From Phytoactinopolyspora mesophila (lineage in GTDB: Bacteria; Actinomycetota; Actinomycetes; Jiangellales; Jiangellaceae): a stretch of DNA of 64,000 nucleotides. The stretch spans positions 323,076-387,075 of the forward strand of contig NZ_WLZY01000002.1 of assembly GCF_010122465.1 (NCBI RefSeq), read 5' to 3'. Shown piece by piece: positions 1-64,000 of the stretch (position 1 is its first letter; each line of letters opens with the position of its first letter). The notes under the pieces are model-generated. The model made no database searches and had not been told where the DNA came from. It saw only the letters and a program-made list of their open reading frames with translations. A program made the translations under genes and the position numbers.

Positions 1-1
1 C

Positions 2-742
2 GACGCCGGCTGGTACGTCTCGCCGGTGACCGTGACGCTGACGGCCGATGATGGCGCCGACGTGGAGTACCGCCTGGGCGGCGACGAGTGGCTCGAGTAC
101 GACGAGCCGGTCACCGTGGACGAGGATGGCGAGCACACCGTCGAGTACCGGGCATCGAACGAGTCCGGCACATCCGATGTGGGCTCGGTGTCTGTCTCGC
201 TGGACCAGGCGCCGCCGGAGACGTCGGCGACGCTCGACGGCGACGAGGACGGCGACGGCTATGTCGGCCCGGTGACCGTGACGTTGGCGGCCGAGGACGC
301 GACCTCCGGTGTGGGCGAGACGCATTACCGGATGGCCGGCGACGACGAGCCCGTCGAGTACGACGAGCCGTTCGTCGTGATGGGCGAGGGCGAACAGACG
401 GTGGAGTTCCGGTCGGTGGACGTGGCCGGCAACGTCGAGGAGTGGCAGCAGGTCACCTTCGACGTCGCTCCGCTGGAGTGCCCGGAGCCGGATGACCGGG
501 AGACCGTCGTCGTAGGCGGTGTGGACAGCGGCGTTGTCAACCGGGACGTGGGCAACGGCTGCACTATCAATGACCTCATCGTCGACCGGGAGGAGTGGCC
601 GAACCAGGGCGCGTTCGTCCGGCACGTCCGCGAGGTCACTGGCCAGCTCGTCGACGACGGCGTGATCACCGCCCGGGAGGGCCGGGACATCAACCGCGCC
701 GCCGCCCAGAACGCCGGCCGCGGATCTCGAGGCTCGGTGTAG
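2..742 (+). CDS. C-terminal part of a secreted protein with Ig-like (OmpL47-type) repeats
   Basis: Partial: the frame is open to the left window edge, so the gene starts upstream. The visible 246 residues hold two tandem beta-sandwich repeats (about residues 3-70 and 77-155), each with the pattern G-Y/W-V-x-P-V-T-V-T-L, Y-R-x-x-x-D/G-E, Y-D-E-P, T-V-E-Y/F-R-S, typical of OmpL47-like Ig repeats in actinobacterial extracellular enzymes. After CPEP at about residue 160 comes a C-terminal module with TVVVGGVDSGV and GCTINDLI, a tail I associate with secreted ThuA or glycoside-hydrolase proteins; that link is from memory. Composition is strongly acidic, as expected for an exported protein. The enzymatic part, if any, is outside the window. 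Confidence 0.75.
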   Translation, partial: DAGWYVSPVTVTLTADDGADVEYRLGGDEWLEYDEPVTVDEDGEHTVEYRASNESGTSDVGSVSVSLDQAPPETSATLDGDEDGDGYVGPVTVTLAAEDATSGVGETHYRMAGDDEPVEYDEPFVVMGEGEQTVEFRSVDVAGNVEEWQQVTFDVAPLECPEPDDRETVVVGGVDSGVVNRDVGNGCTINDLIVDREEWPNQGAFVRHVREVTGQLVDDGVITAREGRDINRAAAQNAGRGSRGSV

Positions 743-744
743 GC

Positions 745-836
745 GGCGCAGTAGGTCCAGCGGCGCAGTACGTCTAGCGGCGCAGTACGTCTAGTGGCGC
801 AGTACGTCTAGTGGCGCAGTACGTCTAGTGGCGCAG
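745..836. repeat. 17-bp tandem repeat, 5.4 copies
   Basis: Directly after the stop codon, the unit GGCGCAGTACGTCTAGT occurs five times head to tail (745-761, 762-778, 779-795, 796-812, 813-829) plus seven bases of a sixth copy. The first copy has three substitutions and the second one; the rest are identical. Each unit carries CTAG. No function is evident; length polymorphism between strains would be expected. Confidence 0.95.
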
Positions 837-871
837 AGCCCCGCGTGCCCTTCTGGGACGCTCCGCGTATC

Positions 872-960
872 GGTGATCGTCAGTGGGTTGTGGTCGTAGA
901 GCCGCAGCCACAACGCACTGACGATCACCTCAGCGCGACCACAACGCACTGACGATCACC
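872..960. repeat. 89-bp tripartite palindromic element, copy 1
   Basis: Arm R (872-893, GGTGATCGTCAGTG then GGTTGTGG), 14-nt spacer, inverted arm R' (908-929), 9-nt spacer, second inverted arm R' (939-960). The first arm can pair with either inverted arm. Lies between the secreted-protein gene and the convergent DUF559 gene, so it could act as a transcription terminator here. Same architecture as five other copies in the window. Confidence 0.95.
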
Positions 961-985
961 AGGGTGGGGTGGGGGGATACGGGCA

Positions 986-2011
986 TCAGGCGGCGACCGG
1001 CGCAGCCAGGTACGCCGCTTCGATCTCCGCAAGCACCTCGTGCGGGCAGGCCCGAAGCCGCTGCGGCGAGACTGGAATGACGATCCACCCCTGTGAAGCC
1101 AAGTAGGCACGTCGCTGTTCGGTTCGCTCGTATGCATCGCCACGGCGGTGCCACTCGGCCGAGTCGATCTCGACGATCAGCCGTCGCACCGGCCAGCATG
1201 CGTCGGGTCGCAGCCGCCTAAGTCCAGGGATCAGCTCGTTGAATACCGCCGGTGGTAGGACGTCGGACAGGGCCAGTAAGTCGCGCAACTCGCACTCGGG
1301 CGCCGACCGGCAGCCGGCGACGACGTCGTCGATTGCTCTTCGCGCCAGCGCAGAGCCGTGTCGCGGGCCTTCCTCGAGTTCCCGGACGAGATCCTCTGTG
1401 CTGGCCAATCCGGGTTGAGCAGCTTCGCAGATCAGCGCACGTACAGCGCGGAGTGCGTGGTCGTAGTGGACGCGAGCTCCGGAAGCGGATAGAACCGGTC
1501 GGCCGTTGCTCAAATGAGGCACGGTTCGGGTGACCTCGAGGCCAACGTCTCGTGCGGAATCTAGCGCGGCCCTCGCTAGCGGAGCCAGCGGCACCGTCAT
1601 GTTCGTGGCGACGGCCGGTGAGGCGGGCCCGGGTACCCAGAGCACCGGTTCGGGCAGCCGACGAGTGCACGTGACTCGCACGAAAGCGTGGCTGCTCGGT
1701 CTTGCGGTCGCCGGTACGGCGAGCCGCACATATGGGTCGGTGGGCACGTAGTGCAGACCGTGGCGTGTGCACGCGGCCGCCCCTGTGATGACGGAGGACG
1801 GACCTCCGTAGAGGACAGCGGCGTAGAGGCGGTCGTCGTCGGTGAGTTCGCGGTTGGACGTGGCGTAGACGGCAGGAAGGACGACCTGCCATCGCCGTTG
1901 TTTGATGGCATTCCGGATGGTTGCCCGGCTCAGGCCGGCGGCGCGCGCCTGGGCATGGGTGAGGAGGGCGTACTGGCCGGAAAGCAGTTCTGTCTTCGAG
2001 AACTTCATCGT
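986..2011 (-). CDS. AbiEi-like N-terminal domain plus DUF559 (Vsr-like nuclease fold) protein
   Basis: A 341-residue protein if the start is the ATG at 2011; a second ATG two codons on (2005, MKFSKTELL) is equally possible, and the longer open frame upstream is not convincing. The N-terminus (about 5-60) has the AbiEi-type winged-helix pattern with LTHAQARAAGLSRATIRNAI. The C-terminus (about 275-341) has RRLIVEIDSAEWH, then E-R-T-x-x-x-R-R and GWIVIPVSP, the DUF559 / very-short-patch-repair-like PD-(D/E)XK arrangement. Actinobacteria carry many such proteins, often without a partner toxin. No AbiEii-type nucleotidyltransferase is adjacent, so a toxin-antitoxin role is not supported. Flanked on both sides by copies of the 89-bp element. 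Confidence 0.75.
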   Translation of the reverse strand, partial: TMKFSKTELLSGQYALLTHAQARAAGLSRATIRNAIKQRRWQVVLPAVYATSNRELTDDDRLYAAVLYGGPSSVITGAAACTRHGLHYVPTDPYVRLAVPATARPSSHAFVRVTCTRRLPEPVLWVPGPASPAVATNMTVPLAPLARAALDSARDVGLEVTRTVPHLSNGRPVLSASGARVHYDHALRAVRALICEAAQPGLASTEDLVRELEEGPRHGSALARRAIDDVVAGCRSAPECELRDLLALSDVLPPAVFNELIPGLRRLRPDACWPVRRLIVEIDSAEWHRRGDAYERTEQRRAYLASQGWIVIPVSPQRLRACPHEVLAEIEAAYLAAPVAA

Positions 2012-2146
2012 CATGCGCAGGAATATGCGAGCAGAAGAGGCCGGACGCCAGCAAGCAGAGGCAAACTGTGGACAACCAAGAAGCCTGGCAGTTGATGCCT
2101 GTGGATAACCCCATCTGTAAACCGGAGACATCGCTCGGCCTCAGTG

Positions 2147-2235
2147 GGTGATCGACAGTGCGGTGTGGTTGTTGGTTGGCGACCACACCACACTGTCGAT
2201 CACCCCAGGACGACCACAGCGTCCTGACGATCACC
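2147..2235. repeat. 89-bp tripartite palindromic element, copy 2
   Basis: Arms at 2147-2168 (R), 2183-2204 (R') and 2214-2235 (R'), spacers 14 and 9 nt. The arm ends GGTGTGG and pairs with CCACACC, whereas copy 1 has GTTGTGG with CCACAAC: a paired change that keeps the stem. The inner GTC of copy 1 is GAC here and its partner is GTC. Located between the DUF559 and GNAT genes, upstream of the former. Confidence 0.95.
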
Positions 2236-2337
2236 GAGAAGGTGGGCGGAAGGCAGCACGGAGAAGGGTGGAAGGCGGCACAGAGAAGCAGCACCGAGAA
2301 GCTGCGAGGGCGGGTGAACCGCCGACCCCGCTGGAGA

Positions 2338-2823
2338 TCACGCCATGGGCACGAAGCCCAGCTTCTGGTAGAGGCCCAGTGCGGCGTGGTTCTCGTCGTC
2401 TACGCGCAGGCCGACGGTGCGCTCCGGTACTGCTGCGAGCGAGGCGCGGCAGAGCGCCTCGCCCAGCCCGGTACGCCGGTGCTCGGGATGTGTGAAGAGG
2501 TCGATCATGAAGACAAGGTGACGCACATCGTCCCAGGGCGGGGAGTCGACGAGCAGAACCGCGGCTTTGGGGGCGCCGTCGACGTCGGCGAGGAACGAGG
2601 CGCCGGTCAGCCAGGTTCCGTACTCGCCGTTCCAGGCTGCGTGGATGTCGGCGATCGCGGCGTCGGACGTACCTACCTCGTCGTCCGGAAGACACTGTGC
2701 GTACAGCCGGCCGACCGCGTCGAGATCGTGCCGGGTGATCGGTCGAATCGCTGCCTGGCTGGCTGGGAATGCGATTCCCCGGGGGGCCGGATCATCGTGA
2801 GTTGCACTGGCCCATCGTGTCAT
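2338..2823 (-). CDS. GNAT family N-acetyltransferase
   Basis: 161 residues, one GNAT domain from about residue 25 (AAIRPITRHDLDAVGRLY) to the end. The acetyl-CoA binding motif A is HPEHRRTGLGEAL at about 112-124, followed by the C-terminal LRVDDENHAALGLYQKLGF that ends the fold. Substrate unknown. It lies downstream of the iclR gene on the same strand with a 73-bp gap containing a perfect 16-bp dyad, so it is probably a separate unit. The ATG at 2823 has no clear ribosome site; a start slightly further in is possible. Confidence 0.8.
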   Translation of the reverse strand: MTRWASATHDDPAPRGIAFPASQAAIRPITRHDLDAVGRLYAQCLPDDEVGTSDAAIADIHAAWNGEYGTWLTGASFLADVDGAPKAAVLLVDSPPWDDVRHLVFMIDLFTHPEHRRTGLGEALCRASLAAVPERTVGLRVDDENHAALGLYQKLGFVPMA

Positions 2824-2865
2824 GTGGACGGGGCTGGTCTCATGCTGATTTTGGCCGCTTCGCGG

Positions 2866-2881
2866 AACGCGGAACCGCGTT
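2866..2881. promoter_or_regulatory. Perfect 16-bp dyad upstream of the GNAT gene
   Basis: AACGCGG-AA-CCGCGTT is a perfect inverted repeat between the iclR stop codon and the GNAT start. Its size and symmetry suit a dimeric repressor site; the short loop makes it a poor terminator. Which protein binds it is unknown. Confidence 0.4.
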
Positions 2882-2896
2882 GCCGCGATGCGGACG

Positions 2897-3694
2897 TTAT
2901 CCGTATTGCGGAAAAGCCTCCCCGTCAGCGTTGCCTGCGCGTAGCGAAGCGGACAGTGCTGCCGCGATCCGCGTCATCTCGGCGATCAGCCGGTCCTGCT
3001 GCCGCGGTTCGAGCCGGGCCGCGGGTCCGGATACGGACATGCCCGCCACGGGCTGGCCGACGACGAACACCGGCACGGCGATGCAGCGCACCGCCTCTTC
3101 CTCCTCGCCGGCGTCGATGGCATAACCCTGGCGGGCCACGGTGTCGAGTTCGGCGAAGAACTGGTCCTGGTCGGTGATGGTGGTGGAGGTGCGCCGGGGC
3201 AGTCCGGTGCGGTCGATGATCCGCTCGGCGTCCTCGCGTGGGCTGTAGGCGAGCAGGACCTTGCCTACGGCGCTGGAGTGTGGCAGGACGCGGTTGCCGA
3301 CGTGGGTGAACATGCGCAGCCTGCGGGGTGCGGACACCTGGGCTATGTAGACGACGTAATCGCCGTCCAGGACGGCGAGGTTGGCGGTCTCCTGACTGAT
3401 CTCGGACAGCTCGGCCAGGTGGCGCCGGGCCCACACGCCGAACAGCCGGGTGTAAGGCTCGCGCAGCTTCAGCACGCTGGGGCCTAGCAGGTAACGGCGT
3501 GACTCCGGGTCCTGCCGGATGTATCCGCGTGCTCCCAGAGTGCTCAAGAGCCGGTGGACGGTCGCGAGCGGCAGATCGGTCTCCTGGATGAGTGTTGTCA
3601 ATCCAAGCGCGCTGTCGGCTTGCGCCAGGGCCTCGAGGAGGTCCAGGGCTCGTTCCACAGACTGCACGCTGCCCGCGTTCTTGCTCTTGGCCAC
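2897..3694 (-). CDS. IclR family transcriptional regulator
   Basis: 265 residues from a GTG at 3694 that has an AGGAGG ribosome site five bases upstream; the longer frame to 3847 would overlap the glcD start and is rejected. N-terminal winged helix about 10-70 (SVQSVERALDLLEAL, then LPLATVHRLLSTLGARGYI), C-terminal IclR effector domain about 85-255 with GNRVLPHSSAVGKVLLAY and AIDAGEEEEAVRCIAVPV. Divergent from the glycolate oxidase gene cluster with about 145 bp between start codons, so it is very likely the local regulator. IclR proteins in this context usually sense the pathway substrate or an intermediate such as glyoxylate; the effector here is an inference. Confidence 0.9.
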   Translation of the reverse strand: MAKSKNAGSVQSVERALDLLEALAQADSALGLTTLIQETDLPLATVHRLLSTLGARGYIRQDPESRRYLLGPSVLKLREPYTRLFGVWARRHLAELSEISQETANLAVLDGDYVVYIAQVSAPRRLRMFTHVGNRVLPHSSAVGKVLLAYSPREDAERIIDRTGLPRRTSTTITDQDQFFAELDTVARQGYAIDAGEEEEAVRCIAVPVFVVGQPVAGMSVSGPAARLEPRQQDRLIAEMTRIAAALSASLRAGNADGEAFPQYG

Positions 3695-3754
3695 GTCTGC
3701 CTCCTGTTGTGGTTCGCCTCGGGTCACGGAGCGGATTCGATCGGCCGGCGACCC

Positions 3755-3824
3755 TTGACCCGTTGCGTCGTGTGACCGTAACATCCTATCCACATTTAGA
3801 TAAAGCGTATCCATATAACGGATA
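3755..3824 (+). promoter_or_regulatory. Candidate glcD promoter with two IclR-type operator dyads
   Basis: In the divergent iclR-glcD gap, a plausible minus-35 box TTGACC (3755-3760) and minus-10 box TAACAT (3779-3784) are 18 bp apart. Just downstream are two related dyads: TATCCACATTTAGATA (3787-3802) and TATCC-N7-GGATA (3808-3824). This stretch is AT-rich against a high-GC background. The placement right after the promoter would suit repression by the adjacent IclR protein. The boxes are read by eye and not tested. Confidence 0.45.
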
Positions 3825-3840
3825 AGCCAGGGAGTCCGGC

Positions 3841-5295
3841 GTGGCACCAGGGGATCTTCAGCGCGACCTTCTCGGCGTCCTGGGCGCAGACGGCCTGGTG
3901 GCGGAGCACTCTCAGCGGCGTACCTACGAGTCGGACGGACTTACCGCCTACCGCGCGATTCCGGCGCTCGTGGCGCTGCCGAAAAGCACCGAGGAGGTGG
4001 CCGGCGTCGTCCGCATATGTGCCGATCACGGCGTGCCGCTAGTGCCCCGGGGTGCCGGCACAGGGTTGTCCGGAGGTGCGCTGCCCCATCCCGAAGGTGT
4101 TCTCATCGTGCTGTCGCGGATGCGCCGCATCATCGATGTCGACGTGGTGAATCAGCGCGTGACCGTCGAGCCGGGCGTCACCAACGCGGCCATCAGCAGC
4201 GCGGTCGCACCCCACAACCTGTACTACGCGCCGGATCCGTCCAGCCAGATCGTGTGCTCCATCGGAGGCAACGTCGCTGAGAACTCTGGCGGCGCCCACT
4301 GCCTCAAGTACGGCTTCACGACGCATCACGTCCTGGCCTCCGAACTGGTACTGCCGGACGGCGAGATCATCGACGTCGGCGGGCCGACACTGGATCCACC
4401 CGGCTATGACCTGCGTGGAGTCCTCGTAGGGTCGGAGGGAACGCTGGGAGTGGTCACGAAGGTGACACTTCGCCTTCTTCGCCGGCCGGAAGCGGTCCGA
4501 ACGCTGGTCGCGGACTTCGCCGATCCAGCGACGGCAGGTGAGGCTGTTAGCGCTATCATCGCCGCCGGTATCGTGCCCGCAGCGGTCGAGATGATGGACA
4601 ATCTCGCCATCCAGGCCTGCGAGTCCGACGCGGCCGCCGGCTTCGACACCGAAGCCGGGGCGGCGCTGATCGTTGAGCTCGATGGGCCCTCGGCCGAATG
4701 CGACGCCTCGTTCGCCCAGACGGTCATGCTGTGCCAGGAGAGCGGCGCTACGGCTATCCGGCTCGCCGACGACCCCCAGGAGCGCGCGCTGGTGTGGAAA
4801 GGCCGCAAGGCCGCGTTCGCCGCGATGGGCCGCCTAGCCCCCGATTACCTGGTACAAGATGGCGTCATTCCGCGTACCCGGCTGGGGGAGTGCCTGGCGC
4901 GGATCGCCGAAATGGCTGCCGAGGCGGACCTCCGCGTGGCGAATGTCTTCCACGCCGGCGACGGAAACCTCCATCCGCTAGTGCTCTTCGACAGCTCGCG
5001 CCCAGGCGAGACTGAGCGTGCCGAAGCGCTGTCGACCGGCATCGCGGAGCTGTGTGTCGCCTTCGGCGGTTCGCTCTCGGGCGAGCACGGTATCGGTGCG
5101 GACAAAGCGTGCTCCATGCCCAAGATGTTCGGCGCCGACGATCTCGACGTCATGAACCGGGTGCGGGCGGCGTTCGACCCCGAGGGACGCTGCAACCCGG
5201 ACAAGGTCCTCCCGACGCCCCGGTTGTGCGGCGAGAAGCCGGGACGGTACCGGCCGCATCCGCTCGAAGCTGCCGGAATCATCGAGCGGCTGTGA
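3841..5295 (+). CDS. glcD: Glycolate oxidase subunit GlcD (FAD-binding)
   Basis: 484 residues from a GTG. FAD-binding PCMH domain about 40-225, with VPRGAGTGLSGGALP, NVAENSGGAHCLKYG and GSEGTLGVVTKVTLR, followed by the FAD-oxidase C-terminal domain about 230-465 with VFHAGDGNLHPL and GSLSGEHGIG, both hallmark signatures of the GlcD/D-lactate dehydrogenase family. With GlcE and GlcF it oxidises glycolate to glyoxylate at the membrane and passes electrons to quinone. First gene of the cluster controlled by the divergent iclR; its stop overlaps the next start (GTGA). A D-lactate dehydrogenase role is the alternative, but the gene set and malate synthase downstream favour glycolate. Confidence 0.92.
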   Translation: MAPGDLQRDLLGVLGADGLVAEHSQRRTYESDGLTAYRAIPALVALPKSTEEVAGVVRICADHGVPLVPRGAGTGLSGGALPHPEGVLIVLSRMRRIIDVDVVNQRVTVEPGVTNAAISSAVAPHNLYYAPDPSSQIVCSIGGNVAENSGGAHCLKYGFTTHHVLASELVLPDGEIIDVGGPTLDPPGYDLRGVLVGSEGTLGVVTKVTLRLLRRPEAVRTLVADFADPATAGEAVSAIIAAGIVPAAVEMMDNLAIQACESDAAAGFDTEAGAALIVELDGPSAECDASFAQTVMLCQESGATAIRLADDPQERALVWKGRKAAFAAMGRLAPDYLVQDGVIPRTRLGECLARIAEMAAEADLRVANVFHAGDGNLHPLVLFDSSRPGETERAEALSTGIAELCVAFGGSLSGEHGIGADKACSMPKMFGADDLDVMNRVRAAFDPEGRCNPDKVLPTPRLCGEKPGRYRPHPLEAAGIIERL

Positions 5296-6674
5296 CGACG
5301 ATGAGCCCCGAATCTCGGACGAACGACGCCCGGAAGAACGACGTCCCCGTGACCGACGACGGCAGTGCCCACCTGGTCGCAGCGTCGGCGGCGATCAGCG
5401 AGCTCAGCGCCCAACATCGCCCGTCGGACCTGGCCGCCGCGCGCGATGCCGTCGTCGCGGCGCGAGAAGCCGACACGAACGTGATCATCCACGGTGGTGG
5501 CACCAAACTCACCTGGGGCGCGCGCCCAGACTCGACCGGACGCGCGTGGTCGGCCATCGACACCCGTGCCATGGATGCGCTGATCCACCACGAACCAGGT
5601 GACATGACCGCGATCGTGCAGGCGGGTATCCCCCTCGCCCGGCTGCGGGCCGAGCTGGCCGTCGCTGGTCAGCAGCTCGCCGTCGACCCGCCCCGCCGGG
5701 GAGGCGGGCCGACGGTGGGCGGCGCCTACATCGCGAACGACGCGGGGCCGTTGCGGTTCAGCTACGGCGGCATCCGCGACTTGGTGATCGGTACGACGAC
5801 GGTCCTGGCCGACGGCACGATCAGCCGCAGCGGCGGCAGCGTTATCAAGAACGTCGCGGGGTATGACCTGAACAAGCTGTGGTGCGGCTCGCTCGGCACC
5901 CTGGGACTGGTTGTCGAGCTGATCGTCCGGCTGCATCCACTCCCCGAAGCCAGCCGCGCGCTGCGCATCCCCGCGACGGCGGAGACCGCGTCGTCGTTCA
6001 TCGCCGACTTGCTGGCCAGCCCGGCTGAGTGCAGCGTCGTGGAATGGACCAGCGTCGGTGGCGGCGTTCTCCTGCTGGGATTCGAGGGCCGCTCGGACGG
6101 GCTCCCCGCCCGCGTGGACGCCGTCGCGGCGCTTGCCCGGCGGCATGGGTTGTCCGCGGAGCTGGTCGACGATGCTGACGACGACGCCGCCGGCGACGAG
6201 GACGACACGACCGGCGACGACGGTTCAACCACGCGCGGCGTCCTGGATCACTGGCGCGAGGCGCATGCTGGACGGCCGGGCGACACCGTAGTGCGCGCGG
6301 CAACGCTGCCGGACCGGCTCGGGCACGTGGCAGCAGCACTAGACCAGGCCGGGCACGCTGCGGCGGGTTCGTCGCCGGGCGGTGCCGATGTGGAAAGCGA
6401 GTTGCACAGCCACGCCGGGCTCGGCCTGCACGATCTCGTCCTTCGTGGTGGGGACACTGCCGCGCAGGCGGTCCTGGTGCGCGAGTGGAGGCGACGGGTT
6501 GCGGCGCTGGGTGGCAGTGTCGTCGTCCGGGAACGCCCGCCGGAGCTGGATCAGCACGTCGATCCGTGGGGTCAGCTGGGCCCGGCCCGGCTACTTGACC
6601 TCTCCGAGGCGGTCAAGCGCTCGGTCGATCCGGAACGGCGCTTCGCGCCCGGCCGATTCGTGGGAGGGCTATAG
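5292..6674 (+). CDS. glcE: Glycolate oxidase FAD-binding subunit GlcE
   Basis: 460 residues from the GTG that overlaps the glcD stop by four bases; the ATG at 5301 is an alternative. The much longer open frame upstream overlaps glcD and is rejected. FAD PCMH domain about 45-225 with IIHGGGTKLTWG, GGPTVGGAYIANDAGP and RSGGSVIKNVAGYDLNKLW, the GlcE pattern. About residues 292-310 form an aspartate-rich insert (DDADDDAAGDEDDTTGDD) not typical of the family and probably a flexible loop. The C-terminus FAPGRFVGGL is the usual GlcE end. GlcE is a smaller, partner FAD subunit of the GlcDEF complex. Translational coupling with glcD is likely. Confidence 0.88.
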   Translation: MTTMSPESRTNDARKNDVPVTDDGSAHLVAASAAISELSAQHRPSDLAAARDAVVAAREADTNVIIHGGGTKLTWGARPDSTGRAWSAIDTRAMDALIHHEPGDMTAIVQAGIPLARLRAELAVAGQQLAVDPPRRGGGPTVGGAYIANDAGPLRFSYGGIRDLVIGTTTVLADGTISRSGGSVIKNVAGYDLNKLWCGSLGTLGLVVELIVRLHPLPEASRALRIPATAETASSFIADLLASPAECSVVEWTSVGGGVLLLGFEGRSDGLPARVDAVAALARRHGLSAELVDDADDDAAGDEDDTTGDDGSTTRGVLDHWREAHAGRPGDTVVRAATLPDRLGHVAAALDQAGHAAAGSSPGGADVESELHSHAGLGLHDLVLRGGDTAAQAVLVREWRRRVAALGGSVVVRERPPELDQHVDPWGQLGPARLLDLSEAVKRSVDPERRFAPGRFVGGL

Positions 6675-6729
6675 CGGTGCGAACACGCGAACGAGGTCCC
6701 CGGAAACAGACGTGTGAGGCGAGACGCTG

Positions 6730-8103
6730 ATGGATCGCGAACGGATCGACGACTGCGTGCACTGCGGGTTCTGTCTGCCCGCATGCCCGACGTACTCGCT
6801 GTGGGGCGAGGAGATGGACTCACCGCGCGGGCGTATCCACCTGATGAAGACCGCACTCGAGGAGGGCACCAGCACGATCGACGCCACCTGGGTCGGGCAC
6901 ATGGATGCCTGCCTCGGCTGCATGGCTTGCGTCACCGCCTGCCCATCCGGTGTTCACTACGACGAGCTGATCGAGTCGGCCAGGGCGACCATCGAGAACG
7001 AGTACCAGCGCCCCTGGCGGGACCGGCTGTTCCGGTCCATGATCTTCCGGATGTTCCCCGGGCCGCGCCGGCTCCGGGTGGCCGCGCTGCTGGGCTGGTT
7101 CTATCAGCGGCTCGGCCCGGCTGCGCTGCTGCGCCGCAGTGGGCTGCGCGACCGGCTGCCGGCCAGGCTGCGAGCGCTTGAGTCGATCATGCCCGACGTC
7201 GCGCTGAGTGCTGTGGCGCGCCGGACACCGCGGCTGACGCCTGCTCGAGGGGGGCGGCGCCGCCGGATCGGATTCCTGACCGGATGTGTGCAGGAGGTGT
7301 TCTTCGGCGACGTCAACGATGCCACCGTGCAGGTGCTGGCCGCTGAAGGGTGTGAGGTGGTGGCGCCGCCCGGACAGGGGTGCTGTGGGGCCCTGGAATT
7401 GCATGGCGGCCGGGAGGAATCGGCGTTGGCCCGCGCCCGGTCCGTCGTCGACGTCTTCGCCTCCCTGGATGTGGACGCGATCGTGGTGAACGCGGCCGGG
7501 TGCGGGTCGTCGCTGAAGGACTACGGCCGGCTGCTGGCCGACGATCCCGTGTACGCCGAGCGGGCGGCCGTCGTCGCCGGGAAGATCCGCGACGTCACCG
7601 AGGTGCTGGCCGGCCTCGAACCGCGCGCGGAGTACGAGCCGCTGGACGCGTCCGTGGCCTATCACGACGCCTGCCACCTGGCACACGCCCAAGGTATTCG
7701 TGCTGAGCCGCGAACCGTCCTGAGCCGCATCCCCGGTCTCGAGGTCCGGCCGGTCCTGGACGACGGCATGTGCTGTGGATCGGCCGGGATATACAACCTG
7801 GTGGAGCCGGAGGCGGCCGGGGAGCTGGGGCGGCGCAAGGCCGAGGCGCTGACCGCGACCGGCGCCGAGATGGTGGCGACGACGAACCCTGGTTGTGCAC
7901 TGCAGATCGGTCGCGAACTCGGCCGGCAACGCCCCGTCGTGCACCCGGTACAGCTCCTGGCCGCCGCCCTCCCCGGCGGTGATCGTCAGTGGGTTGTGGC
8001 TGCGCTCCGACGACCACAACGCACTGACGATCACCCCCACAGCAGCCACAACCCACTGACGATCACCGACCAAGGGGTCCGCAATCGAGGAGAGGAGAGC
8101 TGA
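6730..8103 (+). CDS. glcF: Glycolate oxidase iron-sulfur subunit GlcF, with repeat-encoded C-terminal tail
   Basis: 457 residues. Two 4Fe-4S motifs: CVHCGFCLPACP at 9-20 and CLGCMACVTACP at about 61-72. Two CCG domains follow, GQGCCGALELHGG (about 217-229) and GMCCGSAG (about 345-352), the cysteine-rich heterodisulfide-reductase-type domains of GlcF. It carries electrons from the flavin subunits to quinone. The normal family end is near VHPVQLLAAAL; residues from about 417 to 446 are translated from an inserted copy of the 89-bp repeat, and 11 more residues follow before the stop. Its TGA overlaps the next ATG by one base (TGATG), and the next gene's GAGGAGAGG ribosome site lies inside this reading frame. 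Confidence 0.9.
   Translation: MDRERIDDCVHCGFCLPACPTYSLWGEEMDSPRGRIHLMKTALEEGTSTIDATWVGHMDACLGCMACVTACPSGVHYDELIESARATIENEYQRPWRDRLFRSMIFRMFPGPRRLRVAALLGWFYQRLGPAALLRRSGLRDRLPARLRALESIMPDVALSAVARRTPRLTPARGGRRRRIGFLTGCVQEVFFGDVNDATVQVLAAEGCEVVAPPGQGCCGALELHGGREESALARARSVVDVFASLDVDAIVVNAAGCGSSLKDYGRLLADDPVYAERAAVVAGKIRDVTEVLAGLEPRAEYEPLDASVAYHDACHLAHAQGIRAEPRTVLSRIPGLEVRPVLDDGMCCGSAGIYNLVEPEAAGELGRRKAEALTATGAEMVATTNPGCALQIGRELGRQRPVVHPVQLLAAALPGGDRQWVVAALRRPQRTDDHPHSSHNPLTITDQGVRNRGEES
7978..8067. repeat. Tripartite palindromic element, copy 3, inside the 3-prime end of glcF
   Basis: Arms at 7978-7999 (R), 8014-8035 (R') and 8046-8067 (R'), spacers 14 and 10 nt; at 90 bp this is the only copy not exactly 89. 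It is read in frame by glcF as GDRQWVVAALRRPQ and so on, so it extends the protein instead of ending it. It would form a stem just before the downstream gene's ribosome site. Confidence 0.95.
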
Positions 8104-9323
8104 TGGCGACGGTGGCTCTGCTGGGCACCCTCGACACCAAAGGCGTGGAATATCAGTTTCTGCGTGACCGGCTGCGGCACGCCGGTGCGGACACGGTGCT
8201 GGTCGACTGTGGCGTCTTCGGCCCGAACGCGGTCGAACCCGACATCAGCGCCGACGATGTCGCCGGAGCGGCAGGCACATCGCTCGACGAGTTGCGTACC
8301 GCGGGCGACCGCGGCCGGGCCATGGCAACCATGTCCGAGGGGGCTACCGCCGTGCTCGCAGGGCTCCAGGCAGACGGGCGCCTGGACGGCGTTCTAGCGG
8401 TGGGCGGCTCGGGTGGCACGTCGCTGGCCGCGCACGCGATGCGCACGTTGCCCATCGGGGTGCCGAAACTGATCGTCTCGACGGTGGCCTCGGGCGATAC
8501 CCGGCCCTATGTCGGTGCGCGGGACATCACGTTGATGTACTCCGTCGTCGACATCGCGGGTATCAACCGGTTGTCGGCGCGGATTCTGACCAACGCTGCG
8601 GCGGCCGTGGCCGGGATGGCCGGCGCGGAACCACCCGACGTCGTGACCCGTCCGCTGGTGGGCGCCACCATGTTCGGGGTCACCACGCCGTGTGTCACGG
8701 CCGCGCGTGAGCATCTCGAGGGTGCCGGATACGAGGTGCTCGTCTTCCATGCCACCGGCACCGGCGGCCAGTCGATGGAGGCGCTGGTATCTGATGGGTT
8801 CCTCACCGGCGTTCTGGACGTCACGACCACGGAACTCGCCGACGAGCTGGCCGGTGGCGTGATGAGCGCCGGGCCGGACCGGCTGGAGGTCGCGGGCCGG
8901 CTCGGGTTGCCGCAGGTCGTCTCGCTCGGAGCGCTCGACATGGTGAACTTCGGCCCGATCGACACAGTGCCGAAGCGGTATACCGACCGCCTGCTGTATC
9001 AGCACAACGAGAACGTCACGTTGATGCGCACCAAGCCGGAGGAATGCGCGGAACTGGGGCGGCGGCTGGCGACCAAGCTCAGTGCCTCAGCCGGACCGGT
9101 CGCGCTGTTCGTGCCGCTTCGTGGTGTGTCGTCGATCGCGGTGGAAGGGCAGCTGTTCCACGATCCGGAGGCCGACGACGCGTTGTTCGCCGCGGTGCGC
9201 GAGAGCGCCGACCCGGCCGTCGTCGACCTTGTGGAGATCGACACCCACATCAATGATCCGGCGTTCGCCGCGGCGATGGCGGAGCGCTTCGTGAAGATGA
9301 CCCGAGGAGAGGAGCCCCGGTGA
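8103..9323 (+). CDS. Tm-1-like ATP-binding protein (UPF0261 family)
   Basis: 406 residues, full length for UPF0261. N-terminus ATVALLGTLDTKGVEYQFLRD is the family signature; glycine-rich VLAVGGSGGTSLAAHAMR (about 97-114) and the segment LIVSTVASGDTRPYVGARDI are conserved parts of the two-domain fold. The family is homologous to the N-terminal half of tomato Tm-1, which binds ATP. The next gene encodes a homologue of the C-terminal half, so the two act as a pair. Their enzymatic role is not established to my knowledge; location inside a glycolate-malate operon suggests organic acid metabolism. The TGA stop (9321-9323) is contributed by the start of repeat copy 4. Confidence 0.88.
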   Translation: MATVALLGTLDTKGVEYQFLRDRLRHAGADTVLVDCGVFGPNAVEPDISADDVAGAAGTSLDELRTAGDRGRAMATMSEGATAVLAGLQADGRLDGVLAVGGSGGTSLAAHAMRTLPIGVPKLIVSTVASGDTRPYVGARDITLMYSVVDIAGINRLSARILTNAAAAVAGMAGAEPPDVVTRPLVGATMFGVTTPCVTAAREHLEGAGYEVLVFHATGTGGQSMEALVSDGFLTGVLDVTTTELADELAGGVMSAGPDRLEVAGRLGLPQVVSLGALDMVNFGPIDTVPKRYTDRLLYQHNENVTLMRTKPEECAELGRRLATKLSASAGPVALFVPLRGVSSIAVEGQLFHDPEADDALFAAVRESADPAVVDLVEIDTHINDPAFAAAMAERFVKMTRGEEPR

Positions 9324-9407
9324 TCGACAGTGGGTTGTGGTTGCCCGGAGGTGATCGACAGTGGGTCGTGGTCGCAAGTTCACGACCACAGCGCACTGTC
9401 GATCACC
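9319..9407. repeat. 89-bp tripartite palindromic element, copy 4 (reverse orientation)
   Basis: Arms at 9319-9340 (R), 9350-9371 (R) and 9386-9407 (R'); spacers 9 and 14 nt, which is the mirror image of the other copies, so this one is inserted in the opposite orientation. Its GGTGA supplies the stop codon of the upstream Tm-1-like gene. Confidence 0.95.
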
Positions 9408-9429
9408 GGGGAATGAGGGGGCAGAGCCG

Positions 9430-10344
9430 ATGAACCGGGATGAGGCACTCGCCCGCCTGCGCGCCGTCGTCGCCGGAAGCGGCCGAGCGGGTGTAGGTGG
9501 AGCGGCGGGTGTAGGCGGAACGGGCAGCGCGAGTGAGTTGTCGAGCGACGCATCCGAGAGCGACGGCGGGGTGATCATCGGCGCCGGAGCAGGCACTGGA
9601 TTGTCGGCCAAGTGCGCCGAAGCCGGCGGCGCCGACCTGATCATCATCTACAACTCCGGCCGATACCGGATGGCTGGGCGCGGCTCGCTGGCCGGGCTGC
9701 TGCCCTACGGCGACGCGAACGCGATCGTCGTCGACATGGCGCGCGAGGTACTGCCCATCGTGCGGAACACGCCGGTGCTCGCCGGGGTCTGCGGCACCGA
9801 CCCGTTCCGGCAAATGGATGTCTTCCTCCGCGAGCTCAAGGCGCTGGGGTTCTCCGGCGTGCAGAACTTCCCGACGGTGGGCCTGATCGACGGCGTGTTC
9901 CGGGCCAATCTCGAGGAGACCGGCATGAGCTATGACCTCGAGGTGGAGATGGTCCGGCAGGCCCGCGAGCTCGACCTGCTGACCGCACCGTATGTGTTCA
10001 CCCCCGAGGACGCGGAGAAGATGGCCGCGGCGGGCGCCGACGTACTGGTCCCGCACATGGGCCTGACGACGTCCGGCACCATCGGGGCCAAGACGGCGCT
10101 GACGCTCGACGAGTCCGTGGAACGAGTCCAGGCCATGTGCGACGCCGCCGTGAACGTCAACCCGGACGTGCTGGTGCTGTGTCACGGTGGGCCGATCGCG
10201 GAGCCCGACGACGCGGCGTACGTTCTCGCACGCACTACCGGCGTCGTCGGCTTCTTCGGCGCTTCCAGCATGGAGCGATTGCCCACCGAAGTCGCCATGA
10301 CGGAGAACATGCGCCGCTTCAAGGAGCTGCGCCCTCAGCGGTGA
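9430..10344 (+). CDS. Phosphoenolpyruvate-hydrolase-like TIM-barrel protein (Tm-1 C-terminal half homologue)
   Basis: 304 residues from the ATG at 9430; the longer frame from 9361 is simply the open frame across repeat copy 4. After a low-complexity Gly/Ser/Ala insert (about 20-48), the barrel starts with [35 protein letters not shown]-type features: [19 protein letters not shown] and the motif [20 protein letters not shown], then [27 protein letters not shown] and [13 protein letters not shown], which mark the PEP_hydrolase-like family (older name TIM-barrel signal transduction protein). Catalytic activity of the family is poorly defined. Fused to the UPF0261 domain in plant and fungal Tm-1-type proteins, here encoded separately. 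Stop TGA comes from repeat copy 5. Confidence 0.85.
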
Positions 10345-10428
10345 TCGAGAGTGGGTTTTGGTTGTTGAACCGCAGCCACAACCCACTGTTGATCACCTCA
10401 GAGCAACCACAACGCGCTGTCGATCACC
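10340..10428. repeat. 89-bp tripartite palindromic element, copy 5
   Basis: Arms at 10340-10361 (R), 10376-10397 (R') and 10407-10428 (R'), spacers 14 and 9 nt. The first arm has GAGAG where others have GTCAG or GACAG, giving the weakest stem of the six. It supplies the stop codon (10342-10344) of the upstream gene and ends 28 bp before the cupin start. Confidence 0.95.
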
Positions 10429-10455
10429 GGAGATGTGAAGCAGGAGGTACGGCCC

Positions 10456-10884
10456 ATGAAGCTCAGCCAGATCGACCCGCATACCCGGGCGACCATGACC
10501 TTCGACTGGGGGACGGTGAAGTGGTTCGTCCAGCCGGACACCACGCCAGGCGCGACCCTCTCCTTCGGTGAGGTGGTCCTCAACCCAGGGCAAGGACACG
10601 AGCGGCACAACCACCCGACGGCCGAGGAGGTGCTCTACGTGCTCTCCGGATCCGGCGAGCAGATGCTGAACGACGAAGAACCGTTCCCGGTCCATGCCGG
10701 CGACGTCATCTACGTCCCCAAGGGCATGTTCCACGGCACACTCAACACCGGCTGGTCTCCGCTGCGGCTGATCGCGCTGTACAACCCAGGTGGCGCGGAG
10801 GAGAAAGCTTTGGCGGAACTGGATGACTACCGTGAGGTCCCGCCTGGCTCGGTGCCCACGTTCATCAGAAACCTGGGTGGCTGA
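10456..10884 (+). CDS. Cupin domain protein
   Basis: 142 residues from the ATG at 10456 with GGAGG ten bases upstream. A single cupin barrel: motif 1 GHERHNHPTAEEVLYVLSG (about 51-69) gives the His, His and Glu metal ligands, motif 2 HAGDVIYVPKGMFHG (about 79-95) gives the last His. Small single-domain cupins act as isomerases, dioxygenases or sensors, and the sequence does not decide between them. Position between the Tm-1 pair and the importer genes implies a step on the imported compound or an intermediate. Only three bases separate it from livH. Confidence 0.85.
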   Translation: MKLSQIDPHTRATMTFDWGTVKWFVQPDTTPGATLSFGEVVLNPGQGHERHNHPTAEEVLYVLSGSGEQMLNDEEPFPVHAGDVIYVPKGMFHGTLNTGWSPLRLIALYNPGGAEEKALAELDDYREVPPGSVPTFIRNLGG

Positions 10885-10887
10885 AGC

Positions 10888-11751
10888 ATGCGTCAGGTTC
10901 TCACCATCGCGCTCAACGGGATGACGGTCGCGTCGCTGTACTTCCTGGTGGCCAGCGGGCTCACGCTGATCTTCGGGATGATGCGGATCGTCAACCTGGC
11001 ACATGGCGCCTTCTACCTGCTCGGCGGCTACGTGGCGTTCAGCGTGCTCCGGGCGTCGGACTCATGGAGTGTCGGACTCCTCGTGGCCGTGGTCACGGTC
11101 GGGATGCTCGGCGTGGTCATGCATCAAGTGCTGCTGCGCGCCATCGAACACGAAGACATGCGGGTCGCGCTCGTGACCATCGGTGTCTCGCTGATCCTCG
11201 CTGACCAGCTGCTCGTCCATTACGGCGGAGTCGCCTATTCGGTGGTTCCGCCGGACTTCCTGCGCGGCGGGGTTGAACTCGGTGTCGCGGACATCGTGTA
11301 TCCGCGGTACCGGATTTTCATTCTGGCACTGGCGATCGTCGTCGGTATCGCGTTGTGGCTGTTCATCACCAGAACCCGCTTCGGGATGATCATCCGGGCC
11401 GGCGTCGACGACCGCGACATGGTCTCGGCCACCGGCATCAACGTCCGCATCGTCTTCGCCGCGGTGTTCTTCATCGGCTCGGCGCTGGCCGGGCTGGCCG
11501 GCGCGGTGGGCGGCGGAGCATTCTCGCTCGCACCCGGAACGGACGTGGAGTATCTGCTGTATTCGCTGATCGTGGTGATCGTCGGCGGCATGGGCAGTAT
11601 CGCCGGAGCGGCGATAGGCGCGTTGCTGGTCGGCCTGGTGTCACAGTTCGCGCTCGGATACATGCCTGAGATCGCCTCCATTCTGACCTTCGGCTTGATG
11701 ATCGCCGTGCTCGCGGTGCGGCCGCAGGGCCTGCTGGGGAGGGCGGCATGA
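10888..11751 (+). CDS. Branched-chain amino acid type ABC transporter permease, LivH family
   Basis: 287 residues, about eight hydrophobic segments. The N-terminus has the LivH pattern GLTLIFGMMRIVNLAHGAFYLLGGY and the C-terminal half has VVIVGGMGSIAGAAIGALLVG, the EAA-like loop that contacts the ATPases. Partner of the LivM permease whose ATG overlaps its stop by four bases. Importers of this family carry branched-chain amino acids, amides, urea or aromatic acids; the ligand here is unknown but should feed the glycolate-glyoxylate genes around it. Confidence 0.9.
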   Translation: MRQVLTIALNGMTVASLYFLVASGLTLIFGMMRIVNLAHGAFYLLGGYVAFSVLRASDSWSVGLLVAVVTVGMLGVVMHQVLLRAIEHEDMRVALVTIGVSLILADQLLVHYGGVAYSVVPPDFLRGGVELGVADIVYPRYRIFILALAIVVGIALWLFITRTRFGMIIRAGVDDRDMVSATGINVRIVFAAVFFIGSALAGLAGAVGGGAFSLAPGTDVEYLLYSLIVVIVGGMGSIAGAAIGALLVGLVSQFALGYMPEIASILTFGLMIAVLAVRPQGLLGRAA

Positions 11752-12851
11752 ACCGGCCGGAGACGCTGACGAGCAGCAAAGACGGACAGAAGACCGGCGA
11801 GGGCGACGCCGCGGCCGGTGGCGGCGGCTGGAACCGGCGCTGGAAGGTGTCGTGGCGGATGCCCAGAGGCCGCGCAGGTGTGGTGTTAGCGCTCACGATC
11901 GTGGTGTTCCTGATCGCGTTCCCGTTCGTCGTGCCACGGCCGTCGTTCTGGGTGGTCAGTATCGGTATCCGGGCGTTGTGGATGGGCGTGGTCGCGCTCA
12001 GCCTGATCTGGCTGTCCCGGTACACCGGGATGCTGTCGCTGGGGCAGATGGCGTTCTTCGCCATCGCCGGTTACACCGTCGGCATCCTGACCACTAGGAA
12101 CGACGTCCCGTACATCATCTCGATCCCGGCCGGCATCCTGCTGGCGACGGTGGTGGGCGCCTTAGTGGGCATGATCGCGGTGCGCACTCAGGGCGTGTAC
12201 TTCCTGATGCTGACGCTCGCCGTGTCGCAGCTGGTGTTCTTCCTGGTGCTGAACGCGTCCACGTTGACCCGCGGCTACCAGGGCATCGGCAACATCACCC
12301 GGCCGGAGATCTTCGGGCTGTCGCTCGGCAACCGCAACGTGTTCTATTTCCTGGCGCTGGCGATCGCCGGAGGCGCCTTCCTGTTGTGCCGGTACGTGTC
12401 CCGCACCCCGTTCGGGCTGGCACTGCAGGGAATCCGGGACAGCCCGGACCGCATGCGGGCGCTGGGCTACAACGTCTACCTGTACCGGGTGGCGGCCTTC
12501 ACGTTCGCGGCGTTCATCGCGTCCGTCGCCGGCGCGCTGGCGTTCTTCTACCACGGCGGCATCACCCCAGGAGCGATCGACCTGCTCCGCTCCATCGACA
12601 TCCTCATCGTGTCCGTGCTCGGCGGCATCAACTCACTGGTCGGGGCGTTCCTCGGCGCGGTGGGGCTGACGATGCTGCAGAACTTCGCGCAGTCGGGCTG
12701 GATACCGGTGAGGCGGATCACGCTGACCGGCGTCGTGTTCGTCGTCGTTCTGCTGTTCTTCCGCGGCGGGATGGTCGACCTGCCGCGCCAGCTGCGCGAA
12801 TACGGCCGGATGGCCAAGCGCAGATTGCAACGTCCCACCAAAGAGAGGTGA
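11748..12851 (+). CDS. Branched-chain amino acid type ABC transporter permease, LivM family
   Basis: 367 residues. A charged, glycine-rich N-terminal extension of about 45 residues precedes the membrane part. LivM signatures: LSLIWLSRYTGMLSLGQMAFFAIAGY (read as LSLGQMAFFAIAGYT), GYQGIGNI, TPFGLALQGIRDSPDRMRALGYNV and LGGINSLVGAFLGAVGLT. Nine or so hydrophobic segments. Starts by ATGA overlap with livH and is followed five bases later by the substrate-binding protein gene. Confidence 0.9.
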   Translation: MNRPETLTSSKDGQKTGEGDAAAGGGGWNRRWKVSWRMPRGRAGVVLALTIVVFLIAFPFVVPRPSFWVVSIGIRALWMGVVALSLIWLSRYTGMLSLGQMAFFAIAGYTVGILTTRNDVPYIISIPAGILLATVVGALVGMIAVRTQGVYFLMLTLAVSQLVFFLVLNASTLTRGYQGIGNITRPEIFGLSLGNRNVFYFLALAIAGGAFLLCRYVSRTPFGLALQGIRDSPDRMRALGYNVYLYRVAAFTFAAFIASVAGALAFFYHGGITPGAIDLLRSIDILIVSVLGGINSLVGAFLGAVGLTMLQNFAQSGWIPVRRITLTGVVFVVVLLFFRGGMVDLPRQLREYGRMAKRRLQRPTKER

Positions 12852-12856
12852 GCACA

Positions 12857-14194
12857 ATGCGACAACATGCTCGGATCGGGCGCCGCTTATGGGCGGTTCC
12901 CATTGCTCTGGCGCTCGTCCTCGCCGCCTGTCAGTCCGGCGACGACGACGCTGAGCTGGGCACCCCGGACCTGGAAGGCCAGGTCGAGGAGGACGACGAC
13001 GAGGACGCGGACGACGACGCTCCCGACGACGCCACCGAAGCTGATGGCGAGGAGCTGGTGATCGGCCGGATCAGCGCTCTGGAGGGTGCGTTCGCCGCTG
13101 GTGCCGAGGACGGCGAGCGCGGTGTGCAGATGGTGCTGGAAGAGTTCGGCCACGAGGTAGCCGGCCGGCCCATCCGGACCATCGTCGAGAGCTCGGACAC
13201 CACTCCCGAGACGGCCACGGACCGGGCTCGCAAGCTGGTCGAGCAGGATGGCGTCCACGTCATCCACGGCCCGTTGTCCGGCGCGGAAGGTGTGGCCTTG
13301 GCGTCGTACGCCCATGACACGCCGCACCTGACCATCGTCGACGCGGCATCCGGCGCTACTCCGACCACGCTGGAGAATCCGGCATCCAACTATTTCCGGT
13401 GGCACTCCGAGGGCGCGATGTGGACCGCGCCGCTCGGGCCGTACGCGATCGAAGAGCTGGGCTACGAGCGAGTCTCCACGCTGGCTGAGGACTACGCGTT
13501 CCCGCACGCCCAGGTGGGTGGCTTCCTCGAAGGATTCTGCGCGGCCGGCGGCGATCTGGCCAGCACCCACTGGGTGCCGCTGGGCGAGAGCGACTACAGC
13601 TCGGTGATCGCGTCGATCCCGGACGACATCGACGCGATGTTCGTTTCACTCGGTGGATCGGACGCGGTGGACTTCTTGTCCCAGGCCATCGACTTCGGGC
13701 TGGACGTGCCGATCCTGGGCGGATCGATCCTGGTCGGCGCCGACGTGCTGGAGTCCGAGGGCCAGATCCGGGAATCCGCGCTGGGCATCGTCTCCTCCAC
13801 CGTCTACCCGCCGGCCACTGCCGATGTGTACGAATGGCAGGACTTCATCGCCCGCTACCGCGACATGTTCGGCGACGAGGGTTTCGAAACGCCGTCTAAT
13901 TTCGCGATCCTGTACTACAACAGCTTCAAGTCGCTGCTGCTCGGCATCGAGGAGGCCGGGGGAGTCGTCGAGGAGGACGACGGTGAGTCGCTGCGTGCCG
14001 CCATGGAGGGCTTGTCCTGGGATTCGCCTATCGGTCCTCTCTCGTTGAACGAGAACCGCCAGGCAGAGACCGACGTGTTCGTCTTCGAGGTGATCGAGGG
14101 CGACGACGGGGAGTTGACCACTGAGCTCCGTGAGGTCGGCGAGCAGGTGCCGCAGCCTGGAACACCATGGGAACGCCTGGATGCCTGCCCCTGA
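12857..14194 (+). CDS. ABC transporter substrate-binding lipoprotein, LivK type
   Basis: 445 residues from the ATG at 12857 with AGAGAGGTG upstream; the longer frame from 12386 overlaps livM and is rejected. Lipoprotein signal peptide with lipobox LAAC, lipidated Cys25. Residues about 29-65 are an acidic linker (EEDDDEDADDDAPDD) between membrane anchor and receptor domain, then a periplasmic-binding-protein type 1 fold (Peripla_BP_6) starting LVIGRISALEGAFAAGAEDG. Residues VHGPLSGAEG-like VIHGPLSGAEGVALASYAHD and YSSVIASIPDDIDAMFVSLGG are typical of the Leu/Ile/Val-binding family. It captures the unknown substrate outside the membrane. The next gene starts inside its last codons. Confidence 0.9.
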   Translation: MRQHARIGRRLWAVPIALALVLAACQSGDDDAELGTPDLEGQVEEDDDEDADDDAPDDATEADGEELVIGRISALEGAFAAGAEDGERGVQMVLEEFGHEVAGRPIRTIVESSDTTPETATDRARKLVEQDGVHVIHGPLSGAEGVALASYAHDTPHLTIVDAASGATPTTLENPASNYFRWHSEGAMWTAPLGPYAIEELGYERVSTLAEDYAFPHAQVGGFLEGFCAAGGDLASTHWVPLGESDYSSVIASIPDDIDAMFVSLGGSDAVDFLSQAIDFGLDVPILGGSILVGADVLESEGQIRESALGIVSSTVYPPATADVYEWQDFIARYRDMFGDEGFETPSNFAILYYNSFKSLLLGIEEAGGVVEEDDGESLRAAMEGLSWDSPIGPLSLNENRQAETDVFVFEVIEGDDGELTTELREVGEQVPQPGTPWERLDACP

Positions 14195-14969
14195 TTCCGC
14201 CGTGGTGACGCCAAGCAACGGCCCGGTCCTGGCTCTACGAGGGCTGGCCAAACACTTCGGCGGCGTGCACGCCGTGGCTGACGTCGAGCTCGACGTCAGC
14301 CACGGCGAGCGGGTCTCCGTGATCGGACCCAACGGTGCCGGTAAGTCGACGCTGTTCAATCTGATCGCCGGAGACTACCGGCCGACGGCGGGGCGGATCG
14401 AACTCTTCGGCGACGACCTGACCCGGACGTCGGCGCGAGTACGAGCGCATCGCGGACTGGCGCGGACGTTCCAGACGTCGAAGCTGTTCACAACCATGAC
14501 GGTGGACGACAACCTGTACCTGGCGCTGTGCGGAAAGCCGGGTTCTGTGCGGCGGCTACGTCGGGCCGATGGTGACGAACGGCGCCGAAGCCGTACGCGT
14601 GAACTGGCGAGGGCGGCCGGGCTCGAGGCGAAGCTGGCCACAGAGGTCGGCGAACTCTCACACGGGGAGCAGCGTCAGCTGGAGCTCGCGATGGCACTGG
14701 CCTCCGAGCCACGGCTGCTGATCCTCGACGAACCGGCCGCCGGGTTGTCGCCGGCCGAGCGAGGCACGCTCACCAAGGTGCTGAGTGAGTTGAGCCGTGA
14801 TATCACGCTGGTGCTCATCGAGCACGACATGGATATCGCGCTGGTGGTCGGAGAGCGCGTCGTCGTGATGGCCGACGGTGAGAAGGTGCTCGAGGGCACG
14901 CCGGACGAGATCCGCAGCAGCGAGCTGGTCCGCCGGATCTATCTGGGAGGCGCCTTCGATGCCCACTAA
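14181..14969 (+). CDS. ABC transporter ATP-binding protein, LivG family
   Basis: 262 residues from the ATG at 14181, which overlaps the receptor gene by 14 bases; GTG 14202 is an alternative. Walker A GPNGAGKST (about 53-61), ABC signature LSHGEQRQLELAMAL, Walker B LLILDEPAAGLSP, and the His loop LIEHDMD. The signature has SHGE in place of the usual SYGE, as often seen in LivG. The C-terminal IYLG end matches LivG/LivF proteins. It energises the LivHM channel together with LivF. Confidence 0.9.
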   Translation: MPAPDSAVVTPSNGPVLALRGLAKHFGGVHAVADVELDVSHGERVSVIGPNGAGKSTLFNLIAGDYRPTAGRIELFGDDLTRTSARVRAHRGLARTFQTSKLFTTMTVDDNLYLALCGKPGSVRRLRRADGDERRRSRTRELARAAGLEAKLATEVGELSHGEQRQLELAMALASEPRLLILDEPAAGLSPAERGTLTKVLSELSRDITLVLIEHDMDIALVVGERVVVMADGEKVLEGTPDEIRSSELVRRIYLGGAFDAH

Positions 14970-14973
14970 CCCC

Positions 14974-15062
14974 GGTGATCGTCAGTGCGATGTGGTCGTG
15001 AAACCACCACCACATCGCCCTGACGATCACCAAATAGCAGCCACTACGTGCTGTCGATCACC
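14974..15062. repeat. 89-bp tripartite palindromic element, copy 6
   Basis: Arms at 14974-14995 (R), 15010-15031 (R') and 15041-15062 (R'), spacers 14 and 9 nt. Here the stem has GATGTGG paired with CCACATC, a third matched variant of the arm. The third arm has diverged most (CTACGTGCTG). Located between livG and livF, which are otherwise a tight operon pair. Confidence 0.95.
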
Positions 15063-15082
15063 GGAGGGGAGGAGGTCGGATC

Positions 15083-15790
15083 ATGAGCGATGAAGCGCGG
15101 CTGACGGTCGAGAACCTCAACGTGTACTACGACCGGGTCCACATCCTGCAGGACGTCAGCTTCTCCATCGGCACGGAACCCGTGGCCATGGTGGGCCGTA
15201 ACGGTATGGGTAAGACCACCCTCGCCAAGGCGCTGTTGGGGTTGCAACCAGCTCGCTCGGGGTCGGTGCGATTCGGTGGCCGGGAAATCCTCGGCTCACA
15301 GCCCTACAAGATCGTCAAGTCCGGCATCGGCTATGTCCCGCAAGGCCGGCGGATCTGGCCGTCGCTGAGCACCCACGAGCACCTGGTCATGGTGGGGGCG
15401 AAAGCCGGCTCCCGCTGGACCATCGACGCCGTGTACGACCTGTTCCCACGGCTGGCCGAACGGCGCGACGTGGGCGCCGCGAATCTGTCCGGCGGAGAAC
15501 AGCAGATGCTCGCCATCGGGCGGGCGCTGCTGACCAACCCGAGTCTGCTCGTGATGGACGAGCCGTCCGAAGGGCTGGCGCCGGCCATCGTGGAACACCT
15601 CGCCGAAACCCTGCGGATGGTCGTCGCCGAGGGGCAGAGTGTGTTCTTGATCGAGCAGAACTTGCGCTTCGCGGCGGAGCTGGGGCACCACATCCTGGTG
15701 ATGGTGAACGGGCGGATCGCGGCGGATCTGCCGGCCAGGGAGCTGCTCGCGGATGAGGAAAAACAGAACCTGTACCTCGGCGTAGCGTGA
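15083..15790 (+). CDS. ABC transporter ATP-binding protein, LivF family
   Basis: 235 residues, typical LivF length, with GGAGGGGAGGAGG before the ATG. Walker A GRNGMGKTT (about 38-46), signature LSGGEQQMLAIGRAL, Walker B LLVMDEPSEGLAP, His-switch region LIEQNLRFA. The pattern GIGYVPQGRRIWPSLS is diagnostic of LivF. Last of the five importer genes; malate synthase follows about 50 bp later on the same strand. Confidence 0.9.
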   Translation: MSDEARLTVENLNVYYDRVHILQDVSFSIGTEPVAMVGRNGMGKTTLAKALLGLQPARSGSVRFGGREILGSQPYKIVKSGIGYVPQGRRIWPSLSTHEHLVMVGAKAGSRWTIDAVYDLFPRLAERRDVGAANLSGGEQQMLAIGRALLTNPSLLVMDEPSEGLAPAIVEHLAETLRMVVAEGQSVFLIEQNLRFAAELGHHILVMVNGRIAADLPARELLADEEKQNLYLGVA

Positions 15791-15838
15791 GTCGTAGCAG
15801 GTAGTCAACGTATGACGGGCAAAGAGAGGTCGAAGCAC

Positions 15839-17431
15839 ATGTCGGGTGTAGAAGTTCGAGGGGCTGCAGTGGAACGAGGCGAAGAGGTGCTCACTCCGGA
15901 AGCGCTGGATTTCGTCGCCGGCCTGCAGCGTGAGTTCGGGGGCCGCCGGGATGAATTACTGAAACTTCGCACTCAGCGCCGTGACGAGGTCGTTCGCACC
16001 GGGCAACTCGACTTCCTGCCGGAAACGGCCCAGATCAGGACCGGACAGTGGCAGGTCGCACCGGCCCCGGCCGACCTGGCGGATCGGCGGGTGGAGATCA
16101 CCGGACCCACCGAGCGCAAGATGGCGATCAACGCGCTGAACTCCGGTGCAAAGGTGTGGCTCGCCGACCTCGAGGACGCCAACACGCCGCACTGGGCGAA
16201 CGTCGTCTCCGGTCAGGTGAACTTGCGCGACGCCGTGCGCGGCACGTTGCAGCACACATCACCGGAAGGCAAGGAGTACCGGCTGCGTGAAGACGGTCAG
16301 GCGGCGGTGATCGTCATGCGCCCACGCGGCTGGCACCTGGACGAACGCCACGTCGTCGTCGACGGTTCACCGGCCGTCGGCGCACTGGTCGATTTCGGGC
16401 TCTACTTCTTCCACAACGCGCGGGAGCTGCTCTCGCGCGGAAGCGGACCGTACTTCTACCTGCCCAAGCTGGAGAGCCATCTCGAGGCGCGATTGTGGAA
16501 CGACGTCTTCGTCGCGGCCCAGACGGCTCTAGGTGTGCCGCAGGGCAGTATCCGCGCCACGGTGCTGATCGAGACCATCCCGGCGGCATTCGAGATGGAC
16601 GAGATCCTCTACGAACTGCGTGAGCACGCGTCCGGGCTGAACGCGGGACGGTGGGATTACCTGTTCAGCATGATCAAATACTTCCGGGACGCGGGCGCCG
16701 GCTTCGTCCTGCCGGATCGCGGCGTTGTCTCGATGACGGCGCCGTTCATGCGCGCCTATACCGAGCTGCTGGTGCGCACTTGTCACGCGCGCGGAGCGTT
16801 CGCCATGGGCGGTATGGCGGCCTTCGTGCCGAGCCGTCGCGACCCGGAGGTCAATGAGCAGGCCCTGGCCAAGGTGCGCGCCGACAAGGAACGTGAAGCC
16901 GGTGACGGGTTCGACGGCTCGTGGGTGGCACATCCGGATCTGGTGCCCATTTGCCAGGAGGTCTTCGACTCCGTGCTGGGGGAGCGGGCCAACCAGGTGG
17001 ATCGGCTCCGAGACGACGTCACTGTGAGCGCTGCCGACCTGCTCGACGTCGCTTCCACGCCGGGAGCTGCCACCGAAGCCGGCCTGCGCAACAACGTCTC
17101 GGTGGCCCTGCAGTATCTGGCTGCCTGGCTGGGTGGCAACGGCGCGGTCGCCATCAACAACCTGATGGAGGACGCGGCCACGGCAGAGATCTCCCGGGCG
17201 CAGATCTGGCAGTGGGCACATCGATCAGTGCAGCTCGAGGACGGCGCGACGGTGACGCCGGACCTGGTCCGCAGTGTGCTCGACGAAGAACTGGCCGCTA
17301 TCCGGGACGCCTACGGCGAGGCGTACGACGAACAGCGCTTCGCCCAAGCCCGCACCTTGTTCGAACAAGTGGCACTCGCCGACGAGTTCGCCGACTTCCT
17401 GACCCTGCCCGCCTATGAACTGATCGACTGA
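15839..17431 (+). CDS. aceB: Malate synthase A
   Basis: 530 residues from the ATG at 15839, which has AGAGAGG eight bases upstream; an ATG at 15812 would add nine residues. Condenses glyoxylate with acetyl-CoA to malate. Family A signatures are present: [27 protein letters not shown] (catalytic Arg), [35 protein letters not shown], and [15 protein letters not shown]. The length fits malate synthase A, not the longer G form. No isocitrate lyase is in the window, so the glyoxylate used is most simply the product of GlcDEF, making this the outlet of the cluster. Confidence 0.93.
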
Positions 17432-17436
17432 TATCC

Positions 17437-17549
17437 CCTCAGGCAGGAGGTGTCTCTCCTTGCCCGCAGACTCGGTCGGAGAGAGGGCTTCGCCCGTCGC
17501 TCCCTCGCTGATGCCCACCGCACCATGGAGAGACACCTCCTGCCTGAGG
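17437..17549. repeat. Long inverted repeat: 23-bp perfect arms around a 67-nt loop
   Basis: The arm CCTCAGGCAGGAGGTGTCTC plus TCC (17437-17459) recurs exactly inverted at 17527-17549. The loop contains a further small stem GGGC-TTC-GCCC. It begins six bases after the aceB stop, so it may terminate the operon, but arms of this length and perfection suggest a small mobile or regulatory repeat. No gene is seen inside it. Confidence 0.9.
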
Positions 17550-17644
17550 TTGTGCCGCGCCTGTTTGGGTAGGGTTTGGTCCGTCGGCGTCCCTCGTTTG
17601 TTGATGGTTGCGCATCGGTGATGCCCACCACGCCATGGAGAGAC
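17510..17644. repeat. 25-bp direct repeat pair between aceB and the aldo/keto reductase gene
   Basis: GATGCCCACCGCACCATGGA followed by GAGAC (17510-17534) recurs at 17620-17644 with three substitutions. The first copy overlaps the right arm of the long inverted repeat. The 110-bp period and the palindrome CCATGG in each copy suggest a degenerate second unit of the same element. No coding function is apparent in 17432-17694. Confidence 0.8.
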
Positions 17645-17694
17645 TTCATGCGCCGGAGCCACTAGCAGCAGGTTGCTAACCCGTCGTCTGTTGG

Positions 17695-18519
17695 TCAGGC
17701 GCCGAACTCGTTCGGGTGCGGGCCGGTGCGGTGTCCCTTGTCCAGGGCGGCGATCTCGTCCATGTCGGCCGCGTTGAGCTGGAAGCCGAACACGTCGAAG
17801 TTCTCCTGCATCCGCGCGCGCCGGACCGTCTTCGGGATCGCTACATGGCCGGACTGAAGGTGCCACCGCAGCACGACCTGCGCGGGGGTACGTCCGAGGC
17901 GATCGGCGATCCCGACGATGACCGGCTCCTCCAACAGCCTCGACTTCGCCAGCGGCGCCCAGGCCTCGAGGACGATCCCGTGTTCGTCGCTGTACTCGCG
18001 CAGCGCGTTCTGTTGCAACCACGGGTGCAGTTCGACCTGGTTGATCGCAGGCAATTCGCCGGTCTCGTCATTGAGCCGTTGTAGGTGTTCGGGCTCGAAG
18101 TTGGACACACCGATGGACCGGACGAGGCCGTCGTCGCGCAGGGCGATCAAGGCCTTCCAGGTGTCGACGTACCGATCCTGCCCGGGAGCCGGCCAATGGA
18201 TGAGGTAGAGGTCGACGAAGTCGAGGTTCAGCCGGTCGAGGCTGTTCCGGCATGCCTTGACGGTGGCGTCGTAGCCTTGGTCGTCGTTCCAGACCTTGGT
18301 GGTCACGAAGAGATCGTCACGCGGCACGTCGGTGCGCGTGATGGCCTGGCCGACGCCTTCCTCGTTGCCGTAGATGGCGGCGGTGTCGATGCTCCGGTAT
18401 CCGGTTTCGATGGCGGTGAGGACAAGATCGGCCGTCTCCGGTGCTGGGATCTGGAAGACCCCGAAGCCGAGCTGCGGCATAGCCATACCGTCGTTCAGGT
18501 TGATGGTGGGGACGGTCAT
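17695..18519 (-). CDS. Aldo/keto reductase (2,5-diketo-D-gluconate reductase-like)
   Basis: 274 residues from the ATG at 18519; a GTG four codons upstream is possible. NADPH-dependent carbonyl reductase of the AKR superfamily. The catalytic tetrad is visible as Asp45 and Tyr50 (SIDTAAIYGNEEG), Lys75 (VTTKVWN) and His108 (YLIHWPAP). The nucleotide-binding end has VAIPKTVRRARMQENFDVFGF. The layout with GYRSIDTAAIYGNEEGVG-type signature and LRDDGLVRSIGVSNF is that of the AKR5/DkgA-like group. Substrate not inferable. It is convergent with the aceB operon across the repeat-rich gap. Confidence 0.88.
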   Translation of the reverse strand: MTVPTINLNDGMAMPQLGFGVFQIPAPETADLVLTAIETGYRSIDTAAIYGNEEGVGQAITRTDVPRDDLFVTTKVWNDDQGYDATVKACRNSLDRLNLDFVDLYLIHWPAPGQDRYVDTWKALIALRDDGLVRSIGVSNFEPEHLQRLNDETGELPAINQVELHPWLQQNALREYSDEHGIVLEAWAPLAKSRLLEEPVIVGIADRLGRTPAQVVLRWHLQSGHVAIPKTVRRARMQENFDVFGFQLNAADMDEIAALDKGHRTGPHPNEFGA

Positions 18520-18582
18520 GAAGTGTTTCACCCGCTATTCGTTCGTTGGTCCGCTGATCTGTTCGAGACTATTCGCCCCTCA

Positions 18583-18632
18583 TGATCGTGAACACTTTCC
18601 CGTGCCATCGCGCAGGAAAGTGTTCATGATCA
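18583..18632. terminator. TGATCAT-ended hairpin at the end of the serine hydrolase gene
   Basis: Arms of 18 bp (18583-18600 and 18615-18632) with one mismatch around a 14-nt loop. The outer end TGATCA carries the TGA stop of the minus-strand serine hydrolase gene. No U-run follows, so it would be a U-less terminator or 3-prime end stabiliser. Related in outer sequence to the hairpins at 29677 and 32452. Confidence 0.75.
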
Positions 18633-19445
18633 CGGATTGAGATCGTCGAGCACGGCGTCGGACAGCGACGGCCACGCCTCGATGGCCCAATCCCCGAAGT
18701 CGCGGTCGGCCAGCGCGACGCAGGCCACCTCAGCGTCGGGATCGACCCACAAGAACGTCCCGGACTGGCCGAAATGCCCGAACGTGCGTGCCGAGTTCCG
18801 CGTACCGGTCCAGTGCGGCTGCTTGCCATCACGTATCTCGAACCCGAGCCCCCAGTCGTTCGGATCCTGCCGGCCGTACCCGGGGAGCACCCCGGCGAGG
18901 CCGGGAAAGGCAACCTCGGTGGCGGTGGCCAGGGTTCGTGGGTCGAGCAGCGCGGGCCGCTGCAACTCGGCCGCGAACCTGATGAGATCAGCCATGGTGG
19001 ACGACGCGCCGTGGCCTGGTGAGCCCTCGAACGTCGTCGACGTCATGCCGAGCGGCGTGAGCAGGCCGTCTTTCACGTAGTCCGCGAAAGGGATGCCGGA
19101 ACGTTCGGTGAGTGTGTCGGCGAGCTGTTCGAACCCGGCGCTGGAGTAGACCCGCCGCTGACCCACGGGCGCGATGCTGGTGTGCTCGTTGAGATTGAGC
19201 CCCGAGGCGTGGGCCAGCAGGTGCCGGATCGTGGAACCTTCCGGACCCGCGGGATCGTCGAGCTCGGCCACTCCTTCCTCGACGGCGATCAGCGCGGCGT
19301 AGGCGGTGAGCAGTTTGGTGACGGAGGCGAGCTGGAACACCCGGTCGGCTTCTCCGTAGCTCCCCAGTGTCTCGCCCGCCGCCGATACCACCGCGGCAGC
19401 GGCGTGGTCGACGGGCCACTCCTCGATCTGTTGCAGACTCTTCAT
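18630..19445 (-). CDS. Serine hydrolase of the beta-lactamase / class C family
   Basis: 271 residues from the ATG at 19445; the longer open frame lacks family similarity. Catalytic SxxK is SVTK (Ser41, Lys44) in FQLASVTKLLTAYA, the Tyr motif is YSS at 100-102, and the third motif is the HFG-type GHFGQSGTFLWVDP that replaces KTG. LLAHASGLNLNEH is a typical esterase/beta-lactamase family element. No signal peptide, so it is probably cytoplasmic and an esterase or peptidase rather than an antibiotic-resistance enzyme. The stop lies in a hairpin shared in type with others in this window. Confidence 0.85.
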   Translation of the reverse strand: MKSLQQIEEWPVDHAAAAVVSAAGETLGSYGEADRVFQLASVTKLLTAYAALIAVEEGVAELDDPAGPEGSTIRHLLAHASGLNLNEHTSIAPVGQRRVYSSAGFEQLADTLTERSGIPFADYVKDGLLTPLGMTSTTFEGSPGHGASSTMADLIRFAAELQRPALLDPRTLATATEVAFPGLAGVLPGYGRQDPNDWGLGFEIRDGKQPHWTGTRNSARTFGHFGQSGTFLWVDPDAEVACVALADRDFGDWAIEAWPSLSDAVLDDLNP

Positions 19446-19548
19446 ACTTCCCGACACTAAACCCCGTACCCTCAGGCGCGGGCATGACACCGGTGGACGC
19501 ACCCGGCGGGTGGCAAGCCAGGTGCCGGCGCCCCTGTTCGCGCGGGTG

Positions 19549-20004
19549 CTACGGGCTGGGGCGCTCAATCGCGGCGGCATGCTCGGCCAGCCCGGTGGCG
19601 CACCGCTGGATGAACGTGGTCAGTGTGCGCCGGTAGAGCCCGCCGAGCCCGGGAATCTTGGGACGGAAGCTGGAGCTCCAGTTGATGGTTGTGGTGCCGT
19701 CCTGACCTTCACTGAGCTCGACGTCGGCGCGGTAGTCGCGGATCGCCAGGCCGTCCACCAGCACATAGCTCAGCCGTTTGCCCGGAACCAGGTCGATGAT
19801 CTGCTCGGAGCTTCGGACCTTACCCGTTCGGAATACGCGGACGGCGCCGACGGTCTCGCCGCCGTCGTCACCGGCTCGGCTCAGCTCGAAGGACTCGATG
19901 GGCGACCACGTGGGCCAGCTTGTCCCGTCGGCCAGCAGAGCGTACGTGGTGTCCGCCGAGGCAGTCGTCGTCGCCGAGACATCGATGTGTTGTATTGCGA
20001 TGAC
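19549..20004 (-). CDS. SRPBCC (polyketide cyclase/dehydrase type) family protein, no canonical start codon
   Basis: A continuous reading frame with clear SRPBCC features: IAIQHIDVSATTTASADTTY, then LLADGTSWPTWSPIESFEL, VRVFRTGKVRSSEQIIDLVPG, a LSYVLVDGLAIRDYRADVEL strand pair, and INWSSSFRPKIPGLGGL before the C-terminal helix, the order of the lipid-binding START-like fold. The N-terminal end of the fold falls at a GTC codon (20002-20004) preceded by GGAG about five bases upstream. No ATG, GTG or TTG occurs in frame between there and the TGA about 90 bases upstream; the first GTG lies deep in the domain. A GTG-to-GTC change, a sequencing error or a rare start would explain it. Ligand unknown. 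Confidence 0.6.
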   Translation of the reverse strand, partial: VIAIQHIDVSATTTASADTTYALLADGTSWPTWSPIESFELSRAGDDGGETVGAVRVFRTGKVRSSEQIIDLVPGKRLSYVLVDGLAIRDYRADVELSEGQDGTTTINWSSSFRPKIPGLGGLYRRTLTTFIQRCATGLAEHAAAIERPSP

Positions 20005-20094
20005 GCACTCTCCAAAGCTGTGGCGGGTATGAAGTGGATCCGACGGCGCGACGCGACGGAGCGGCTCATCGCGGTGTGGAGTCGGATCTTGTGA

Positions 20095-22125
20095 TCAAGA
20101 GCGGTTGAGGCCCCGGCGCTCCAACAGCGGATCGATCTGCGGGTCGCGGCCACGGAACTCGCGGAAGGCTTGCATCTCCGGAATCGAACCGCCACGGGCG
20201 AGCAGTGTGCGACGGAAATGCTCGCCGTTCTCGCGGTTCAGCCCACCGTTCTCCTTGAACCATTCGACGGTGTCGGCGTCGAGGACTTCGCTCCAGATGT
20301 ACGAGTAGTATCCCGCGCTGTACCCGCCGGCGAAGATGTGCGCGAAGTACGTGGAGCGATACCGCGGTGGGATTTCCGCCACCGCCACGCCCGCCGATTC
20401 CAGGGCGGCCGCTTCGAACGTTGCGACGTCTCCAGTGGGAGTGCCGGTTTCGATCTCGTGCCACGCGAGGTCGAGCAGTGCGGCGCCGAGATACTCCGTT
20501 GTCTTGAACCCCTCGCCCCAGATTTGCGAGTCCAGCAGGCGCTGAACGAGATCCTGAGGGATCAGTTCGCCGGTCTCGTGGTGACGGGCGTAGTTGGCGA
20601 GTACCTCCGGCCAGACCATCCACATCTCGTTGACCTGCGAGGGGAACTCGACGAAGTCGCGGCGGACGTTGGTGCCGGAGAGCTTCGGGTATCGCACGTC
20701 GGACAACAGGCCGTGCAGGGCGTGCCCGAACTCATGGAACAGCGTCGTGACCTCGTCGAAAGTCAGCAACGTCGGCTCGCCCGCCGGAGGCCGGACGATG
20801 TTCAGGTTGTTCATGACGACGGGTTTGGTGTCGAGCAGCGCGGACTGCTCGACGAACGAGTTCATCCAGGCGCCACCTCGTTTTGAAGCACGGGCGTAGA
20901 AGTCGGCGAGAAACAATCCCACTGGTGAACCGTCGGCTTCGGTGACCTCGAAGACCCGGACCTCGGGGTGATAGCCGACGAGGTCCTCGCGCTCGGTGAA
21001 GTTCAGGCCGTACAGGCGGTTGGCAGCGAAGAAGACGCCGTCCTGAAGCACTCGTTCGAGCTCGAAGTAGGGACGTAGCTGGGCGCTGTCGACGTCGTAG
21101 GTGGCGCGGCGGACCTGTTCGGAATAGAACGACCAGTCCCACCCCTGAAGCTCGAACTGGTCGCCGATCGACTTCTGCAACTCGGCGGCCTCGGCCCGCG
21201 CATTGGCGACGGCGGCCGGTGCCAACTTGCTGAGCATCTCGTGCACCGCTTCAGGTGAACCGGCGGTGCTGTCCTCGAGCACGTAGGCGGCGTGTGTGCG
21301 ATACCCCAGCAGTTCCGCCCGTTCCGCTCGCAGCGCCGTCATCCGGGCAATGGTGGCGGCGGTGTTGTGCTCGTTGTCGTTGCTTCCACGAGAGATGGAG
21401 GCGCGGTAGATGCGCTCGCGGAGTGCACGGTTGGTCAGCGAGCTCAGAATCGGCTGGCCGCTCGGCAGGATCAAAGTGATCAGATACTTGCCGTCCAGGC
21501 CTCGTTCACGCGCCGATTCGGCCATGGCGCTGATCGAGTCGGCGGATACACCGTCCAGCTGGGCGACATCGTCGACGACGACGGCCGAGGTATTAGTGTC
21601 GTCCAGCAGCTTCTTCTGAAACGTGGTGGACAGCGCGGAGAGTTCTTCGTTGATCGAACGAAGTTTCGCCTGCTGGTCGTCGTCGAGCGCGGCGCCGGCA
21701 CGGACGAACTCGAGGTGGTAGCGCTCGAGTAGGCGCTGGGACTCTGGATCGAGGTCGGGATCTGCGGCCCGAACCGCCTCGATCCGCGCGAACAGCGCCG
21801 GGTTGAGGTGAATGGCGTCGCTGTGCGCGGCCAGCTTCGGTGCTATGTCAGCCTGCAGGGCCTGGATGGTGTCGTTGGTGTTGGACGACGCTTGGTTGAA
21901 GAAGACGGCCGAAACCCGATCGAGGATCTGGCCGCTACGTTCGAGCGCGACGATTGTGTTCTCGAAGGTCGGCGGCTCGGCGTTGGAAGCGATGGCGTCG
22001 ATCTCGGCGATATGTTCAGCCATCCCTCGCTCGAAGGCGGGGGCGTAGTGCGACTCGTCGATCTGCTCGAACGGGGGTAGCGCGTAGGGCAGGTCGCTCT
22101 CGCGGAAGAAGGGGTTTTCAACCAT
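20095..22125 (-). CDS. M3 family metallopeptidase (oligopeptidase A / dipeptidyl carboxypeptidase)
   Basis: 676 residues, the usual size of the Dcp/PrlC group. Zinc site HEFGH in TLFHEFGHALHGLLSD at about residue 460, followed by the third ligand in DFVEFPSQVNEMW. The N-terminus NPFFRESDLPYALPPFEQI is the usual opening of actinobacterial M3 peptidases. C-terminal FAGGYSAGYYSYIWSEVLDAD is a conserved substrate-pocket element. Cytoplasmic degradation of oligopeptides. Single gene; the SRPBCC gene lies just downstream on the same strand. Confidence 0.93.
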   Translation of the reverse strand: MVENPFFRESDLPYALPPFEQIDESHYAPAFERGMAEHIAEIDAIASNAEPPTFENTIVALERSGQILDRVSAVFFNQASSNTNDTIQALQADIAPKLAAHSDAIHLNPALFARIEAVRAADPDLDPESQRLLERYHLEFVRAGAALDDDQQAKLRSINEELSALSTTFQKKLLDDTNTSAVVVDDVAQLDGVSADSISAMAESARERGLDGKYLITLILPSGQPILSSLTNRALRERIYRASISRGSNDNEHNTAATIARMTALRAERAELLGYRTHAAYVLEDSTAGSPEAVHEMLSKLAPAAVANARAEAAELQKSIGDQFELQGWDWSFYSEQVRRATYDVDSAQLRPYFELERVLQDGVFFAANRLYGLNFTEREDLVGYHPEVRVFEVTEADGSPVGLFLADFYARASKRGGAWMNSFVEQSALLDTKPVVMNNLNIVRPPAGEPTLLTFDEVTTLFHEFGHALHGLLSDVRYPKLSGTNVRRDFVEFPSQVNEMWMVWPEVLANYARHHETGELIPQDLVQRLLDSQIWGEGFKTTEYLGAALLDLAWHEIETGTPTGDVATFEAAALESAGVAVAEIPPRYRSTYFAHIFAGGYSAGYYSYIWSEVLDADTVEWFKENGGLNRENGEHFRRTLLARGGSIPEMQAFREFRGRDPQIDPLLERRGLNRS

Positions 22126-22422
22126 CAACGAACGATATCCGGCAGGGAGGGCTCAGGTCACGCCGCCCTTGTACACGGGGTGACAAGGATCCAAGGTGCC
22201 CGGAGTTCTGCGGCCGAGCACAACTGGCGCGGGCTGGGCGGCTGTTCCTCAACAGCGACGAATCAGCGCTCGGGAGCGGGCTCTGTGACACGCCAAGGGG
22301 GCGATAATCGGGGTTGCGTGGCGAGTTGCCTCCGGATCGTGCAGAATAGGAGCGTCTACCGGTCCGTCAGGATGGGGAAGAGGCCGCAGGGGAAGGCGTC
22401 CCTCGACCCACAGGAGGAACCG

Positions 22423-22920
22423 GTGACGACGACACGTGGCGTACTGTACGTCCACGCCAGCACGTCGGCGTTGTGCCCGCACGTAGAGTGGGCCGTCGCC
22501 GGCGCCCTCGGGGTGCGCGTCAGCCTCGACTGGACACCTCAACCTGCCCAGCCGGGCTCGTTCCGTGCCGAATTGTCTTGGCAAGGTGAGGCCGGCACCG
22601 GCGCGCGTATCGCGTCCGCCTTGCGTGGATGGCTGCACTTGCGCTTCGAAGTCACGGAGGAACCAAGTGCTGGCACGGAGGGGGCGCGGTATGCATACAC
22701 GCCCGCACTCGGGATCTTTCACGCGGTCACCGGCGTACATGGCGACATCCTGATTCCTGAGGACCGCATCAAGGCGGCGATAGTCAAGGCCGCCGCGGGC
22801 GAGATCGAACTCGAAGATGAACTGTGCCGGCTTGTCGGCAAACCCTGGGATGACGAGCTCGAGCCGTTCCGGTACGCCGGCGAAGGTGCTCCGGTGCGCT
22901 GGCTGCATCAGGTGGTCTGA
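22423..22920 (+). CDS. DUF3145 family protein
   Basis: 165 residues from the GTG at 22423, with AGGAGG ahead of it; the longer frame from 22180 is not supported. TRGVLYVHASTSALCPHVEW is the start of DUF3145, a family restricted to Actinobacteria, followed by GALGVRVSLDWTPQPAQPG, LRGWLHLRFEVTEE, and a C-terminal DELEPFRYAGEGAPVRWLH. Function is unknown. The match covers the whole protein at the normal length. Followed by stem-loops that may end its transcript. Confidence 0.9.
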   Translation: MTTTRGVLYVHASTSALCPHVEWAVAGALGVRVSLDWTPQPAQPGSFRAELSWQGEAGTGARIASALRGWLHLRFEVTEEPSAGTEGARYAYTPALGIFHAVTGVHGDILIPEDRIKAAIVKAAAGEIELEDELCRLVGKPWDDELEPFRYAGEGAPVRWLHQVV

Positions 22921-23016
22921 GAAAGGTTGTCTTAGGGTCTTCACAACCTGCCAAGGCGCGTGTATGGTCACATCCAGGTGACAAACCTCCAGTTCGTGGC
23001 CGCTCCGGCACCGGTG

Positions 23017-23100
23017 ATTTCCCCGGCCCGGTGATCCGGGAAATACAGCGGCCTCACCACGTTAGTGGCCCGGCTCCCCGAGAGGGTTGAGCCGGGCCAC
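23017..23100 (+). terminator. Two consecutive stem-loops downstream of the DUF3145 gene
   Basis: ATTTCCCCGG pairs with CCGGGAAAT (23017-23044), and GTGGCCCGGCT (23065-23075) pairs exactly with AGCCGGGCCAC (23090-23100) across a 14-nt loop. They lie 100-180 bp after the DUF3145 stop and before the next gene; the second is a strong GC-rich terminator-like stem without a U-run. Confidence 0.6.
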
Positions 23101-23178
23101 GACGCGTTTCTGGCTCATTTCCGTTGTGGCATCCAGATCACCTGTTCCTTACCTTAGCATTAGCCTTAGTTTGCCTGT

Positions 23179-23196
23179 GTCTAGCTTTGCCTAGAC
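23179..23196. promoter_or_regulatory. Dyad GTCTAG-N6-CTAGAC upstream of the DUF3800 gene
   Basis: A perfect 6+6 dyad about 70 bp before the DUF3800 start, in a locally AT-richer stretch that also holds repeated TTAG steps. Size and place suit a repressor site. No known regulator is assigned. Confidence 0.35.
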
Positions 23197-23267
23197 AGCT
23201 TTGACTGTCAGTCGCCGCCCTTAGCCTCGTTTCATCTCTTCGCAGGGTGAACAGAGGGCTGGGTGGC

Positions 23268-23975
23268 ATGCTTCTGACATATCTGGACGAGTCCTACACC
23301 AAGGACCACTACTACATGGCCGCACTGTGCTGCCCAGATGATCAAGTGGTCTCCCTGTCTCGGGCCTTGGACGAGGTTGTTCGCGTCGCCGCGGCCAAGT
23401 ACAAGGTAGCGGCGGGTGCCGAACTCCATGGCCGTTCGATCTTTCATGCCGATGATGAGTGGGTGGGTATGAAACAACTCCTCCGTGCACGCATTGGCAT
23501 TTACGACGCAGCCATGCAAGCGATCGGAGGCCACGAGGTCTCGCTCATCCTGCGCGGCGTCGATGTGCGGCGGCTCCACGCCCGATACGGGCCGACCACG
23601 AGACCACATGTCCTCGTGCTTCAGCACCTGATGGAGAGAATCAACCTGCACGCTCGCCGCTGTGCTCCTCCCGAGCGTGTGTTGCTGATCGCGGACGAGA
23701 TCGACGGGCAGGATGGCTATCGGCGCCACCTCTGGCATTACCGCCAGCACGGGACACCGGGTTACCGGTCCAGCCGGTTGGAGCGGATCGTCGACACAAT
23801 CCATTTCGCTCCATCACATGCAAGCCGTCTTATCCAAGCTGCTGACCTCGTGGCCTTCTTGCATCGTCGACGGATGACCATTCGTGAAACGGACGAGCGG
23901 GCCGAGCGGGTCAACGCGCAGCTCTGGGGCCGTGTTGCAGGGCGCGTGGTTCATGAACGGGAATGGACGCCGTAG
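23268..23975 (+). CDS. DUF3800 domain protein
   Basis: 235 residues from the ATG at 23268 (MLLTYLDESYTKDHYY), a typical DUF3800 opening; an in-frame GTG at 23247 would add seven residues. The family has an RNase H-like fold: acidic residues in LTYLDES, LLIADEIDG and the C-terminal HASRLIQAADLVAFLHRR (the Q-x-A-D motif) fit the conserved site. DUF3800 proteins are frequent near mobile or defence genes, but no partner is seen here; neighbours are housekeeping genes. Function not established. Confidence 0.85.
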   Translation: MLLTYLDESYTKDHYYMAALCCPDDQVVSLSRALDEVVRVAAAKYKVAAGAELHGRSIFHADDEWVGMKQLLRARIGIYDAAMQAIGGHEVSLILRGVDVRRLHARYGPTTRPHVLVLQHLMERINLHARRCAPPERVLLIADEIDGQDGYRRHLWHYRQHGTPGYRSSRLERIVDTIHFAPSHASRLIQAADLVAFLHRRRMTIRETDERAERVNAQLWGRVAGRVVHEREWTP

Positions 23976-24013
23976 TGTTCTGCGCCTGCGGTGCGCAGCA
24001 CGAGACGCACGAA

Positions 24014-24070
24014 CGCCCCGCACAGGGCGGGGCGTAAGGCGGTGCGGGAGGCCCCCAAGGATCCTTGGGG
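24014..24070. terminator. GC-rich hairpin followed by a perfect 18-bp palindrome
   Basis: CGCCCCGC pairs with GCGGGGCG (24014-24034, 5-nt loop), a terminator-like stem 40 bp after the DUF3800 stop. At 24053-24070 CCCCAAGGATCCTTGGGG is a perfect palindrome with no loop, better suited to a protein-binding site than an RNA hairpin. Confidence 0.6.
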
Positions 24071-24114
24071 ACGAGTCCTGCAATCACTACGGTAACTGCA
24101 ACGTGGGCCGTTGA

Positions 24115-24300
24115 CAACGCCACCTCTGCGGCGGCCCCGTCAGCACCGGATGCGGCACCCTGGCCGTGCGGGATGTCAACGGAATGGCGCCGTCGTTCGC
24201 CGTAGGGGACCGGATTTTCGTCGCTTGGGTGTCGACGAAGATCTCCCGAGAAGGGGCACTGGCCGGAACATACCTGGTCTATGCGGAGCAGCTGGACTGA
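24115..24300 (+). pseudogene. Possible 3-prime remnant of an unidentified gene
   Basis: A 61-residue open frame without a convincing start, bounded by TGA on both sides, reads VRDVNGMAPSFAVGDRIFVA and ends GTYLVYAEQLD. The alternation of hydrophobic and charged residues and the codon usage look protein-like, resembling the C-terminal end of a beta-rich domain. It lies just before the convergent accD-like gene. The parent protein is not recognised, and it could be a chance open frame. Confidence 0.25.
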
Positions 24301-24337
24301 AGCGAACCAGCTGGAGTCCGGCGGGTCCGCGGGGAGC

Positions 24338-25783
24338 CTACAGCGGGATGTTGCCGTGCTGCCCCCGCCGCTCGGGTGCCTCGGCCAGGGCCCGGCCGAG
24401 CGCGGAGCGCGTTGCCACCGGCTCCACGACCTCGTCCACGACACCAAGCTCCATCGCACGGCTCAGACCACCGGCCACCCGCTCGTGTTCTTCGGCCAGC
24501 TCGGCCTCGACCTGCGAGCGCAGTTCGGGGTCGACCTCCGCGAGCTTGCGCCGATGCAGAATCCGCACCGCTGCCACCGCGCCCATCACGGCCACCTCGG
24601 CCGTCGGCCACGCGAACACGCGGCTGGCGCCGAGCGCCCGCGAGTTCATGGCGATGTACGCGCCGCCGTAGGCCTTGCGGGTCACCAGCGTCACCCTGGG
24701 CACCGTCGCTTCGGCGAAGGCATGCAGGAGCTTCGCGCCACGGCGGACCACACCGTCCCATTCCTGGCCCACACCGGGCAGGTACCCGGGCACGTCGACG
24801 ACCACCACAAGGGGCACACCCAGTGCGTCGCACATCCGGACGAACCTGGCCGCCTTCTCCGCCGACGTCGAGTCCAGGCAACCACCGAGGCGCAGCGGAT
24901 TGTTGGCGATCACGCCTACGGTGCGCTTGCCCAGCCGGCCGAGCGTCGTCGTGATGTTGGGCGCCCAGCGAGCGTGCAGTTCGAGAGCCGTGTCGTCGTC
25001 GAGTAGATCGTCGACGATCGGGTGGACGTCGTAGGCACGTCTGGCCGACTCGGGCAGGTGGCTGCCGAGATCCACGTCGGCGATGCCGTCCACGTCGATG
25101 TCGCCCTGACTACCCAGCAGCGAAGCCAGCTGCCCGGCGCGATCCAGGGCTTCGCGCTCGGTGCTGCTGACTACATGGACAACTCCGGAGCGCCGGCCGT
25201 GCGGCTCGGGTCCGCCGAGACGCAGCATGTCGACGTCCTCACCGGTGACCGAGCGCACGACGTCGGGACCGGTGACGAACACGCGGCCTTCAGGGCCGAG
25301 GATCACGATGTCGGTCAGCGCCGGCCCGTAAGCGGCACCCCCGGCGGCCGGGCCGAGCACCACCGAGATCTGCGGGATCTTCCCCGACGCGCGGGTCATG
25401 ATCTCGAAGATGCGCCCGACGGAATGCAGCGACAGCACACCCTCGGCCAGGCGCGCGCCACCGGAGTGCCAAAGCCCGATGATCGCCACGCCCTCGGTCA
25501 GCGCGCGTTCATACGCCTCTACAACCACCTGGCAGCCGTCGGCGCCCATGGCCCCGCCCATGACCGTCGGGTCGGAGCAGAACGCCACCACGGGCGTGCC
25601 GTGTACGGTTCCGGTGGCGGCCAGCATGCCGCTCGTGTCATCCGGGCTGATCAGCTCCAGGGAGCCGTCGTCCAGCAGAGCGGTGAGCCGGTGGTTCGGG
25701 TTCCGTGGGTCTTGCTCACGAGGGGGCTTGGCGGGTTTGCCGGCCGGCTGAGCCGGCACGGCCCGACCGGCAACCGCGGTCAT
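24338..25783 (-). CDS. Acyl-CoA carboxylase carboxyltransferase (beta) subunit
   Basis: 481 residues. Carboxyltransferase N- and C-terminal crotonase-like lobes: GLWHSGGARLAEGV (oxyanion region), VLGPAAGGAAYGPALTD, then NNPLRLGGCLDSTSAEKAARF, VDVPGYLPGVGQEWDGVVR and RKAYGGAYIAMNSR, all standard in AccD/PccB proteins. It transfers CO2 from biotin carried by a separate alpha subunit to acetyl- or propionyl-CoA. As last gene of the fatty-acid operon it most likely makes malonyl-CoA. No biotin carboxylase subunit is adjacent. The ATG overlaps the fabF stop by one base (TAATG). Confidence 0.9.
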   Translation of the reverse strand: MTAVAGRAVPAQPAGKPAKPPREQDPRNPNHRLTALLDDGSLELISPDDTSGMLAATGTVHGTPVVAFCSDPTVMGGAMGADGCQVVVEAYERALTEGVAIIGLWHSGGARLAEGVLSLHSVGRIFEIMTRASGKIPQISVVLGPAAGGAAYGPALTDIVILGPEGRVFVTGPDVVRSVTGEDVDMLRLGGPEPHGRRSGVVHVVSSTEREALDRAGQLASLLGSQGDIDVDGIADVDLGSHLPESARRAYDVHPIVDDLLDDDTALELHARWAPNITTTLGRLGKRTVGVIANNPLRLGGCLDSTSAEKAARFVRMCDALGVPLVVVVDVPGYLPGVGQEWDGVVRRGAKLLHAFAEATVPRVTLVTRKAYGGAYIAMNSRALGASRVFAWPTAEVAVMGAVAAVRILHRRKLAEVDPELRSQVEAELAEEHERVAGGLSRAMELGVVDEVVEPVATRSALGRALAEAPERRGQHGNIPL

Positions 25784-27042
25784 TACGGCCTCCTGAAAGC
25801 AAGCACAACGTTGTGGCCTCCGAAGCCGAATGCGTTGTTCAGTGCGGCGATGGAGCCGTTGCCGAGTTTTCTCGGTCCGTCGTGAACGACATCCAGGCCG
25901 ATCTGCTCGTCGAGATGGTCGAGGTTGATGGTGGGCGGAACCAGCCCGTGGTGGAGGGTCAACACCGTCGCCATCGCCTCGACGGCGCCGGCCCCGCCGA
26001 GCAGGTGGCCGATCATCGATTTCGGTGCGGTCACCGGGATGCCGGAAATGGCGTCGCCGAAGACCTTGCGCAAGGCCAGGGCCTCCGCGGCGTCACCCAC
26101 GGGTGTGGAGGTGGCGTGGCAGTTGATGTGCGCGACGTCGTTGGGCTGCAGACCACCGTCGTCCAAGGCTTTGCGCGTCGCGGCCATCACGCCGATGCCG
26201 TCCGGCTCCGGTTGGGCAATGTGGTGAGCGTCGGAGCTCATCCCGGCGCCAGCGAGTTCCACGTAGACACGGGCCCCGCGGGCTTCGGCGTGCTCGGCAG
26301 ATTCGAGCACGAACAGTGCGCCGCCTTCGCCGAGGACGAAGCCGTCGCGGTCCTTGTCGAACGGGCGGCTGACGGCGGTGGGGTCGTCGTCGCGCTTGGA
26401 CAGCGCCATCATGTTGGCGAACGCCGCGATCGGCAGCGGATGGATCACGGCTTCGGTCCCACCTGCGACGACGATGTCGGCGCGGCCGGACCGGATCATG
26501 TCCAGGCCGTAGGCAATTGCTTCAGAACCCGAGGAACACGCGCTGACCGGTGTGTGCACACCGGCCCGTGCTTGCAGTTCCAAGCCGACGTTGGCGGCCG
26601 GGCTGTTCGGCATGAGCATGGGTATCGCCAGCGGCGACACCTTGCGTGAGCCATGCGCGAGTAGCTGGTCGTAGTTGCCGAGCAGCGTGTGCAGGCCGCC
26701 GATGCCCGAGGCGCACACCACGCCCAAGCGGTCCGGATCTATGCCGGTTTCCGACGCCTTGCCCTCGAGACCCGAGTCGGCCCACGCCTCGCGCGCTGCG
26801 ATCAGGGCGATCTGCGCCGACCGGTCGAGCCGTCGGGCCTGCACGCGGGGGAGCACCTCAGAGGGGTCGACGGCTACTGGCGCACCGATGCGCACCGGTG
26901 AGTCCGCGACCCACTCCTCGGTCAGGGGCCGCACGCCGGAGCGGCCTGCGAGCAGCGAGTCCCAGGTCGACGCGGCATCGCCTCCGACGGGCGTACTCGC
27001 GCCGAGCCCGGTGACGACGACAGGTACCTGGGAACGTGGCAT
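25783..27042 (-). CDS. fabF: 3-oxoacyl-ACP synthase II
   Basis: 419 residues. Condenses malonyl-ACP with acyl-ACP during chain elongation. Cys-His-His triad: Cys at about 170 in PVSACSSGSEAIAYG, His at about 311 in NCHATSTPVGD, His at about 344 in KSMIGHLLGGAGAVE. It ends with the conserved ALNNAFGFGGHNVVLAF. The active-site Cys segment is ACSSGSEA rather than the usual ACATG, as in several actinobacterial FabF proteins. Co-directional with acpP six bases upstream and accD downstream. Confidence 0.94.
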   Translation of the reverse strand: MPRSQVPVVVTGLGASTPVGGDAASTWDSLLAGRSGVRPLTEEWVADSPVRIGAPVAVDPSEVLPRVQARRLDRSAQIALIAAREAWADSGLEGKASETGIDPDRLGVVCASGIGGLHTLLGNYDQLLAHGSRKVSPLAIPMLMPNSPAANVGLELQARAGVHTPVSACSSGSEAIAYGLDMIRSGRADIVVAGGTEAVIHPLPIAAFANMMALSKRDDDPTAVSRPFDKDRDGFVLGEGGALFVLESAEHAEARGARVYVELAGAGMSSDAHHIAQPEPDGIGVMAATRKALDDGGLQPNDVAHINCHATSTPVGDAAEALALRKVFGDAISGIPVTAPKSMIGHLLGGAGAVEAMATVLTLHHGLVPPTINLDHLDEQIGLDVVHDGPRKLGNGSIAALNNAFGFGGHNVVLAFRRP

Positions 27043-27047
27043 GGTGA

Positions 27048-27299
27048 TCAGGCCTCCGGGCTTGCGTTCTTGATATAGGTCACAGCATCGCCGACGGTGG
27101 CGAGGTTCTTGACCTCGTCCTCGGGGATCTTCACGCCGAACTTCTCTTCAGCGCCGACCACAACCTCGATCATCGACAGGGAGTCGATGTCGAGATCGTC
27201 GGTGAAGGACTTGTCGAGCTGGACGTCCGCGGCGGGAACGCCGGTGATCTCGTTGACGATCTCTGCGAGACCGGTCAGGATCTCTTCGTTGCTGGCCAT
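27048..27299 (-). CDS. acpP: Acyl carrier protein
   Basis: 83 residues, acidic, with the phosphopantetheine attachment Ser40 in DLDIDSLSMIEVV. The flanking SFTDDL and the helix GVKIPEDEVKNLATVGDAV are typical of type II ACP. It shuttles the growing acyl chain among FabD, FabH and FabF encoded beside it. A ribosome site GGAGAA precedes the ATG. Confidence 0.95.
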   Translation of the reverse strand: MASNEEILTGLAEIVNEITGVPAADVQLDKSFTDDLDIDSLSMIEVVVGAEEKFGVKIPEDEVKNLATVGDAVTYIKNASPEA

Positions 27300-27376
27300 C
27301 TCTTCGTTTTCTCCTTGGTTGATACTGCTGATTGTCCGAAGTCGGCACGCACGTCGTCGGGCGCACGGCTGCTCGG

Positions 27377-28393
27377 TCAGGGTACGCGGATCACCTGGCC
27401 GGCGTAGACGAGGCCCGCGCCGAAACCGATGATGAGAGCGAGATCACCACTCTTGGCCTCGCCTGCTTCCATCATCCGCTCGAGCGCCAGAGGAATGGAT
27501 GCCGCCGAGGTGTTGCCCTGCTGGGCGATGTCGCGCGCGATGCCCACGTGCTCCGGCAGTTTGAGCTGGCGGACCATGACGTCGGTGATGCGCATGTTGG
27601 CTTGATGTGGCACAAAGACGTCGAGATCGTCGACGCTGACGCCTGCGGCGTCCAGCGCCTGCTGGGCGACCTTCGACATCTCGTATGACGCCCACCGGAA
27701 CACCGGGTTGCCGTCCATGACCAGATGCGGCATCTCAGGCCCGTCCGCGCCGAACAGGGCTTCGCGCCACTCTTTCTTCTGCCGGATGTGGTTCAGGTGC
27801 TCGCCGTCGGAGCCCCACACCACCGGGCCGATCCCGGCCTCGTCGCCGTCGTTGCCGGCACCGACGACGGCCGCGCCGGCTCCGTCGGCGAAGATGAACG
27901 CCGTCGAACGGTCGTACTGATCAGTGAGGTCTGAGAGTCGCTCGACGCCGATGACGACGACGTGCTGGGCGGTGCCTGAACGGACCATGTCCGACGCCAG
28001 CGACAACCCATAGCAGAAACCAGCACACGCCGCCGAGACGTCGAACGCCGCGGCGTAGTTGGTGCCGAGCTTGTGCGCGATTTCCACCGCGGCGGACGGC
28101 GTCTGATAAAGGTGGGTGACGGTGGAGACGATCACGCAGTCGACCTGTTCCGGCCGGACACCGGCATTGGCCAGTGCCTTGCCGGCCGCCGCGACGCTCA
28201 TGTTGACGACTGTCTCTTCATCGGAGGCCCAGCGGCGGGTCTCGATGCCGGAGCGGGTGCGGATCCACTCGTCGGACGAATCGATCTTGTCGATGATCTC
28301 GTCGTTGGTGATGATCCGGGTGGGCCGGTAGCCGCCGATCCCCAGCACCTTGCTGGCCCGCAGCGACGGGGGAACTGTGATCGAGCCACTCAT
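27377..28393 (-). CDS. fabH: 3-oxoacyl-ACP synthase III
   Basis: 338 residues from the ATG at 28393, which overlaps the fabD stop (ATGA). Starts fatty acid chains by joining acyl-CoA to malonyl-ACP. The catalytic Cys is in DVSAACAGFCYGL (about residue 122), His in FVPHQANMRI and Asn in QQGNTSAAS. N-terminal VLGIGGYRPTRIITNDEI and DEWIRTRSGIETRRWA are diagnostic. In actinobacteria FabH prefers branched or acetyl starters; that preference cannot be read here. Confidence 0.95.
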   Translation of the reverse strand: MSGSITVPPSLRASKVLGIGGYRPTRIITNDEIIDKIDSSDEWIRTRSGIETRRWASDEETVVNMSVAAAGKALANAGVRPEQVDCVIVSTVTHLYQTPSAAVEIAHKLGTNYAAAFDVSAACAGFCYGLSLASDMVRSGTAQHVVVIGVERLSDLTDQYDRSTAFIFADGAGAAVVGAGNDGDEAGIGPVVWGSDGEHLNHIRQKKEWREALFGADGPEMPHLVMDGNPVFRWASYEMSKVAQQALDAAGVSVDDLDVFVPHQANMRITDVMVRQLKLPEHVGIARDIAQQGNTSAASIPLALERMMEAGEAKSGDLALIIGFGAGLVYAGQVIRVP

Positions 28394-29574
28394 GATGCGA
28401 CCGCCTCCGGGTGAAGCCGAACCAACGGTTGTCCCGGAGCGACCGGGTCGCCGTCTTCGACCAGCCATTCCAGCACTGTGCCGCCGTGGTTGGCGTGGAC
28501 GTCTTGGGAATCCCGCAACGAGTTCACGCTGCCGACCAGGTCGCCAGGGGAGAGTTGACTGCCGGCCTTGAGCGAGGCCGCCTTGAACGTGCCCTTCATG
28601 GGTGCGACGACGAGGCGCCAGGTAGGGCTGTCGGTCATGGGACTCGGGTCGCCGTGCTTCTCGACGAACTTCCGGGCGTCGTCGAGCTGGTCGGGCGTCT
28701 TCAGCGCGAAGGTCTCGATGCCGGGCAGGGCGCGGCGGGCAAGGCCACTGAGGGTCCCTGCCGGCGGCACTTCGAGGAGGCCCGTGATGCCGAGGTCGGA
28801 CATCGTGGTCTGGCAGAGGTCCCAGCGCACGGGGTTGGAAACCTGCTCGACGATGCGGTTGAGGACATCGCGGCCGTCATGAACCACGTGGCCGTCCCGG
28901 TTGGACAGCAGCCGCGTACGCGGATCGCGGGTGGTCATGGCGCTGGCGTAGTTACGCAGTGTTTCCACCGCGGGGGCCATGTGGTGGGTGTGGAAGGCGC
29001 CGGCGACCTGGAGCGGGCGTAGCCGGGCTCCCTCCGGAGGGTCTTCCTTCAGCGCGTCCAGCTGGGCCAAGGTGCCGGCGGCGACGATCTGACCAGCACC
29101 GTTGACGTTGGCCGGGGTCAGCCCGTGCTTCTCCAGGACCTGCAGGACATGTTCGGTGTCGCCGCCCAGGACGGCCGTCATGCCCGTGGGGGTGGTGCTG
29201 GATGCTTGGGCCATAGCGCGTCCACGCTCCCGGACGAACACCATCGCCTGCTCGGCGGTGATGACGCGGGCACCGGCCGCGGCGGTGATCTCGCCGACGC
29301 TGTGTCCGGCGACCGCGGCGACTGTGTTGAATGCGTCGGCAGGCTGCGGGAACAGGGCTACGGCAGCGACCAGGCCCGACGCGACCAGCAGTGGCTGTGC
29401 GATGGCGGTATCGCGAATGGTGTCGGCGTCGGCCTCGGTTCCGTAGTGGACCAGGTCAACCTGGGCGACCGCGGAGAGCCACTCGATGCGGTTGGCGAAA
29501 GCCGGCTCCTCCAGCCAAGGGGCGAGGAAGCCTGGAGTCTGGGAACCCTGTCCGGGCGCGACGATGACCAACAC
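28390..29574 (-). CDS. fabD: Malonyl-CoA:ACP acyltransferase FabD with C-terminal biotinyl-like domain
   Basis: 394 residues, about 80 longer than classic FabD. The acyltransferase core has VIVAPGQGSQTPGFLAPW at the start, the nucleophile Ser at about 91 in GHSVGEITAAAG and the active-site His in GAFHTHHMAPA. From about residue 313 a second domain begins, with VVAPMKGTFKAASLKAG and, at the end, HANHGGTVLEWLVEDGDPV and PGQPLVRL, the hammerhead layout of biotinyl/lipoyl domains. The usual AMKM biotin site is replaced by SLRDSQD, so it should not be biotinylated. It may be a docking or structural domain. First gene of the operon, downstream of fasR. Confidence 0.9.
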   Translation of the reverse strand: MLVIVAPGQGSQTPGFLAPWLEEPAFANRIEWLSAVAQVDLVHYGTEADADTIRDTAIAQPLLVASGLVAAVALFPQPADAFNTVAAVAGHSVGEITAAAGARVITAEQAMVFVRERGRAMAQASSTTPTGMTAVLGGDTEHVLQVLEKHGLTPANVNGAGQIVAAGTLAQLDALKEDPPEGARLRPLQVAGAFHTHHMAPAVETLRNYASAMTTRDPRTRLLSNRDGHVVHDGRDVLNRIVEQVSNPVRWDLCQTTMSDLGITGLLEVPPAGTLSGLARRALPGIETFALKTPDQLDDARKFVEKHGDPSPMTDSPTWRLVVAPMKGTFKAASLKAGSQLSPGDLVGSVNSLRDSQDVHANHGGTVLEWLVEDGDPVAPGQPLVRLHPEAVAS

Positions 29575-29676
29575 CCTTCCAGCCTGCTCGTTACCGGTCC
29601 GTAGGAGCGTCGATCACGCTCACAAGGTCTTCCTAGTAACTTTGGGCGGTTCCCACAAAAGCGCCACCCGCTCCCC

Positions 29677-29764
29677 AAATGATCATGTTTGGTGGGTTTT
29701 CTCGTGCACCACCATGCCTGCAGGCTTGTCAACGCACACGAAAACCCACCAAACATGATCATTT
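29677..29764. terminator. Long hairpin with 24-bp perfect arms between fasR and fabD
   Basis: AAATGATCATGTTTGGTGGG plus TTTT (29677-29700) is repeated exactly inverted at 29741-29764, around a 40-nt loop that includes CCTGCAGG. It follows the fasR stop by nine bases and precedes fabD by about 100 bp. It may separate the two transcripts. The outer TGATCAT matches two other hairpins of this window. Confidence 0.85.
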
Positions 29765-29773
29765 AGGGGAGCG

Positions 29774-30949
29774 TCAGTCGGAGTGGGGTGGGTCCAGGCG
29801 GCCGAGCGAGAGCGCGATGCGCAGCGTGTATGAGTCGCGCGCGTCGGTGGGTGTGAGGCCGACGACGTCGGTCACCCGGCGCAGCCGATACCGCACCGTG
29901 TTCGGATGCACGAACAGGAACCGCGCCGCGGCCTCGACCGAGGCGCCGGTCTCCAGGTATGCGGCGAGCGTCTCGAGCACCACCGGCCCTGCCTCAGCCA
30001 CCGGCAGATAGACCTCGGCAATGAGCTCCCGGATCGCATCGGCATCGCCGGACAGCGCACGCTCGGGCAACAGCGCCGACGCCGCCACCGGCCGGGGTGC
30101 CTCCGGCCAGCCGTCAGCCGCCACGAGCCCGGAGACCGCGGCTCGCGCCGACACAGCGGCGGACACCAGGTCAGGCACCAGGGGGCCGACGATCACCGGA
30201 CCCGGACCGAAATGGCTGATCAGGCATTCGGCCGCGCGTACCGGGTCCTCGACGCGTCCCAGGACCGCTACGAGCCGATCTCCCTGCACGCCGGTGAGCA
30301 CGTCGTAACCCGCCTTCCGGGCGCTGCGCCGGATGTCATCGACGGTGTTGTCTCTGACCGCAGGGGGACGGCCGATGGTGACGACGACGCCGCTCTGAGC
30401 GGTCCAGCCCAGGGCAGAGGCGCGAGAACGTACTCCTTCGTCAACTTCGCCGCGCAGAAGCGAGTCGACGACGGTTGCTTCCAGCCGGGCATCCCACGAA
30501 CCACGTGCTTCGGCATAACGCGCGTACACCTGGGCGGCGGAGAAGGCGACCTCCCGCGAATACCGTAGGACGCCTTCGAGAACGGCCGGCGCGTCGTCGT
30601 CGCCCACCACGTCGACGACGTTCTCCTCGACTACCTCGATGGCCACCCGGACGACCTCGACGGTCTGCTGCAGGCTGATCGCCCGGATCAGGTCCCGGGG
30701 CGCGGTGCCGAAGATGTCCGTGGTGGGCGACGGGCGGGCGTGCTGTGGGTTCCGGTACCAGTCGACGAACGCCGCGATGCCGGCCTGGATGAGCAAGCCG
30801 ACCCAGGAACGTTGCTCTGGTGGCATTGCCCGGTACCACGAGAGCTCCTCCTCCATTTTGGTGATCGCAGTGGTGGCCAGCGGGCCAGTCGCGCGTTCGA
30901 GCAAGTGGACAGTACGTTCGTGACGCTTCGTGTCGCGGCGTGCAGACAT
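29774..30949 (-). CDS. fasR: PucR-type transcriptional regulator of fatty acid synthesis (FasR-like)
   Basis: 391 residues from the ATG at 30949. The N-terminal two thirds resemble the PucR/CdaR-type regulatory region (ELSWYRAMPPEQRSWVGLLI near the start), and the C-terminus has the PucR helix-turn-helix LETGASVEAAARFLFVHPNT followed by VRYRLRRVTDVVGL. In Streptomyces coelicolor a protein of this kind, FasR, is encoded directly upstream of fabD and activates the fab operon; the same order here supports the name. It is separated from fabD by a long hairpin. Its own promoter should lie in the gap to the divergent membrane protein gene. Confidence 0.85.
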   Translation of the reverse strand: MSARRDTKRHERTVHLLERATGPLATTAITKMEEELSWYRAMPPEQRSWVGLLIQAGIAAFVDWYRNPQHARPSPTTDIFGTAPRDLIRAISLQQTVEVVRVAIEVVEENVVDVVGDDDAPAVLEGVLRYSREVAFSAAQVYARYAEARGSWDARLEATVVDSLLRGEVDEGVRSRASALGWTAQSGVVVTIGRPPAVRDNTVDDIRRSARKAGYDVLTGVQGDRLVAVLGRVEDPVRAAECLISHFGPGPVIVGPLVPDLVSAAVSARAAVSGLVAADGWPEAPRPVAASALLPERALSGDADAIRELIAEVYLPVAEAGPVVLETLAAYLETGASVEAAARFLFVHPNTVRYRLRRVTDVVGLTPTDARDSYTLRIALSLGRLDPPHSD

Positions 30950-30990
30950 ATGCGGCAGCGTACGCGGCCGCTCGCCACGTCTGGGAACCG

Positions 30991-31024
30991 CACATTGTGG
31001 TAAAGGCACAATTGCGGTGTTGTG
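30991..31024. promoter_or_regulatory. Repeated CACA/TTGTG half sites in the fasR divergent gap
   Basis: CACATTGTG (30991-30999) and CACAA-N8-TTGTG (31007-31024) lie in the 137-bp gap between fasR and the divergent membrane protein gene. Such spaced dyads could be operator sites, perhaps for autoregulation. Reading by eye; no known consensus is claimed. Confidence 0.3.
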
Positions 31025-31086
31025 GCACCAATTTCGGCTGAATGGCCACTAGGAACCGGCCAGCGTCGCCGCTAGGCTGACGCCCT

Positions 31087-31575
31087 ATGTCCACCTCGGC
31101 GCCCTCGGGGCGGTCGCGCGATCAGCGATCGCTGGATACGCTCGGGACCCAGCTCCGCCCTGTCATCCTGGCCTTGGCCGGGGGAGCGGTGCTGATGATC
31201 GTCGTGGTCCTGCTGACGTTCACAGAGACCGGGACAGCTGTCGAACTTTCCGCCGTCCTCGTTTTCGGTCTGCCGCCGCTCGTCGCGGCGTGGCTGCTGC
31301 CCACAACCCGGCTGAAGCCATTGGATCCGGGCCAGCGGGCCGACCCGGCCGAGGCGGCCCGCACGCTGCGGACCAGCAGCATGCTCGCACTGGCTCTGGC
31401 GGAGACGCCGGTGCTCGTCGGGGTTGTGGTGAGCTTCGTGGTCGGTGCCTGGATGCCGGCCATGGTGGGCGGCATCCTCGCCACCGCGGCGCTGTTGTCT
31501 CTCGGGCCTACCAGGTCCAGGCTGGACTTGTGGAAAGACCGTCTCGAGGCTAACGGCGCCCGAACTGGCCTGTAG
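31087..31575 (+). CDS. Small integral membrane protein
   Basis: 162 residues with four hydrophobic segments, at about 27-46 (ILALAGGAVLMIVVVLLTF), 54-73, 102-120 and 124-142. Short polar N-terminus; the loop LKPLDPGQRADPAEAARTLR between segments 2 and 3 is probably cytoplasmic. No catalytic motif and no family I can name with confidence. It stands alone between divergent fasR and co-directional pirin genes, with about 90 bp to the latter. Confidence 0.7.
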   Translation: MSTSAPSGRSRDQRSLDTLGTQLRPVILALAGGAVLMIVVVLLTFTETGTAVELSAVLVFGLPPLVAAWLLPTTRLKPLDPGQRADPAEAARTLRTSSMLALALAETPVLVGVVVSFVVGAWMPAMVGGILATAALLSLGPTRSRLDLWKDRLEANGARTGL

Positions 31576-31669
31576 AACACTCGCCGCGCCGTGCGGGGTT
31601 GGTATGCCGGCTCACTGACCTCTGCCTTCCGGCTCCGATCGAGGTGATCGCGTACGCGAGAATGGCGCG

Positions 31670-32455
31670 GTGACGAACGTGGAACTGATGCGTGGGATCG
31701 ACCGGTTCGTGAGCAGCGAGCCGGGGTTGGTGTCGCGGCATTCTTTCTCCTTCGGGCGGCATTACGACCCGGCCAATGTCGGATTCGGCATGCTGGTCAT
31801 GAACAACGACGACGTTGTGCAGCCGGGGGCGGGGTATGCCACCCACCCGCATCGCGACGTGGAGATCGTGACCTGGGTGCTCGAAGGCGCTCTGGCGCAC
31901 CGCGATTCAACCGGTGCCGGAGGTGTGATCCACCCGGGTTTGGCGCAACGGCTCGGCGCGGGGCGGGGCGTCGTGCACTCGGAGTTCAACGACGCGCCCT
32001 CGTCGTCGGTCGCGGGCGAGGCGTCATCGTCCGGCGACCGAACGCCGACAGCGCCTCTGCGGTTCGTCCAGATGTGGGTGCCGCCGGACGAGCCGGGCAT
32101 GGAGCCCCGCTACGAGCAGCGCGACCTGAGAGCTGAGCTGTCGGGCGGACGGTTGGTCGTGGTCGCTTCCGGGATGCCCCGCCATGCCGGAGAAGCCGCG
32201 ATCGGTCTGGGACAGAGTTCGGCAGCGATGCACGTGGCACAGTTGGGCGACAGCTGCACGGACTTGGGCGTCACTCTGCCCGCGGCGCCGTTCGTCCATG
32301 TGTACGTGGCGCGTGGGGTTGTGCAGGTCGAAGGCGTCGGTCAGCTGGGTGAGGGCGACGCGGCGCGGATGACCGACGAGGGCGGACGCCGGGTGAGGGC
32401 GGTGACCGCGGCCGAGATCATCGTGTGGGAGATGCACGCACACGTCGGCCGTTGA
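31670..32455 (+). CDS. Pirin family protein
   Basis: 261 residues from a GTG. Bicupin pirin fold: N-terminal cupin with GYATHPHRDVEIVTWVLEG (two metal His) and GRGVVHSEFN (His and Glu), preceded by the pirin opening RHSFSFGRHYDPANVGFG. The C-terminal cupin is more divergent. Related proteins have quercetin 2,3-dioxygenase activity; physiological substrate unknown. The TGA stop sits in the left arm of a hairpin that serves as terminator for both this gene and the convergent aceE. Confidence 0.9.
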   Translation: MTNVELMRGIDRFVSSEPGLVSRHSFSFGRHYDPANVGFGMLVMNNDDVVQPGAGYATHPHRDVEIVTWVLEGALAHRDSTGAGGVIHPGLAQRLGAGRGVVHSEFNDAPSSSVAGEASSSGDRTPTAPLRFVQMWVPPDEPGMEPRYEQRDLRAELSGGRLVVVASGMPRHAGEAAIGLGQSSAAMHVAQLGDSCTDLGVTLPAAPFVHVYVARGVVQVEGVGQLGEGDAARMTDEGGRRVRAVTAAEIIVWEMHAHVGR

Positions 32456-32505
32456 TCATTGTCCTCGTTTAGGCGTTATAGCACCTAAACGAGGACAATG
32501 ATCAA
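32452..32505. terminator. Bidirectional hairpin between pirin and aceE genes
   Basis: Perfect 22-bp arms (32452-32473 and 32484-32505) around a 10-nt loop, outer sequence TTGATCATTGTCC. It includes the pirin stop codon and ends 12 bp before the aceE stop, so it can act as a terminator for both convergent genes. Third member of the TGATCAT-ended set. Confidence 0.85.
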
Positions 32506-32517
32506 GAAGGCATCCGC

Positions 32518-35295
32518 TCAGGACTCGCCGCCCGCCTCTTCAGCGGTGGTGGCGTTCACATCTTCGAGCTTGTACTGCTCCTGCGCCTTCTTCACGACGT
32601 CCCAGCTGATCTCGCCACGCCGGGCAAGAAGCGTGAGCACGTTCACCACGATCGACTGCGCGTCCACCTTGAAGTGCCGGCGCAGCGCCGCACGGGTGTC
32701 GGACATGCCGAAGCCGTCAGTGCCCAGCGACGCCCAGTCGCTCGGGACATACGGCGCGATCTGGTCCTGTACGGCACGCATGTAATCGCTCACACCGACC
32801 ACCGGACCCTTGGTCTCGATCAGTCGCTGCGTGACATACGGCACCAGTGGCTCCTGGTCCGGGTTGAGCAGGTTCCACTCATCGGAGTTCAGCGCCTCGC
32901 GGCGGAGCTCGTTCCATGAGGTGACCGACCACACGTCGGCGGCGATCTGCCACTCGTCGGCCAGCCGCTGCTGTGCCTCGAGAGCCCAGTTCATCGCCAC
33001 GCCGGAGGCGAGGATCTGCGCGTGCGGCACCTTGTCGCCGGGCGCGACCTCCATGGGCTTGTAGAGGTACATGCCCTTGAGCAAGCCCTCCACATCGAGG
33101 TTCTCCGGCTCCGGCGGCTGCACGTAGGGCTCGTTGTAGACGGTCAGGTAGTAGAAGACGTTCTCCGCGTCTTCGCCGTACATCCGGCGCAGTCCGTCCT
33201 TGACGATGTGGCCGACCTCGAAGCCGTACGCCGGGTCGTAGTGCACGACGGCCGGGTTGGTGGCGGCGAGCAGGACCGAGTGGCCGTCCTCGTGTTGGAG
33301 GCCCTCACCGTTGAGCGTGGTCCGGCCGGCTGTTGCCCCCAGGACGAAGCCGCGGGCCATCTGGTCCGCCGCCGCCCAGAAGCCGTCGCCGGTGCGCTGG
33401 AACCCGAACATCGAGTAGAAGATGTAGATCGGGATCATGGGTTCGCTGTGGGTGGCGTACGACGTCGCCACAGCGGTCCACGACGCGACCGAGCCGGCCT
33501 CGTTGATGCCCTCGTGCAGGATCTGGCCGTCGGTGGCTTCCTTGTACGACAAGAACAGCTCGCGGTCCACCGAGGTGTAGTTCTGCCCGTGCGGCGAATA
33601 GATCTTCAGCGTGGGGAAGAGCGAATCCATGCCGAAGGTCCGGGCCTCGTCGGGGATGATCGGAACCAGCCGGGGCCCGATCTCCTTGTCCTTGAGGAGG
33701 TCCTTGAGGAGCCGGACGAAGGCCATGGTGGTGGCGATGGCCTGCTTGCCGGAGCCGCGCTGGGCGACCTCGTAGACCTTGTCGCCAGGCAGCACCAGGG
33801 GCTTGGCCGCGGTGCGCCGCTCGGGGACGAATCCGCCGAGCTTGGACCGGCGATCCATCATGTACGCGTGCTCGTCGGAGTCCTTGCCCGGATGGAAGTA
33901 CGGGGGGTTGTAGACGTCCTCGAGCTGGGAGTCGGGGATCTCCATGTAGAGGCGGTCGCGGAAGAGCTTGAGGTCGTCGCCGGTCAGCTTCTTCATCTGG
34001 TGCGTCGCGTTGCGGGACTCGAAGTGCGAACCCAGCGTCCAGCCCTTGATGGTCTTGGCGAGGATGACGGTGGGCTGTCCGGTGTGCTCGGTCGCTGCCC
34101 GGTACGCCGCGTAGAGCTTCTGGTAGTCGTGGCCGCCGCGCTTGAGGCCCCAGATCTCGTCGTCGCTGAGACGCTCGACCATCTTGGCGGTGCGTTCGTC
34201 ACGGCCGAAGAAGTGCTCGCGTACGTAAGCGCCGGACTCGGCCTTGTACGTCTGGTAGTCGCCGTCAGGGGTGGCGTTCATGAGGTTGACCAGCGCGCCG
34301 TCGGTGTCCTGAGCGAGCAGCGGGTCCCACTCGCGGCCCCAGATGACCTTGATCACATTCCATCCGGCGCCCCGGAACAGCGCCTCCATCTCCTGGATGA
34401 TCTTGCCGTTTCCGCGGACGGGGCCGTCGAGACGCTGCAGGTTGCAGTTGACCACGAAGGTCAGGTTGTCGAGTTCTTCGCGGGCTGCCGCACCGATGGC
34501 TCCGATGGTTTCCGGCTCGTCCATCTCGCCGTCACCAAGGTAGGCCCACACGTGCTGCTGGCTGGTGTCGCGGATGCCACGGTTGTGCAGGTACCGATTG
34601 AAGCGTGCCTGATAGATGGCATTGATGGGGCCCAGGCCCATCGACACGGTGGGGAACTCCCAGAAGTCCGGCATCAGCCGTGGATGCGGATACGACGGAA
34701 GCCCGCCGCCGAAGCCGGCATGGGAGAGTTCCTGACGGAATCCGTCGAGGCGGTCCTCACCGAGGCGGCCTTCCAGATACGCGCGCGCGTACATCCCGGG
34801 CGAGGCGTGGCCTTGGAAGAAGATCTGGTCGCCGCCGCCGGGATGGTCCTTGCCGCGGAAGAAATGGTTGAAGCCGACCTCGTACAGGCTGGCCGACGAC
34901 GCGTAGGTGGAGATGTGCCCGCCGACGCCGACGCCCGGGCGCTGCGCCCGCTGCACCATCATGGCGGCATTCCACCGGACGTATGCGCGGATGCGGCGCT
35001 CGACGAACTCGTCGCCCGGGAACTCCGGCTCCGACTCCGGCGGAATGGTGTTGATGTAATCGGTGTTCCGCAGGCTAGGGACGCCGACCTGCCGCTCGCC
35101 GGCGCGCTCGAGCAACCTGAGCATCAGATACCGGGCTCGGTGCTTTCCGCCGTGTTCAATGGCGGCGTCCAACGAGTCCAGCCACTCCTGCGTCTCCTCC
35201 GTGTCGGCATCAGGAAGCTGACTGGGGAGGCCGTTGATGATGATCGGGGAGCGGTCTGCCACGACGATCCCTTCGAGGTCGGTCAGCGTCGGCAC
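32518..35295 (-). CDS. aceE: Pyruvate dehydrogenase E1 component, homodimeric type
   Basis: 925 residues, the normal size of homodimeric E1. Thiamine diphosphate site [13 protein letters not shown] followed by [17 protein letters not shown] at about residues 250-300; [20 protein letters not shown] and [14 protein letters not shown] are AceE signatures. Decarboxylates pyruvate and passes acetyl to lipoyl-E2. No E2 or E3 gene is adjacent, as usual in actinobacteria. The divergent DUF3052 and peroxiredoxin genes are common neighbours of actinobacterial aceE. The 758-codon open frame on the other strand is a shadow of this gene. Confidence 0.96.
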
Positions 35296-35569
35296 TGAGT
35301 TCCAGGCCGCGCCTCAAATGTTCAGGGTCACTGGTATTCACGTCCTATCCTGCTCGCTCTGTCGCCGTTCGTCACCATCGGGGTAGGTACTGGGCCACTT
35401 ATCAGGCCTCCCGGTGCGCCTGTTGCGGGGTCGGCATGCCAGGCTGTACACATGCTTTGTGCTCGAACCTTTCGGCGGGTTCACTTGCGCAATTGGGCGT
35501 CCTTGGGTGGACTACGTGGCGGAGGGTGGTCCGCATGGGGCGGATCACACGATGTGAGGAGGACAATCG

Positions 35570-35992
35570 GTGGGCCAGACCGCGGGCCAGTCGGCTCAAG
35601 GCGACGGGCCGGCCAGCAGGCTTGGGTTCCGTGCGGGAGAAATCGTTCAAGAGCTCGGCTGGGACGAGGACTGCGATGATGATCTGCGGATCGATATCGA
35701 GGACACGACCGGCAACGAGCTCATCGATCAGGGCAGCGGCGAGGTCGCAGACGCTGTTCTGCAATGGTGGCGTGACGACGATGGCGACCTCACGGATGCC
35801 TTAGTCGACGCCGTCACAGAGCTGGTTCCTGGCGGCGTGGTGTGGCTGCTGACTCCGAAGGTTGGACGGAACGGGCACGTGGATCCCAGCGACGTGGCTG
35901 ACGCCGCGCTGACTGCAGGGTTGTCGACCACCACCACAGTCGCGGTGACTGAGGAATGGTCTGGAACCAAGCTTGTCGCACCTAAGGGCTAA
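35570..35992 (+). CDS. DUF3052 family protein
   Basis: 140 residues from a GTG with GAGGAGG about six bases upstream. GFRAGEIVQELGWDEDCDDD and the C-terminal part VVWLLTPKVGRNGHVDPSDV mark DUF3052, an actinobacterial family often next to aceE. Very acidic N-terminal half. Function unknown; conserved proximity to pyruvate dehydrogenase and peroxiredoxin genes suggests a linked role. The 274 bp between it and aceE must hold both divergent promoters; no clear boxes were read. Confidence 0.88.
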   Translation: MGQTAGQSAQGDGPASRLGFRAGEIVQELGWDEDCDDDLRIDIEDTTGNELIDQGSGEVADAVLQWWRDDDGDLTDALVDAVTELVPGGVVWLLTPKVGRNGHVDPSDVADAALTAGLSTTTTVAVTEEWSGTKLVAPKG

Positions 35993-36001
35993 TCTGACCG
36001 G

Positions 36002-36463
36002 ATGAGTTTGATCGGCGAGTTGGCCCCGGATTTTGATCTGAAGGATCAGCATGGCTCGGGATGGCGGCTCTCGGCGCACCATGGCCGGCCGGTTGTCCTG
36101 GTGTTCTACCCGTTTGCTTTTACGGGTGTGTGTACCGGAGAGCTACATGAGCTGCGAGACGATTTCGTTCCATCTGTTGCCGACACCGTTGAGGTCGTCG
36201 GGTTGTCGTGCGACTCCATGTTCGCGCTGCGGGTGTTCTCCGAGAACGAAGCGCTGAATTTCCCGTTGTTGTCGGATTTTTGGCCACATGGGGAGGTCGC
36301 TTCGGCGTACGGTGTCTTCGATGAGGAACGCGGCTGTGCCCGGCGCGGCACGTTTCTCATCGACGCCGACGGCGTCGTGAGGTGGAGCGTGGTCAACAAC
36401 GGCCCGGTCGCACGCAACGTCGAGGAGTACCGGCGCGCGCTGAGAGAGTTGACAGCGGCGTGA
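36002..36463 (+). CDS. AhpE-type peroxiredoxin
   Basis: 153 residues. Thioredoxin fold; the peroxidatic cysteine is Cys44 in FYPFAFTGVCTGEL, which gives the required Pro, Thr41 and Cys. The downstream GLSCDSMFALRVFSENEALNFPLLSDF matches AhpE from mycobacteria, a one-cysteine peroxiredoxin that reduces peroxides and peroxynitrite using mycothiol or mycoredoxin. Cys70 is another candidate resolving residue. Ten bases after the DUF3052 stop and likely co-transcribed. Confidence 0.92.
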   Translation: MSLIGELAPDFDLKDQHGSGWRLSAHHGRPVVLVFYPFAFTGVCTGELHELRDDFVPSVADTVEVVGLSCDSMFALRVFSENEALNFPLLSDFWPHGEVASAYGVFDEERGCARRGTFLIDADGVVRWSVVNNGPVARNVEEYRRALRELTAA

Positions 36464-38801
36464 GAGCGAACGGGAGGAGGTGCCATGCCCTGTTACCGCT
36501 GTGGTGCCCGGGAGGCTGATCCGGCCCGTGGGGCCCGCCTGTGGGTGCGTGCCGTAAGGTCCGACGTCCAGGTGCTTGTGTGCCCTGACTGCCAGCAGAG
36601 CAGTAGTTGGTCGACCGAGGTTGATCACTGCTCGGCCTGTAACGGCACCAATCTGGTCCGGCGTCTTGGGCAGACCGTCTGCCGTTCGTGCGAGTCGTCG
36701 GCCACCGCGGAGTTCCTCGCAGTGGAGAGCACCATGGACCGCGGCATCGCCGTCGGTGCCGCGCCGGGCAAACACCGGCGCCCGGACGACGGCCGAGACC
36801 TGACGGCCGAGGTCGCCACCGCGCTGGACCGGGTCCTGGGCCGGCACGCCAAACGGCCGCCGGAAGACGGCGATGCGGGAGCGGAGTTTCCCGCCCCAGA
36901 ACCCATGCAGTACGGGGATCATCAAGACTCCTCGCCCGGTTCCCGGGCCGGCCCACCGCGGTCCGGTTCCGAACCGGGGCAGGGACGGGGCCGGCAGCCG
37001 GACGACAAGCGGAACAAGGGTGCACGGTTCCGCCGGAACCGGCAACGGTAATCGGAACCGCCCAGCTCGGATTGGCCGCTCCACCCGAAGCTTCGTGGCC
37101 TCCCGTAACGCTTGCAGCCTCATTGGAGGTCCGGAGCGTTACGCCAGGCCACGAACCTCCGCGTCGGCCCGGTGAATCGACTGGGTATGGTGGTAGCGGT
37201 CTGGACGGCAGTACAGACGCGGGCGCATAGCTCAGTGGAAGAGCACTGGTCTTACAAACCAGGGGTCGCTGGTTCGAACCCAGCTGCGCCCACTTACGAA
37301 TATGGTCGTCACCTGCGGTGATGCCTTCTCCGCGGCCGTGGTCGGCGGTATTGAACTCCGCTGGGGAGCCCGCGGGGAGCCCGGACGTCGCTCGTGGTGT
37401 CCGCGGGACCACTGTGGCGGCCGCTTCGGCAGCCTCTTTGTCGACGTCTTCGAAGACGCTCGTGTAGGTGTCGCGAGTCAGCGCGCCAGACGAATGGCGG
37501 AGCCGCGCCTGGATGATCTTCATGTCGAGTTTGGCCGCGTGCATGATTGATGCGGCAGAGTGGCGAAGGTCGTGTAAGCGGATAGGTGGCAGGCCCGAAG
37601 CGAACGCGAGCTGCTCGAACTCGTCAGTCACATTGGCGGGAATCAGCGGTTTGCCGTCATCTTGGGTGAAAACGTAGAGTGTCTCGACCCAGTCGCGTCC
37701 CAGTCGTAGGCGCAGCGCATCCTGCGAGGCGAGGTGACGCTTGAGTACCTCGATGGTGCCGGAGTCGAGGGCTATGGGTGCATCGGAGGCCTCTGTCTTG
37801 GGTTCGCCCTCGATGGTCTCCCAATCCGATTGTGTGATCTGCCATGCAACCGTTAGGGTCCCGGCGTCTAGGTCGAGATCCTGCCTGCGGACACCGCATG
37901 CTTCTCCGCGGCGCAGCCCTGTGAACGCTGTCAGGTGGTACAGGGCGTACAACGGGTGACCCGTCGCGTGGTCCAGGAAGTGGCCGACTTGGGCAGGTGT
38001 CCACACCATCACAGGGGAGGGGCGCGCGGAGGTGTCGTGCCAGACGGCGAACTCGTCTACCTTGCGGCCGGTCGCTCGCGCGGTCGCCAGGCGCCGCTCG
38101 AATTGGGCCGACCACTGCCGGACCCTGGCGTCCGTCCACGTTCGTCCCTTCGGAGATTTTCCCGAGGGGAGCTTGACCAGTTTTGCCACGTTCACTTCGA
38201 CAATGCTCTCTCGCTGAAGGTCGCCAAGGAAGACCCGGAGAGTCGCGCGGATCCTCTGCTTGCCCGCTGGGCCAACGGTTCGCCCCTTTTTCCTGCCTGC
38301 GCGGATCGCCTCGTTGCGCGCGTCGATGGCGGCGAACATCTGGTCGACATCGCGCTTACGTAGCTTGTCTGGTGCGATTCGCCCCAGATGAGGCTTGATG
38401 TGGTTCTTTCCGTGGCTGGCGTAAGTGTTGCGGGTGGTCTTGCGGAGATCGGATTTGCCGGCCAGCCAGGCGTCGAACTCTTCTGCCAAGTTCGACTTCC
38501 GGGCGACATCTACACCTTTGCGGACTTTTGACAGGACTTCGTCCTCCGCGTCCTTCGCGGCCGTGCGTGTGGGGAATCCGCCGCGGCGGATCTTTCGACG
38601 ACGCGTCGCGGGCAGTCCATCCGGGCCAAACACTGGCCGTCCGTCTGTGTCTAACAGTGGCTCTGGGTCTAGCTCCACCTGGAAATACCAACGCCCGTGG
38701 GTCTTGCTGTACGAGCCGTCGTCGCGTCTCAGATCCGGGCACTGACTTCCCAGTTCGCGACCGCCTTCGTCCTTGCACTTGCAGCGTTTGTACGTGCTCA
38801 C
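36393..38801 (-). CDS. Tyrosine-type site-specific integrase, frame fused through attL into host DNA
   Basis: The start is a GTG at 38801 with GGAGG six bases upstream. Residues 1-503 come from the element: zinc-knuckle-like KRCKCKDEGG at the N-terminus, SAM-like core-binding domain about 110-230, catalytic domain with TGLRRGE (Arg, about 295), HDLRHSAASIM (about 407) and the nucleophile Tyr at about 445 in RDTYTSVF. No stop codon occurs before the tRNA: residues 504-527 are antisense to tRNA-Val (GSNQRPLVCKTSALPLSYAP) and about 275 more residues are antisense to host DNA including the zinc-ribbon gene, ending at 36393. The last part is almost certainly not native; the protein as evolved ends at or near the attachment site. 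Confidence 0.85.
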   Translation of the reverse strand: MSTYKRCKCKDEGGRELGSQCPDLRRDDGSYSKTHGRWYFQVELDPEPLLDTDGRPVFGPDGLPATRRRKIRRGGFPTRTAAKDAEDEVLSKVRKGVDVARKSNLAEEFDAWLAGKSDLRKTTRNTYASHGKNHIKPHLGRIAPDKLRKRDVDQMFAAIDARNEAIRAGRKKGRTVGPAGKQRIRATLRVFLGDLQRESIVEVNVAKLVKLPSGKSPKGRTWTDARVRQWSAQFERRLATARATGRKVDEFAVWHDTSARPSPVMVWTPAQVGHFLDHATGHPLYALYHLTAFTGLRRGEACGVRRQDLDLDAGTLTVAWQITQSDWETIEGEPKTEASDAPIALDSGTIEVLKRHLASQDALRLRLGRDWVETLYVFTQDDGKPLIPANVTDEFEQLAFASGLPPIRLHDLRHSAASIMHAAKLDMKIIQARLRHSSGALTRDTYTSVFEDVDKEAAEAAATVVPRTPRATSGLPAGSPAEFNTADHGRGEGITAGDDHIRKWAQLGSNQRPLVCKTSALPLSYAPASVLPSRPLPPYPVDSPGRRGGSWPGVTLRTSNEAASVTGGHEASGGAANPSWAVPITVAGSGGTVHPCSACRPAAGPVPAPVRNRTAVGRPGNRARSLDDPRTAWVLGRETPLPHRRLPAAVWRAGPGPGPARWRPRPSGLGRRPGAGVCPARHRRRCRGPWCSPLRGTPRWPTTRTNGRRSAQDAGPDWCRYRPSSDQPRSTNYCSAGSQGTQAPGRRTLRHAPTGGPHGPDQPPGHHSGNRAWHLLPFALTPLSTLSARAGTPRRCVRPGRC
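36485..37051 (+). CDS. Zinc-ribbon protein with charged disordered tail
   Basis: 188 residues with GGGAGGAGG before the ATG. Four CxxC knuckles: Cys3/6, Cys33/36, Cys49/52 and Cys66/69, making two zinc-ribbon units. From about residue 95 on the sequence is Pro, Gly, Arg and Asp rich (EPGQGRGRQPDDKRNKGARF) and probably disordered. Nucleic-acid or protein binding is likely but no specific function is recognised. It is the last host gene before the tRNA and is overlapped on the other strand by the extended integrase frame. Confidence 0.7.
   Translation: MPCYRCGAREADPARGARLWVRAVRSDVQVLVCPDCQQSSSWSTEVDHCSACNGTNLVRRLGQTVCRSCESSATAEFLAVESTMDRGIAVGAAPGKHRRPDDGRDLTAEVATALDRVLGRHAKRPPEDGDAGAEFPAPEPMQYGDHQDSSPGSRAGPPRSGSEPGQGRGRQPDDKRNKGARFRRNRQR
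37092..37155. repeat. Imperfect 21-bp inverted repeat just upstream of tRNA-Val
   Basis: TTCGTGGCCTCCCGTAACGC plus T (37092-37112) and its inverted copy at 37135-37155 match in 19 of 21 positions, with a 22-nt loop. It follows the zinc-ribbon gene by 40 bp and ends 65 bp before the tRNA. It may be a terminator for the upstream operon; a role in integrase binding is conceivable but such sites normally lie on the element side. Confidence 0.65.
37221..37292 (+). tRNA. tRNA-Val (anticodon TAC)
   Basis: 72-nt cloverleaf: acceptor GGGCGCA pairs with TGCGCCC, D arm GCTC...GAGC, anticodon stem CTGGT/ACCAG with loop CTTACAA (anticodon TAC), T arm GCTGG-TTCGAAC-CCAGC, discriminator A; CCA is not encoded. 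The gene is complete and ends directly at the element boundary, so its 3-prime part probably doubles as the attachment site (attL) for the integrase encoded next door. Confidence 0.97.
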
Positions 38802-39017
38802 TTGCCCTCCTCGCCTTTGGGGCTCGCGGCTCGCGGGTCCCCGCACCGGCCGGGAGACGTCGCAGGGCGCACACATGCTCTGGTCTAGGCCCCTGGAAGG
38901 TACGCGGCGCGGGAGGTCAGTCGTGAGTGGCGCTGCGGCGATTGCACCGGTGCATGTTCGGTCCCATGAAGCAATCGATCTCGCACAGGGAACTGGTTGA
39001 CAGCCGTGCTTATCCGG

Positions 39018-39227
39018 CTACTCCGGGCGTTTATGTCGCTCGGTGAGTTGGCTCGGGCGGTTCTGGTGCCAGGTCTTGATCGTTGACGGCCACCATAGGG
39101 GGCCGACTGCGGGTCGGAAGTCGGGATCAGGCATCTGGCCGCGGCTGAGATAAGTCCGTACGGTGCTTGGGGTAGTACCGATGTGTTCAGCGACCTCGGC
39201 GACGCTCCAGATTTCCTGTTCCGGCAC
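39018..39227 (-). CDS. Helix-turn-helix (excisionase/MerR-like) small protein
   Basis: 69 residues from a GTG. WSVAEVAEHIGTTPSTVRTY is a winged-helix HTH_17/Xis-type recognition motif, followed by LSRGQMPDPDF and the basic tail NRPSQLTERHKRPE. Position just upstream of the integrase on the same strand, within a mobile element, supports a role as recombination directionality factor. It could instead be a repressor of the neighbouring plus-strand operon. About 215 bp separate it from the integrase start. Confidence 0.75.
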   Translation of the reverse strand: MPEQEIWSVAEVAEHIGTTPSTVRTYLSRGQMPDPDFRPAVGPLWWPSTIKTWHQNRPSQLTERHKRPE

Positions 39228-39250
39228 GTGCCCAAGAATAGAGTGCAGCG

Positions 39251-39279
39251 TTGCGCCGTACGGCGGGTCGCCGTATAGT
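39251..39279 (+). promoter_or_regulatory. Promoter candidate for the plus-strand ICE regulatory operon
   Basis: TTGCGC (39251-39256) and TATAGT (39274-39279) separated by exactly 17 bp, containing the palindrome GCCGTACGGC. It reads toward the 52-residue gene at 39399. An overlapping palindrome is what one expects of an autoregulated element promoter. Confidence 0.5.
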
Positions 39280-39330
39280 CACTTGTGTTCGTCCTATTCG
39301 TTCGGATGTGACGGGCGACAAGTGAAGAGC

Positions 39331-39364
39331 GGGACCGCCCGGAGTTGGCGCTCCGAACGGTCCC
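39331..39364 (+). promoter_or_regulatory. Leader stem-loop upstream of the 52-residue gene
   Basis: GGGACCG pairs with CGGTCCC, with an inner stem CGGAG/CTCCG, in the presumed leader between the promoter at 39251 and the start at 39399. It may attenuate transcription or terminate the short distance between promoter and gene. Confidence 0.5.
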
Positions 39365-39398
39365 TTGATCCCCACCTGAGCTAGCAGGAGGAGACCCA

Positions 39399-39557
39399 AT
39401 GGGTACGGTATCTGACCCTGCCTGTCCCGGTATCGAGCCGAGCGAGGAACTCGTCGTACTGATGTGGCCGGACGGCAATCGGCGAGTGACGGTCGTCCCG
39501 GACCGCATGCGGCGAGGACGGTTGTTAGCCGAGGCGGTTGCCGATGTACACGGCTAG
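39399..39557 (+). CDS. Small protein of 52 residues
   Basis: ATG with AGGAGGAG seven bases upstream, one of the best ribosome sites in this region. The protein (MGTVSDPACPGIEPSEELVV at its start, ending LLAEAVADVHG) is acidic-then-basic with a core VVLMWPDGNRRVTVVPDRMR. No family is recognised. It overlaps the next gene by 14 bases and is probably translationally coupled to it; both precede the GntR gene in one operon. Confidence 0.6.
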   Translation: MGTVSDPACPGIEPSEELVVLMWPDGNRRVTVVPDRMRRGRLLAEAVADVHG

Positions 39558-39909
39558 GACATCTGGACAGGCCATTCGCGTTGTAGATCTGTCGATGGAC
39601 CTGGTCGCATACACGGAGCTGTATGACGGCGAAGACTTCCGTGGCGCGTTGGAGCGGCTCAAGCTGCAACCAATCGGCCGGATCTTCGCCACCATCGATG
39701 GTCGGCGCATGAGCGCATGTGAACCGATCCTGGAGGAGCTGTACTCCGGAGAGTTCGATGTCTACTTGGACTGGTTTCATCGCAAGGTTGTCGCGTGCTT
39801 CCTGGACGCCCGTGTCGTGTTTGACGGCGAGGACGCCGTGCGGGCCGCGGCGACAGCTTTGAACGCAGCTGCCGACAAGGCCGAGCAAGTATTCGCGGGG
39901 CGGTGGTAG
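39544..39909 (+). CDS. Unknown ICE protein, 121 residues
   Basis: Starts inside the end of the 52-residue gene (ATG at 39544). Composition is mixed alpha/beta: VVDLSMDLVAYTELYDG, RLKLQPIGRIFATIDGRRM, CEPILEELYSGEFDVYLDWF and a C-terminal Ala-rich helix AVRAAATALNAAADKAEQVF. No known domain is recognised. The stop overlaps the GTG of the GntR-type gene, so the two are probably co-expressed. Confidence 0.6.
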   Translation: MYTARTSGQAIRVVDLSMDLVAYTELYDGEDFRGALERLKLQPIGRIFATIDGRRMSACEPILEELYSGEFDVYLDWFHRKVVACFLDARVVFDGEDAVRAAATALNAAADKAEQVFAGRW

Positions 39910-40190
39910 CGGTGAATGAGGGCTTGCATCCGCTCGAACCTGATGCAGACACGCCTGGATATCTCTTCGTCCGGCTCGCCGGCGACGTTGAGAAGCAGAT
40001 CGCCCTGGGTGAGTTGTCTCCGGGCGCACGTCTGCCGGGGGAGGTGGCGCTCGCTGAGCAGTACGCGGTCTCGGTCAGTACTGTTCGGCGTGCGATGGAC
40101 GTGCTCGTTGAACGTGGGTTGATTGACGTCGTTCCTGCGAAGGGCCGGTTTGTCAGGCATCGTGCTGACCAGGCGGGGCCGGCGGGATGA
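39903..40190 (+). CDS. Short GntR family regulator (winged HTH only)
   Basis: 95 residues from the GTG at 39903 (GTG 39912 is an alternative). Only the DNA-binding domain is present: VRLAGDVEKQIALGELSPG, then RLPGEVALAEQYAVSVSTVR and RAMDVLVERGLIDVVPAKG, the standard GntR winged helix at about 20-85. There is no effector domain, a form usual in actinobacterial integrative elements (KorSA-like repressors are longer). Likely controls the ICE operon. Stop overlaps the next ATG (ATGA). Confidence 0.8.
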   Translation: MVAVNEGLHPLEPDADTPGYLFVRLAGDVEKQIALGELSPGARLPGEVALAEQYAVSVSTVRRAMDVLVERGLIDVVPAKGRFVRHRADQAGPAG

Positions 40191-40573
40191 GCACGACACG
40201 GCAGCGGTACGTGAGCTCAGCACAGTGGAACGGTCAGTACTGGTCGATTTCCTGTGCGGCGCCGCCGGTGGTGTCCACGGCCAGGAGCCTCGCGCGGTGT
40301 GCCGAGCGCCAGCGACACGCCCTGTCGGCGTCGCTCGGCATTCCGGCGGAGCAAGTTCGCATGGAGATTCGCCCTGTTCTGCCGGAGGCAGCACTCGAGC
40401 GCTTGAACAGGAGCAAAGAGCTGCGTGCAGCTGCGGCCTGGGCGAATCATGCCTCCGCGATTGAGGTTCGGGCTGCAGCACGGGCTCTGGTCGATCACGG
40501 ACTGTCATTGCGTGACATCGGTTGGCTTCTCGGCGTCTCATTCCAGCGTGTTCATCAGTTGATCAATTCCTGA
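40187..40573 (+). CDS. HicB-like antitoxin-type protein with C-terminal HTH
   Basis: 128 residues. The N-terminal half has the HicB beta-sheet pattern: QWNGQYWSISCAAPPVVSTA, then a helix with ARSLARCAERQRHALSASLG and IPAEQVRMEIRPVLP. The C-terminus is an Ala-rich helix and a helix-turn-helix ALVDHGLSLRDIGWLLGVSF plus QRVHQLI. Actinobacteria have many stand-alone HicB-type proteins of this build without a HicA partner, and none is seen here. Possibly a second DNA-binding regulator of the element. Coupled to the upstream gntR-like gene. Confidence 0.6.
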   Translation: MSTTRQRYVSSAQWNGQYWSISCAAPPVVSTARSLARCAERQRHALSASLGIPAEQVRMEIRPVLPEAALERLNRSKELRAAAAWANHASAIEVRAAARALVDHGLSLRDIGWLLGVSFQRVHQLINS

Positions 40574-40818
40574 TGGGGCTAGACGGCGCCCTTCTGGTGA
40601 GGGTCTCATCGTCCGGCGTCCGTGAAGAAGTGCCTTTGAACTGGGCTGATTCGTGCCGGTGAGCGTTTCGGTGAGTTCGTCGGTCAGAGCTTCGGCCAAC
40701 GGCTCGGTGATGAGTGTCGGCTGTGCTTTCGCAGCGTAGGTGATCGCGAGGCACGGGTGACGTGGGCGAGGTTCCGCCGCGACGGCCGTGTCCAAGGAGA
40801 CCTCCTGGGAGGTTCGGC

Positions 40819-41724
40819 ATGTCTGGTTCTACGTCGAACAGAGTGGGTGTCGGGGACATTTTCACCGATGACGGGTTGCGTGCCGCGCTCAGACGCGTGA
40901 TGGATGGGGAGGGGTGGGACAGCCCAGTCGGCCAATTGGTGGTGGACGCACTTCGGGCAATGTCGCACCGATGGACGGTGCCGCACGCCGATGTGGTCGA
41001 TCCGCACCGGCTTGATCACTTGGTCGGTCTGGCGTGGGAGATGCTGGTGACCTACCCAGAGAAGGTCGTCAGTGCCCGCTCGCCATGGGGGATGATCAAC
41101 GTTGCGCTGTGGCACCGAGCATGCTCGGCGGCGCTTGCCGACGAGCTCGGAGTGTCAGAGCGGCACGCACGTCAGCTTATGCAGTCCAATGTTCGGTCGC
41201 GGTTGCAGGCTGGCGCACTGCATACGACGGTCCGTCTAGGTGAGGGGACCACGTTCGAGCGCGCTTCGACCGAGCCTGCGGCGCGGAGGGACCCTGTCGG
41301 TGACGAGGCTTTGGGCAACGTTCACGCCGAGCCTACGGAGGACTGGGACGAGGCGTTGCGTTTGTTGCAGACCGAACTCGTCGAAGCAGGTGTCCCACCG
41401 GAACAGACCGTAGAGGCGATCCAGCAGGTGATCGAGGTCATCGCGGCCGCACATTCACGCTCCTACATGCACACCGAGGTATATCGCTCACCGCAACTTG
41501 CGGGCCTCGACCATGCGCAGAGAAGAGCCCTGGCTGAGCTGTTGATCGGTACCCGTCGCGGTGGTGCAGCGGACTCGGCGTGGTGGACATTGCGCTGCCG
41601 CCTGGCTGATGGGGAACGGCCGCAACTGCGGGCTTACCCGAAGTTCGCCGCACGAGTGGCGAAGTTCGCTGCACCCTTCGTCGACGGCAGGAAAGCCGAC
41701 GCCGAGCTTCGGGTCGGTGCATGA
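40819..41724 (+). CDS. Unknown ICE protein, 301 residues
   Basis: ATG at 40819 with GGGAGG upstream; the in-frame extension to 40762 has no ribosome site. No known domain is recognised. Helical, with a stretch SPWGMINVALWHRACSAALA followed by DELGVSERHARQLMQSNVRS that looks like an HTH recognition unit at about residues 95-130. The C-terminal part contains GLDHAQRRALAELLIGTRRG and a basic ARVAKFAAPFVDGRK. A DNA-binding or replication-associated role in the element is conceivable but not shown. A 245-bp gap before it holds no gene. Confidence 0.6.
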   Translation: MSGSTSNRVGVGDIFTDDGLRAALRRVMDGEGWDSPVGQLVVDALRAMSHRWTVPHADVVDPHRLDHLVGLAWEMLVTYPEKVVSARSPWGMINVALWHRACSAALADELGVSERHARQLMQSNVRSRLQAGALHTTVRLGEGTTFERASTEPAARRDPVGDEALGNVHAEPTEDWDEALRLLQTELVEAGVPPEQTVEAIQQVIEVIAAAHSRSYMHTEVYRSPQLAGLDHAQRRALAELLIGTRRGGAADSAWWTLRCRLADGERPQLRAYPKFAARVAKFAAPFVDGRKADAELRVGA

Positions 41725-41790
41725 GGCCGGTCGCGTGTGCGGTCGTCGAGTACTCCCTGACAAGACAGGCACGGATTTCTGCTAGGTGAA

Positions 41791-43521
41791 ATGGGAGGAG
41801 CGGTGGGCTATCGCCCGGATGTGACGGCCGTGATCACAGTCGACGAACTCGGCGATGCTACGACGACGATCACTTCACCAACAGGACAGGTGAGTGTCGA
41901 TAGGGCCGACGCCTGGAAGCATCTGGCTCAGATGGCGTCCGACGCCGGGCATCCGTTGCTGGTCCGAACTGTCGACGAACACGGCCGCGCATACCGTGAC
42001 GTCGTCCACGCCGTCCCGGCCCCACGGCCCGAGTACGCGGCGGTTGACGACGGCGCCCCGTCCCCCGAGGAGGACGGTTCGCCCCCCGCAGAATCTCGGC
42101 ACAGCCAACGTGAGCAACGAGAGGATGCAAACCGCGACGTGGACCTACCGGCGGTTCAGCGGCCGAGACGAATGCTGCCGCCTCCGCGGGCCACCGAGAA
42201 CCAGAACGCTGGCTCAAAGGAGGCGGACGAGTCACAGCACGAGCCGGTGGTCGACGAGTTGCCCGCGACCGGCGATGTGCCCGACCCGGTGGCCGTTTCG
42301 TGCCCTGCAGACGAGGGCAGCGTTCACCAAGGCGCGAGAGCCGAGTCATCCGATGGCCGGACGGAAGCAGCGGTCATGGCTTGTGCATCGGCGGTGCTCT
42401 TGGCCTGCACGCTGGCCATGGTCATCGTGAGCAAACTGGACTCGCCTGGAGGAAAATATCCCGCAACCGCGGTAGCGGTGGCGTCCGTCCCCGGCCGTAT
42501 TCCGCCTGGTTTCTCCGACGAGCCAGTGTGGCAGGTGGATCTCGCTCCCGGGACGGCACCAGTGACTGGCGACTCCGAACTTGTCGCCGTACACGCGCGC
42601 GACGGCCATGTCCGCCTGGTGGAGGCGGCCACCGGGACCGTCGTATGGGAACGCGAAGCTGGCACCGACGCAGGGTCGTTGTTCCTGGTCCGGATCGATG
42701 GCAACGACACAGTGGTCTGGCAACGCGCACGTGAACTTGTCGTAGGCACCCCCGCCAATGGCGACGCCCCCGTTGTGCACCGAACCGGACCGCGTGCGCG
42801 GGTGAGCAACGCCGGTGATGCTGTATTGGTCTCTGACCCCGACATGCCGGGTCGCGTGTGGGCGCTCAACGCGCCTGGGCTTGTCGAGGTCGGTATCGGT
42901 GAGGACGAGACGGCGATGGCCGTGGTCGACGGAGTAGTCGTGTCGTCGAACGGGTCCGCGGTGTTGCAGCGCACGCCAGTGCACGGGGGCCAGAGCGAGG
43001 TAGTCGCGCTGGACCGCCCGGAAGGGATGGTCATCCGCAGATGGGCTGGAATGGCCGGCAATGCCGTGACCGTCGTCTGGGACCGTCCTGGACAGGACGA
43101 GGACCGCGACGTCGTGCTCATGACCCACGATGCCAGCAGCGGGCAGGAGATCGCTTCGGCTCGAGCAAAGTGGGCCGACGTCCGCCATGCCCGATTGACC
43201 GCAAGCCAAGGCACGTCACCGGTGAGCGTCGCGCTCGGGCCGGTGACGCTGTGGTTGGACGGCGCGCGCGAGGCGGCAGTTGAACCGGAGACCACATGGC
43301 TGTGGCACACCGAACGCCACGTCTGGGGCGTCCGTGACGACGGGCACATCATGCGGATCGACCCAGCCGGTGACGTCGAGGTGTTACCTGCAGACACGCC
43401 AGCGCCGCTCGGAGTGACCTCCGACGGCGTAGCGGTGACCGTCGTCGGAGGCACCGCTTACGCATTGGCACCAGAGAACGGCACAACGACGGAGACAACC
43501 AGGAATGGTGATCGGCAATGA
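41791..43521 (+). CDS. Membrane-anchored protein with PQQ/WD40-like beta-propeller
   Basis: 576 residues from the ATG at 41791; the GTG at 41803 with GGGAGGAG before it is an attractive alternative. Residues 1-75 form a small domain (TAVITVDELGDATTTITSPT), about 80-195 are acidic and disordered, one membrane segment lies at about 196-217 (MACASAVLLACTLAMVIVSK), and the outer part is a propeller of blades like VHARDGHVRLVEAATGTVVW and VWALNAPGLVEVGIGEDETA. It resembles outer-facing scaffold proteins of actinobacterial conjugation systems, but this is an inference from context. Its stop overlaps the next ATG. Confidence 0.65.
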   Translation: MGGAVGYRPDVTAVITVDELGDATTTITSPTGQVSVDRADAWKHLAQMASDAGHPLLVRTVDEHGRAYRDVVHAVPAPRPEYAAVDDGAPSPEEDGSPPAESRHSQREQREDANRDVDLPAVQRPRRMLPPPRATENQNAGSKEADESQHEPVVDELPATGDVPDPVAVSCPADEGSVHQGARAESSDGRTEAAVMACASAVLLACTLAMVIVSKLDSPGGKYPATAVAVASVPGRIPPGFSDEPVWQVDLAPGTAPVTGDSELVAVHARDGHVRLVEAATGTVVWEREAGTDAGSLFLVRIDGNDTVVWQRARELVVGTPANGDAPVVHRTGPRARVSNAGDAVLVSDPDMPGRVWALNAPGLVEVGIGEDETAMAVVDGVVVSSNGSAVLQRTPVHGGQSEVVALDRPEGMVIRRWAGMAGNAVTVVWDRPGQDEDRDVVLMTHDASSGQEIASARAKWADVRHARLTASQGTSPVSVALGPVTLWLDGAREAAVEPETTWLWHTERHVWGVRDDGHIMRIDPAGDVEVLPADTPAPLGVTSDGVAVTVVGGTAYALAPENGTTTETTRNGDRQ

Positions 43522-44174
43522 ACAATCCACGATTTGTGTCAGGGCCTTGGGAGTATGTCTGGGCCGCCAGGAACCGAGGCGGCGGGTACTTGACCGCGTA
43601 CGAAGTCGCGACCTGGACATGGCAGGCCGATCGCTCTGGCCAAGACGCTGTTCCCGCTGTCACTCGGTACGTGATGAATGAGATGGTCGCTCGGCAGGCA
43701 CAACTACACGACATCGCGCGCAGCGTGGTGCAACGCGACAGCTACCCAACTCCAGCCGGAGAAGCGTTCCCTGCGCTGGATCATCTCAGCTGGGAAGGCG
43801 AGCGGGTCCGGGTGGATGCTCAGTTCGTCATCGAGCCGGCCGACGTGGGCGGTGAACCACGCACAGCGTTCGGATCGTTCTATCTGCCTCCAGACTCCAA
43901 CGGCTTGTATCACCTCCACCAGCTCGGTTGGGACCTGCACCCTGTCAACCACGACGATTCGATCCTCCGTCCAGTCACCGCAAGCGTGAGTCGCGACGTT
44001 GATGCCGTCGGCCGTCGCGTGGTGGACGCGGTCGATCGTGGAGAACTCACTTACGACCAGGCGGCACGCACGAAGCTTGTGACGGTAGCCCTCATGGGCC
44101 GTGACCAAAGGCTTTCCTCCCGGAGCCCGTCGCCTGAGACTTCCGTAGCCCGGCACACCGGCCCGAGCTTGTGA
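43518..44174 (+). CDS. Unknown ICE protein, 218 residues
   Basis: ATGA overlap with the propeller gene. Soluble, no signal peptide. Contains WEYVWAARNRGGGYLTAYEV, a central LPPDSNGLYHLHQLGWDLHP and the C-terminal VDAVDRGELTYDQAARTKLV. I recognise no family. Tight coupling to the genes on both sides places it in the envelope or transfer operon of the element. Confidence 0.6.
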   Translation: MNNPRFVSGPWEYVWAARNRGGGYLTAYEVATWTWQADRSGQDAVPAVTRYVMNEMVARQAQLHDIARSVVQRDSYPTPAGEAFPALDHLSWEGERVRVDAQFVIEPADVGGEPRTAFGSFYLPPDSNGLYHLHQLGWDLHPVNHDDSILRPVTASVSRDVDAVGRRVVDAVDRGELTYDQAARTKLVTVALMGRDQRLSSRSPSPETSVARHTGPSL

Positions 44175-44223
44175 ACGGGCCATCCGAAACACGGCACCAC
44201 GACGCGCGGAGGAGGCTGACATC

Positions 44224-44907
44224 GTGCTCGGCAAGAAATGGATCGCGGCTATCGGCTGTGGGCTCCTGGCAGGTGGCGCCATCGTCGCGCTAGCGAGCAT
44301 CACCGATCACAATGATCGGCCTGGGGGAAACGAAAGAGAAGCCCGGGCGGCTTCATCTACGGGCAATACCCGATCCCATACGGACATGACAGCCAGCGGC
44401 TCGCAGCCCGCTCTCCGGCTAGAAGCTCCCGTGAGCAGTGATCCGCGGGAGCTGGGCCGCTGGATTGGCGAGACCGTCTATGGGATCGACTACCGCGAAG
44501 TTCGTGAGGCCTACGTCGACGCCCTGTGGTCGGTCAGCATCGGCGCCGATGCCGACGACCCGGACACTGCTTGGGCCGCATTTGCCCAGGACCCCGCACT
44601 CGCTGGAATCGTCGAACTCATCCCCGAGCCGGACGTCTGGGAGCGCCTCGCCGCACATGAGCAATGGGCCGCATTCGATGTGCGTGAACCCATTGGCGCC
44701 GAGGAAGTCGAGCTGGACGCCGCCCTGACGCGCGCTGGCGTCATCACCACGATGGTCCTTGTTAACGGCACACAGACGATGCACTACACCGGCGACGACG
44801 GCAGCGCTCAGACTCACATCATTCGGCCGTCGCTGGAGATGCTGATCGGTTGCGCTGCCGAATGGAACGGGTGCCGGCTGCTGCGTGTCCTTGATCGGCA
44901 ACCATAA
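44224..44907 (+). CDS. Signal-anchored ICE protein, 227 residues
   Basis: Starts at a GTG with GGAGG upstream. One N-terminal membrane segment at about 5-24 (WIAAIGCGLLAGGAIVALAS) with the bulk outside. The outer part has GRWIGETVYGIDYREVREAY, then a beta-rich end GVITTMVLVNGTQTMHY and CAAEWNGCRLLRVL, which together recall a VirB8/TcpC or NTF2-like fold used in type IV secretion channels. That reading is tentative. The next gene starts directly after its stop codon. Confidence 0.55.
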   Translation: MLGKKWIAAIGCGLLAGGAIVALASITDHNDRPGGNEREARAASSTGNTRSHTDMTASGSQPALRLEAPVSSDPRELGRWIGETVYGIDYREVREAYVDALWSVSIGADADDPDTAWAAFAQDPALAGIVELIPEPDVWERLAAHEQWAAFDVREPIGAEEVELDAALTRAGVITTMVLVNGTQTMHYTGDDGSAQTHIIRPSLEMLIGCAAEWNGCRLLRVLDRQP

Positions 44908-45906
44908 ATGCTGGGAAGAACCATCGCTGGACTCGCTCTGATCTCGGCGGCCTTCCTCTTCACCGGCACGTTGGGCGCAACTGTCGTGCTCGGCGACGCA
45001 GGCAACGATGGCACTGACGACCACGGATACGGAACGTTCTGCGCGGCATCCACGGTGGACGGGCTCAACACGGAGCAAACGGAGATAGCAAGAACCATCA
45101 TCAAGGCAGGCGACACCGTCAACGTTCCGCATCGAGGCCTGGTCGTTGCGTTGGCTGCGGGGGCGGTCGAGACCCGACTGAGGAACCTGCCCTATGGCGA
45201 CCGGGACTCCCTCGGCGTGTTCCAGCAACGCCCCTCAACTGGATGGGGCACACCCAACGAACTGATGAACGTCTCCTATGCATCGGCTGCGTTCTTCGGC
45301 GGCCCTGACGGCCCGAACTCGCAAGGAGCAGTCAGTGAACCGCCCGGGCTGCTCGACATCCACGGCTGGGAACAGATGACCGTTGGGCAAGCGGCACAAG
45401 CCGTGCAGCGCAGCGCCTTTCCCGATCGCTACGCCGACTGGGAAGACGACGCACGCGCCTGGGTGGCCGAGCTAGCCGGAGACGGCTCGAACTGTGCGGC
45501 CTCGTTGCCCATCGCGAAGGGGCGCTACCGAATCACTGACCGGTACGGCTACCGGGAACACCCGATCACCGGCGAGTGGAAACTGCACGACGGGCTCGAC
45601 TTCGCAGCACCCACCGGTACGCCCGTCGTGGCTATCGCTCCCGGTGAGGTCACGTTCGTAGGATTTCGGCCTTGGGCCGGCCCACACTTGGTCGAAATCG
45701 ACCACGGAGACGGTCACACCAGCGAGTACGGCCACATGTCATCCGCCGGTGTAGCCCGGCACGACACCGTAGGCGCCGGACAGCAAATCGGCACTGTCGG
45801 CAACGAAGGCTTGTCGACGGGCCCGCACCTTCACCTGACGATCCGCCACGACGGAGAGACACTCGATCCGGAACGTTGGTTCGCCGACCTCGGCGTTCAG
45901 CCGTGA
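44908..45906 (+). CDS. Cell-wall hydrolase: lysozyme-like domain plus M23 metallopeptidase
   Basis: 332 residues, starting immediately after the previous stop. Signal peptide about 1-30. Residues about 48-190 form a transglycosylase-like domain (QTEIARTIIKAGDTVNVPHR, then AAGAVETRLRNLPYGDRDSL and GVFQQRPSTGWGT), the pattern seen in peptidoglycan hydrolases of Gram-positive conjugative elements. Residues about 205-330 are an M23 endopeptidase with zinc ligands in LHDGLDFAAPTGTPV (His, Asp) and GPHLHLTIRHDG (HxH). Local opening of the peptidoglycan for the conjugation channel is the expected role. Confidence 0.88.
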   Translation: MLGRTIAGLALISAAFLFTGTLGATVVLGDAGNDGTDDHGYGTFCAASTVDGLNTEQTEIARTIIKAGDTVNVPHRGLVVALAAGAVETRLRNLPYGDRDSLGVFQQRPSTGWGTPNELMNVSYASAAFFGGPDGPNSQGAVSEPPGLLDIHGWEQMTVGQAAQAVQRSAFPDRYADWEDDARAWVAELAGDGSNCAASLPIAKGRYRITDRYGYREHPITGEWKLHDGLDFAAPTGTPVVAIAPGEVTFVGFRPWAGPHLVEIDHGDGHTSEYGHMSSAGVARHDTVGAGQQIGTVGNEGLSTGPHLHLTIRHDGETLDPERWFADLGVQP

Positions 45907-46561
45907 GCCTGGGACTAACTGCATGAGCGGCGGCTATCGAAAGTGCGCTGTAGCTAGCTCACCAGGCACAGCTGAAGCGCTGGCCTCAACTCTGGCAGAA
46001 GTATCGCGAGCTCCGGGCGCAACCTGTAAGGCGAGTAGGAGTCGGCTGCCGAATGAGCGGCCGGGGCCGGGTTTTGGGAATGACCGGACTTTGTGATGAT
46101 GATGGCGATCTCACCGTGAACGCTCGACCCAGCGATCGCCGCGGGCCCAGATAGTCCGCGTTTCAAGAGCCGGAAATGCCCGGCATAGAAAGTGTGATTT
46201 CTGTGTGTGGGCTGGGCGCCGTAGCGCCCCGGGTGGATGTATTTTTTGATCGCTTTGGTTCGTACAGCGGTCACTGGTTCGGGTGAAGGGCTGTATCCGC
46301 TGTTAACGGATGGGTGCGCATAGATAGAGATCGCCCGCGCGTGTATCACGGGCCGGGAATGCGGGGTAGGGGCCAGCGGGCGTGATTGTGATCACGCTAC
46401 TGGTCACCTTGACCAAGTGCGCGCCGCCCGGCACAGTCATGGGACTTGACCGAAATGTCACGTTCGCGATGAGCGTTCTATTTCGGGCTGTTTGGTGGGG
46501 GCGTTAATTCGGGCGCCCGGGGTTGATCGCGTGAGTGGCACCTCATGTGAGGGAGCTCGCG
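45907..46561. other. 655-bp intergenic region before the RHS gene, with a 15-bp dyad
   Basis: No gene was found here. The stretch is less GC-rich than its surroundings, especially 46180-46330. At 46401-46415 TGGTCA-CCT-TGACCA is a perfect dyad, next to GTGATTGTGATCACG (46382-46396), about 150 bp before the RHS start. These look like regulatory sites for the RHS gene. The region also marks the left border of the toxin island. Confidence 0.5.
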
Positions 46562-49500
46562 GTGGGTAGGAAGCGTTTAGTTCAGCTTGTCGTGTTTGTA
46601 GTGTGCAGCGTGTTGGTCTGGTCGGGACTGCCTGCTGTCGCAGTCGCGTCGGACTCGTCGCCGTCGGAGGCGTCGCTGTCGGAGGCGTCGTCGGGTGAGT
46701 CTGCTCCGGGCGCGCAGGTCGGGGAGTTGGCCAAGAGGACGTCGGGGTCGGCGGCGGTGCCCCGGGTCGTGGAATCGCCCTCGGGTGAGAGAAGGCCGCC
46801 AGCACAACGGGCACGAGAGGTGGTGTCGGAGCGCACAGCCACCGCGAAGGTGTTCGAGCTCTCGGATGGGCGGTTCGAGGCGGAGCTGGCTCCTGATCCG
46901 GTTCATTATCTGGACGGTGATGGCTTATGGCGTGAGATCGACACGACAGTCGGTGGCTCCTCCAGGGAAGGCTTTGCGTACGGGGTCACGAAGAACAGCT
47001 TCAGGTCGTGGTTCAGCGCCCGCTCGGATCGGCTGGTTCGGTTTCAGGTCGACAACCGGCATGTGACGCTGGGCGTCGCGGGCGACCGGCGTGACCTGGA
47101 ACCGGTCGTGGACGGCGCGTCGGTGACCTACGAGGACGTGTTCGATAGTGCGGACGTGGTGTATACGGTCGGATCAGCCGGGCTCAAGGAAGAAATCGTC
47201 CTTCACGAACCACCGGATGTCGCCGATGGCGAGGGTGTGGAGTATTCGTTCACGTTGCAGATGGGTGGCGTGACGGCCAGCGAGCGAGATGACGGCTCGA
47301 TCGGCTTCTACCCTCGTGGCGCCGGCGATGAGGGGGTGCCGGTCTTCGAGATCCCGGCACCGTTCATGTTTGACGACACCGATGATCCGGACTCGCCACA
47401 TGGGAAGGCCTGGTCGGACGAGGTGACGCAGTCGGTGTCGCAGACCGGCGCGAACACCGAGATCACGTTAACCGCTGACGCGGCTTGGCTGAGTGACCCC
47501 GAGCGGACGTATCCGGTGGTCATCGACCCGACGATCAAGATCGTGCCGAATCCGGCGGCGGCGGAGAACGCCATGGTGGTCGAGACATCGCCGAGCAGCA
47601 ACTATGGCGACAACCCGCGCCTGTCGGTGGGAACGACGGCCACCGGCCGTACCCGGTCGTTGGTGAAGTTCGACCTGTCGCCGGTACCGGCGGGCACGAG
47701 GATCGATTCGGCGGTCATGCGGCTGTATTACGACCAGGTGCACACGAACAACGACCACGATGTCACAGTTGGCGCGCACCGGGTGCGCGATCCGTGGACT
47801 CAGTCGACGGTGACGTGGAACAACCAGCCGTCGGCGAACAGCGGAACGTCGTATTCACGCACGGTCGTGGACAATGGCGATTCGGGCACGTCGCAGGTGG
47901 GCGGCTGGCCGTTTTCGACGAACTCAAGCTTGACCGAACTGGCCTGGAATCAGGATTACCAGTACAGCAAGAACGATCACGCGAACGATGCATACACCTG
48001 GGTGCCGGAGCTACACGAACCCGGCACCTATTCCGTTGATGCGCACTATGTGCGCGCAAACGACCGCACGACGGTTCCGTACGCAGTGCACCATGCTGAC
48101 GGGCAGCACAGTGCCCAGGTGGACCAGTCGGCCGGCTCTGGCGGTGTGTGGGCAGGTCTGGGTAGCCACACGTTCGAGGCGGGCACCGATCACAAGGTCG
48201 TGCTTGGCGGGGTTCCGGACAGCAGCAAGTCAGTTATCGCGGACGCGGTGCGTTTCACCCGCTATGCCCGCGATGTGAAGCGGGCTGGTGACACGAGTAA
48301 GTGGCACGAGTTTTCGGTGACGGCGACGGTGCAGTTGTGGCTCAATGACGGGGCGCCGAACTATGGGTTCATGCTGCGGGCCAGCAACGAGGCGCTGGGC
48401 CAGGGCGGGCCGCGCTATCAGGCCAGCCAATACGCCTATGGCGGCGGGGTGGAGAACCGGCCGAATCTGGTGGTCAGCTGGGGAGAGCCGGGGGTGGAGC
48501 TGGAGCCGGTGCGAAAGACGTACTCCACGGGCGCGGAGTTGCATTGGTCGGAATACGCTGACGATGACATCGCCGAGTATCAGGTGCACCGGGCGCAGAC
48601 GGCCAACTACGACCCGTCGGCGGCGACGCTGGTGGCCCCGGTGCCGTCGAATAGGAGGACGTACACCGACACCACGGCCACGCCGACGCCGGCAGATGAT
48701 CCGGACCCATTCGGTGCGTTTTACTACTACATGGTGGCGGTGAAAACCACCGACGGCGAGATCATTCCAGCCACGACGCAGATCGCGCGTCTACCGAAGG
48801 CCGGCCGGGTGCGGCACGTATTCCAGGCCGAGGTCTCCGACACGTCGTTGTCGCAGTCCCAACCGACCGACAACCTGAACACCCTCGAGGGCTCCCCGTG
48901 GCTGATGGTGGGCAACAACTCCTCCACCTATGGCACGACTCGTGCCGTGGTGCAGTTCCCTGGAGTGGAAGACGCCATTCCCGATACGGCGACGGTGGTC
49001 GGCGGGCAGCTTCAGCTATGGACGGCGCATTCGTTCGGTGGTGGGGCGAGCTTTGACGCCCACCGGCTGACGCGCGGATTCGAGCAGACCGAGGCGACGT
49101 GGCAGCGCGCGACGTCTGGCTCGGCTTGGTCCAACGACGGTGGGGACTTCGACCCGCAGGTCGCGGCGACCGTGGCGGCGATCCCGAACGAGCCCTATTG
49201 GCACCGTTGGTCGGTGGCCGACGTCGTGCAGGACTGGACTTCGCACGAACACGAGAACCACGGATTCCTCGTCAAGCTCGCTGACGAGGCCGGCCCGGAG
49301 CAGCGCGTGCTGTTCCTCTCCGGTGAGGCCGAGGAACCGTCGCGCCATCCCATGCTGGTGGTCACGTATCTGGAGGAGACCTCCGAGTCGACCTATTTCG
49401 CGCCTGACACGTCCGTTCGCGCCGAAGCCGGAGAGGAGCGCGCCGTCGAGGTCACGGTTACCAATACGACCGATGAGACGTGGACAACCAGCGACTATGT

Positions 49501-52500
49501 CCTCTCGTATCACTGGGCGGCGCCGGACGGCTCGGATGTCACCACAGCAGCGAATCGGGCCGAAACGGAGTTGCCGCAAGATCTGGCTCCTGGTGAGTCG
49601 GTGACGGTGAACGCGTCGGTGATCTCGCCTGCGCTGGAGGATGAGTCCAACAAGCGTGAGGCCTTCACCTTGCAGTGGGACATGCGCAATCGGGCCAGCG
49701 GTCAATGGGTCTCGAATCTGCGGAACATCCCGGCTCTGGATCAATCCGCGATCGTCGAAGACGTGACGTCCAACCAGCTGGGGCTGGAGAAGTTTTACCA
49801 GTACACCGGCACCAATGCCGGCGCCGGCTCGACTGTGCTGAACAACCTGCACGCCGGCAACACGGTCTTCTCCTACGACGCGCTGGCCAACCCGTCGCGC
49901 GGGGTTTCCACCTTCGTGCGGATGACGTACAACAGCCTCGACACGGCTGCGTCGTCCATGGGAGACGGCTGGTCGTTGGCGACCTCGAGCCTGATGCGGA
50001 TGGGGACGCCGCTGGACTTCCATCCGCGAGGACAGGACTGGCCATCTCAGATCAGCCTGACCGACGGCGACGGCACGGCGCATCTGTTCCGGCTGAACAA
50101 ACACGGCAGCAGCAACGACGAGGACTGGGACTACGACTCCCCGCACGGCGTAAACCTGTATCTGCAAAAGACCGGTTCATCGGATCCGACCCGGGCGTGG
50201 GTGTTCACCGCGCCCGACCGGACCCAGTTCTATTTCGACGACGACGGCTACCAGTCAGCACTGGCCGACCGCAACGGCAACGAGTTGCTGTTCACCTACG
50301 AACGCAAGAAGTCGAACAACAAGCCGATCAAGTTCCTGCGATACCTCACCGATCCCCACGGCCGCCAAACGCTGACGGTCGACTACTACTCCCGCGGTCA
50401 GGACTACACCTACGTCGACGACGACGGGAACACGCAGTCGGGGAACAACCTGACCAACCCGAAGATCATCGACCAGGTCGCCTCGGTCACCGATATCTCT
50501 GGGCGCACGATCGAATTTATCTACACCGACAAGGGCCTGCTCGCGGAGATGACCGACGGCGCCGGGGACCCGGAAGCCAAGACGTTCGGGTTCACCTACG
50601 ACATGACGCAGGGGAACAAGAACGTCAAGCTGGTCGAGGTCACCGACCCCCGGGGCAACGGAACCGCGCTGTCCTACTTCGACGCGCCCACAGACCCGAA
50701 GGCGAAGTGGATGCTTGAGGCGTTGACCGACCGCACCGGCGGCACCACCGAGTTCGCCTACGTCGACCCGGATGGCCCGCAGGGCGGCACCGTTGAGACG
50801 ACGGTGACAGACGCCAACGGCAACGACACCGTCTACGTCATGGACGGGTTCGGCCGGCCCACCTCGACGACCAACGCCAAGGGCGAGGCCACAAATCTGG
50901 TGTGGGACGACAACCACAACGTCATCGAACTGGAGGAGGACAACGGCGCGGTCACATCGTGGACCTACGACCCGAAGACCGGGTATCCGACCTCCATCAC
51001 CGATGCGCAGGCCAACGCCGGTGGCGGGCAGAGCACCACTCTGAGCTATCAGGCCCAATTGAACGGCCACGTAGCCGAGCTGATCGAGAAGGAGAGCCCG
51101 GAGGGGCGGACGTGGGCTTTCGGCTACGACGCCGTCGGCAATTTGACCTCGGTGACCGACCCAGCGGGAACCGCGTCCAGCGCGTCGGGGGACTACACGA
51201 CGAGCTACACCTATGACGGCTTCGGGCGGTTGTCGGCAGAGACTGACGCCAACGACAACACGACGACGTATACGGATTACCACCCGACCGGCTACCCACG
51301 CACGATCACCGACGCCCTCGACAACCCGACCTCGTTCACTTACGACAGCCGGGGAAACGTGCTCACGGTGGTCGACGCGAACGATGCGGCCAGCGAATAC
51401 AGCTACGACGTGTTCAGCCGGCCGCTGGGATCCACCGAACCCAAGGACGAGTCCGCAGGCGAGTTCATTGTGACGCCGCCACCGGTGTACGACCCGAACG
51501 ACAACGTGGTCGAGGCCGCTGCCCCCAATGGTGGCGTGTGGGCTTACGAGTACGACCCGGCTGACCGGATGACATCAGGCGTTGCCCCGCACGACGATCC
51601 AGGCGATCCTGAGCGGCGCACCACGTACAGCTACGACGCGGTGGGTAACGTCGTCGACGTCGTCGAACCTAACGGCAACTTGCCCGGAGCCAGCGACGGC
51701 GAGCACACCACCACCTACACCTATGACGGGGTTTACCAGCTCATCTCGGTGACCAACGCCGAGGGCGACGAGATCACGTACGAATACGACAACGTCGGCA
51801 ATGTGGTCACCGTGGTCGACCCGCGCAAGAACGCCGCCGGCGATCCCTCGGCGTTCACCTCGCAGTACGCCTACGACCTGGCGCACCGTGTCACCGAGGC
51901 AACCGACGCTGCGGGCGAGACCGAGCAGACCGTGTACGACCTCGACGGGCTGGTCACGAGAACCATTGACAAGGACGGCTCGCAGACCCGGTTCACCCAC
52001 GACGAACGCGGCCTGGTGACCCAGGTGTCCGTGCCACGTGAGGCAGCCGGCATGATCATGCTGCCCACGGTCACCAGGTACGAGTACGACGAGGTCGGCA
52101 ACCGCACCAGAGTGATCACACCTCGCGGCGTGGCCTCATCAACCGAGCCCGACGCCTTCGTCCACGAAACCGTGTACGACGAGCTGAACCGGCCGGTCGA
52201 GGAGAGGCTCCCGTACGATCCCAACGATCCAGACTTCAACACTCCCGACGTCGTCACCTATGAGTACGACGCGGTGGGGAACCTGGCCACAAAGTCGGCT
52301 CCGCCGTCAGACGGGCAGGCGGTGCGCAACGAAACATCATACACCCATTTCGACAACGGGTGGATCAAAACCTCCACCGACCCGTGGGACATCGTCACCA
52401 GCTACGACTACAACGAGCTCGGCCAGCAGAGCACACGGACGCTGACAAGTTCGGGCGGCTCCTCGTCGCGGACGATGACATGGGACTACCTTGCCGACGG

Positions 52501-55276
52501 GAAGCTGGCCGCACGTTCCGACGACGGTGTCCCTGCCGGTCTCGACGTGGTGCTGGTGGATGACTCGGACGCACAGAACGTCGACGTGGAAGGGTCGTGG
52601 TCGCATTCGAACCCGGGATTGCCCGGTTTCCATGGCACGGGCTATCTCTACAGCGCATCCGGTGGCGGCAGCGGAGCGAACACGGTTACCTGGCGGCTCG
52701 CCGTTCCCGCCGACGGCGACTATGAGGTGTTCGTTCGGTACGTGTCGGACTCCAACCGCGCCAGCAATGCCCCGTACAGCATCGACCACACCGGTGGCGA
52801 GGACACGGTGCTGGTGGATCAGCGAACCGGAGGCGGCGAATGGGTGTCAGTGGGGACGCACGAATTCACCGACGGCGGCGATCACCAGATCGAACTGTCC
52901 GATGACGCCGACGGTCGCGTAGTCGCCGATGCGGTGAAACTCGTACGGGACAACTCCGACGACGCCGACGACCCCCAAGGTAAGACGTTCACTTACACCT
53001 ATGACGCGAACGGCAACTTGATCGAGATCACCGATGACAGCGTCGACGCTGAGGTGGACGCCTACGAAGTGGTCTATGACGGGCTGAACCAGGTGGAATC
53101 GGTCACCGAGCTGGACGGCGGCGACGTCGTCGCCGCAACGTCATTCACCTACGACGAGAACGGCAACCCGCTCACCCGTGCCCATGACGAGCAGTACGCG
53201 GAGTACACCTATGACGAGCGGGACCTGCTGGTCGAGGTGTCCAATGCCGAGTCCGCCACGGATACGGACCCGAAGGTCACACAGTACTCGTACACCGCCA
53301 TGGGATGGCGGGCAAGCGAGACCAAGGCCAACGGCAACGTGGTCACCTATGGCTACTTCCTCGATGGGCTCCTGCGTACCCAGGTCGAGACGAAGGCTGA
53401 CGGGTCGACCGTGGTCAACGAGCACACCATGTCCTATGACCCGAACGGCAACCGCACCGAAGACGTGGTCACGACGATGGACGCCGACAACCCGTCCGGG
53501 TCGCTGGGCTACACCGCCGAGTACACCTACGACCCGCGAGACCGCGTCACCGAAGTGACCAAGACGGACACGTCGACCTCGTCGACGATGTCCACCGAGA
53601 CCTACACCCATGACGCCAACGGCAACGTGGTCGCCCAGACCGTGGACGGCACCTCGACATCGTTCGTCTACGACCGCAACCGTCTGTTGACCGCGACCAC
53701 GAGCGGCGTGTCAGCAGGCTACAACTATGACCCGTTCGGGCGGCTGGACACAGTCACAGCGGCAGGGGAGTTGTTGGAGCGCTACGTCTATGACGGGTTC
53801 GACCGGATCGCCGAGCACCGCAGCCCCACCGACAGCGGTGGTACGTCGCTGACGGCGTACACCTACGACCCGCTAGACCGTACGATTTCACGTCTCGACG
53901 ACGCCGGTGGCGCCGGTGAGGAAAGCACCGAGTACGCCTATCTGGGTCTGTCCGGGCAGCTGATCAGTGAACACGTCGATGGTGAGCTGGCGACGTCGTA
54001 TCAGTACTCGGCCTGGGGGCAGCGGCTGTCACAGGTCAAACACGACGCCGCCAGTGGTGAGGACGAGACGTCGTTCTACGGGTACAACCCGCGCACCGAC
54101 GTTGAAACTCTCACCGATGAATCCGGCGACACGATCGCGACCTATGGCTACACCGCTTATGGCAGCGAGGACGAGGACCTGTTCACCGGGCTCGACGCGC
54201 CCGATCCCGGCGACCCGACCGTGGACGAGGCGTACAACGTGTACCGGTACAACGCCACCCGGTGGGATGCCGCGTCGGGCACCTATGACATGGGTTTCCG
54301 GCACTATGACCCGGGCCTGAACCGGTTCCTGTCCCGTGACATGTACAACGGCGCCCTCGACGACCTCAACCTCGGCCTCGACCCCTGGAACAACAACCGC
54401 TACGCCTTCGCCGGCGGCAACCCCATCACCCGCGTCGAAATCGACGGGCACTCCAACCAGGTCGCCGACGGTGGCCGCACCCCCGGCAGCGGAACCCCCA
54501 GCTGCAGCGGCTATGACTGCGCGACGGGCGGCACAAGCGGAGGCAGTGCGGCTGGTGGAGGGGGCGGCGTCGATAGCCAGCTGGTTGGCGCGATTTCCCA
54601 GGATCCGAGCCTGGGCTACATCCAAGGACTATTCGGCGACGAATATACGCGTATGCATGCTGGTCTTTCAGCGGACCCAGCAAGGCTTTACCAGGACATG
54701 GACCGTATTGCTCTCGCCGAAAGCATTGCCGGTCTGGCCTATGGCACTGGGAATGTCTTCGGAGTCTATGGACAACATCTCGGCTTGGCGGGCAGCCAGA
54801 CATCATGCGCGGCGGACTCGGCTATCGGCTGTGCCGAAGTCCGCACGGGAGTGATCTTTGCCGGCGGAGGCGGACTCGGAGGCCTATTCCGCGCCGGATC
54901 CAGCGGAGCCGGAGCCACCGCCGGTGCTGCCGCAAGTGGTGGATCCCGGCTTGCACGGGACGTTGCGGTGAGCTCAACAGCACCTCGGGCGCTGCCTCTG
55001 AACCGGTCAATCGGGCGGGCATCGCACAACCGAGCGATCCAGTCCGATATTGCCGCTTTGCCGCGGGGAGCGACCGACATCCGTGTCAACCAGCAGCAGG
55101 TGAACGCACTTGGCCAGCGGGTCGGTATCAACCGGCCCGACCTCCAGTACACGCTGAACGGTCGGCGCCATTACATCGAGTACGAGGGACTCGCGAATCC
55201 TCGCGGCGCTGCGCACCGGAGCCGGATCCTGGCTAACGATCCGATTGCGAACTTCGTCCTTAGGATTGTGCCGTGA
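46562..55276 (+). CDS. WapA-like RHS polymorphic toxin with nuclease-type C-terminus
   Basis: 2904 residues from the GTG at 46562 (GAGGGAG upstream); a GTG nine codons earlier is less likely. Signal peptide about 1-30 (LVQLVVFVVCSVLVWSG). Residues about 335-615 hold a DNRLRE/WapA wall-associated domain (TSPSSNYGDNPRLSVGT, TVTWNNQP) split by a golvesin-like domain at about 478-567. A second DNRLRE unit is at about 752-937. RHS/YD repeats run from about 1105 to 2640, interrupted by a second golvesin-like domain at 1994-2130. The RHS core ends GFRHYDPGLNRFLSRD. The variable tip 2640-2904 ends in a domain with GINRPDLQY and HYIEYEG, a PD-(D/E)XK nuclease-like pattern. Secreted contact-dependent toxin; the immunity gene overlaps the stop. 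Confidence 0.9.
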   Translation: MGRKRLVQLVVFVVCSVLVWSGLPAVAVASDSSPSEASLSEASSGESAPGAQVGELAKRTSGSAAVPRVVESPSGERRPPAQRAREVVSERTATAKVFELSDGRFEAELAPDPVHYLDGDGLWREIDTTVGGSSREGFAYGVTKNSFRSWFSARSDRLVRFQVDNRHVTLGVAGDRRDLEPVVDGASVTYEDVFDSADVVYTVGSAGLKEEIVLHEPPDVADGEGVEYSFTLQMGGVTASERDDGSIGFYPRGAGDEGVPVFEIPAPFMFDDTDDPDSPHGKAWSDEVTQSVSQTGANTEITLTADAAWLSDPERTYPVVIDPTIKIVPNPAAAENAMVVETSPSSNYGDNPRLSVGTTATGRTRSLVKFDLSPVPAGTRIDSAVMRLYYDQVHTNNDHDVTVGAHRVRDPWTQSTVTWNNQPSANSGTSYSRTVVDNGDSGTSQVGGWPFSTNSSLTELAWNQDYQYSKNDHANDAYTWVPELHEPGTYSVDAHYVRANDRTTVPYAVHHADGQHSAQVDQSAGSGGVWAGLGSHTFEAGTDHKVVLGGVPDSSKSVIADAVRFTRYARDVKRAGDTSKWHEFSVTATVQLWLNDGAPNYGFMLRASNEALGQGGPRYQASQYAYGGGVENRPNLVVSWGEPGVELEPVRKTYSTGAELHWSEYADDDIAEYQVHRAQTANYDPSAATLVAPVPSNRRTYTDTTATPTPADDPDPFGAFYYYMVAVKTTDGEIIPATTQIARLPKAGRVRHVFQAEVSDTSLSQSQPTDNLNTLEGSPWLMVGNNSSTYGTTRAVVQFPGVEDAIPDTATVVGGQLQLWTAHSFGGGASFDAHRLTRGFEQTEATWQRATSGSAWSNDGGDFDPQVAATVAAIPNEPYWHRWSVADVVQDWTSHEHENHGFLVKLADEAGPEQRVLFLSGEAEEPSRHPMLVVTYLEETSESTYFAPDTSVRAEAGEERAVEVTVTNTTDETWTTSDYVLSYHWAAPDGSDVTTAANRAETELPQDLAPGESVTVNASVISPALEDESNKREAFTLQWDMRNRASGQWVSNLRNIPALDQSAIVEDVTSNQLGLEKFYQYTGTNAGAGSTVLNNLHAGNTVFSYDALANPSRGVSTFVRMTYNSLDTAASSMGDGWSLATSSLMRMGTPLDFHPRGQDWPSQISLTDGDGTAHLFRLNKHGSSNDEDWDYDSPHGVNLYLQKTGSSDPTRAWVFTAPDRTQFYFDDDGYQSALADRNGNELLFTYERKKSNNKPIKFLRYLTDPHGRQTLTVDYYSRGQDYTYVDDDGNTQSGNNLTNPKIIDQVASVTDISGRTIEFIYTDKGLLAEMTDGAGDPEAKTFGFTYDMTQGNKNVKLVEVTDPRGNGTALSYFDAPTDPKAKWMLEALTDRTGGTTEFAYVDPDGPQGGTVETTVTDANGNDTVYVMDGFGRPTSTTNAKGEATNLVWDDNHNVIELEEDNGAVTSWTYDPKTGYPTSITDAQANAGGGQSTTLSYQAQLNGHVAELIEKESPEGRTWAFGYDAVGNLTSVTDPAGTASSASGDYTTSYTYDGFGRLSAETDANDNTTTYTDYHPTGYPRTITDALDNPTSFTYDSRGNVLTVVDANDAASEYSYDVFSRPLGSTEPKDESAGEFIVTPPPVYDPNDNVVEAAAPNGGVWAYEYDPADRMTSGVAPHDDPGDPERRTTYSYDAVGNVVDVVEPNGNLPGASDGEHTTTYTYDGVYQLISVTNAEGDEITYEYDNVGNVVTVVDPRKNAAGDPSAFTSQYAYDLAHRVTEATDAAGETEQTVYDLDGLVTRTIDKDGSQTRFTHDERGLVTQVSVPREAAGMIMLPTVTRYEYDEVGNRTRVITPRGVASSTEPDAFVHETVYDELNRPVEERLPYDPNDPDFNTPDVVTYEYDAVGNLATKSAPPSDGQAVRNETSYTHFDNGWIKTSTDPWDIVTSYDYNELGQQSTRTLTSSGGSSSRTMTWDYLADGKLAARSDDGVPAGLDVVLVDDSDAQNVDVEGSWSHSNPGLPGFHGTGYLYSASGGGSGANTVTWRLAVPADGDYEVFVRYVSDSNRASNAPYSIDHTGGEDTVLVDQRTGGGEWVSVGTHEFTDGGDHQIELSDDADGRVVADAVKLVRDNSDDADDPQGKTFTYTYDANGNLIEITDDSVDAEVDAYEVVYDGLNQVESVTELDGGDVVAATSFTYDENGNPLTRAHDEQYAEYTYDERDLLVEVSNAESATDTDPKVTQYSYTAMGWRASETKANGNVVTYGYFLDGLLRTQVETKADGSTVVNEHTMSYDPNGNRTEDVVTTMDADNPSGSLGYTAEYTYDPRDRVTEVTKTDTSTSSTMSTETYTHDANGNVVAQTVDGTSTSFVYDRNRLLTATTSGVSAGYNYDPFGRLDTVTAAGELLERYVYDGFDRIAEHRSPTDSGGTSLTAYTYDPLDRTISRLDDAGGAGEESTEYAYLGLSGQLISEHVDGELATSYQYSAWGQRLSQVKHDAASGEDETSFYGYNPRTDVETLTDESGDTIATYGYTAYGSEDEDLFTGLDAPDPGDPTVDEAYNVYRYNATRWDAASGTYDMGFRHYDPGLNRFLSRDMYNGALDDLNLGLDPWNNNRYAFAGGNPITRVEIDGHSNQVADGGRTPGSGTPSCSGYDCATGGTSGGSAAGGGGGVDSQLVGAISQDPSLGYIQGLFGDEYTRMHAGLSADPARLYQDMDRIALAESIAGLAYGTGNVFGVYGQHLGLAGSQTSCAADSAIGCAEVRTGVIFAGGGGLGGLFRAGSSGAGATAGAAASGGSRLARDVAVSSTAPRALPLNRSIGRASHNRAIQSDIAALPRGATDIRVNQQQVNALGQRVGINRPDLQYTLNGRRHYIEYEGLANPRGAAHRSRILANDPIANFVLRIVP

Positions 55277-55872
55277 CACTCCCATCGTTGATTGGCGGAC
55301 CCACGACCCAGCAGGTCGGCTACTTCGCGTACGACTCAAGGCGGCTTGCTGACTGGATTCGCGAGGGTCTGGGCGGCGACTGGGTCCTTGCTACTCCGAC
55401 ATGGCGCTCACTTGAGGATGCTGTGTCGTCCCTGGTTCCTGCCCCTGTGTTGTTTCGTTACGCATGCGTCGCAGTAGACGGTTGGACCCTCGTGTTGAAC
55501 AACGGCCCGCTCGGGACCGATGTGGGGGTTCTGCCGAGCTACGCCGCGCGAGAGCTCGGCTGTCGTGCGATCCGCGCCGTTCGCGTTGAGGACGACGCTG
55601 CGTACCCTGCTCGGATCCTTGAGGTCTATGGCCCGAGTGGAGAGCCGCCGTTGGCACTCGAACGGTCGATTGCCGCCGCCGACGACGGCGGGCGCTGGGT
55701 GTTCGAGCTTGGGGGAACGCCGTTTCCATTTGAGGATCAGTCGGCCTATCAGCGTCGATCCAAGGCCAGCCGGTTCACGAGCGAAATGGTTACTGACTAC
55801 TTAAGGGCACTCGGTGTTCCAGCGGACGCGGAGCCCGACTGGAGTACGGCCGTGACGGTGGAGCGTCGCTGA
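55273..55872 (+). CDS. Probable immunity protein for the RHS toxin
   Basis: 199 residues from a GTG that overlaps the RHS stop by four bases (GTGA), the strict coupling expected of a toxin-immunity pair. No named family is recognised. It has QVGYFAYDSRRLADWIREGL, GWTLVLNNGPLGTDVGVLPS and the C-terminal FTSEMVTDYLRALGVPADAE. The central segment recalls small cytosolic proteins of the kind found in many immunity cassettes, which is an inference from position only. No signal peptide, so it acts in the cytoplasm against a nuclease. Confidence 0.65.
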   Translation: MTLPSLIGGPTTQQVGYFAYDSRRLADWIREGLGGDWVLATPTWRSLEDAVSSLVPAPVLFRYACVAVDGWTLVLNNGPLGTDVGVLPSYAARELGCRAIRAVRVEDDAAYPARILEVYGPSGEPPLALERSIAAADDGGRWVFELGGTPFPFEDQSAYQRRSKASRFTSEMVTDYLRALGVPADAEPDWSTAVTVERR

Positions 55873-55926
55873 TGAGTCATCGCGCGGTCGTGGCCGACTA
55901 GAGGACGAAGAGCTCCGGTGGGCGAG

Positions 55927-55970
55927 GTGTGCGCGAGCTGGTGTGGTCCGCCGGGCACCGGTCCACTCTC
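55927..55970. repeat. 44-bp direct repeat, left copy (remnant of CHC2 primase sequence)
   Basis: GTGTGCGCGAGCTGGTGTGG followed by TCCGCCGGGCACCGG and so on matches 59037-59080 at 42 of 44 positions. In the right copy the same bases encode part of a CHC2 zinc-finger protein (CARAGVVRRAPAHSH). The left copy has no remaining reading context, so it looks like a recombination scar 55 bp after the RHS immunity gene. Confidence 0.85.
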
Positions 55971-55998
55971 ATGACGGGCGTGGACAGTAGGAGGTTCG

Positions 55999-56238
55999 GT
56001 GGCGAACAACGCCGAATGCCTGTTTGGCTTAGAGCTTGGAATGTGGCCGTCCCCGGGTGCGCAGCTTCGAGTCGTCGCTGAGCGTGCGGTGTTCTTTGTT
56101 GGAGATGTTCCTGGCCTTGAGCGCATCCCCGACTACAGCAGCGACGAGGAGACAGAGATTCAGGCCAATCTGGTGGCGTGGAACTCGGCGTTCGTCCCGG
56201 TCTACGCGGTCTTTCTGGACGGCGCGCCGCTAGGCTAG
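55999..56238 (+). CDS. Small protein, 79 residues, possibly orphan immunity
   Basis: Starts at a GTG with AGGAGG four bases upstream, a strong site. The protein has ECLFGLELGMWPSPGAQLRV, VFFVGDVPGLERIPDYSSDE and VPVYAVFLDGAPLG. No family is recognised. Small acidic soluble proteins in this position, within an array of toxin tips and immunity genes, are often immunity proteins for displaced toxins. It is followed by an apparent gene remnant. Confidence 0.5.
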   Translation: MANNAECLFGLELGMWPSPGAQLRVVAERAVFFVGDVPGLERIPDYSSDEETEIQANLVAWNSAFVPVYAVFLDGAPLG

Positions 56239-56259
56239 AGAGCGGACGACGGCGGCTGA

Positions 56260-56448
56260 TGGGGTACGCGCGACCGGGCGCAGGTGTTGTTCGAGTGGCT
56301 GGTGCGACTTGGTGCTGCGGAACAGCTGGTCGGGCTTGAGGATCAGGCTGGGCAGCGCGGCCTGGGGTGCCCGGAGTCGTTGGAAGCGTCTTGGCCGCGC
56401 CGCTTCGCGTGGACTACTGAAAGCTCGTGGAGGCCGCCCATGCCGTAG
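56260..56448 (+). pseudogene. Decayed gene fragment in the toxin-immunity array
   Basis: A 62-residue open frame without start, bounded by TGA and TAG, includes RAQVLFEWLVRLGAAEQLVG and LEASWPRRFAWTTESSW. It reads like the C-terminal part of an immunity protein that lost its beginning. The parent is not identified, so this could still be a chance open frame. Confidence 0.3.
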
Positions 56449-56504
56449 CACGCCAGGGCGCCGTGAGGGCTTGGTTGATCGATTCGAGGTATGTTCCGTG
56501 AGTG

Positions 56505-57113
56505 ATGCGTGGCGTCGGAAAGGCAAGGACTGCGGCCGAATTGATGGCAGAGCTGGAGTCTGATCCGGAGTGGGTTGCGCGTCGGGACGAGCGTGACCGC
56601 GAGTTCGCCGAAAGAACTGCGAGGCTGCGTGCGGCTGAGGAGCCGTTGGTAGACGACCTGCAGCGTGTGGGGTTGTTCGTCGAGTCGGTCTGGGATCTGG
56701 TCAATACCTCCGAGCCTTATCCGGAGGCTCTGCCGATCCTCTTCAAGCACTTGGAGCGGCCGTACCCTGACGCTGTCCGCGAAGGTATTGCACGGGCGCT
56801 GGCGGTTGGTGAGGATGCCCGGTTCGCAGGGGAGACCTTGGTGCGGCTTTACCGCGATGAGAAGCCTGGCACGCGGGCTAAGGATGGGCTGGCGGTGGCG
56901 ATCGCGGGCGTAGCCGGGGAGGGGTTACTTGACGAGGTGGTCAGCTTGGCGGGCGAACCGGCGCATGGCACAAGCCGTGTGCTGCTGCTGCGTGCGCTGG
57001 AGAGGTCACGCAAGCCGTCGGCACGAGCCGCTCTGGGGGAGCTGAGTTCTGACTCGGGACTTGCGAAGGAAATATCTCTTATAAAACGACGCCTGCGTAG
57101 AGAGAAAAGCTAG
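56505..57113 (+). CDS. HEAT-repeat immunity-like protein
   Basis: 202 residues from the ATG at 56505. After a charged N-terminal helix (AELMAELESDPEWVARRDER), four or so alpha-helical repeats follow, including VESVWDLVNTSEPYPEALPI and RPYPDAVREGIARALAVGED, then LYRDEKPGTRAKDGLAVAIA and HGTSRVLLLRALERSRKPSA, a HEAT-like array. Such small helical proteins are frequent immunity proteins in RHS and WXG toxin islands. The last 15 codons are AT-richer than neighbours (AAATATCTCTTATAAAACG). The toxin it neutralises is not identified; the gene after it encodes a toxin tip. Confidence 0.65.
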   Translation: MRGVGKARTAAELMAELESDPEWVARRDERDREFAERTARLRAAEEPLVDDLQRVGLFVESVWDLVNTSEPYPEALPILFKHLERPYPDAVREGIARALAVGEDARFAGETLVRLYRDEKPGTRAKDGLAVAIAGVAGEGLLDEVVSLAGEPAHGTSRVLLLRALERSRKPSARAALGELSSDSGLAKEISLIKRRLRREKS

Positions 57114-57116
57114 CGC

Positions 57117-57482
57117 GTGGAGAATGCTCGATTGCGGATGGCATGGCTCGTGGCTGGTGATCGCTGGCAACCTTGGAGATGGGCCACCAGCCTTGACATG
57201 TGGGCTGCAACTCCTAGGAGCAGTCCGTGGTATGTGAGTCATGGGGATGCGGATGGCAGATCCCAGACTGTCGGGAACTGGGGTGGCGTGCATGCTGAAG
57301 TCCGTATTCAGCAGATGCAGCCGGGCGGGCCGATGAGCAAGCCGTTCGGCTGGCGCACTTTGGACAGTTCTAAGGGCCCGAACTGGGTGGAGGGCACGGT
57401 GTGCACGGGGTGTCAGGTTTTCCCGCGCGGCCTCTTCGCGCCGGGCACGCGCGGGGCGCCAGGTGGGCCTTGGGGGGACTGA
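57117..57482 (+). CDS. Orphan deaminase-like toxin tip
   Basis: 121 residues from a GTG three bases after the HEAT gene. NWGGVHAEVRIQQMQPG supplies the HAE motif (His59, Glu61) and VEGTVCTGCQVFPRGL supplies CxxC (Cys96, Cys99), the zinc and proton-shuttle set of the cytidine-deaminase-like toxin fold with a plausible 35-residue spacing. It ends with a Gly/Pro-rich tail. No secretion or RHS region is attached, so it looks like an orphan C-terminal cassette that could be swapped onto the RHS gene. The following gene is probably its immunity protein. The substrate base is not predictable. Confidence 0.55.
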   Translation: MENARLRMAWLVAGDRWQPWRWATSLDMWAATPRSSPWYVSHGDADGRSQTVGNWGGVHAEVRIQQMQPGGPMSKPFGWRTLDSSKGPNWVEGTVCTGCQVFPRGLFAPGTRGAPGGPWGD

Positions 57483-57486
57483 GATC

Positions 57487-57960
57487 GTGAAGTCGGTCGC
57501 AGAACGCATGGTTGAGGAAGTCGATTGGGCGTCCTATCGCGTGGCGATGGGTCCCGCGAGCACGCTTGGAGTGGCCCTGCGCCGACTCCTCTCAAGCGCC
57601 AACGTTGATGAGTCATCGTCGGCGTGGAATGAGATTGAGGAGCATGTCTTCTCGCAGGGAACCATCTACTCCGCGGCCGAGCCGACGGTGTCCGTCATGC
57701 TTGCGGCGCTGATGGAGGACCAGCCGTCGTGGCGAAGCGGGCGGATCTTGGATCTCTTGTTCTTCATCGTGAGGGGCACTTCGGCGACGGACCCGTCCTT
57801 GCGGGGCCGTTGCCTGGACCGTGCACGTGAAGGGCTTTGGCTGCTCGCGCGTTGGGCTCTTGCCCACGAGGGGTGGGCGCGAGATAACGCCTTGGAGGTG
57901 ATCGAGGTCATCGCACCGGACCGTGTCGAACTCATTCGCTCGGCGATGGCTGAGCACTGA
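57487..57960 (+). CDS. Probable immunity protein for the deaminase-like tip
   Basis: 157 residues from a GTG at 57487 with GGGGGA upstream, four bases after the tip's stop. All-helical: VDWASYRVAMGPASTLGVAL, AEPTVSVMLAALMEDQPSWR, ARWALAHEGWARDNALEVIE. This layout matches HEAT/ARM-like immunity proteins found after toxin cassettes. Family not named. Ends just before the convergent endonuclease V gene. Confidence 0.6.
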   Translation: MKSVAERMVEEVDWASYRVAMGPASTLGVALRRLLSSANVDESSSAWNEIEEHVFSQGTIYSAAEPTVSVMLAALMEDQPSWRSGRILDLLFFIVRGTSATDPSLRGRCLDRAREGLWLLARWALAHEGWARDNALEVIEVIAPDRVELIRSAMAEH

Positions 57961-57997
57961 ACTGCCTTGCCTGAGAAGGCGGGTCTGATCCCGAAGG

Positions 57998-58537
57998 TCA
58001 GGTGACGTGTTGCTCGGTGATCGGTCGAACGCGGCCACGAGCGAGGTTGTCCACCCGCGCAAGCGCGGCTGGGAGCCGGCTTGGCCCCGCCATCCCGGCA
58101 ACGATCTGCGCCGCCTCGGCGATCTCGAGCCTTCCGGCAGCTGTGACGTAGAGAGGCCTGGTCGCTGCGCCGCGGATCACCTCGGCTGCGTGTGTCGCGG
58201 TGCGGAATGGCGTTTTTGCGACGCCGATGACTGGGATGCCGAGCGCGTCTGCGGTATGCGCCCCGAGCCCTGGGCGACCTTGGGAGTCAAGGGTCGCGTA
58301 GCCATCGATGACTAGGAGCTCAAGTGGCGGGCCGAGTGCTAGGACTGCTCGGATGCACGGGAGTTCGCGCTTGTAGAGTTTTCCCGGCTCGTATGGCTTT
58401 GCTCGGGCGATGTCGGCGACGTGCTCGGAAATGATCGTTGAGAAGGTCAGCTCTTGGCAGACGACCAGTGCCGCCTTCGCCCTTTCCTGGTCGTCGTAGT
58501 GGACGTCCACGGCGCCGACCATCGTCGCGTGGTTCAC
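57998..58537 (-). CDS. Endonuclease V family protein
   Basis: 179 residues, shorter than the usual 210-225. Conserved elements: VGAVDVHYDD (catalytic Asp), YEPGKLYKRELPCIRAVLAL (Tyr wedge and Glu), LLVIDGYATLDSQGRPGLGA (second Asp) and ADALGIPVIGVAKTPF. These are the core of endonuclease V, which nicks 3-prime of deoxyinosine in DNA or cuts inosine in RNA. The N-terminal helices seem reduced. It is transcribed against the toxin array and lies beside a deaminase-like tip, which makes a protective or functional link thinkable but unproved. Confidence 0.85.
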   Translation of the reverse strand: MNHATMVGAVDVHYDDQERAKAALVVCQELTFSTIISEHVADIARAKPYEPGKLYKRELPCIRAVLALGPPLELLVIDGYATLDSQGRPGLGAHTADALGIPVIGVAKTPFRTATHAAEVIRGAATRPLYVTAAGRLEIAEAAQIVAGMAGPSRLPAALARVDNLARGRVRPITEQHVT

Positions 58538-58545
58538 GGGCGAAC

Positions 58546-58758
58546 TCAGCTGGCTTGGCCGGTGATGGCTTGGCGGGTGTGGTGGCGGAGGAGGGTGCCT
58601 TCGATGTAGGCGGTGACGTGGGCGCTGGAGCGTTCGGCGAGCTGCTGTTGGGTGAGTGACTGTGACTTGTGTGCTGTGCTGAGGCGGGCGGTGAAGTTGG
58701 TGTCGGTCACGGGCTCGCTTCCGGGTGCGTGCAGAGGGGGCGCTGGTTCCTCAACCAT
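58546..58758 (-). CDS. Small protein of 70 residues
   Basis: From the ATG at 58758 with AAGGCGG upstream; a longer frame to 58806 is possible. The segment TNFTARLSTAHKSQSLTQQQ followed by LAERSSAHVTAYIEGTLLRH is polar and probably helical. No family recognised. Located nine bases before the endonuclease V start on the same strand, so the two may be co-transcribed. Confidence 0.45.
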   Translation of the reverse strand: MVEEPAPPLHAPGSEPVTDTNFTARLSTAHKSQSLTQQQLAERSSAHVTAYIEGTLLRHHTRQAITGQAS

Positions 58759-58832
58759 AGGTGCCGCCTTGGGCGTGGTTGACGAGTGAGAGCGAACTAG
58801 GTCCATTCTGGCAAGCGAAGTAACGTTCTTGA

Positions 58833-59091
58833 CAGGAGTTGGCCGTAGCGCGGACTCCCGACGCAGAACTGGTGAGGCTCAAGGCCGAGGTGAGCGTGCA
58901 ACGGTTGGTGGAGGGCTGCGGCGTCACGTTGCGCAGGCAGGGCAACGATCTGGTGGGTGCGTGCCTCGTTCCATGACGACTCGTCGGCGTCGCTGGTGAT
59001 CACACCGGGCAAGAACCTGTGGCTCTGCCTGGGTGCGTGTGCGCGAGCTGGCGTGGTCCGCCGGGCACCGGCCCACTCTCACGGCGGCTGA
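58833..59091 (+). pseudogene. Frameshifted CHC2 zinc-finger DNA primase-like fragment
   Basis: Two frames join into one domain: DAELVRLKAEVSVQRLVEGC and GVTLRRQGNDLVGAC in the first frame (stop at 58974), then FHDDSSASLVITPGKNLWLC and LGACARAGVVRR in the next (stop at 59089). The join gives the C-x-x-H then C-x-x-x-C zinc pattern and the D-x-S-A-S-L-x-V-x-P motif of DnaG-type CHC2 domains, apart from one missing or extra base near 58965. Only the zinc-finger part remains. It was probably an element replication gene. Its last part is the right copy of the 44-bp repeat. Confidence 0.7.
59037..59080. repeat. 44-bp direct repeat, right copy
   Basis: Matches 55927-55970 at 42 of 44 positions and lies inside the CHC2 remnant. 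The two copies enclose 3.07 kb with the small 79-residue gene, the HEAT and deaminase cassettes, endonuclease V and the 70-residue gene. Confidence 0.85.
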
Positions 59092-59277
59092 GTGAGGAAT
59101 TGCCGGACGCATCGTCCACATCCATCCTGCGGCGATGGCAGTGAGTTCATTGCGCCCAGTCGCGGATCGCCGCGCAAATGGGCACGCCTCGACCTGGTCC
59201 CTGTGCGCCGACCGTCGGCTCCCTGGCGTTAGGAGGCCCGTGCCGGACGCGGGCCGGTCGAGCGGCAGGGAGTCGGC

Positions 59278-59631
59278 ATGGGTGTGGTTGAAGGGTTAAT
59301 CACGGCGTTTGGGCTGCTGGGGGAGGCCGACGTAGGTCTGTTCGACCCTGGGATTAGGCCGAATGACGATGCGATTCCGGGGATACCGGCGCTGAGAAGA
59401 CTGCTTGGTGGAGTTCTGTCGTTCTGCCTGTTCGCGTCGATAGGCGCGGTGATCGTGGCATTTCTGATGTGGGCCTGGGGGCGAATGTCGGGCTCGACTC
59501 ACCGTGTCGATACCGGCAAGACAGCCGCTGGCTGGGCCCTGGTGTCGTTCATCGGCTTCGGAATGGTCAACACCATCACGTCGTGGGCGTGGGGCATTGG
59601 CCAGGGGATTCCGTTGCCCGGCGCGGAGTGA
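59278..59631 (+). CDS. Small membrane protein, pilin-like T4SS component
   Basis: 117 residues with GGGAGTCGGC before the ATG. Two membrane segments at about 46-66 (GVLSFCLFASIGAVIVAFLM) and 84-103 (GWALVSFIGFGMVNTITSWA), separated by a short basic loop GRMSGSTHRVDTGK. This two-helix build and its position directly before the TrbL-like gene match the VirB2/TrbC-like small proteins of actinobacterial conjugation operons. Its stop is four bases from the next ATG. Confidence 0.65.
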   Translation: MGVVEGLITAFGLLGEADVGLFDPGIRPNDDAIPGIPALRRLLGGVLSFCLFASIGAVIVAFLMWAWGRMSGSTHRVDTGKTAAGWALVSFIGFGMVNTITSWAWGIGQGIPLPGAE

Positions 59632-59635
59632 GTTG

Positions 59636-60727
59636 ATGCGGAGCGATCCCGAGCCCGCGCTGACTGGTGGCGGCTGTGGTGGCCTGTTCGATCCGTTCTC
59701 CCAGTTCGTGTGCGAACTTGTCAGTGGCGAGGTCGATCCGAGCGGTTGGCTGCATGACCAGACGATCGGCAATCTGGCTCGAGCGATGGCCGAAGCGGCG
59801 GAGACGCTGATTGTCGCGATGTGGTCGCTGCTCATGGAGACGACGGCAGTTGACCTGACAGCCGATTGGGTGAGAGGCAATGTCACGGTTGCCATGGTCA
59901 TCGCGCTGCCGATCGTCGTTGCGCTGTATATCGTTCAGTTGGCATCGGCGGCGTGGCGGCGCCAGTCGAGCGAGTTGGTCCGTGCGGTCGTGGGGATGCT
60001 TGGCAGCTTCTCGGCCACGGCGATTGCTTTGTCCGTAACTCAGTCGGTGTTGATGCTGACTGACTGGGCTGCCGATTTGATCATGCGATGGCGGGTGGGG
60101 GTCGATGTCGGTGAAGCGATCGAGGCACTGACGCCGGCCATGTTGGTCGCCTCGGCGACAGGGCAGGGTGCTGTGTTGCCTTCGATACTGGTCATTGTCT
60201 TCGCGTTCTTCTACATCCTGGCCTCGATCACCGTGTGGTTCGCGCTGATGGCGAGGAAGGCGTTGATCATCGTGGCAGCTGTGTTTGCCCCACTAGCTTT
60301 TGCAGGCCTGACGAGCAGGTGGACATCCGGTTGGGTGCAGAAGTGGGCAAGCATCATGTTCGCGCTCGCGATCAGCAAGATCACGATCGTTATGACGTTC
60401 GCGATCGCCGCCAGCGCCATCCGTGAGGGACTGTCGGGCTCAGCAGGTTCGGTGTTGCGGTCTATCGGCGAGCTTTCCATGGGGTTGATGCTGCTGTTCG
60501 TCGCTGCGATCGCGCCCTGGCTGACGTACAAGTTTCTCGATTTCGTGACGCCGAGTGGCCGGGAATGGGACGGCACGATGGGGCGAGGTGCGATCACGAT
60601 GCAGGCCAGTTCACACAGCGCCCGCTCGATGATCATCCAGTCTCGTTCGGCTATGACCGGGGCCGGGCGGACGATGACTACTCCGGCCCATCTCCTCCAC
60701 CGCCAACGCCAACACACATCTGGCTGA
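59636..60727 (+). CDS. TrbL/VirB6-like conjugal transfer membrane protein
   Basis: 363 residues from the ATG at 59636; the frame reaching back to 59504 overlaps the previous gene. At least six hydrophobic segments, including VTVAMVIALPIVVALYIVQL, LPSILVIVFAFFYILASITV, LMARKALIIVAAVFAPLAFA and SMGLMLLFVAAIAPWLTYKF. The polytopic layout with the central long membrane domain and a polar, Ser/Arg-rich C-terminus fits the TrbL/VirB6 channel component. It should form the inner-membrane part of the DNA transfer channel. Followed by SCO6880-type and VirB4-type genes, the usual order. Confidence 0.75.
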   Translation: MRSDPEPALTGGGCGGLFDPFSQFVCELVSGEVDPSGWLHDQTIGNLARAMAEAAETLIVAMWSLLMETTAVDLTADWVRGNVTVAMVIALPIVVALYIVQLASAAWRRQSSELVRAVVGMLGSFSATAIALSVTQSVLMLTDWAADLIMRWRVGVDVGEAIEALTPAMLVASATGQGAVLPSILVIVFAFFYILASITVWFALMARKALIIVAAVFAPLAFAGLTSRWTSGWVQKWASIMFALAISKITIVMTFAIAASAIREGLSGSAGSVLRSIGELSMGLMLLFVAAIAPWLTYKFLDFVTPSGREWDGTMGRGAITMQASSHSARSMIIQSRSAMTGAGRTMTTPAHLLHRQRQHTSG

Positions 60728-60743
60728 ACGGAGCATCGGATCA

Positions 60744-62204
60744 ATGGAGGACAACGCGAGGTCGCGCCAGCCGTCTGCGGTCACCGCCCGGCTGGGGCGA
60801 CGATCTGAGCGAGGTGTCATGTGGGGGTTATCCGCGGCTCAGATGGCAGCCGTGGGTGTGGCGGCGGCGATTCTCGGACCGGCCGCGATGAGCGCTGGCG
60901 CCATGGGGATAGTGATGACGGCGCCGGGGTGGGTAACTGCGCTGGTGCTGGCCTTTGTAGCTCCACAAGGCCGAACGCTCGTGTCGTGGGCACCGATCGT
61001 CGCGCATGCTCTGTTGCGGCGGATTCGTGGCCAGGCGCTGTGGTTGGTCCGGCCGGGCCAGTCGCGCCACGTGGGCTCGCTCTCTCTTCCGGGTGAGGCG
61101 GCGAGCCTGCGTTTGCACAAGCATGAACCGTCTGGGGCCGCATTCATCTATGATCCACATCGCCGCATGCTGACGGGCGTCGTCCGCGTCCGCCACGATG
61201 TGTTTCTGCTCCTGAGCGTGGACGACCAAAACCGTCGGGTGGCTGGATGGGGGCAGGCCCTCAGCGGCGCGTGCCGCACGGGGCGTATGAGCAGGCTCCA
61301 AGTGCTCGTTCGTTCGCTTCCTGAGGGTGGCAATGCGGTGCGAACCTATTGGGAACGTGCTGGCCGTCAGGATTCCGGTCTTGCCGCGGCATCGTACGGA
61401 GAACTTGTCAGAAACGCCGAACCGACCTCATCCAGGCACGAAACGCTGCTCTCCGTCACTGTGTCGTTGAAGGACTCAGCTCGCGCTGTCCGGTCCGCCG
61501 GCGGCGGGGTGGCCGGTGCAGCCGACGTCCTTGCGCGGGAACTCACGTCATTGACGGCGAACCTGCGTTCGGCCGAAATCAACGTCGACGCGTGGCTGGA
61601 CGAGACGGACCTCGCTCGCCTGATCAATACCGCGTTCCGACCGCACCACACGCCTGCGTGGGAACGAACAGGCCTCGGCCGCGATATTGACGTAGCCGGA
61701 CCTGTGGCGGTCTCAGCCGAGTGGGACCACGTGCGCATTGACGACGGCTGGCACGCGGTTCTGTGGATCAAGGAATGGACTCGCGAAGAGGTCGACGCCA
61801 CGTTCCTGGTGCCTCTACTCCTGGCCACGTCGGTGCATCGAAGCGTGAGCGTGGTGTACCGGCCCCGCACGGTGCGTGAGGCCACGAGACAACTCAAGAT
61901 TGAGCAGGCGGAACAAGAATCCGAACAGCGCCGCCGCGACAAGCACGACATTCGAACCACTGCGGCTCAGAAGCGGGAACAGGAAGACGTCGACAAACGC
62001 GAACGCGAGTTGGTTGCTGGACACGCGGACCTGGCGTTCACCGGGCTGGTAACGGTGTCAGCCGGCTCAAAACAGGAGCTCGAGCTGGCACTGGAGGAGA
62101 CAGAGACTGCCTGCCACCATTGCGGCCTAGACACCGTTGTGCTCTATGGGCAGCAAGACACTGCCTTCTATGCGGCGCTGCCGTTTGGGCGCGTGCTGCT
62201 GTGA
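60744..62204 (+). CDS. SCO6880/PrgI-like type IV secretion protein
   Basis: 486 residues. Two N-terminal membrane segments at about 30-48 and 52-72, as in PrgI/VirB3-like proteins, then a large soluble domain with SHVGSLSLPG-like GSLSLPGEAASLRLHKHE and MLTGVVRVRHDVFLLLSVDD, and AWERTGLGRDIDVAGPVAVS further on. This build is the SCO6880 family of actinobacterial conjugative elements. About 390-430 form a Lys/Glu/Arg-rich coiled-coil helix. The stop overlaps the GTG of the VirB4-like gene (GTGA). It probably partners that ATPase at the membrane. Confidence 0.8.
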   Translation: MEDNARSRQPSAVTARLGRRSERGVMWGLSAAQMAAVGVAAAILGPAAMSAGAMGIVMTAPGWVTALVLAFVAPQGRTLVSWAPIVAHALLRRIRGQALWLVRPGQSRHVGSLSLPGEAASLRLHKHEPSGAAFIYDPHRRMLTGVVRVRHDVFLLLSVDDQNRRVAGWGQALSGACRTGRMSRLQVLVRSLPEGGNAVRTYWERAGRQDSGLAAASYGELVRNAEPTSSRHETLLSVTVSLKDSARAVRSAGGGVAGAADVLARELTSLTANLRSAEINVDAWLDETDLARLINTAFRPHHTPAWERTGLGRDIDVAGPVAVSAEWDHVRIDDGWHAVLWIKEWTREEVDATFLVPLLLATSVHRSVSVVYRPRTVREATRQLKIEQAEQESEQRRRDKHDIRTTAAQKREQEDVDKRERELVAGHADLAFTGLVTVSAGSKQELELALEETETACHHCGLDTVVLYGQQDTAFYAALPFGRVLL

Positions 62205-63679
62205 GCGTGCGGTCGAGTCCGCTCTTTACATCGGCTGACGCGAGCGCGGCAGCCCGGCGTGCGGCCCGCAAGGAAGCACGCAGATTGATCCGTCAGAAGA
62301 GGGACGACGACCGCGCGAGGCGGCGCGAAGAACAAACTGCTGAGCGCGACACTCCCCGGGACGTGACCCACCCACGAGCCGGCGCCCATGGCCCAGCGGC
62401 CGGCCGGTCCTGGCTACCACTGCGTCTACAAGCGCACTACGCCACGAGCGCCGGCTTGCGCGTGCTGTATCCATTTCTCGCCGACGACGGACTCGGGGCG
62501 ATCGGAATGTATATCGGCCGGGATTTGCTAGCCGGCGCGAGCTTCTGCTTCGACCCCTGGGAGCTGTACCGGGCGCGGATAGTCACGAACCCAAATGTGC
62601 TGCTGGCCGGCGTCATCGGCAATGGCAAGTCCAGCCTGGCCAAGTCAATCGCCTGGAGGTCACTAGCTTTCGGACGCAAGACGTACGTCCCGGGCGACAT
62701 CAAGGGCGAGTGGAGCGTCGTCGTCGAGGCGGCGGGAGGCAAGGTGATTCGTCTCGGCCCGGGGCTGCCGACAAGACTCAACCCTCTCGACGAGGGAACA
62801 CGCCCGACTGGTCTGAGTGACACCCAATGGTTCACTCTCGTGAAAGCGCGGCGCCGGCAACTGCTGCGTGCGATCGCAGAAACGGTGCTCGGCGGTCCGC
62901 TCGCCCCGACCGAGCAAACTGCCCTCACCACGGCGCTGGCCGTGGCCGAAGGTGCGGGAGGCACACCTACGCTGCCGACGGTAGTTCAGCATCTGCTGGC
63001 ACCCTCGCCATTGGCGACGGACCTGTCATCTGACGACGTCGCCGTTCTGCGCGACGACGGCCGCCGAGTTGGGCACGCCTTGGCGCGCATGGTCCACGGG
63101 GACCTGGCAGGCATGTTCGACGGCGAGTCGACGACCCGGTTCGATCCGGGCTTACCGATGGTGAGCCTCGATCTGTCTGCCTTCAACGAGAACGACGAAG
63201 CGCTCCCGATCATCATGACCTGCGCATCGTCGTGGCTAGAAGGGGCTCTGCAGGATGCTCAGAGCGGACTTCGGTGGATCATCTACGACGAAGCGTGGCG
63301 CCTGATGTCCGTGACCGCATTGCTGCGCCGCATGCAAGCGCAGTGGAAACTATCCCGCGCCTGGGGGATCGCCAACTTGGCCGTGATCCACCGGCTCAGC
63401 GATCTCGACGCGATCGGCGACGCAGGCTCCGAGTCCCGTGAGCTGGCCGCCGGGCTATTGGCTGACTGCTCGACCCGGATCGCTTACCGGCAAGAGAGCG
63501 ACCAACTGGGACAGTCGGCTGCGTTGCTCGGACTGAACCCAACCCAACGCGACATCATCGGCGAGCTCGGCGTCGGTGAGGGTCTCTGGCGTATCGGACA
63601 ACGCGCCTACGTTGTGTCCCACGCGCTCTCTCAGACGGAGCGAAAACTGTTCGACACGGACGAGCGTATGACCGGGTAA
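62201..63679 (+). CDS. VirB4/TraC-like conjugation ATPase
   Basis: 492 residues from the GTG overlapping the previous stop. The first 60 residues are basic and coiled (RKEARRLIRQKRDDDRARRR). Walker A is LLAGVIGNGKSSLAKS at about 133-148, Walker B is LRWIIYDEAWRLM at about 356-368, and the later HRLSDLDAIG and LLADCSTRIAYRQESDQLGQ segments are typical of VirB4/TraC motor domains. The N-terminal VirB4 domain is missing because it is carried by the preceding SCO6880-type protein, a split normal in actinobacteria. It powers assembly of, or transfer through, the channel. Confidence 0.85.
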   Translation: MSVRSSPLFTSADASAAARRAARKEARRLIRQKRDDDRARRREEQTAERDTPRDVTHPRAGAHGPAAGRSWLPLRLQAHYATSAGLRVLYPFLADDGLGAIGMYIGRDLLAGASFCFDPWELYRARIVTNPNVLLAGVIGNGKSSLAKSIAWRSLAFGRKTYVPGDIKGEWSVVVEAAGGKVIRLGPGLPTRLNPLDEGTRPTGLSDTQWFTLVKARRRQLLRAIAETVLGGPLAPTEQTALTTALAVAEGAGGTPTLPTVVQHLLAPSPLATDLSSDDVAVLRDDGRRVGHALARMVHGDLAGMFDGESTTRFDPGLPMVSLDLSAFNENDEALPIIMTCASSWLEGALQDAQSGLRWIIYDEAWRLMSVTALLRRMQAQWKLSRAWGIANLAVIHRLSDLDAIGDAGSESRELAAGLLADCSTRIAYRQESDQLGQSAALLGLNPTQRDIIGELGVGEGLWRIGQRAYVVSHALSQTERKLFDTDERMTG

Positions 63680-63693
63680 GCGGGGAAGCGAAT

Positions 63694-64000
63694 ATGACCA
63701 CAGCACGTGGACGTTCAAACACAAGCCGCGAAAGCACCGTCGTCATTTCTGCAGCGCTTTGCCTGCTGGTCGCTGGCGGTGTGGTGTGGGGCGGAGCGCT
63801 TCTCGCCGCGCGGGCAGGCGGATACGGTACGCCGACGTTCACACCGGAAGCCGTCGTCGGAGCGTTGACACAACCGACCGACCTTGAATCTGCTTGGGGC
63901 CAGCCGATGCCCTCCTCCGCGGTGACCTGGACCGTCACCATCGGACTCGCCCTTGTCGTTGCTGGTTGTACTTGGCTAGCCGCCCGCCGGGCCGGAGGCA
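63694..64000 (+). CDS. N-terminus of a VirD4/TraG-like coupling protein (partial)
   Basis: Partial at the right edge: 102 codons from the ATG at 63694 with GGGGAAG upstream. Two membrane segments, about 17-36 (VVISAALCLLVAGGVVWGGA) and 82-98 (VTWTVTIGLALVVAGCTWLA), separated by an external loop, the N-terminal topology of type IV coupling proteins. The ATPase domain lies outside the window, so the assignment relies on topology and on following VirB4. Confidence 0.6.
   Translation, partial: MTTARGRSNTSRESTVVISAALCLLVAGGVVWGGALLAARAGGYGTPTFTPEAVVGALTQPTDLESAWGQPMPSSAVTWTVTIGLALVVAGCTWLAARRAGG

Follow-up and report, generated by a model that had tools for sequence, protein, structure and literature searches.

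The window, the whole 64,000-nucleotide stretch of Phytoactinopolyspora mesophila DNA analysed here, carries on its reverse strand a fabD gene (28390-29574) which starts with GTG and encodes, in one open reading frame that includes a fused C-terminal tail, a protein of 394 amino acids. Upstream of fabD, and on the same strand as all the genes described here, lies the gene of a PucR-type regulator (29774..31009; PF13556, 4.3e-19, and PF17853, 8.3e-13), which we take to be MabR/FasR-like. Downstream follow fabH (27377..28393; NF006829, 6.4e-115), whose ATG overlaps the stop codon of fabD (ATGA), acpP for the acyl carrier protein (27048..27299; NF002147, 4.3e-39), fabF for ketoacyl-ACP synthase II (25783..27042; NF005589, 476.6 bits against a cut-off of 387) and a gene for an acyl-CoA carboxylase carboxyltransferase (24338..25783; E = 2.3e-192 to 4fb8).

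The carboxyltransferase scores 643 bits against the AccD6 of M. tuberculosis (4fb8) and 400 bits (1e-118) against the PccB of S. coelicolor; judged by these alignments it is an AccD6 orthologue, nearer to AccD6 than to AccD5/PccB, while an earlier sequence-only reading of this DNA had noted an acyl-CoA carboxylase carboxyltransferase in the operon. Its GGAYI aligns to the GGAYI of 1xnw, a site that we take to be a determinant of substrate choice. The gene order from fabD to accD6 and the MabR-type regulator are, we presume, those of the M. tuberculosis FAS-II operon, whose AccD6 is orthologous to that of the window but whose FabD is unfused.

A lysine-less biotinyl domain on FabD

The catalytic part of the enzyme, residues 1-308 (28651..29574, reverse strand), is homologous over its whole length to the FabD of S. 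coelicolor (1nm2; E = 5.7e-107, VIA Z 48.9) and matches that of M. tuberculosis (2qc3; E = 9.6e-80). S92, R117 and H195, which by analogy with E. coli FabD we take to be the catalytic residues, are all found when the codons are read. The protein scores 163.4 bits against the TIGR00128 equivalog model, for which 260.9 are needed; despite this miss we retain the name FabD on homology and on these residues, the nearest solved structures in sequence being FabDs. The chains of 1nm2 (317 aa) and 2qc3 (303 aa) are tail-less, whereas the window FabD is tailed.

The tail consists of a linker, residues 309-318 (28621..28650, reverse strand), and a domain, residues 319-394, which with the stop codon occupies 28390..28620 on the same strand. 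The Pfam profile Biotin_lipoyl matches the C-terminal part alone with 25.4 bits against a cut-off of 22.1, and falls just under that cut-off (21.1 bits) when the whole protein is scanned; the biotinyl domain of E. coli BCCP (1bdo) aligns to the tail with E = 1.6e-4. AlphaFold2 models the whole FabD with a pLDDT of 91.4 and a pTM of 0.78, and since a fold search with this model yielded FabD-type domains only, the tail domain was modelled separately (pLDDT 89.6). The best match in the PDB to the resulting flattened beta barrel with its hairpin is again 1bdo (Foldseek 7.4e-6; VIA Z 12.2, rmsd 2.2 over 73 residues), and the BCCP of the M. smegmatis LCC complex (9yx2; Z 11.4) shares both the fold and the position of the hairpin. 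The tail lacks seven consecutive residues of E. coli BCCP, which we take to be the thumb.

In place of the biotinylated lysine and MKM-type motif of a functional BCCP, the window has R354 (codon CGG, 28513..28515, reverse strand). This arginine lies at the tip of the hairpin, between the predicted strands 346-351 and 356-360 and next to D355, and it occupies the position of the biotinyl lysine because the alignment to E. coli BCCP is ungapped over the hairpin. Five other matches to the tail occur in the same genome: three are of biotin type with the lysine intact (EVMKLM, EAMKMEQ and ESMKMEI), and two lie in a single lipoyl-bearing E2 protein, both with intact lipoyl DKV lysines. Profile, alignment and prediction thus agree with what the sequence-only reading had proposed, a FabD fused to a biotinyl-type domain that lacks the modified lysine. 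The linker, residues 311-318 in particular, is predicted to be a flexible tether since its pLDDT there is under 50 and the pTM of 0.78 is close to the share of FabD in the chain (308/394).

Distribution and conservation of the fusion

The domain is present in close relatives: within the order, 22 of 22 genomes match over the whole protein. The copy in one of them (G018) is interrupted by a run of N, and we rejected a natural split gene there, the gap between its two frames, 31 bases apart, being that run. A search of 296 genomes of the class with the tail profile, at a threshold of E 1e-9, hit 93 of them; the hit in G067, a frame of 171 aa, is not a FabD and was rejected, which leaves 92 carriers in 25 of 41 families. 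Counted among these are G218 and G274, in which tail and FabD are separated, the tail being at the edge of a contig, and the region taken from G218 (L270) holds no FabD match. In a sample of 296 genomes of the phylum, no match above 45 bits was found outside the class, and among the 30 loci from this search only three (L128-L130), all within the class, have a FabD score. When plasmids were searched with the tail, the one match, a weak one at 38% identity, came from a Nonomuraea record of 11.9 Mb. Named carriers, among the matches listed, include Jiangella, Phytoactinopolyspora, Nocardioides, Actinopolymorpha and Streptomyces sp. RPT161, and the tail is also present in small genomes of 1.4-1.7 Mb (G025, G048).

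We have compared 137 fused FabDs, 57 class-wide and 80 named (among the matches listed); with nine of the named ones already present among the class rows, the distinct proteins number 128. Residue 354 is Arg in 117 of these, a gap in one and Lys in none, so that the lysine missing from the window is missing throughout the survey. An earlier set comprised 126 distinct fused FabDs, of which 124 have W319, 125 R320, 126 E369, 123 W370 and 125 D376. The pairs R354-D355, E369-W370 and H388-P389 are conserved in the tail and set it apart, together with the missing lysine, from the biotinyl domains of AccB/AccA. Read from these alignments, the pattern at R354 exceeds chance and is one of conservation rather than decay.

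Linkage of the tail to AccD6

For a comparison of operons, 120 regions around fabD were spread by hand over the families of the class, 119 of them with a FabD match. An accD adjoins fabF in 48 of the fused loci, is absent from four and could not be scored in five that are cut off; the unfused loci have it in 25 cases and lack it in 36, with one unscorable. Among scorable loci, accD6 therefore stands in the operon in 48/52 fused as against 25/61 unfused cases. In the named set, a biased one since its 80 loci were picked by similarity to the fused protein (among the matches listed), accD adjoins fabF in 71, occurs in one without a scored fabF and is absent from one, and seven loci are cut off. 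Contrasts between independent pairs were drawn on a FastTree tree of FabD+FabF with 125 rows, on which gain and loss are indistinguishable. Where pairs differ in fusion, accD changes in the same direction in 7.2 and in the opposite direction in 0.6 of 13 (median p 0.039, range 0.008-0.29); where they differ in accD, fusion follows in 7.0 and opposes in 0.3 of 16 (median p 0.016, range 0.008-0.125). On this tree the fused Streptomyces sp. RPT161 is the sister of unfused Streptomyces-type rows. By these contrasts, which were judged by sign tests, tail and accD6 change together on the tree; the independent events are few.

Of the 40 class-sample genomes scored without operonic accD6, 30 were searched for a relocated enzyme at E 1e-90 or better, and 29 yielded no AccD with more than 51% identity. 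That accD had merely moved out of the operon was rejected for these 29 and is true for G098, where an AccD at 58% identity is located elsewhere in the genome. Usually, then, it is the enzyme itself that has been lost where accD6 is missing from the operon. A short AccD with 46-47% identity occurs in two genomes (G248 and G200).

The state of residue 354 also varies with AccD6. R354 is present in 43 of the 48 fused FabDs of the class sample that have accD6 and in none of the four without operonic accD6 (L173, L175, L205 and L213, from three families). Among the five with accD6 that lack R354 is L232, in which the hairpin is deleted. A close relative of the window (L039) keeps R354 intact though its genome has no AccD6, an exception that we take to reflect a recent loss of AccD6.

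One might view the tail as the functionless remnant of an old BCCP fusion, with the AccD6 linkage reflecting the shared ancestry of an operon that is decaying in some lineages. In keeping with this, accD6 is usual in fused operons and often missing from unfused ones, the losses of tail and accD6 fall in overlapping lineages, and some tails are eroded (L232, L163 and L164). We nevertheless regard a remnant as highly improbable, given that residues which the fold does not require are strongly conserved over 25 families, even in the genomes of 1.4-1.7 Mb, and that R354 is lost from all four fused FabDs of the class sample whose operons lack accD6.

Scanning the AccD alignment for positions kept in at least 90% of the 48 rows beside fused FabDs and in below 60% of the 25 beside unfused ones gave eight shifted positions, six of which fall within a stretch of 15 residues, 184-198 (permutation p 1e-5). 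In the window this stretch, the proposed receptor or partner site, reads VDMLRLGGPEPHGRR and is encoded at 25190..25234 on the reverse strand, with the codon of R188 at 25220-25222. R188 is present in 44/48 AccD6 proteins beside a fused FabD and in 1/25 beside an unfused one, and residues 196-198 read GRR or ARR in 48/48 and 6/25, respectively. The same scan of five control proteins (FabD, FabH, ACP, FabF and PucR) gave no such cluster. Both features are found in all 64 of the named AccDs that lie outside the class sample (of 72 named loci with AccD, among the matches listed), whereas the loop of M. tuberculosis AccD6, ASLGGPETHHKK, has neither R188 nor GRR. In G098, with its degenerate tail and relocated AccD6, R188 is lost and the loop reads GRK.

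On the FabD+FabF tree, 4.9 of 6 pairs show R188 changing together with fusion and 3.6 of 6 show GRR doing so; on the AccD tree the figures are 2.4 of 3 and 1.9 of 3, and on a five-gene tree, in which the long rows L245 and L246 are possibly joined falsely, 3.9 of 5 and 2.3 of 5. No pair is opposite on any of these trees, and the contrasts fall short of p 0.05 because the independent pairs are too few. Exceptions occur in both directions: L240 is tail-less with an unchanged AccD loop, a search of this locus for a remnant of the tail having found none, and in the fused L210, L211, L272 and L273 residue 188 is S, I, T and K, respectively.

A mirror-tree analysis (partial correlation of pairwise distances over 69 operons) gave no link between tail and AccD (-0.12), with values of 0.46 for tail and FabD and 0.30 for tail and PucR. 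That the distances of the tail track FabD best could speak for an intramolecular role, in which the tail packs against FabD or swings across it, for stability or for docking of ACP or malonyl-CoA, and its link to AccD6 is indirect. Two FabD residues are likewise less frequent in unfused proteins: W32 is present in 0.94 of fused FabDs, 0.24 of unfused ones with accD and 0.11 of those without, and H307 in 0.98, 0.40 and 0.72, respectively. However, a correlation between tail and FabD is expected anyway within one gene; a scan of FabD by conserved position for a tail-docking patch found W32 and H307 only, and no cluster; the linker is flexible and no fixed packing on FabD is predicted; and the joint loss of AccD6 and the change in its loop are left unexplained. 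We consider an intramolecular role improbable.

A proposed docking role and its relation to known systems

The explanation that we favour, and hold to be moderately probable, is that the tail is a non-biotinylated, flexibly tethered docking module which binds AccD6 and holds FabD at the source of malonyl-CoA. Biotinyl domains are made for swinging on a tether and for recognition by the subunits of carboxylases; having no lysine, the tail cannot carry CO2, and docking is still possible for it. The tail would dock on AccD6, encoded four genes downstream of fabD, and FabD, the first user of malonyl-CoA, would thereby be kept beside the AccD6 carboxyltransferase of acetyl-CoA carboxylase, so that malonyl-CoA may be handed over locally to ACP via FabD. 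Docking of the tail on AccD6 is supported by comparison across genomes, from which we infer physical binding, with the R188/G196-R197-R198 loop as the putative contact; local hand-over would be its purpose. As a guess at the pairing, the acidic strand E369-W370-L-V-E373-D374-G-D376 may face the arginines of AccD6.

The sequence-only reading had suggested that the tail, as a non-biotinylated mimic, could dock the carboxylase and pass malonyl-CoA directly. Docking as such gains support from the joint loss of AccD6 and from the change in its loop, and direct passage would be a further, hypothetical step. The word mimic suggests binding where BCCP itself would sit. Part of the report of a cryo-EM structure of PCC (PMC10148081) describes BCCP as touching loops 292-294 and 340-344 of the C-CT domain. 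The R188/GRR loop sits in the N-terminal half of AccD, and thus the tail could dock elsewhere than BCCP does. It may attach next to the site of BCCP without occupying it, which would suit a non-blocking arm.

A fuller version of the docking model, which we put forward tentatively and as rather less probable than not, has the pseudo-biotinyl arm of FabD seated on the AccD6 loop in one complex through which malonyl-CoA is handed over, so that in actinobacteria with both AccD6 and a fused FabD the two opening steps of fatty acid synthesis would be one physical unit. It would carry a lineage pattern, equally tentative: the Streptomyces-type lineages would have lost arm and AccD6 together, and the mycobacteria-type would be armless with a different AccD6 loop. 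The assignment of our families f17 and f4 to the Streptomyces and mycobacteria types, respectively, is itself inferred. Since AccD6 occurs without a tail in 25 loci, the tail is dispensable, a point that counts against docking.

The main rival to docking for hand-over, by analogy with plant systems, is a BADC-like role in assembly or control, which we think unlikely, though less so than the intramolecular and remnant explanations. The tail would then be a non-catalytic glue like BADC (or actinobacterial AccE), or a competing pseudo-BCCP that sets the activity of AccD6, and the fusion would tie assembly of the carboxylase to the level of FabD with no substrate hand-over required. The AccD6 linkage fits this too; part of PMC11926652 describes how BADC, a lysine-less relative of BCCP, assembles or inhibits the plant ACCase, and part of PMC4347857 describes a mycobacterial AccD6 without an AccE interaction, the holo complex being unclear. 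Persistence of AccD6 in the 25 of 61 scorable unfused loci argues, however, that the tail is not an obligatory assembly factor, and a glue needs no fusion to FabD.

The closest known relatives in concept are these plant BADCs, BCCP relatives without the biotinylation motif that are tied to the plastid acetyl-CoA carboxylase (described in part of PMC11926652). Common to both are the likeness to BCCP, the absence of the biotinylation motif and the link to acetyl-CoA carboxylase. BADCs are, in contrast, separate plant proteins, subunits of the heteromeric ACCase that bind BCCP and BC, whereas the tail is fused to a bacterial FabD, actinobacterial and linked to AccD6. Lysine-less relatives of BCCP are thus already known in plants, and the domain combination itself can be read from scans of the Pfam type; a search of titles and abstracts, mainly in the open-licence literature, found no publication on a FabD-biotinyl fusion or on its link to AccD6.

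The tail would be a bacterial, enzyme-fused counterpart of plant BADC, in which fusion would replace biotin chemistry by docking. With a natural fusion and candidate residues on both sides, the question of a bacterial ACCase-FabD complex becomes directly testable, and the tail could account for the organisation of the poorly understood AccD6 carboxylase outside the mycobacteria.

Positions that accompany the FabD tail

Two residues of FabD, encoded at 28390-29574, track the presence of the tail, the C-terminal biotinyl domain that lacks the modified lysine. W32 occurs at a frequency of 0.94 in fused FabD, falling to 0.24 in unfused operons with accD beside fabF and 0.11 in those without it, and the corresponding frequencies for H307 are 0.98, 0.40 and 0.72; these residues may mark the resting place of the linker or the tail on FabD. 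In FabH, D271 (numbered from the ATG at 28393) is down to 0.14 in unfused operons with accD. The shifted positions of the AccD6 carboxyltransferase, encoded at 24338-25783, include residues 254 and 403, which are not inside its main loop (residues 184-198): the frequency of H254 passes from 0.92 in fused operons to 0.24 in unfused operons, and that of V403 is 0.92 versus 0.48.

A repeated palindrome upstream of fabD

Between fabD and the PucR-type regulator gene lies a near-perfect palindrome (29673-29768), whose two 48-nt arms are 81% complementary and abut without a spacer. This element of approximately 100 bp has 80 matches of 77-100% identity in the same genome among the best 40 of 91 candidates scored, mostly tallied once per strand and hence representing at least about 40 genomic places. 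It represents a REP/MITE-like repeat family.

Taxonomic distribution and loss of the tail

Two loci from records entitled Bifidobacterium breve MAG (L108, 67% identity) and Sphaerobacter MAG (L068, 69%) encode the actinobacterial fused FabD; to judge by their titles, these records are probably misassigned MAGs. With six candidates scored per genome, FabD found no match at E 1e-20 in G042, G104, G113, G209, G225, G233, G249 and G257, class-sample genomes of genus g27 in family f22, other genera of which do have fused FabD; g27 may be a lineage that uses a type I fatty acid synthase.

In family f14, the tail hairpin is deleted in L232; R354, at the biotinyl-lysine position, is gone from L163 and L164; and the tail is absent from L240 and L243. 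All five loci retain AccD6. The family is one whose tail is undergoing erosion, and is a suitable group for studying tail loss.
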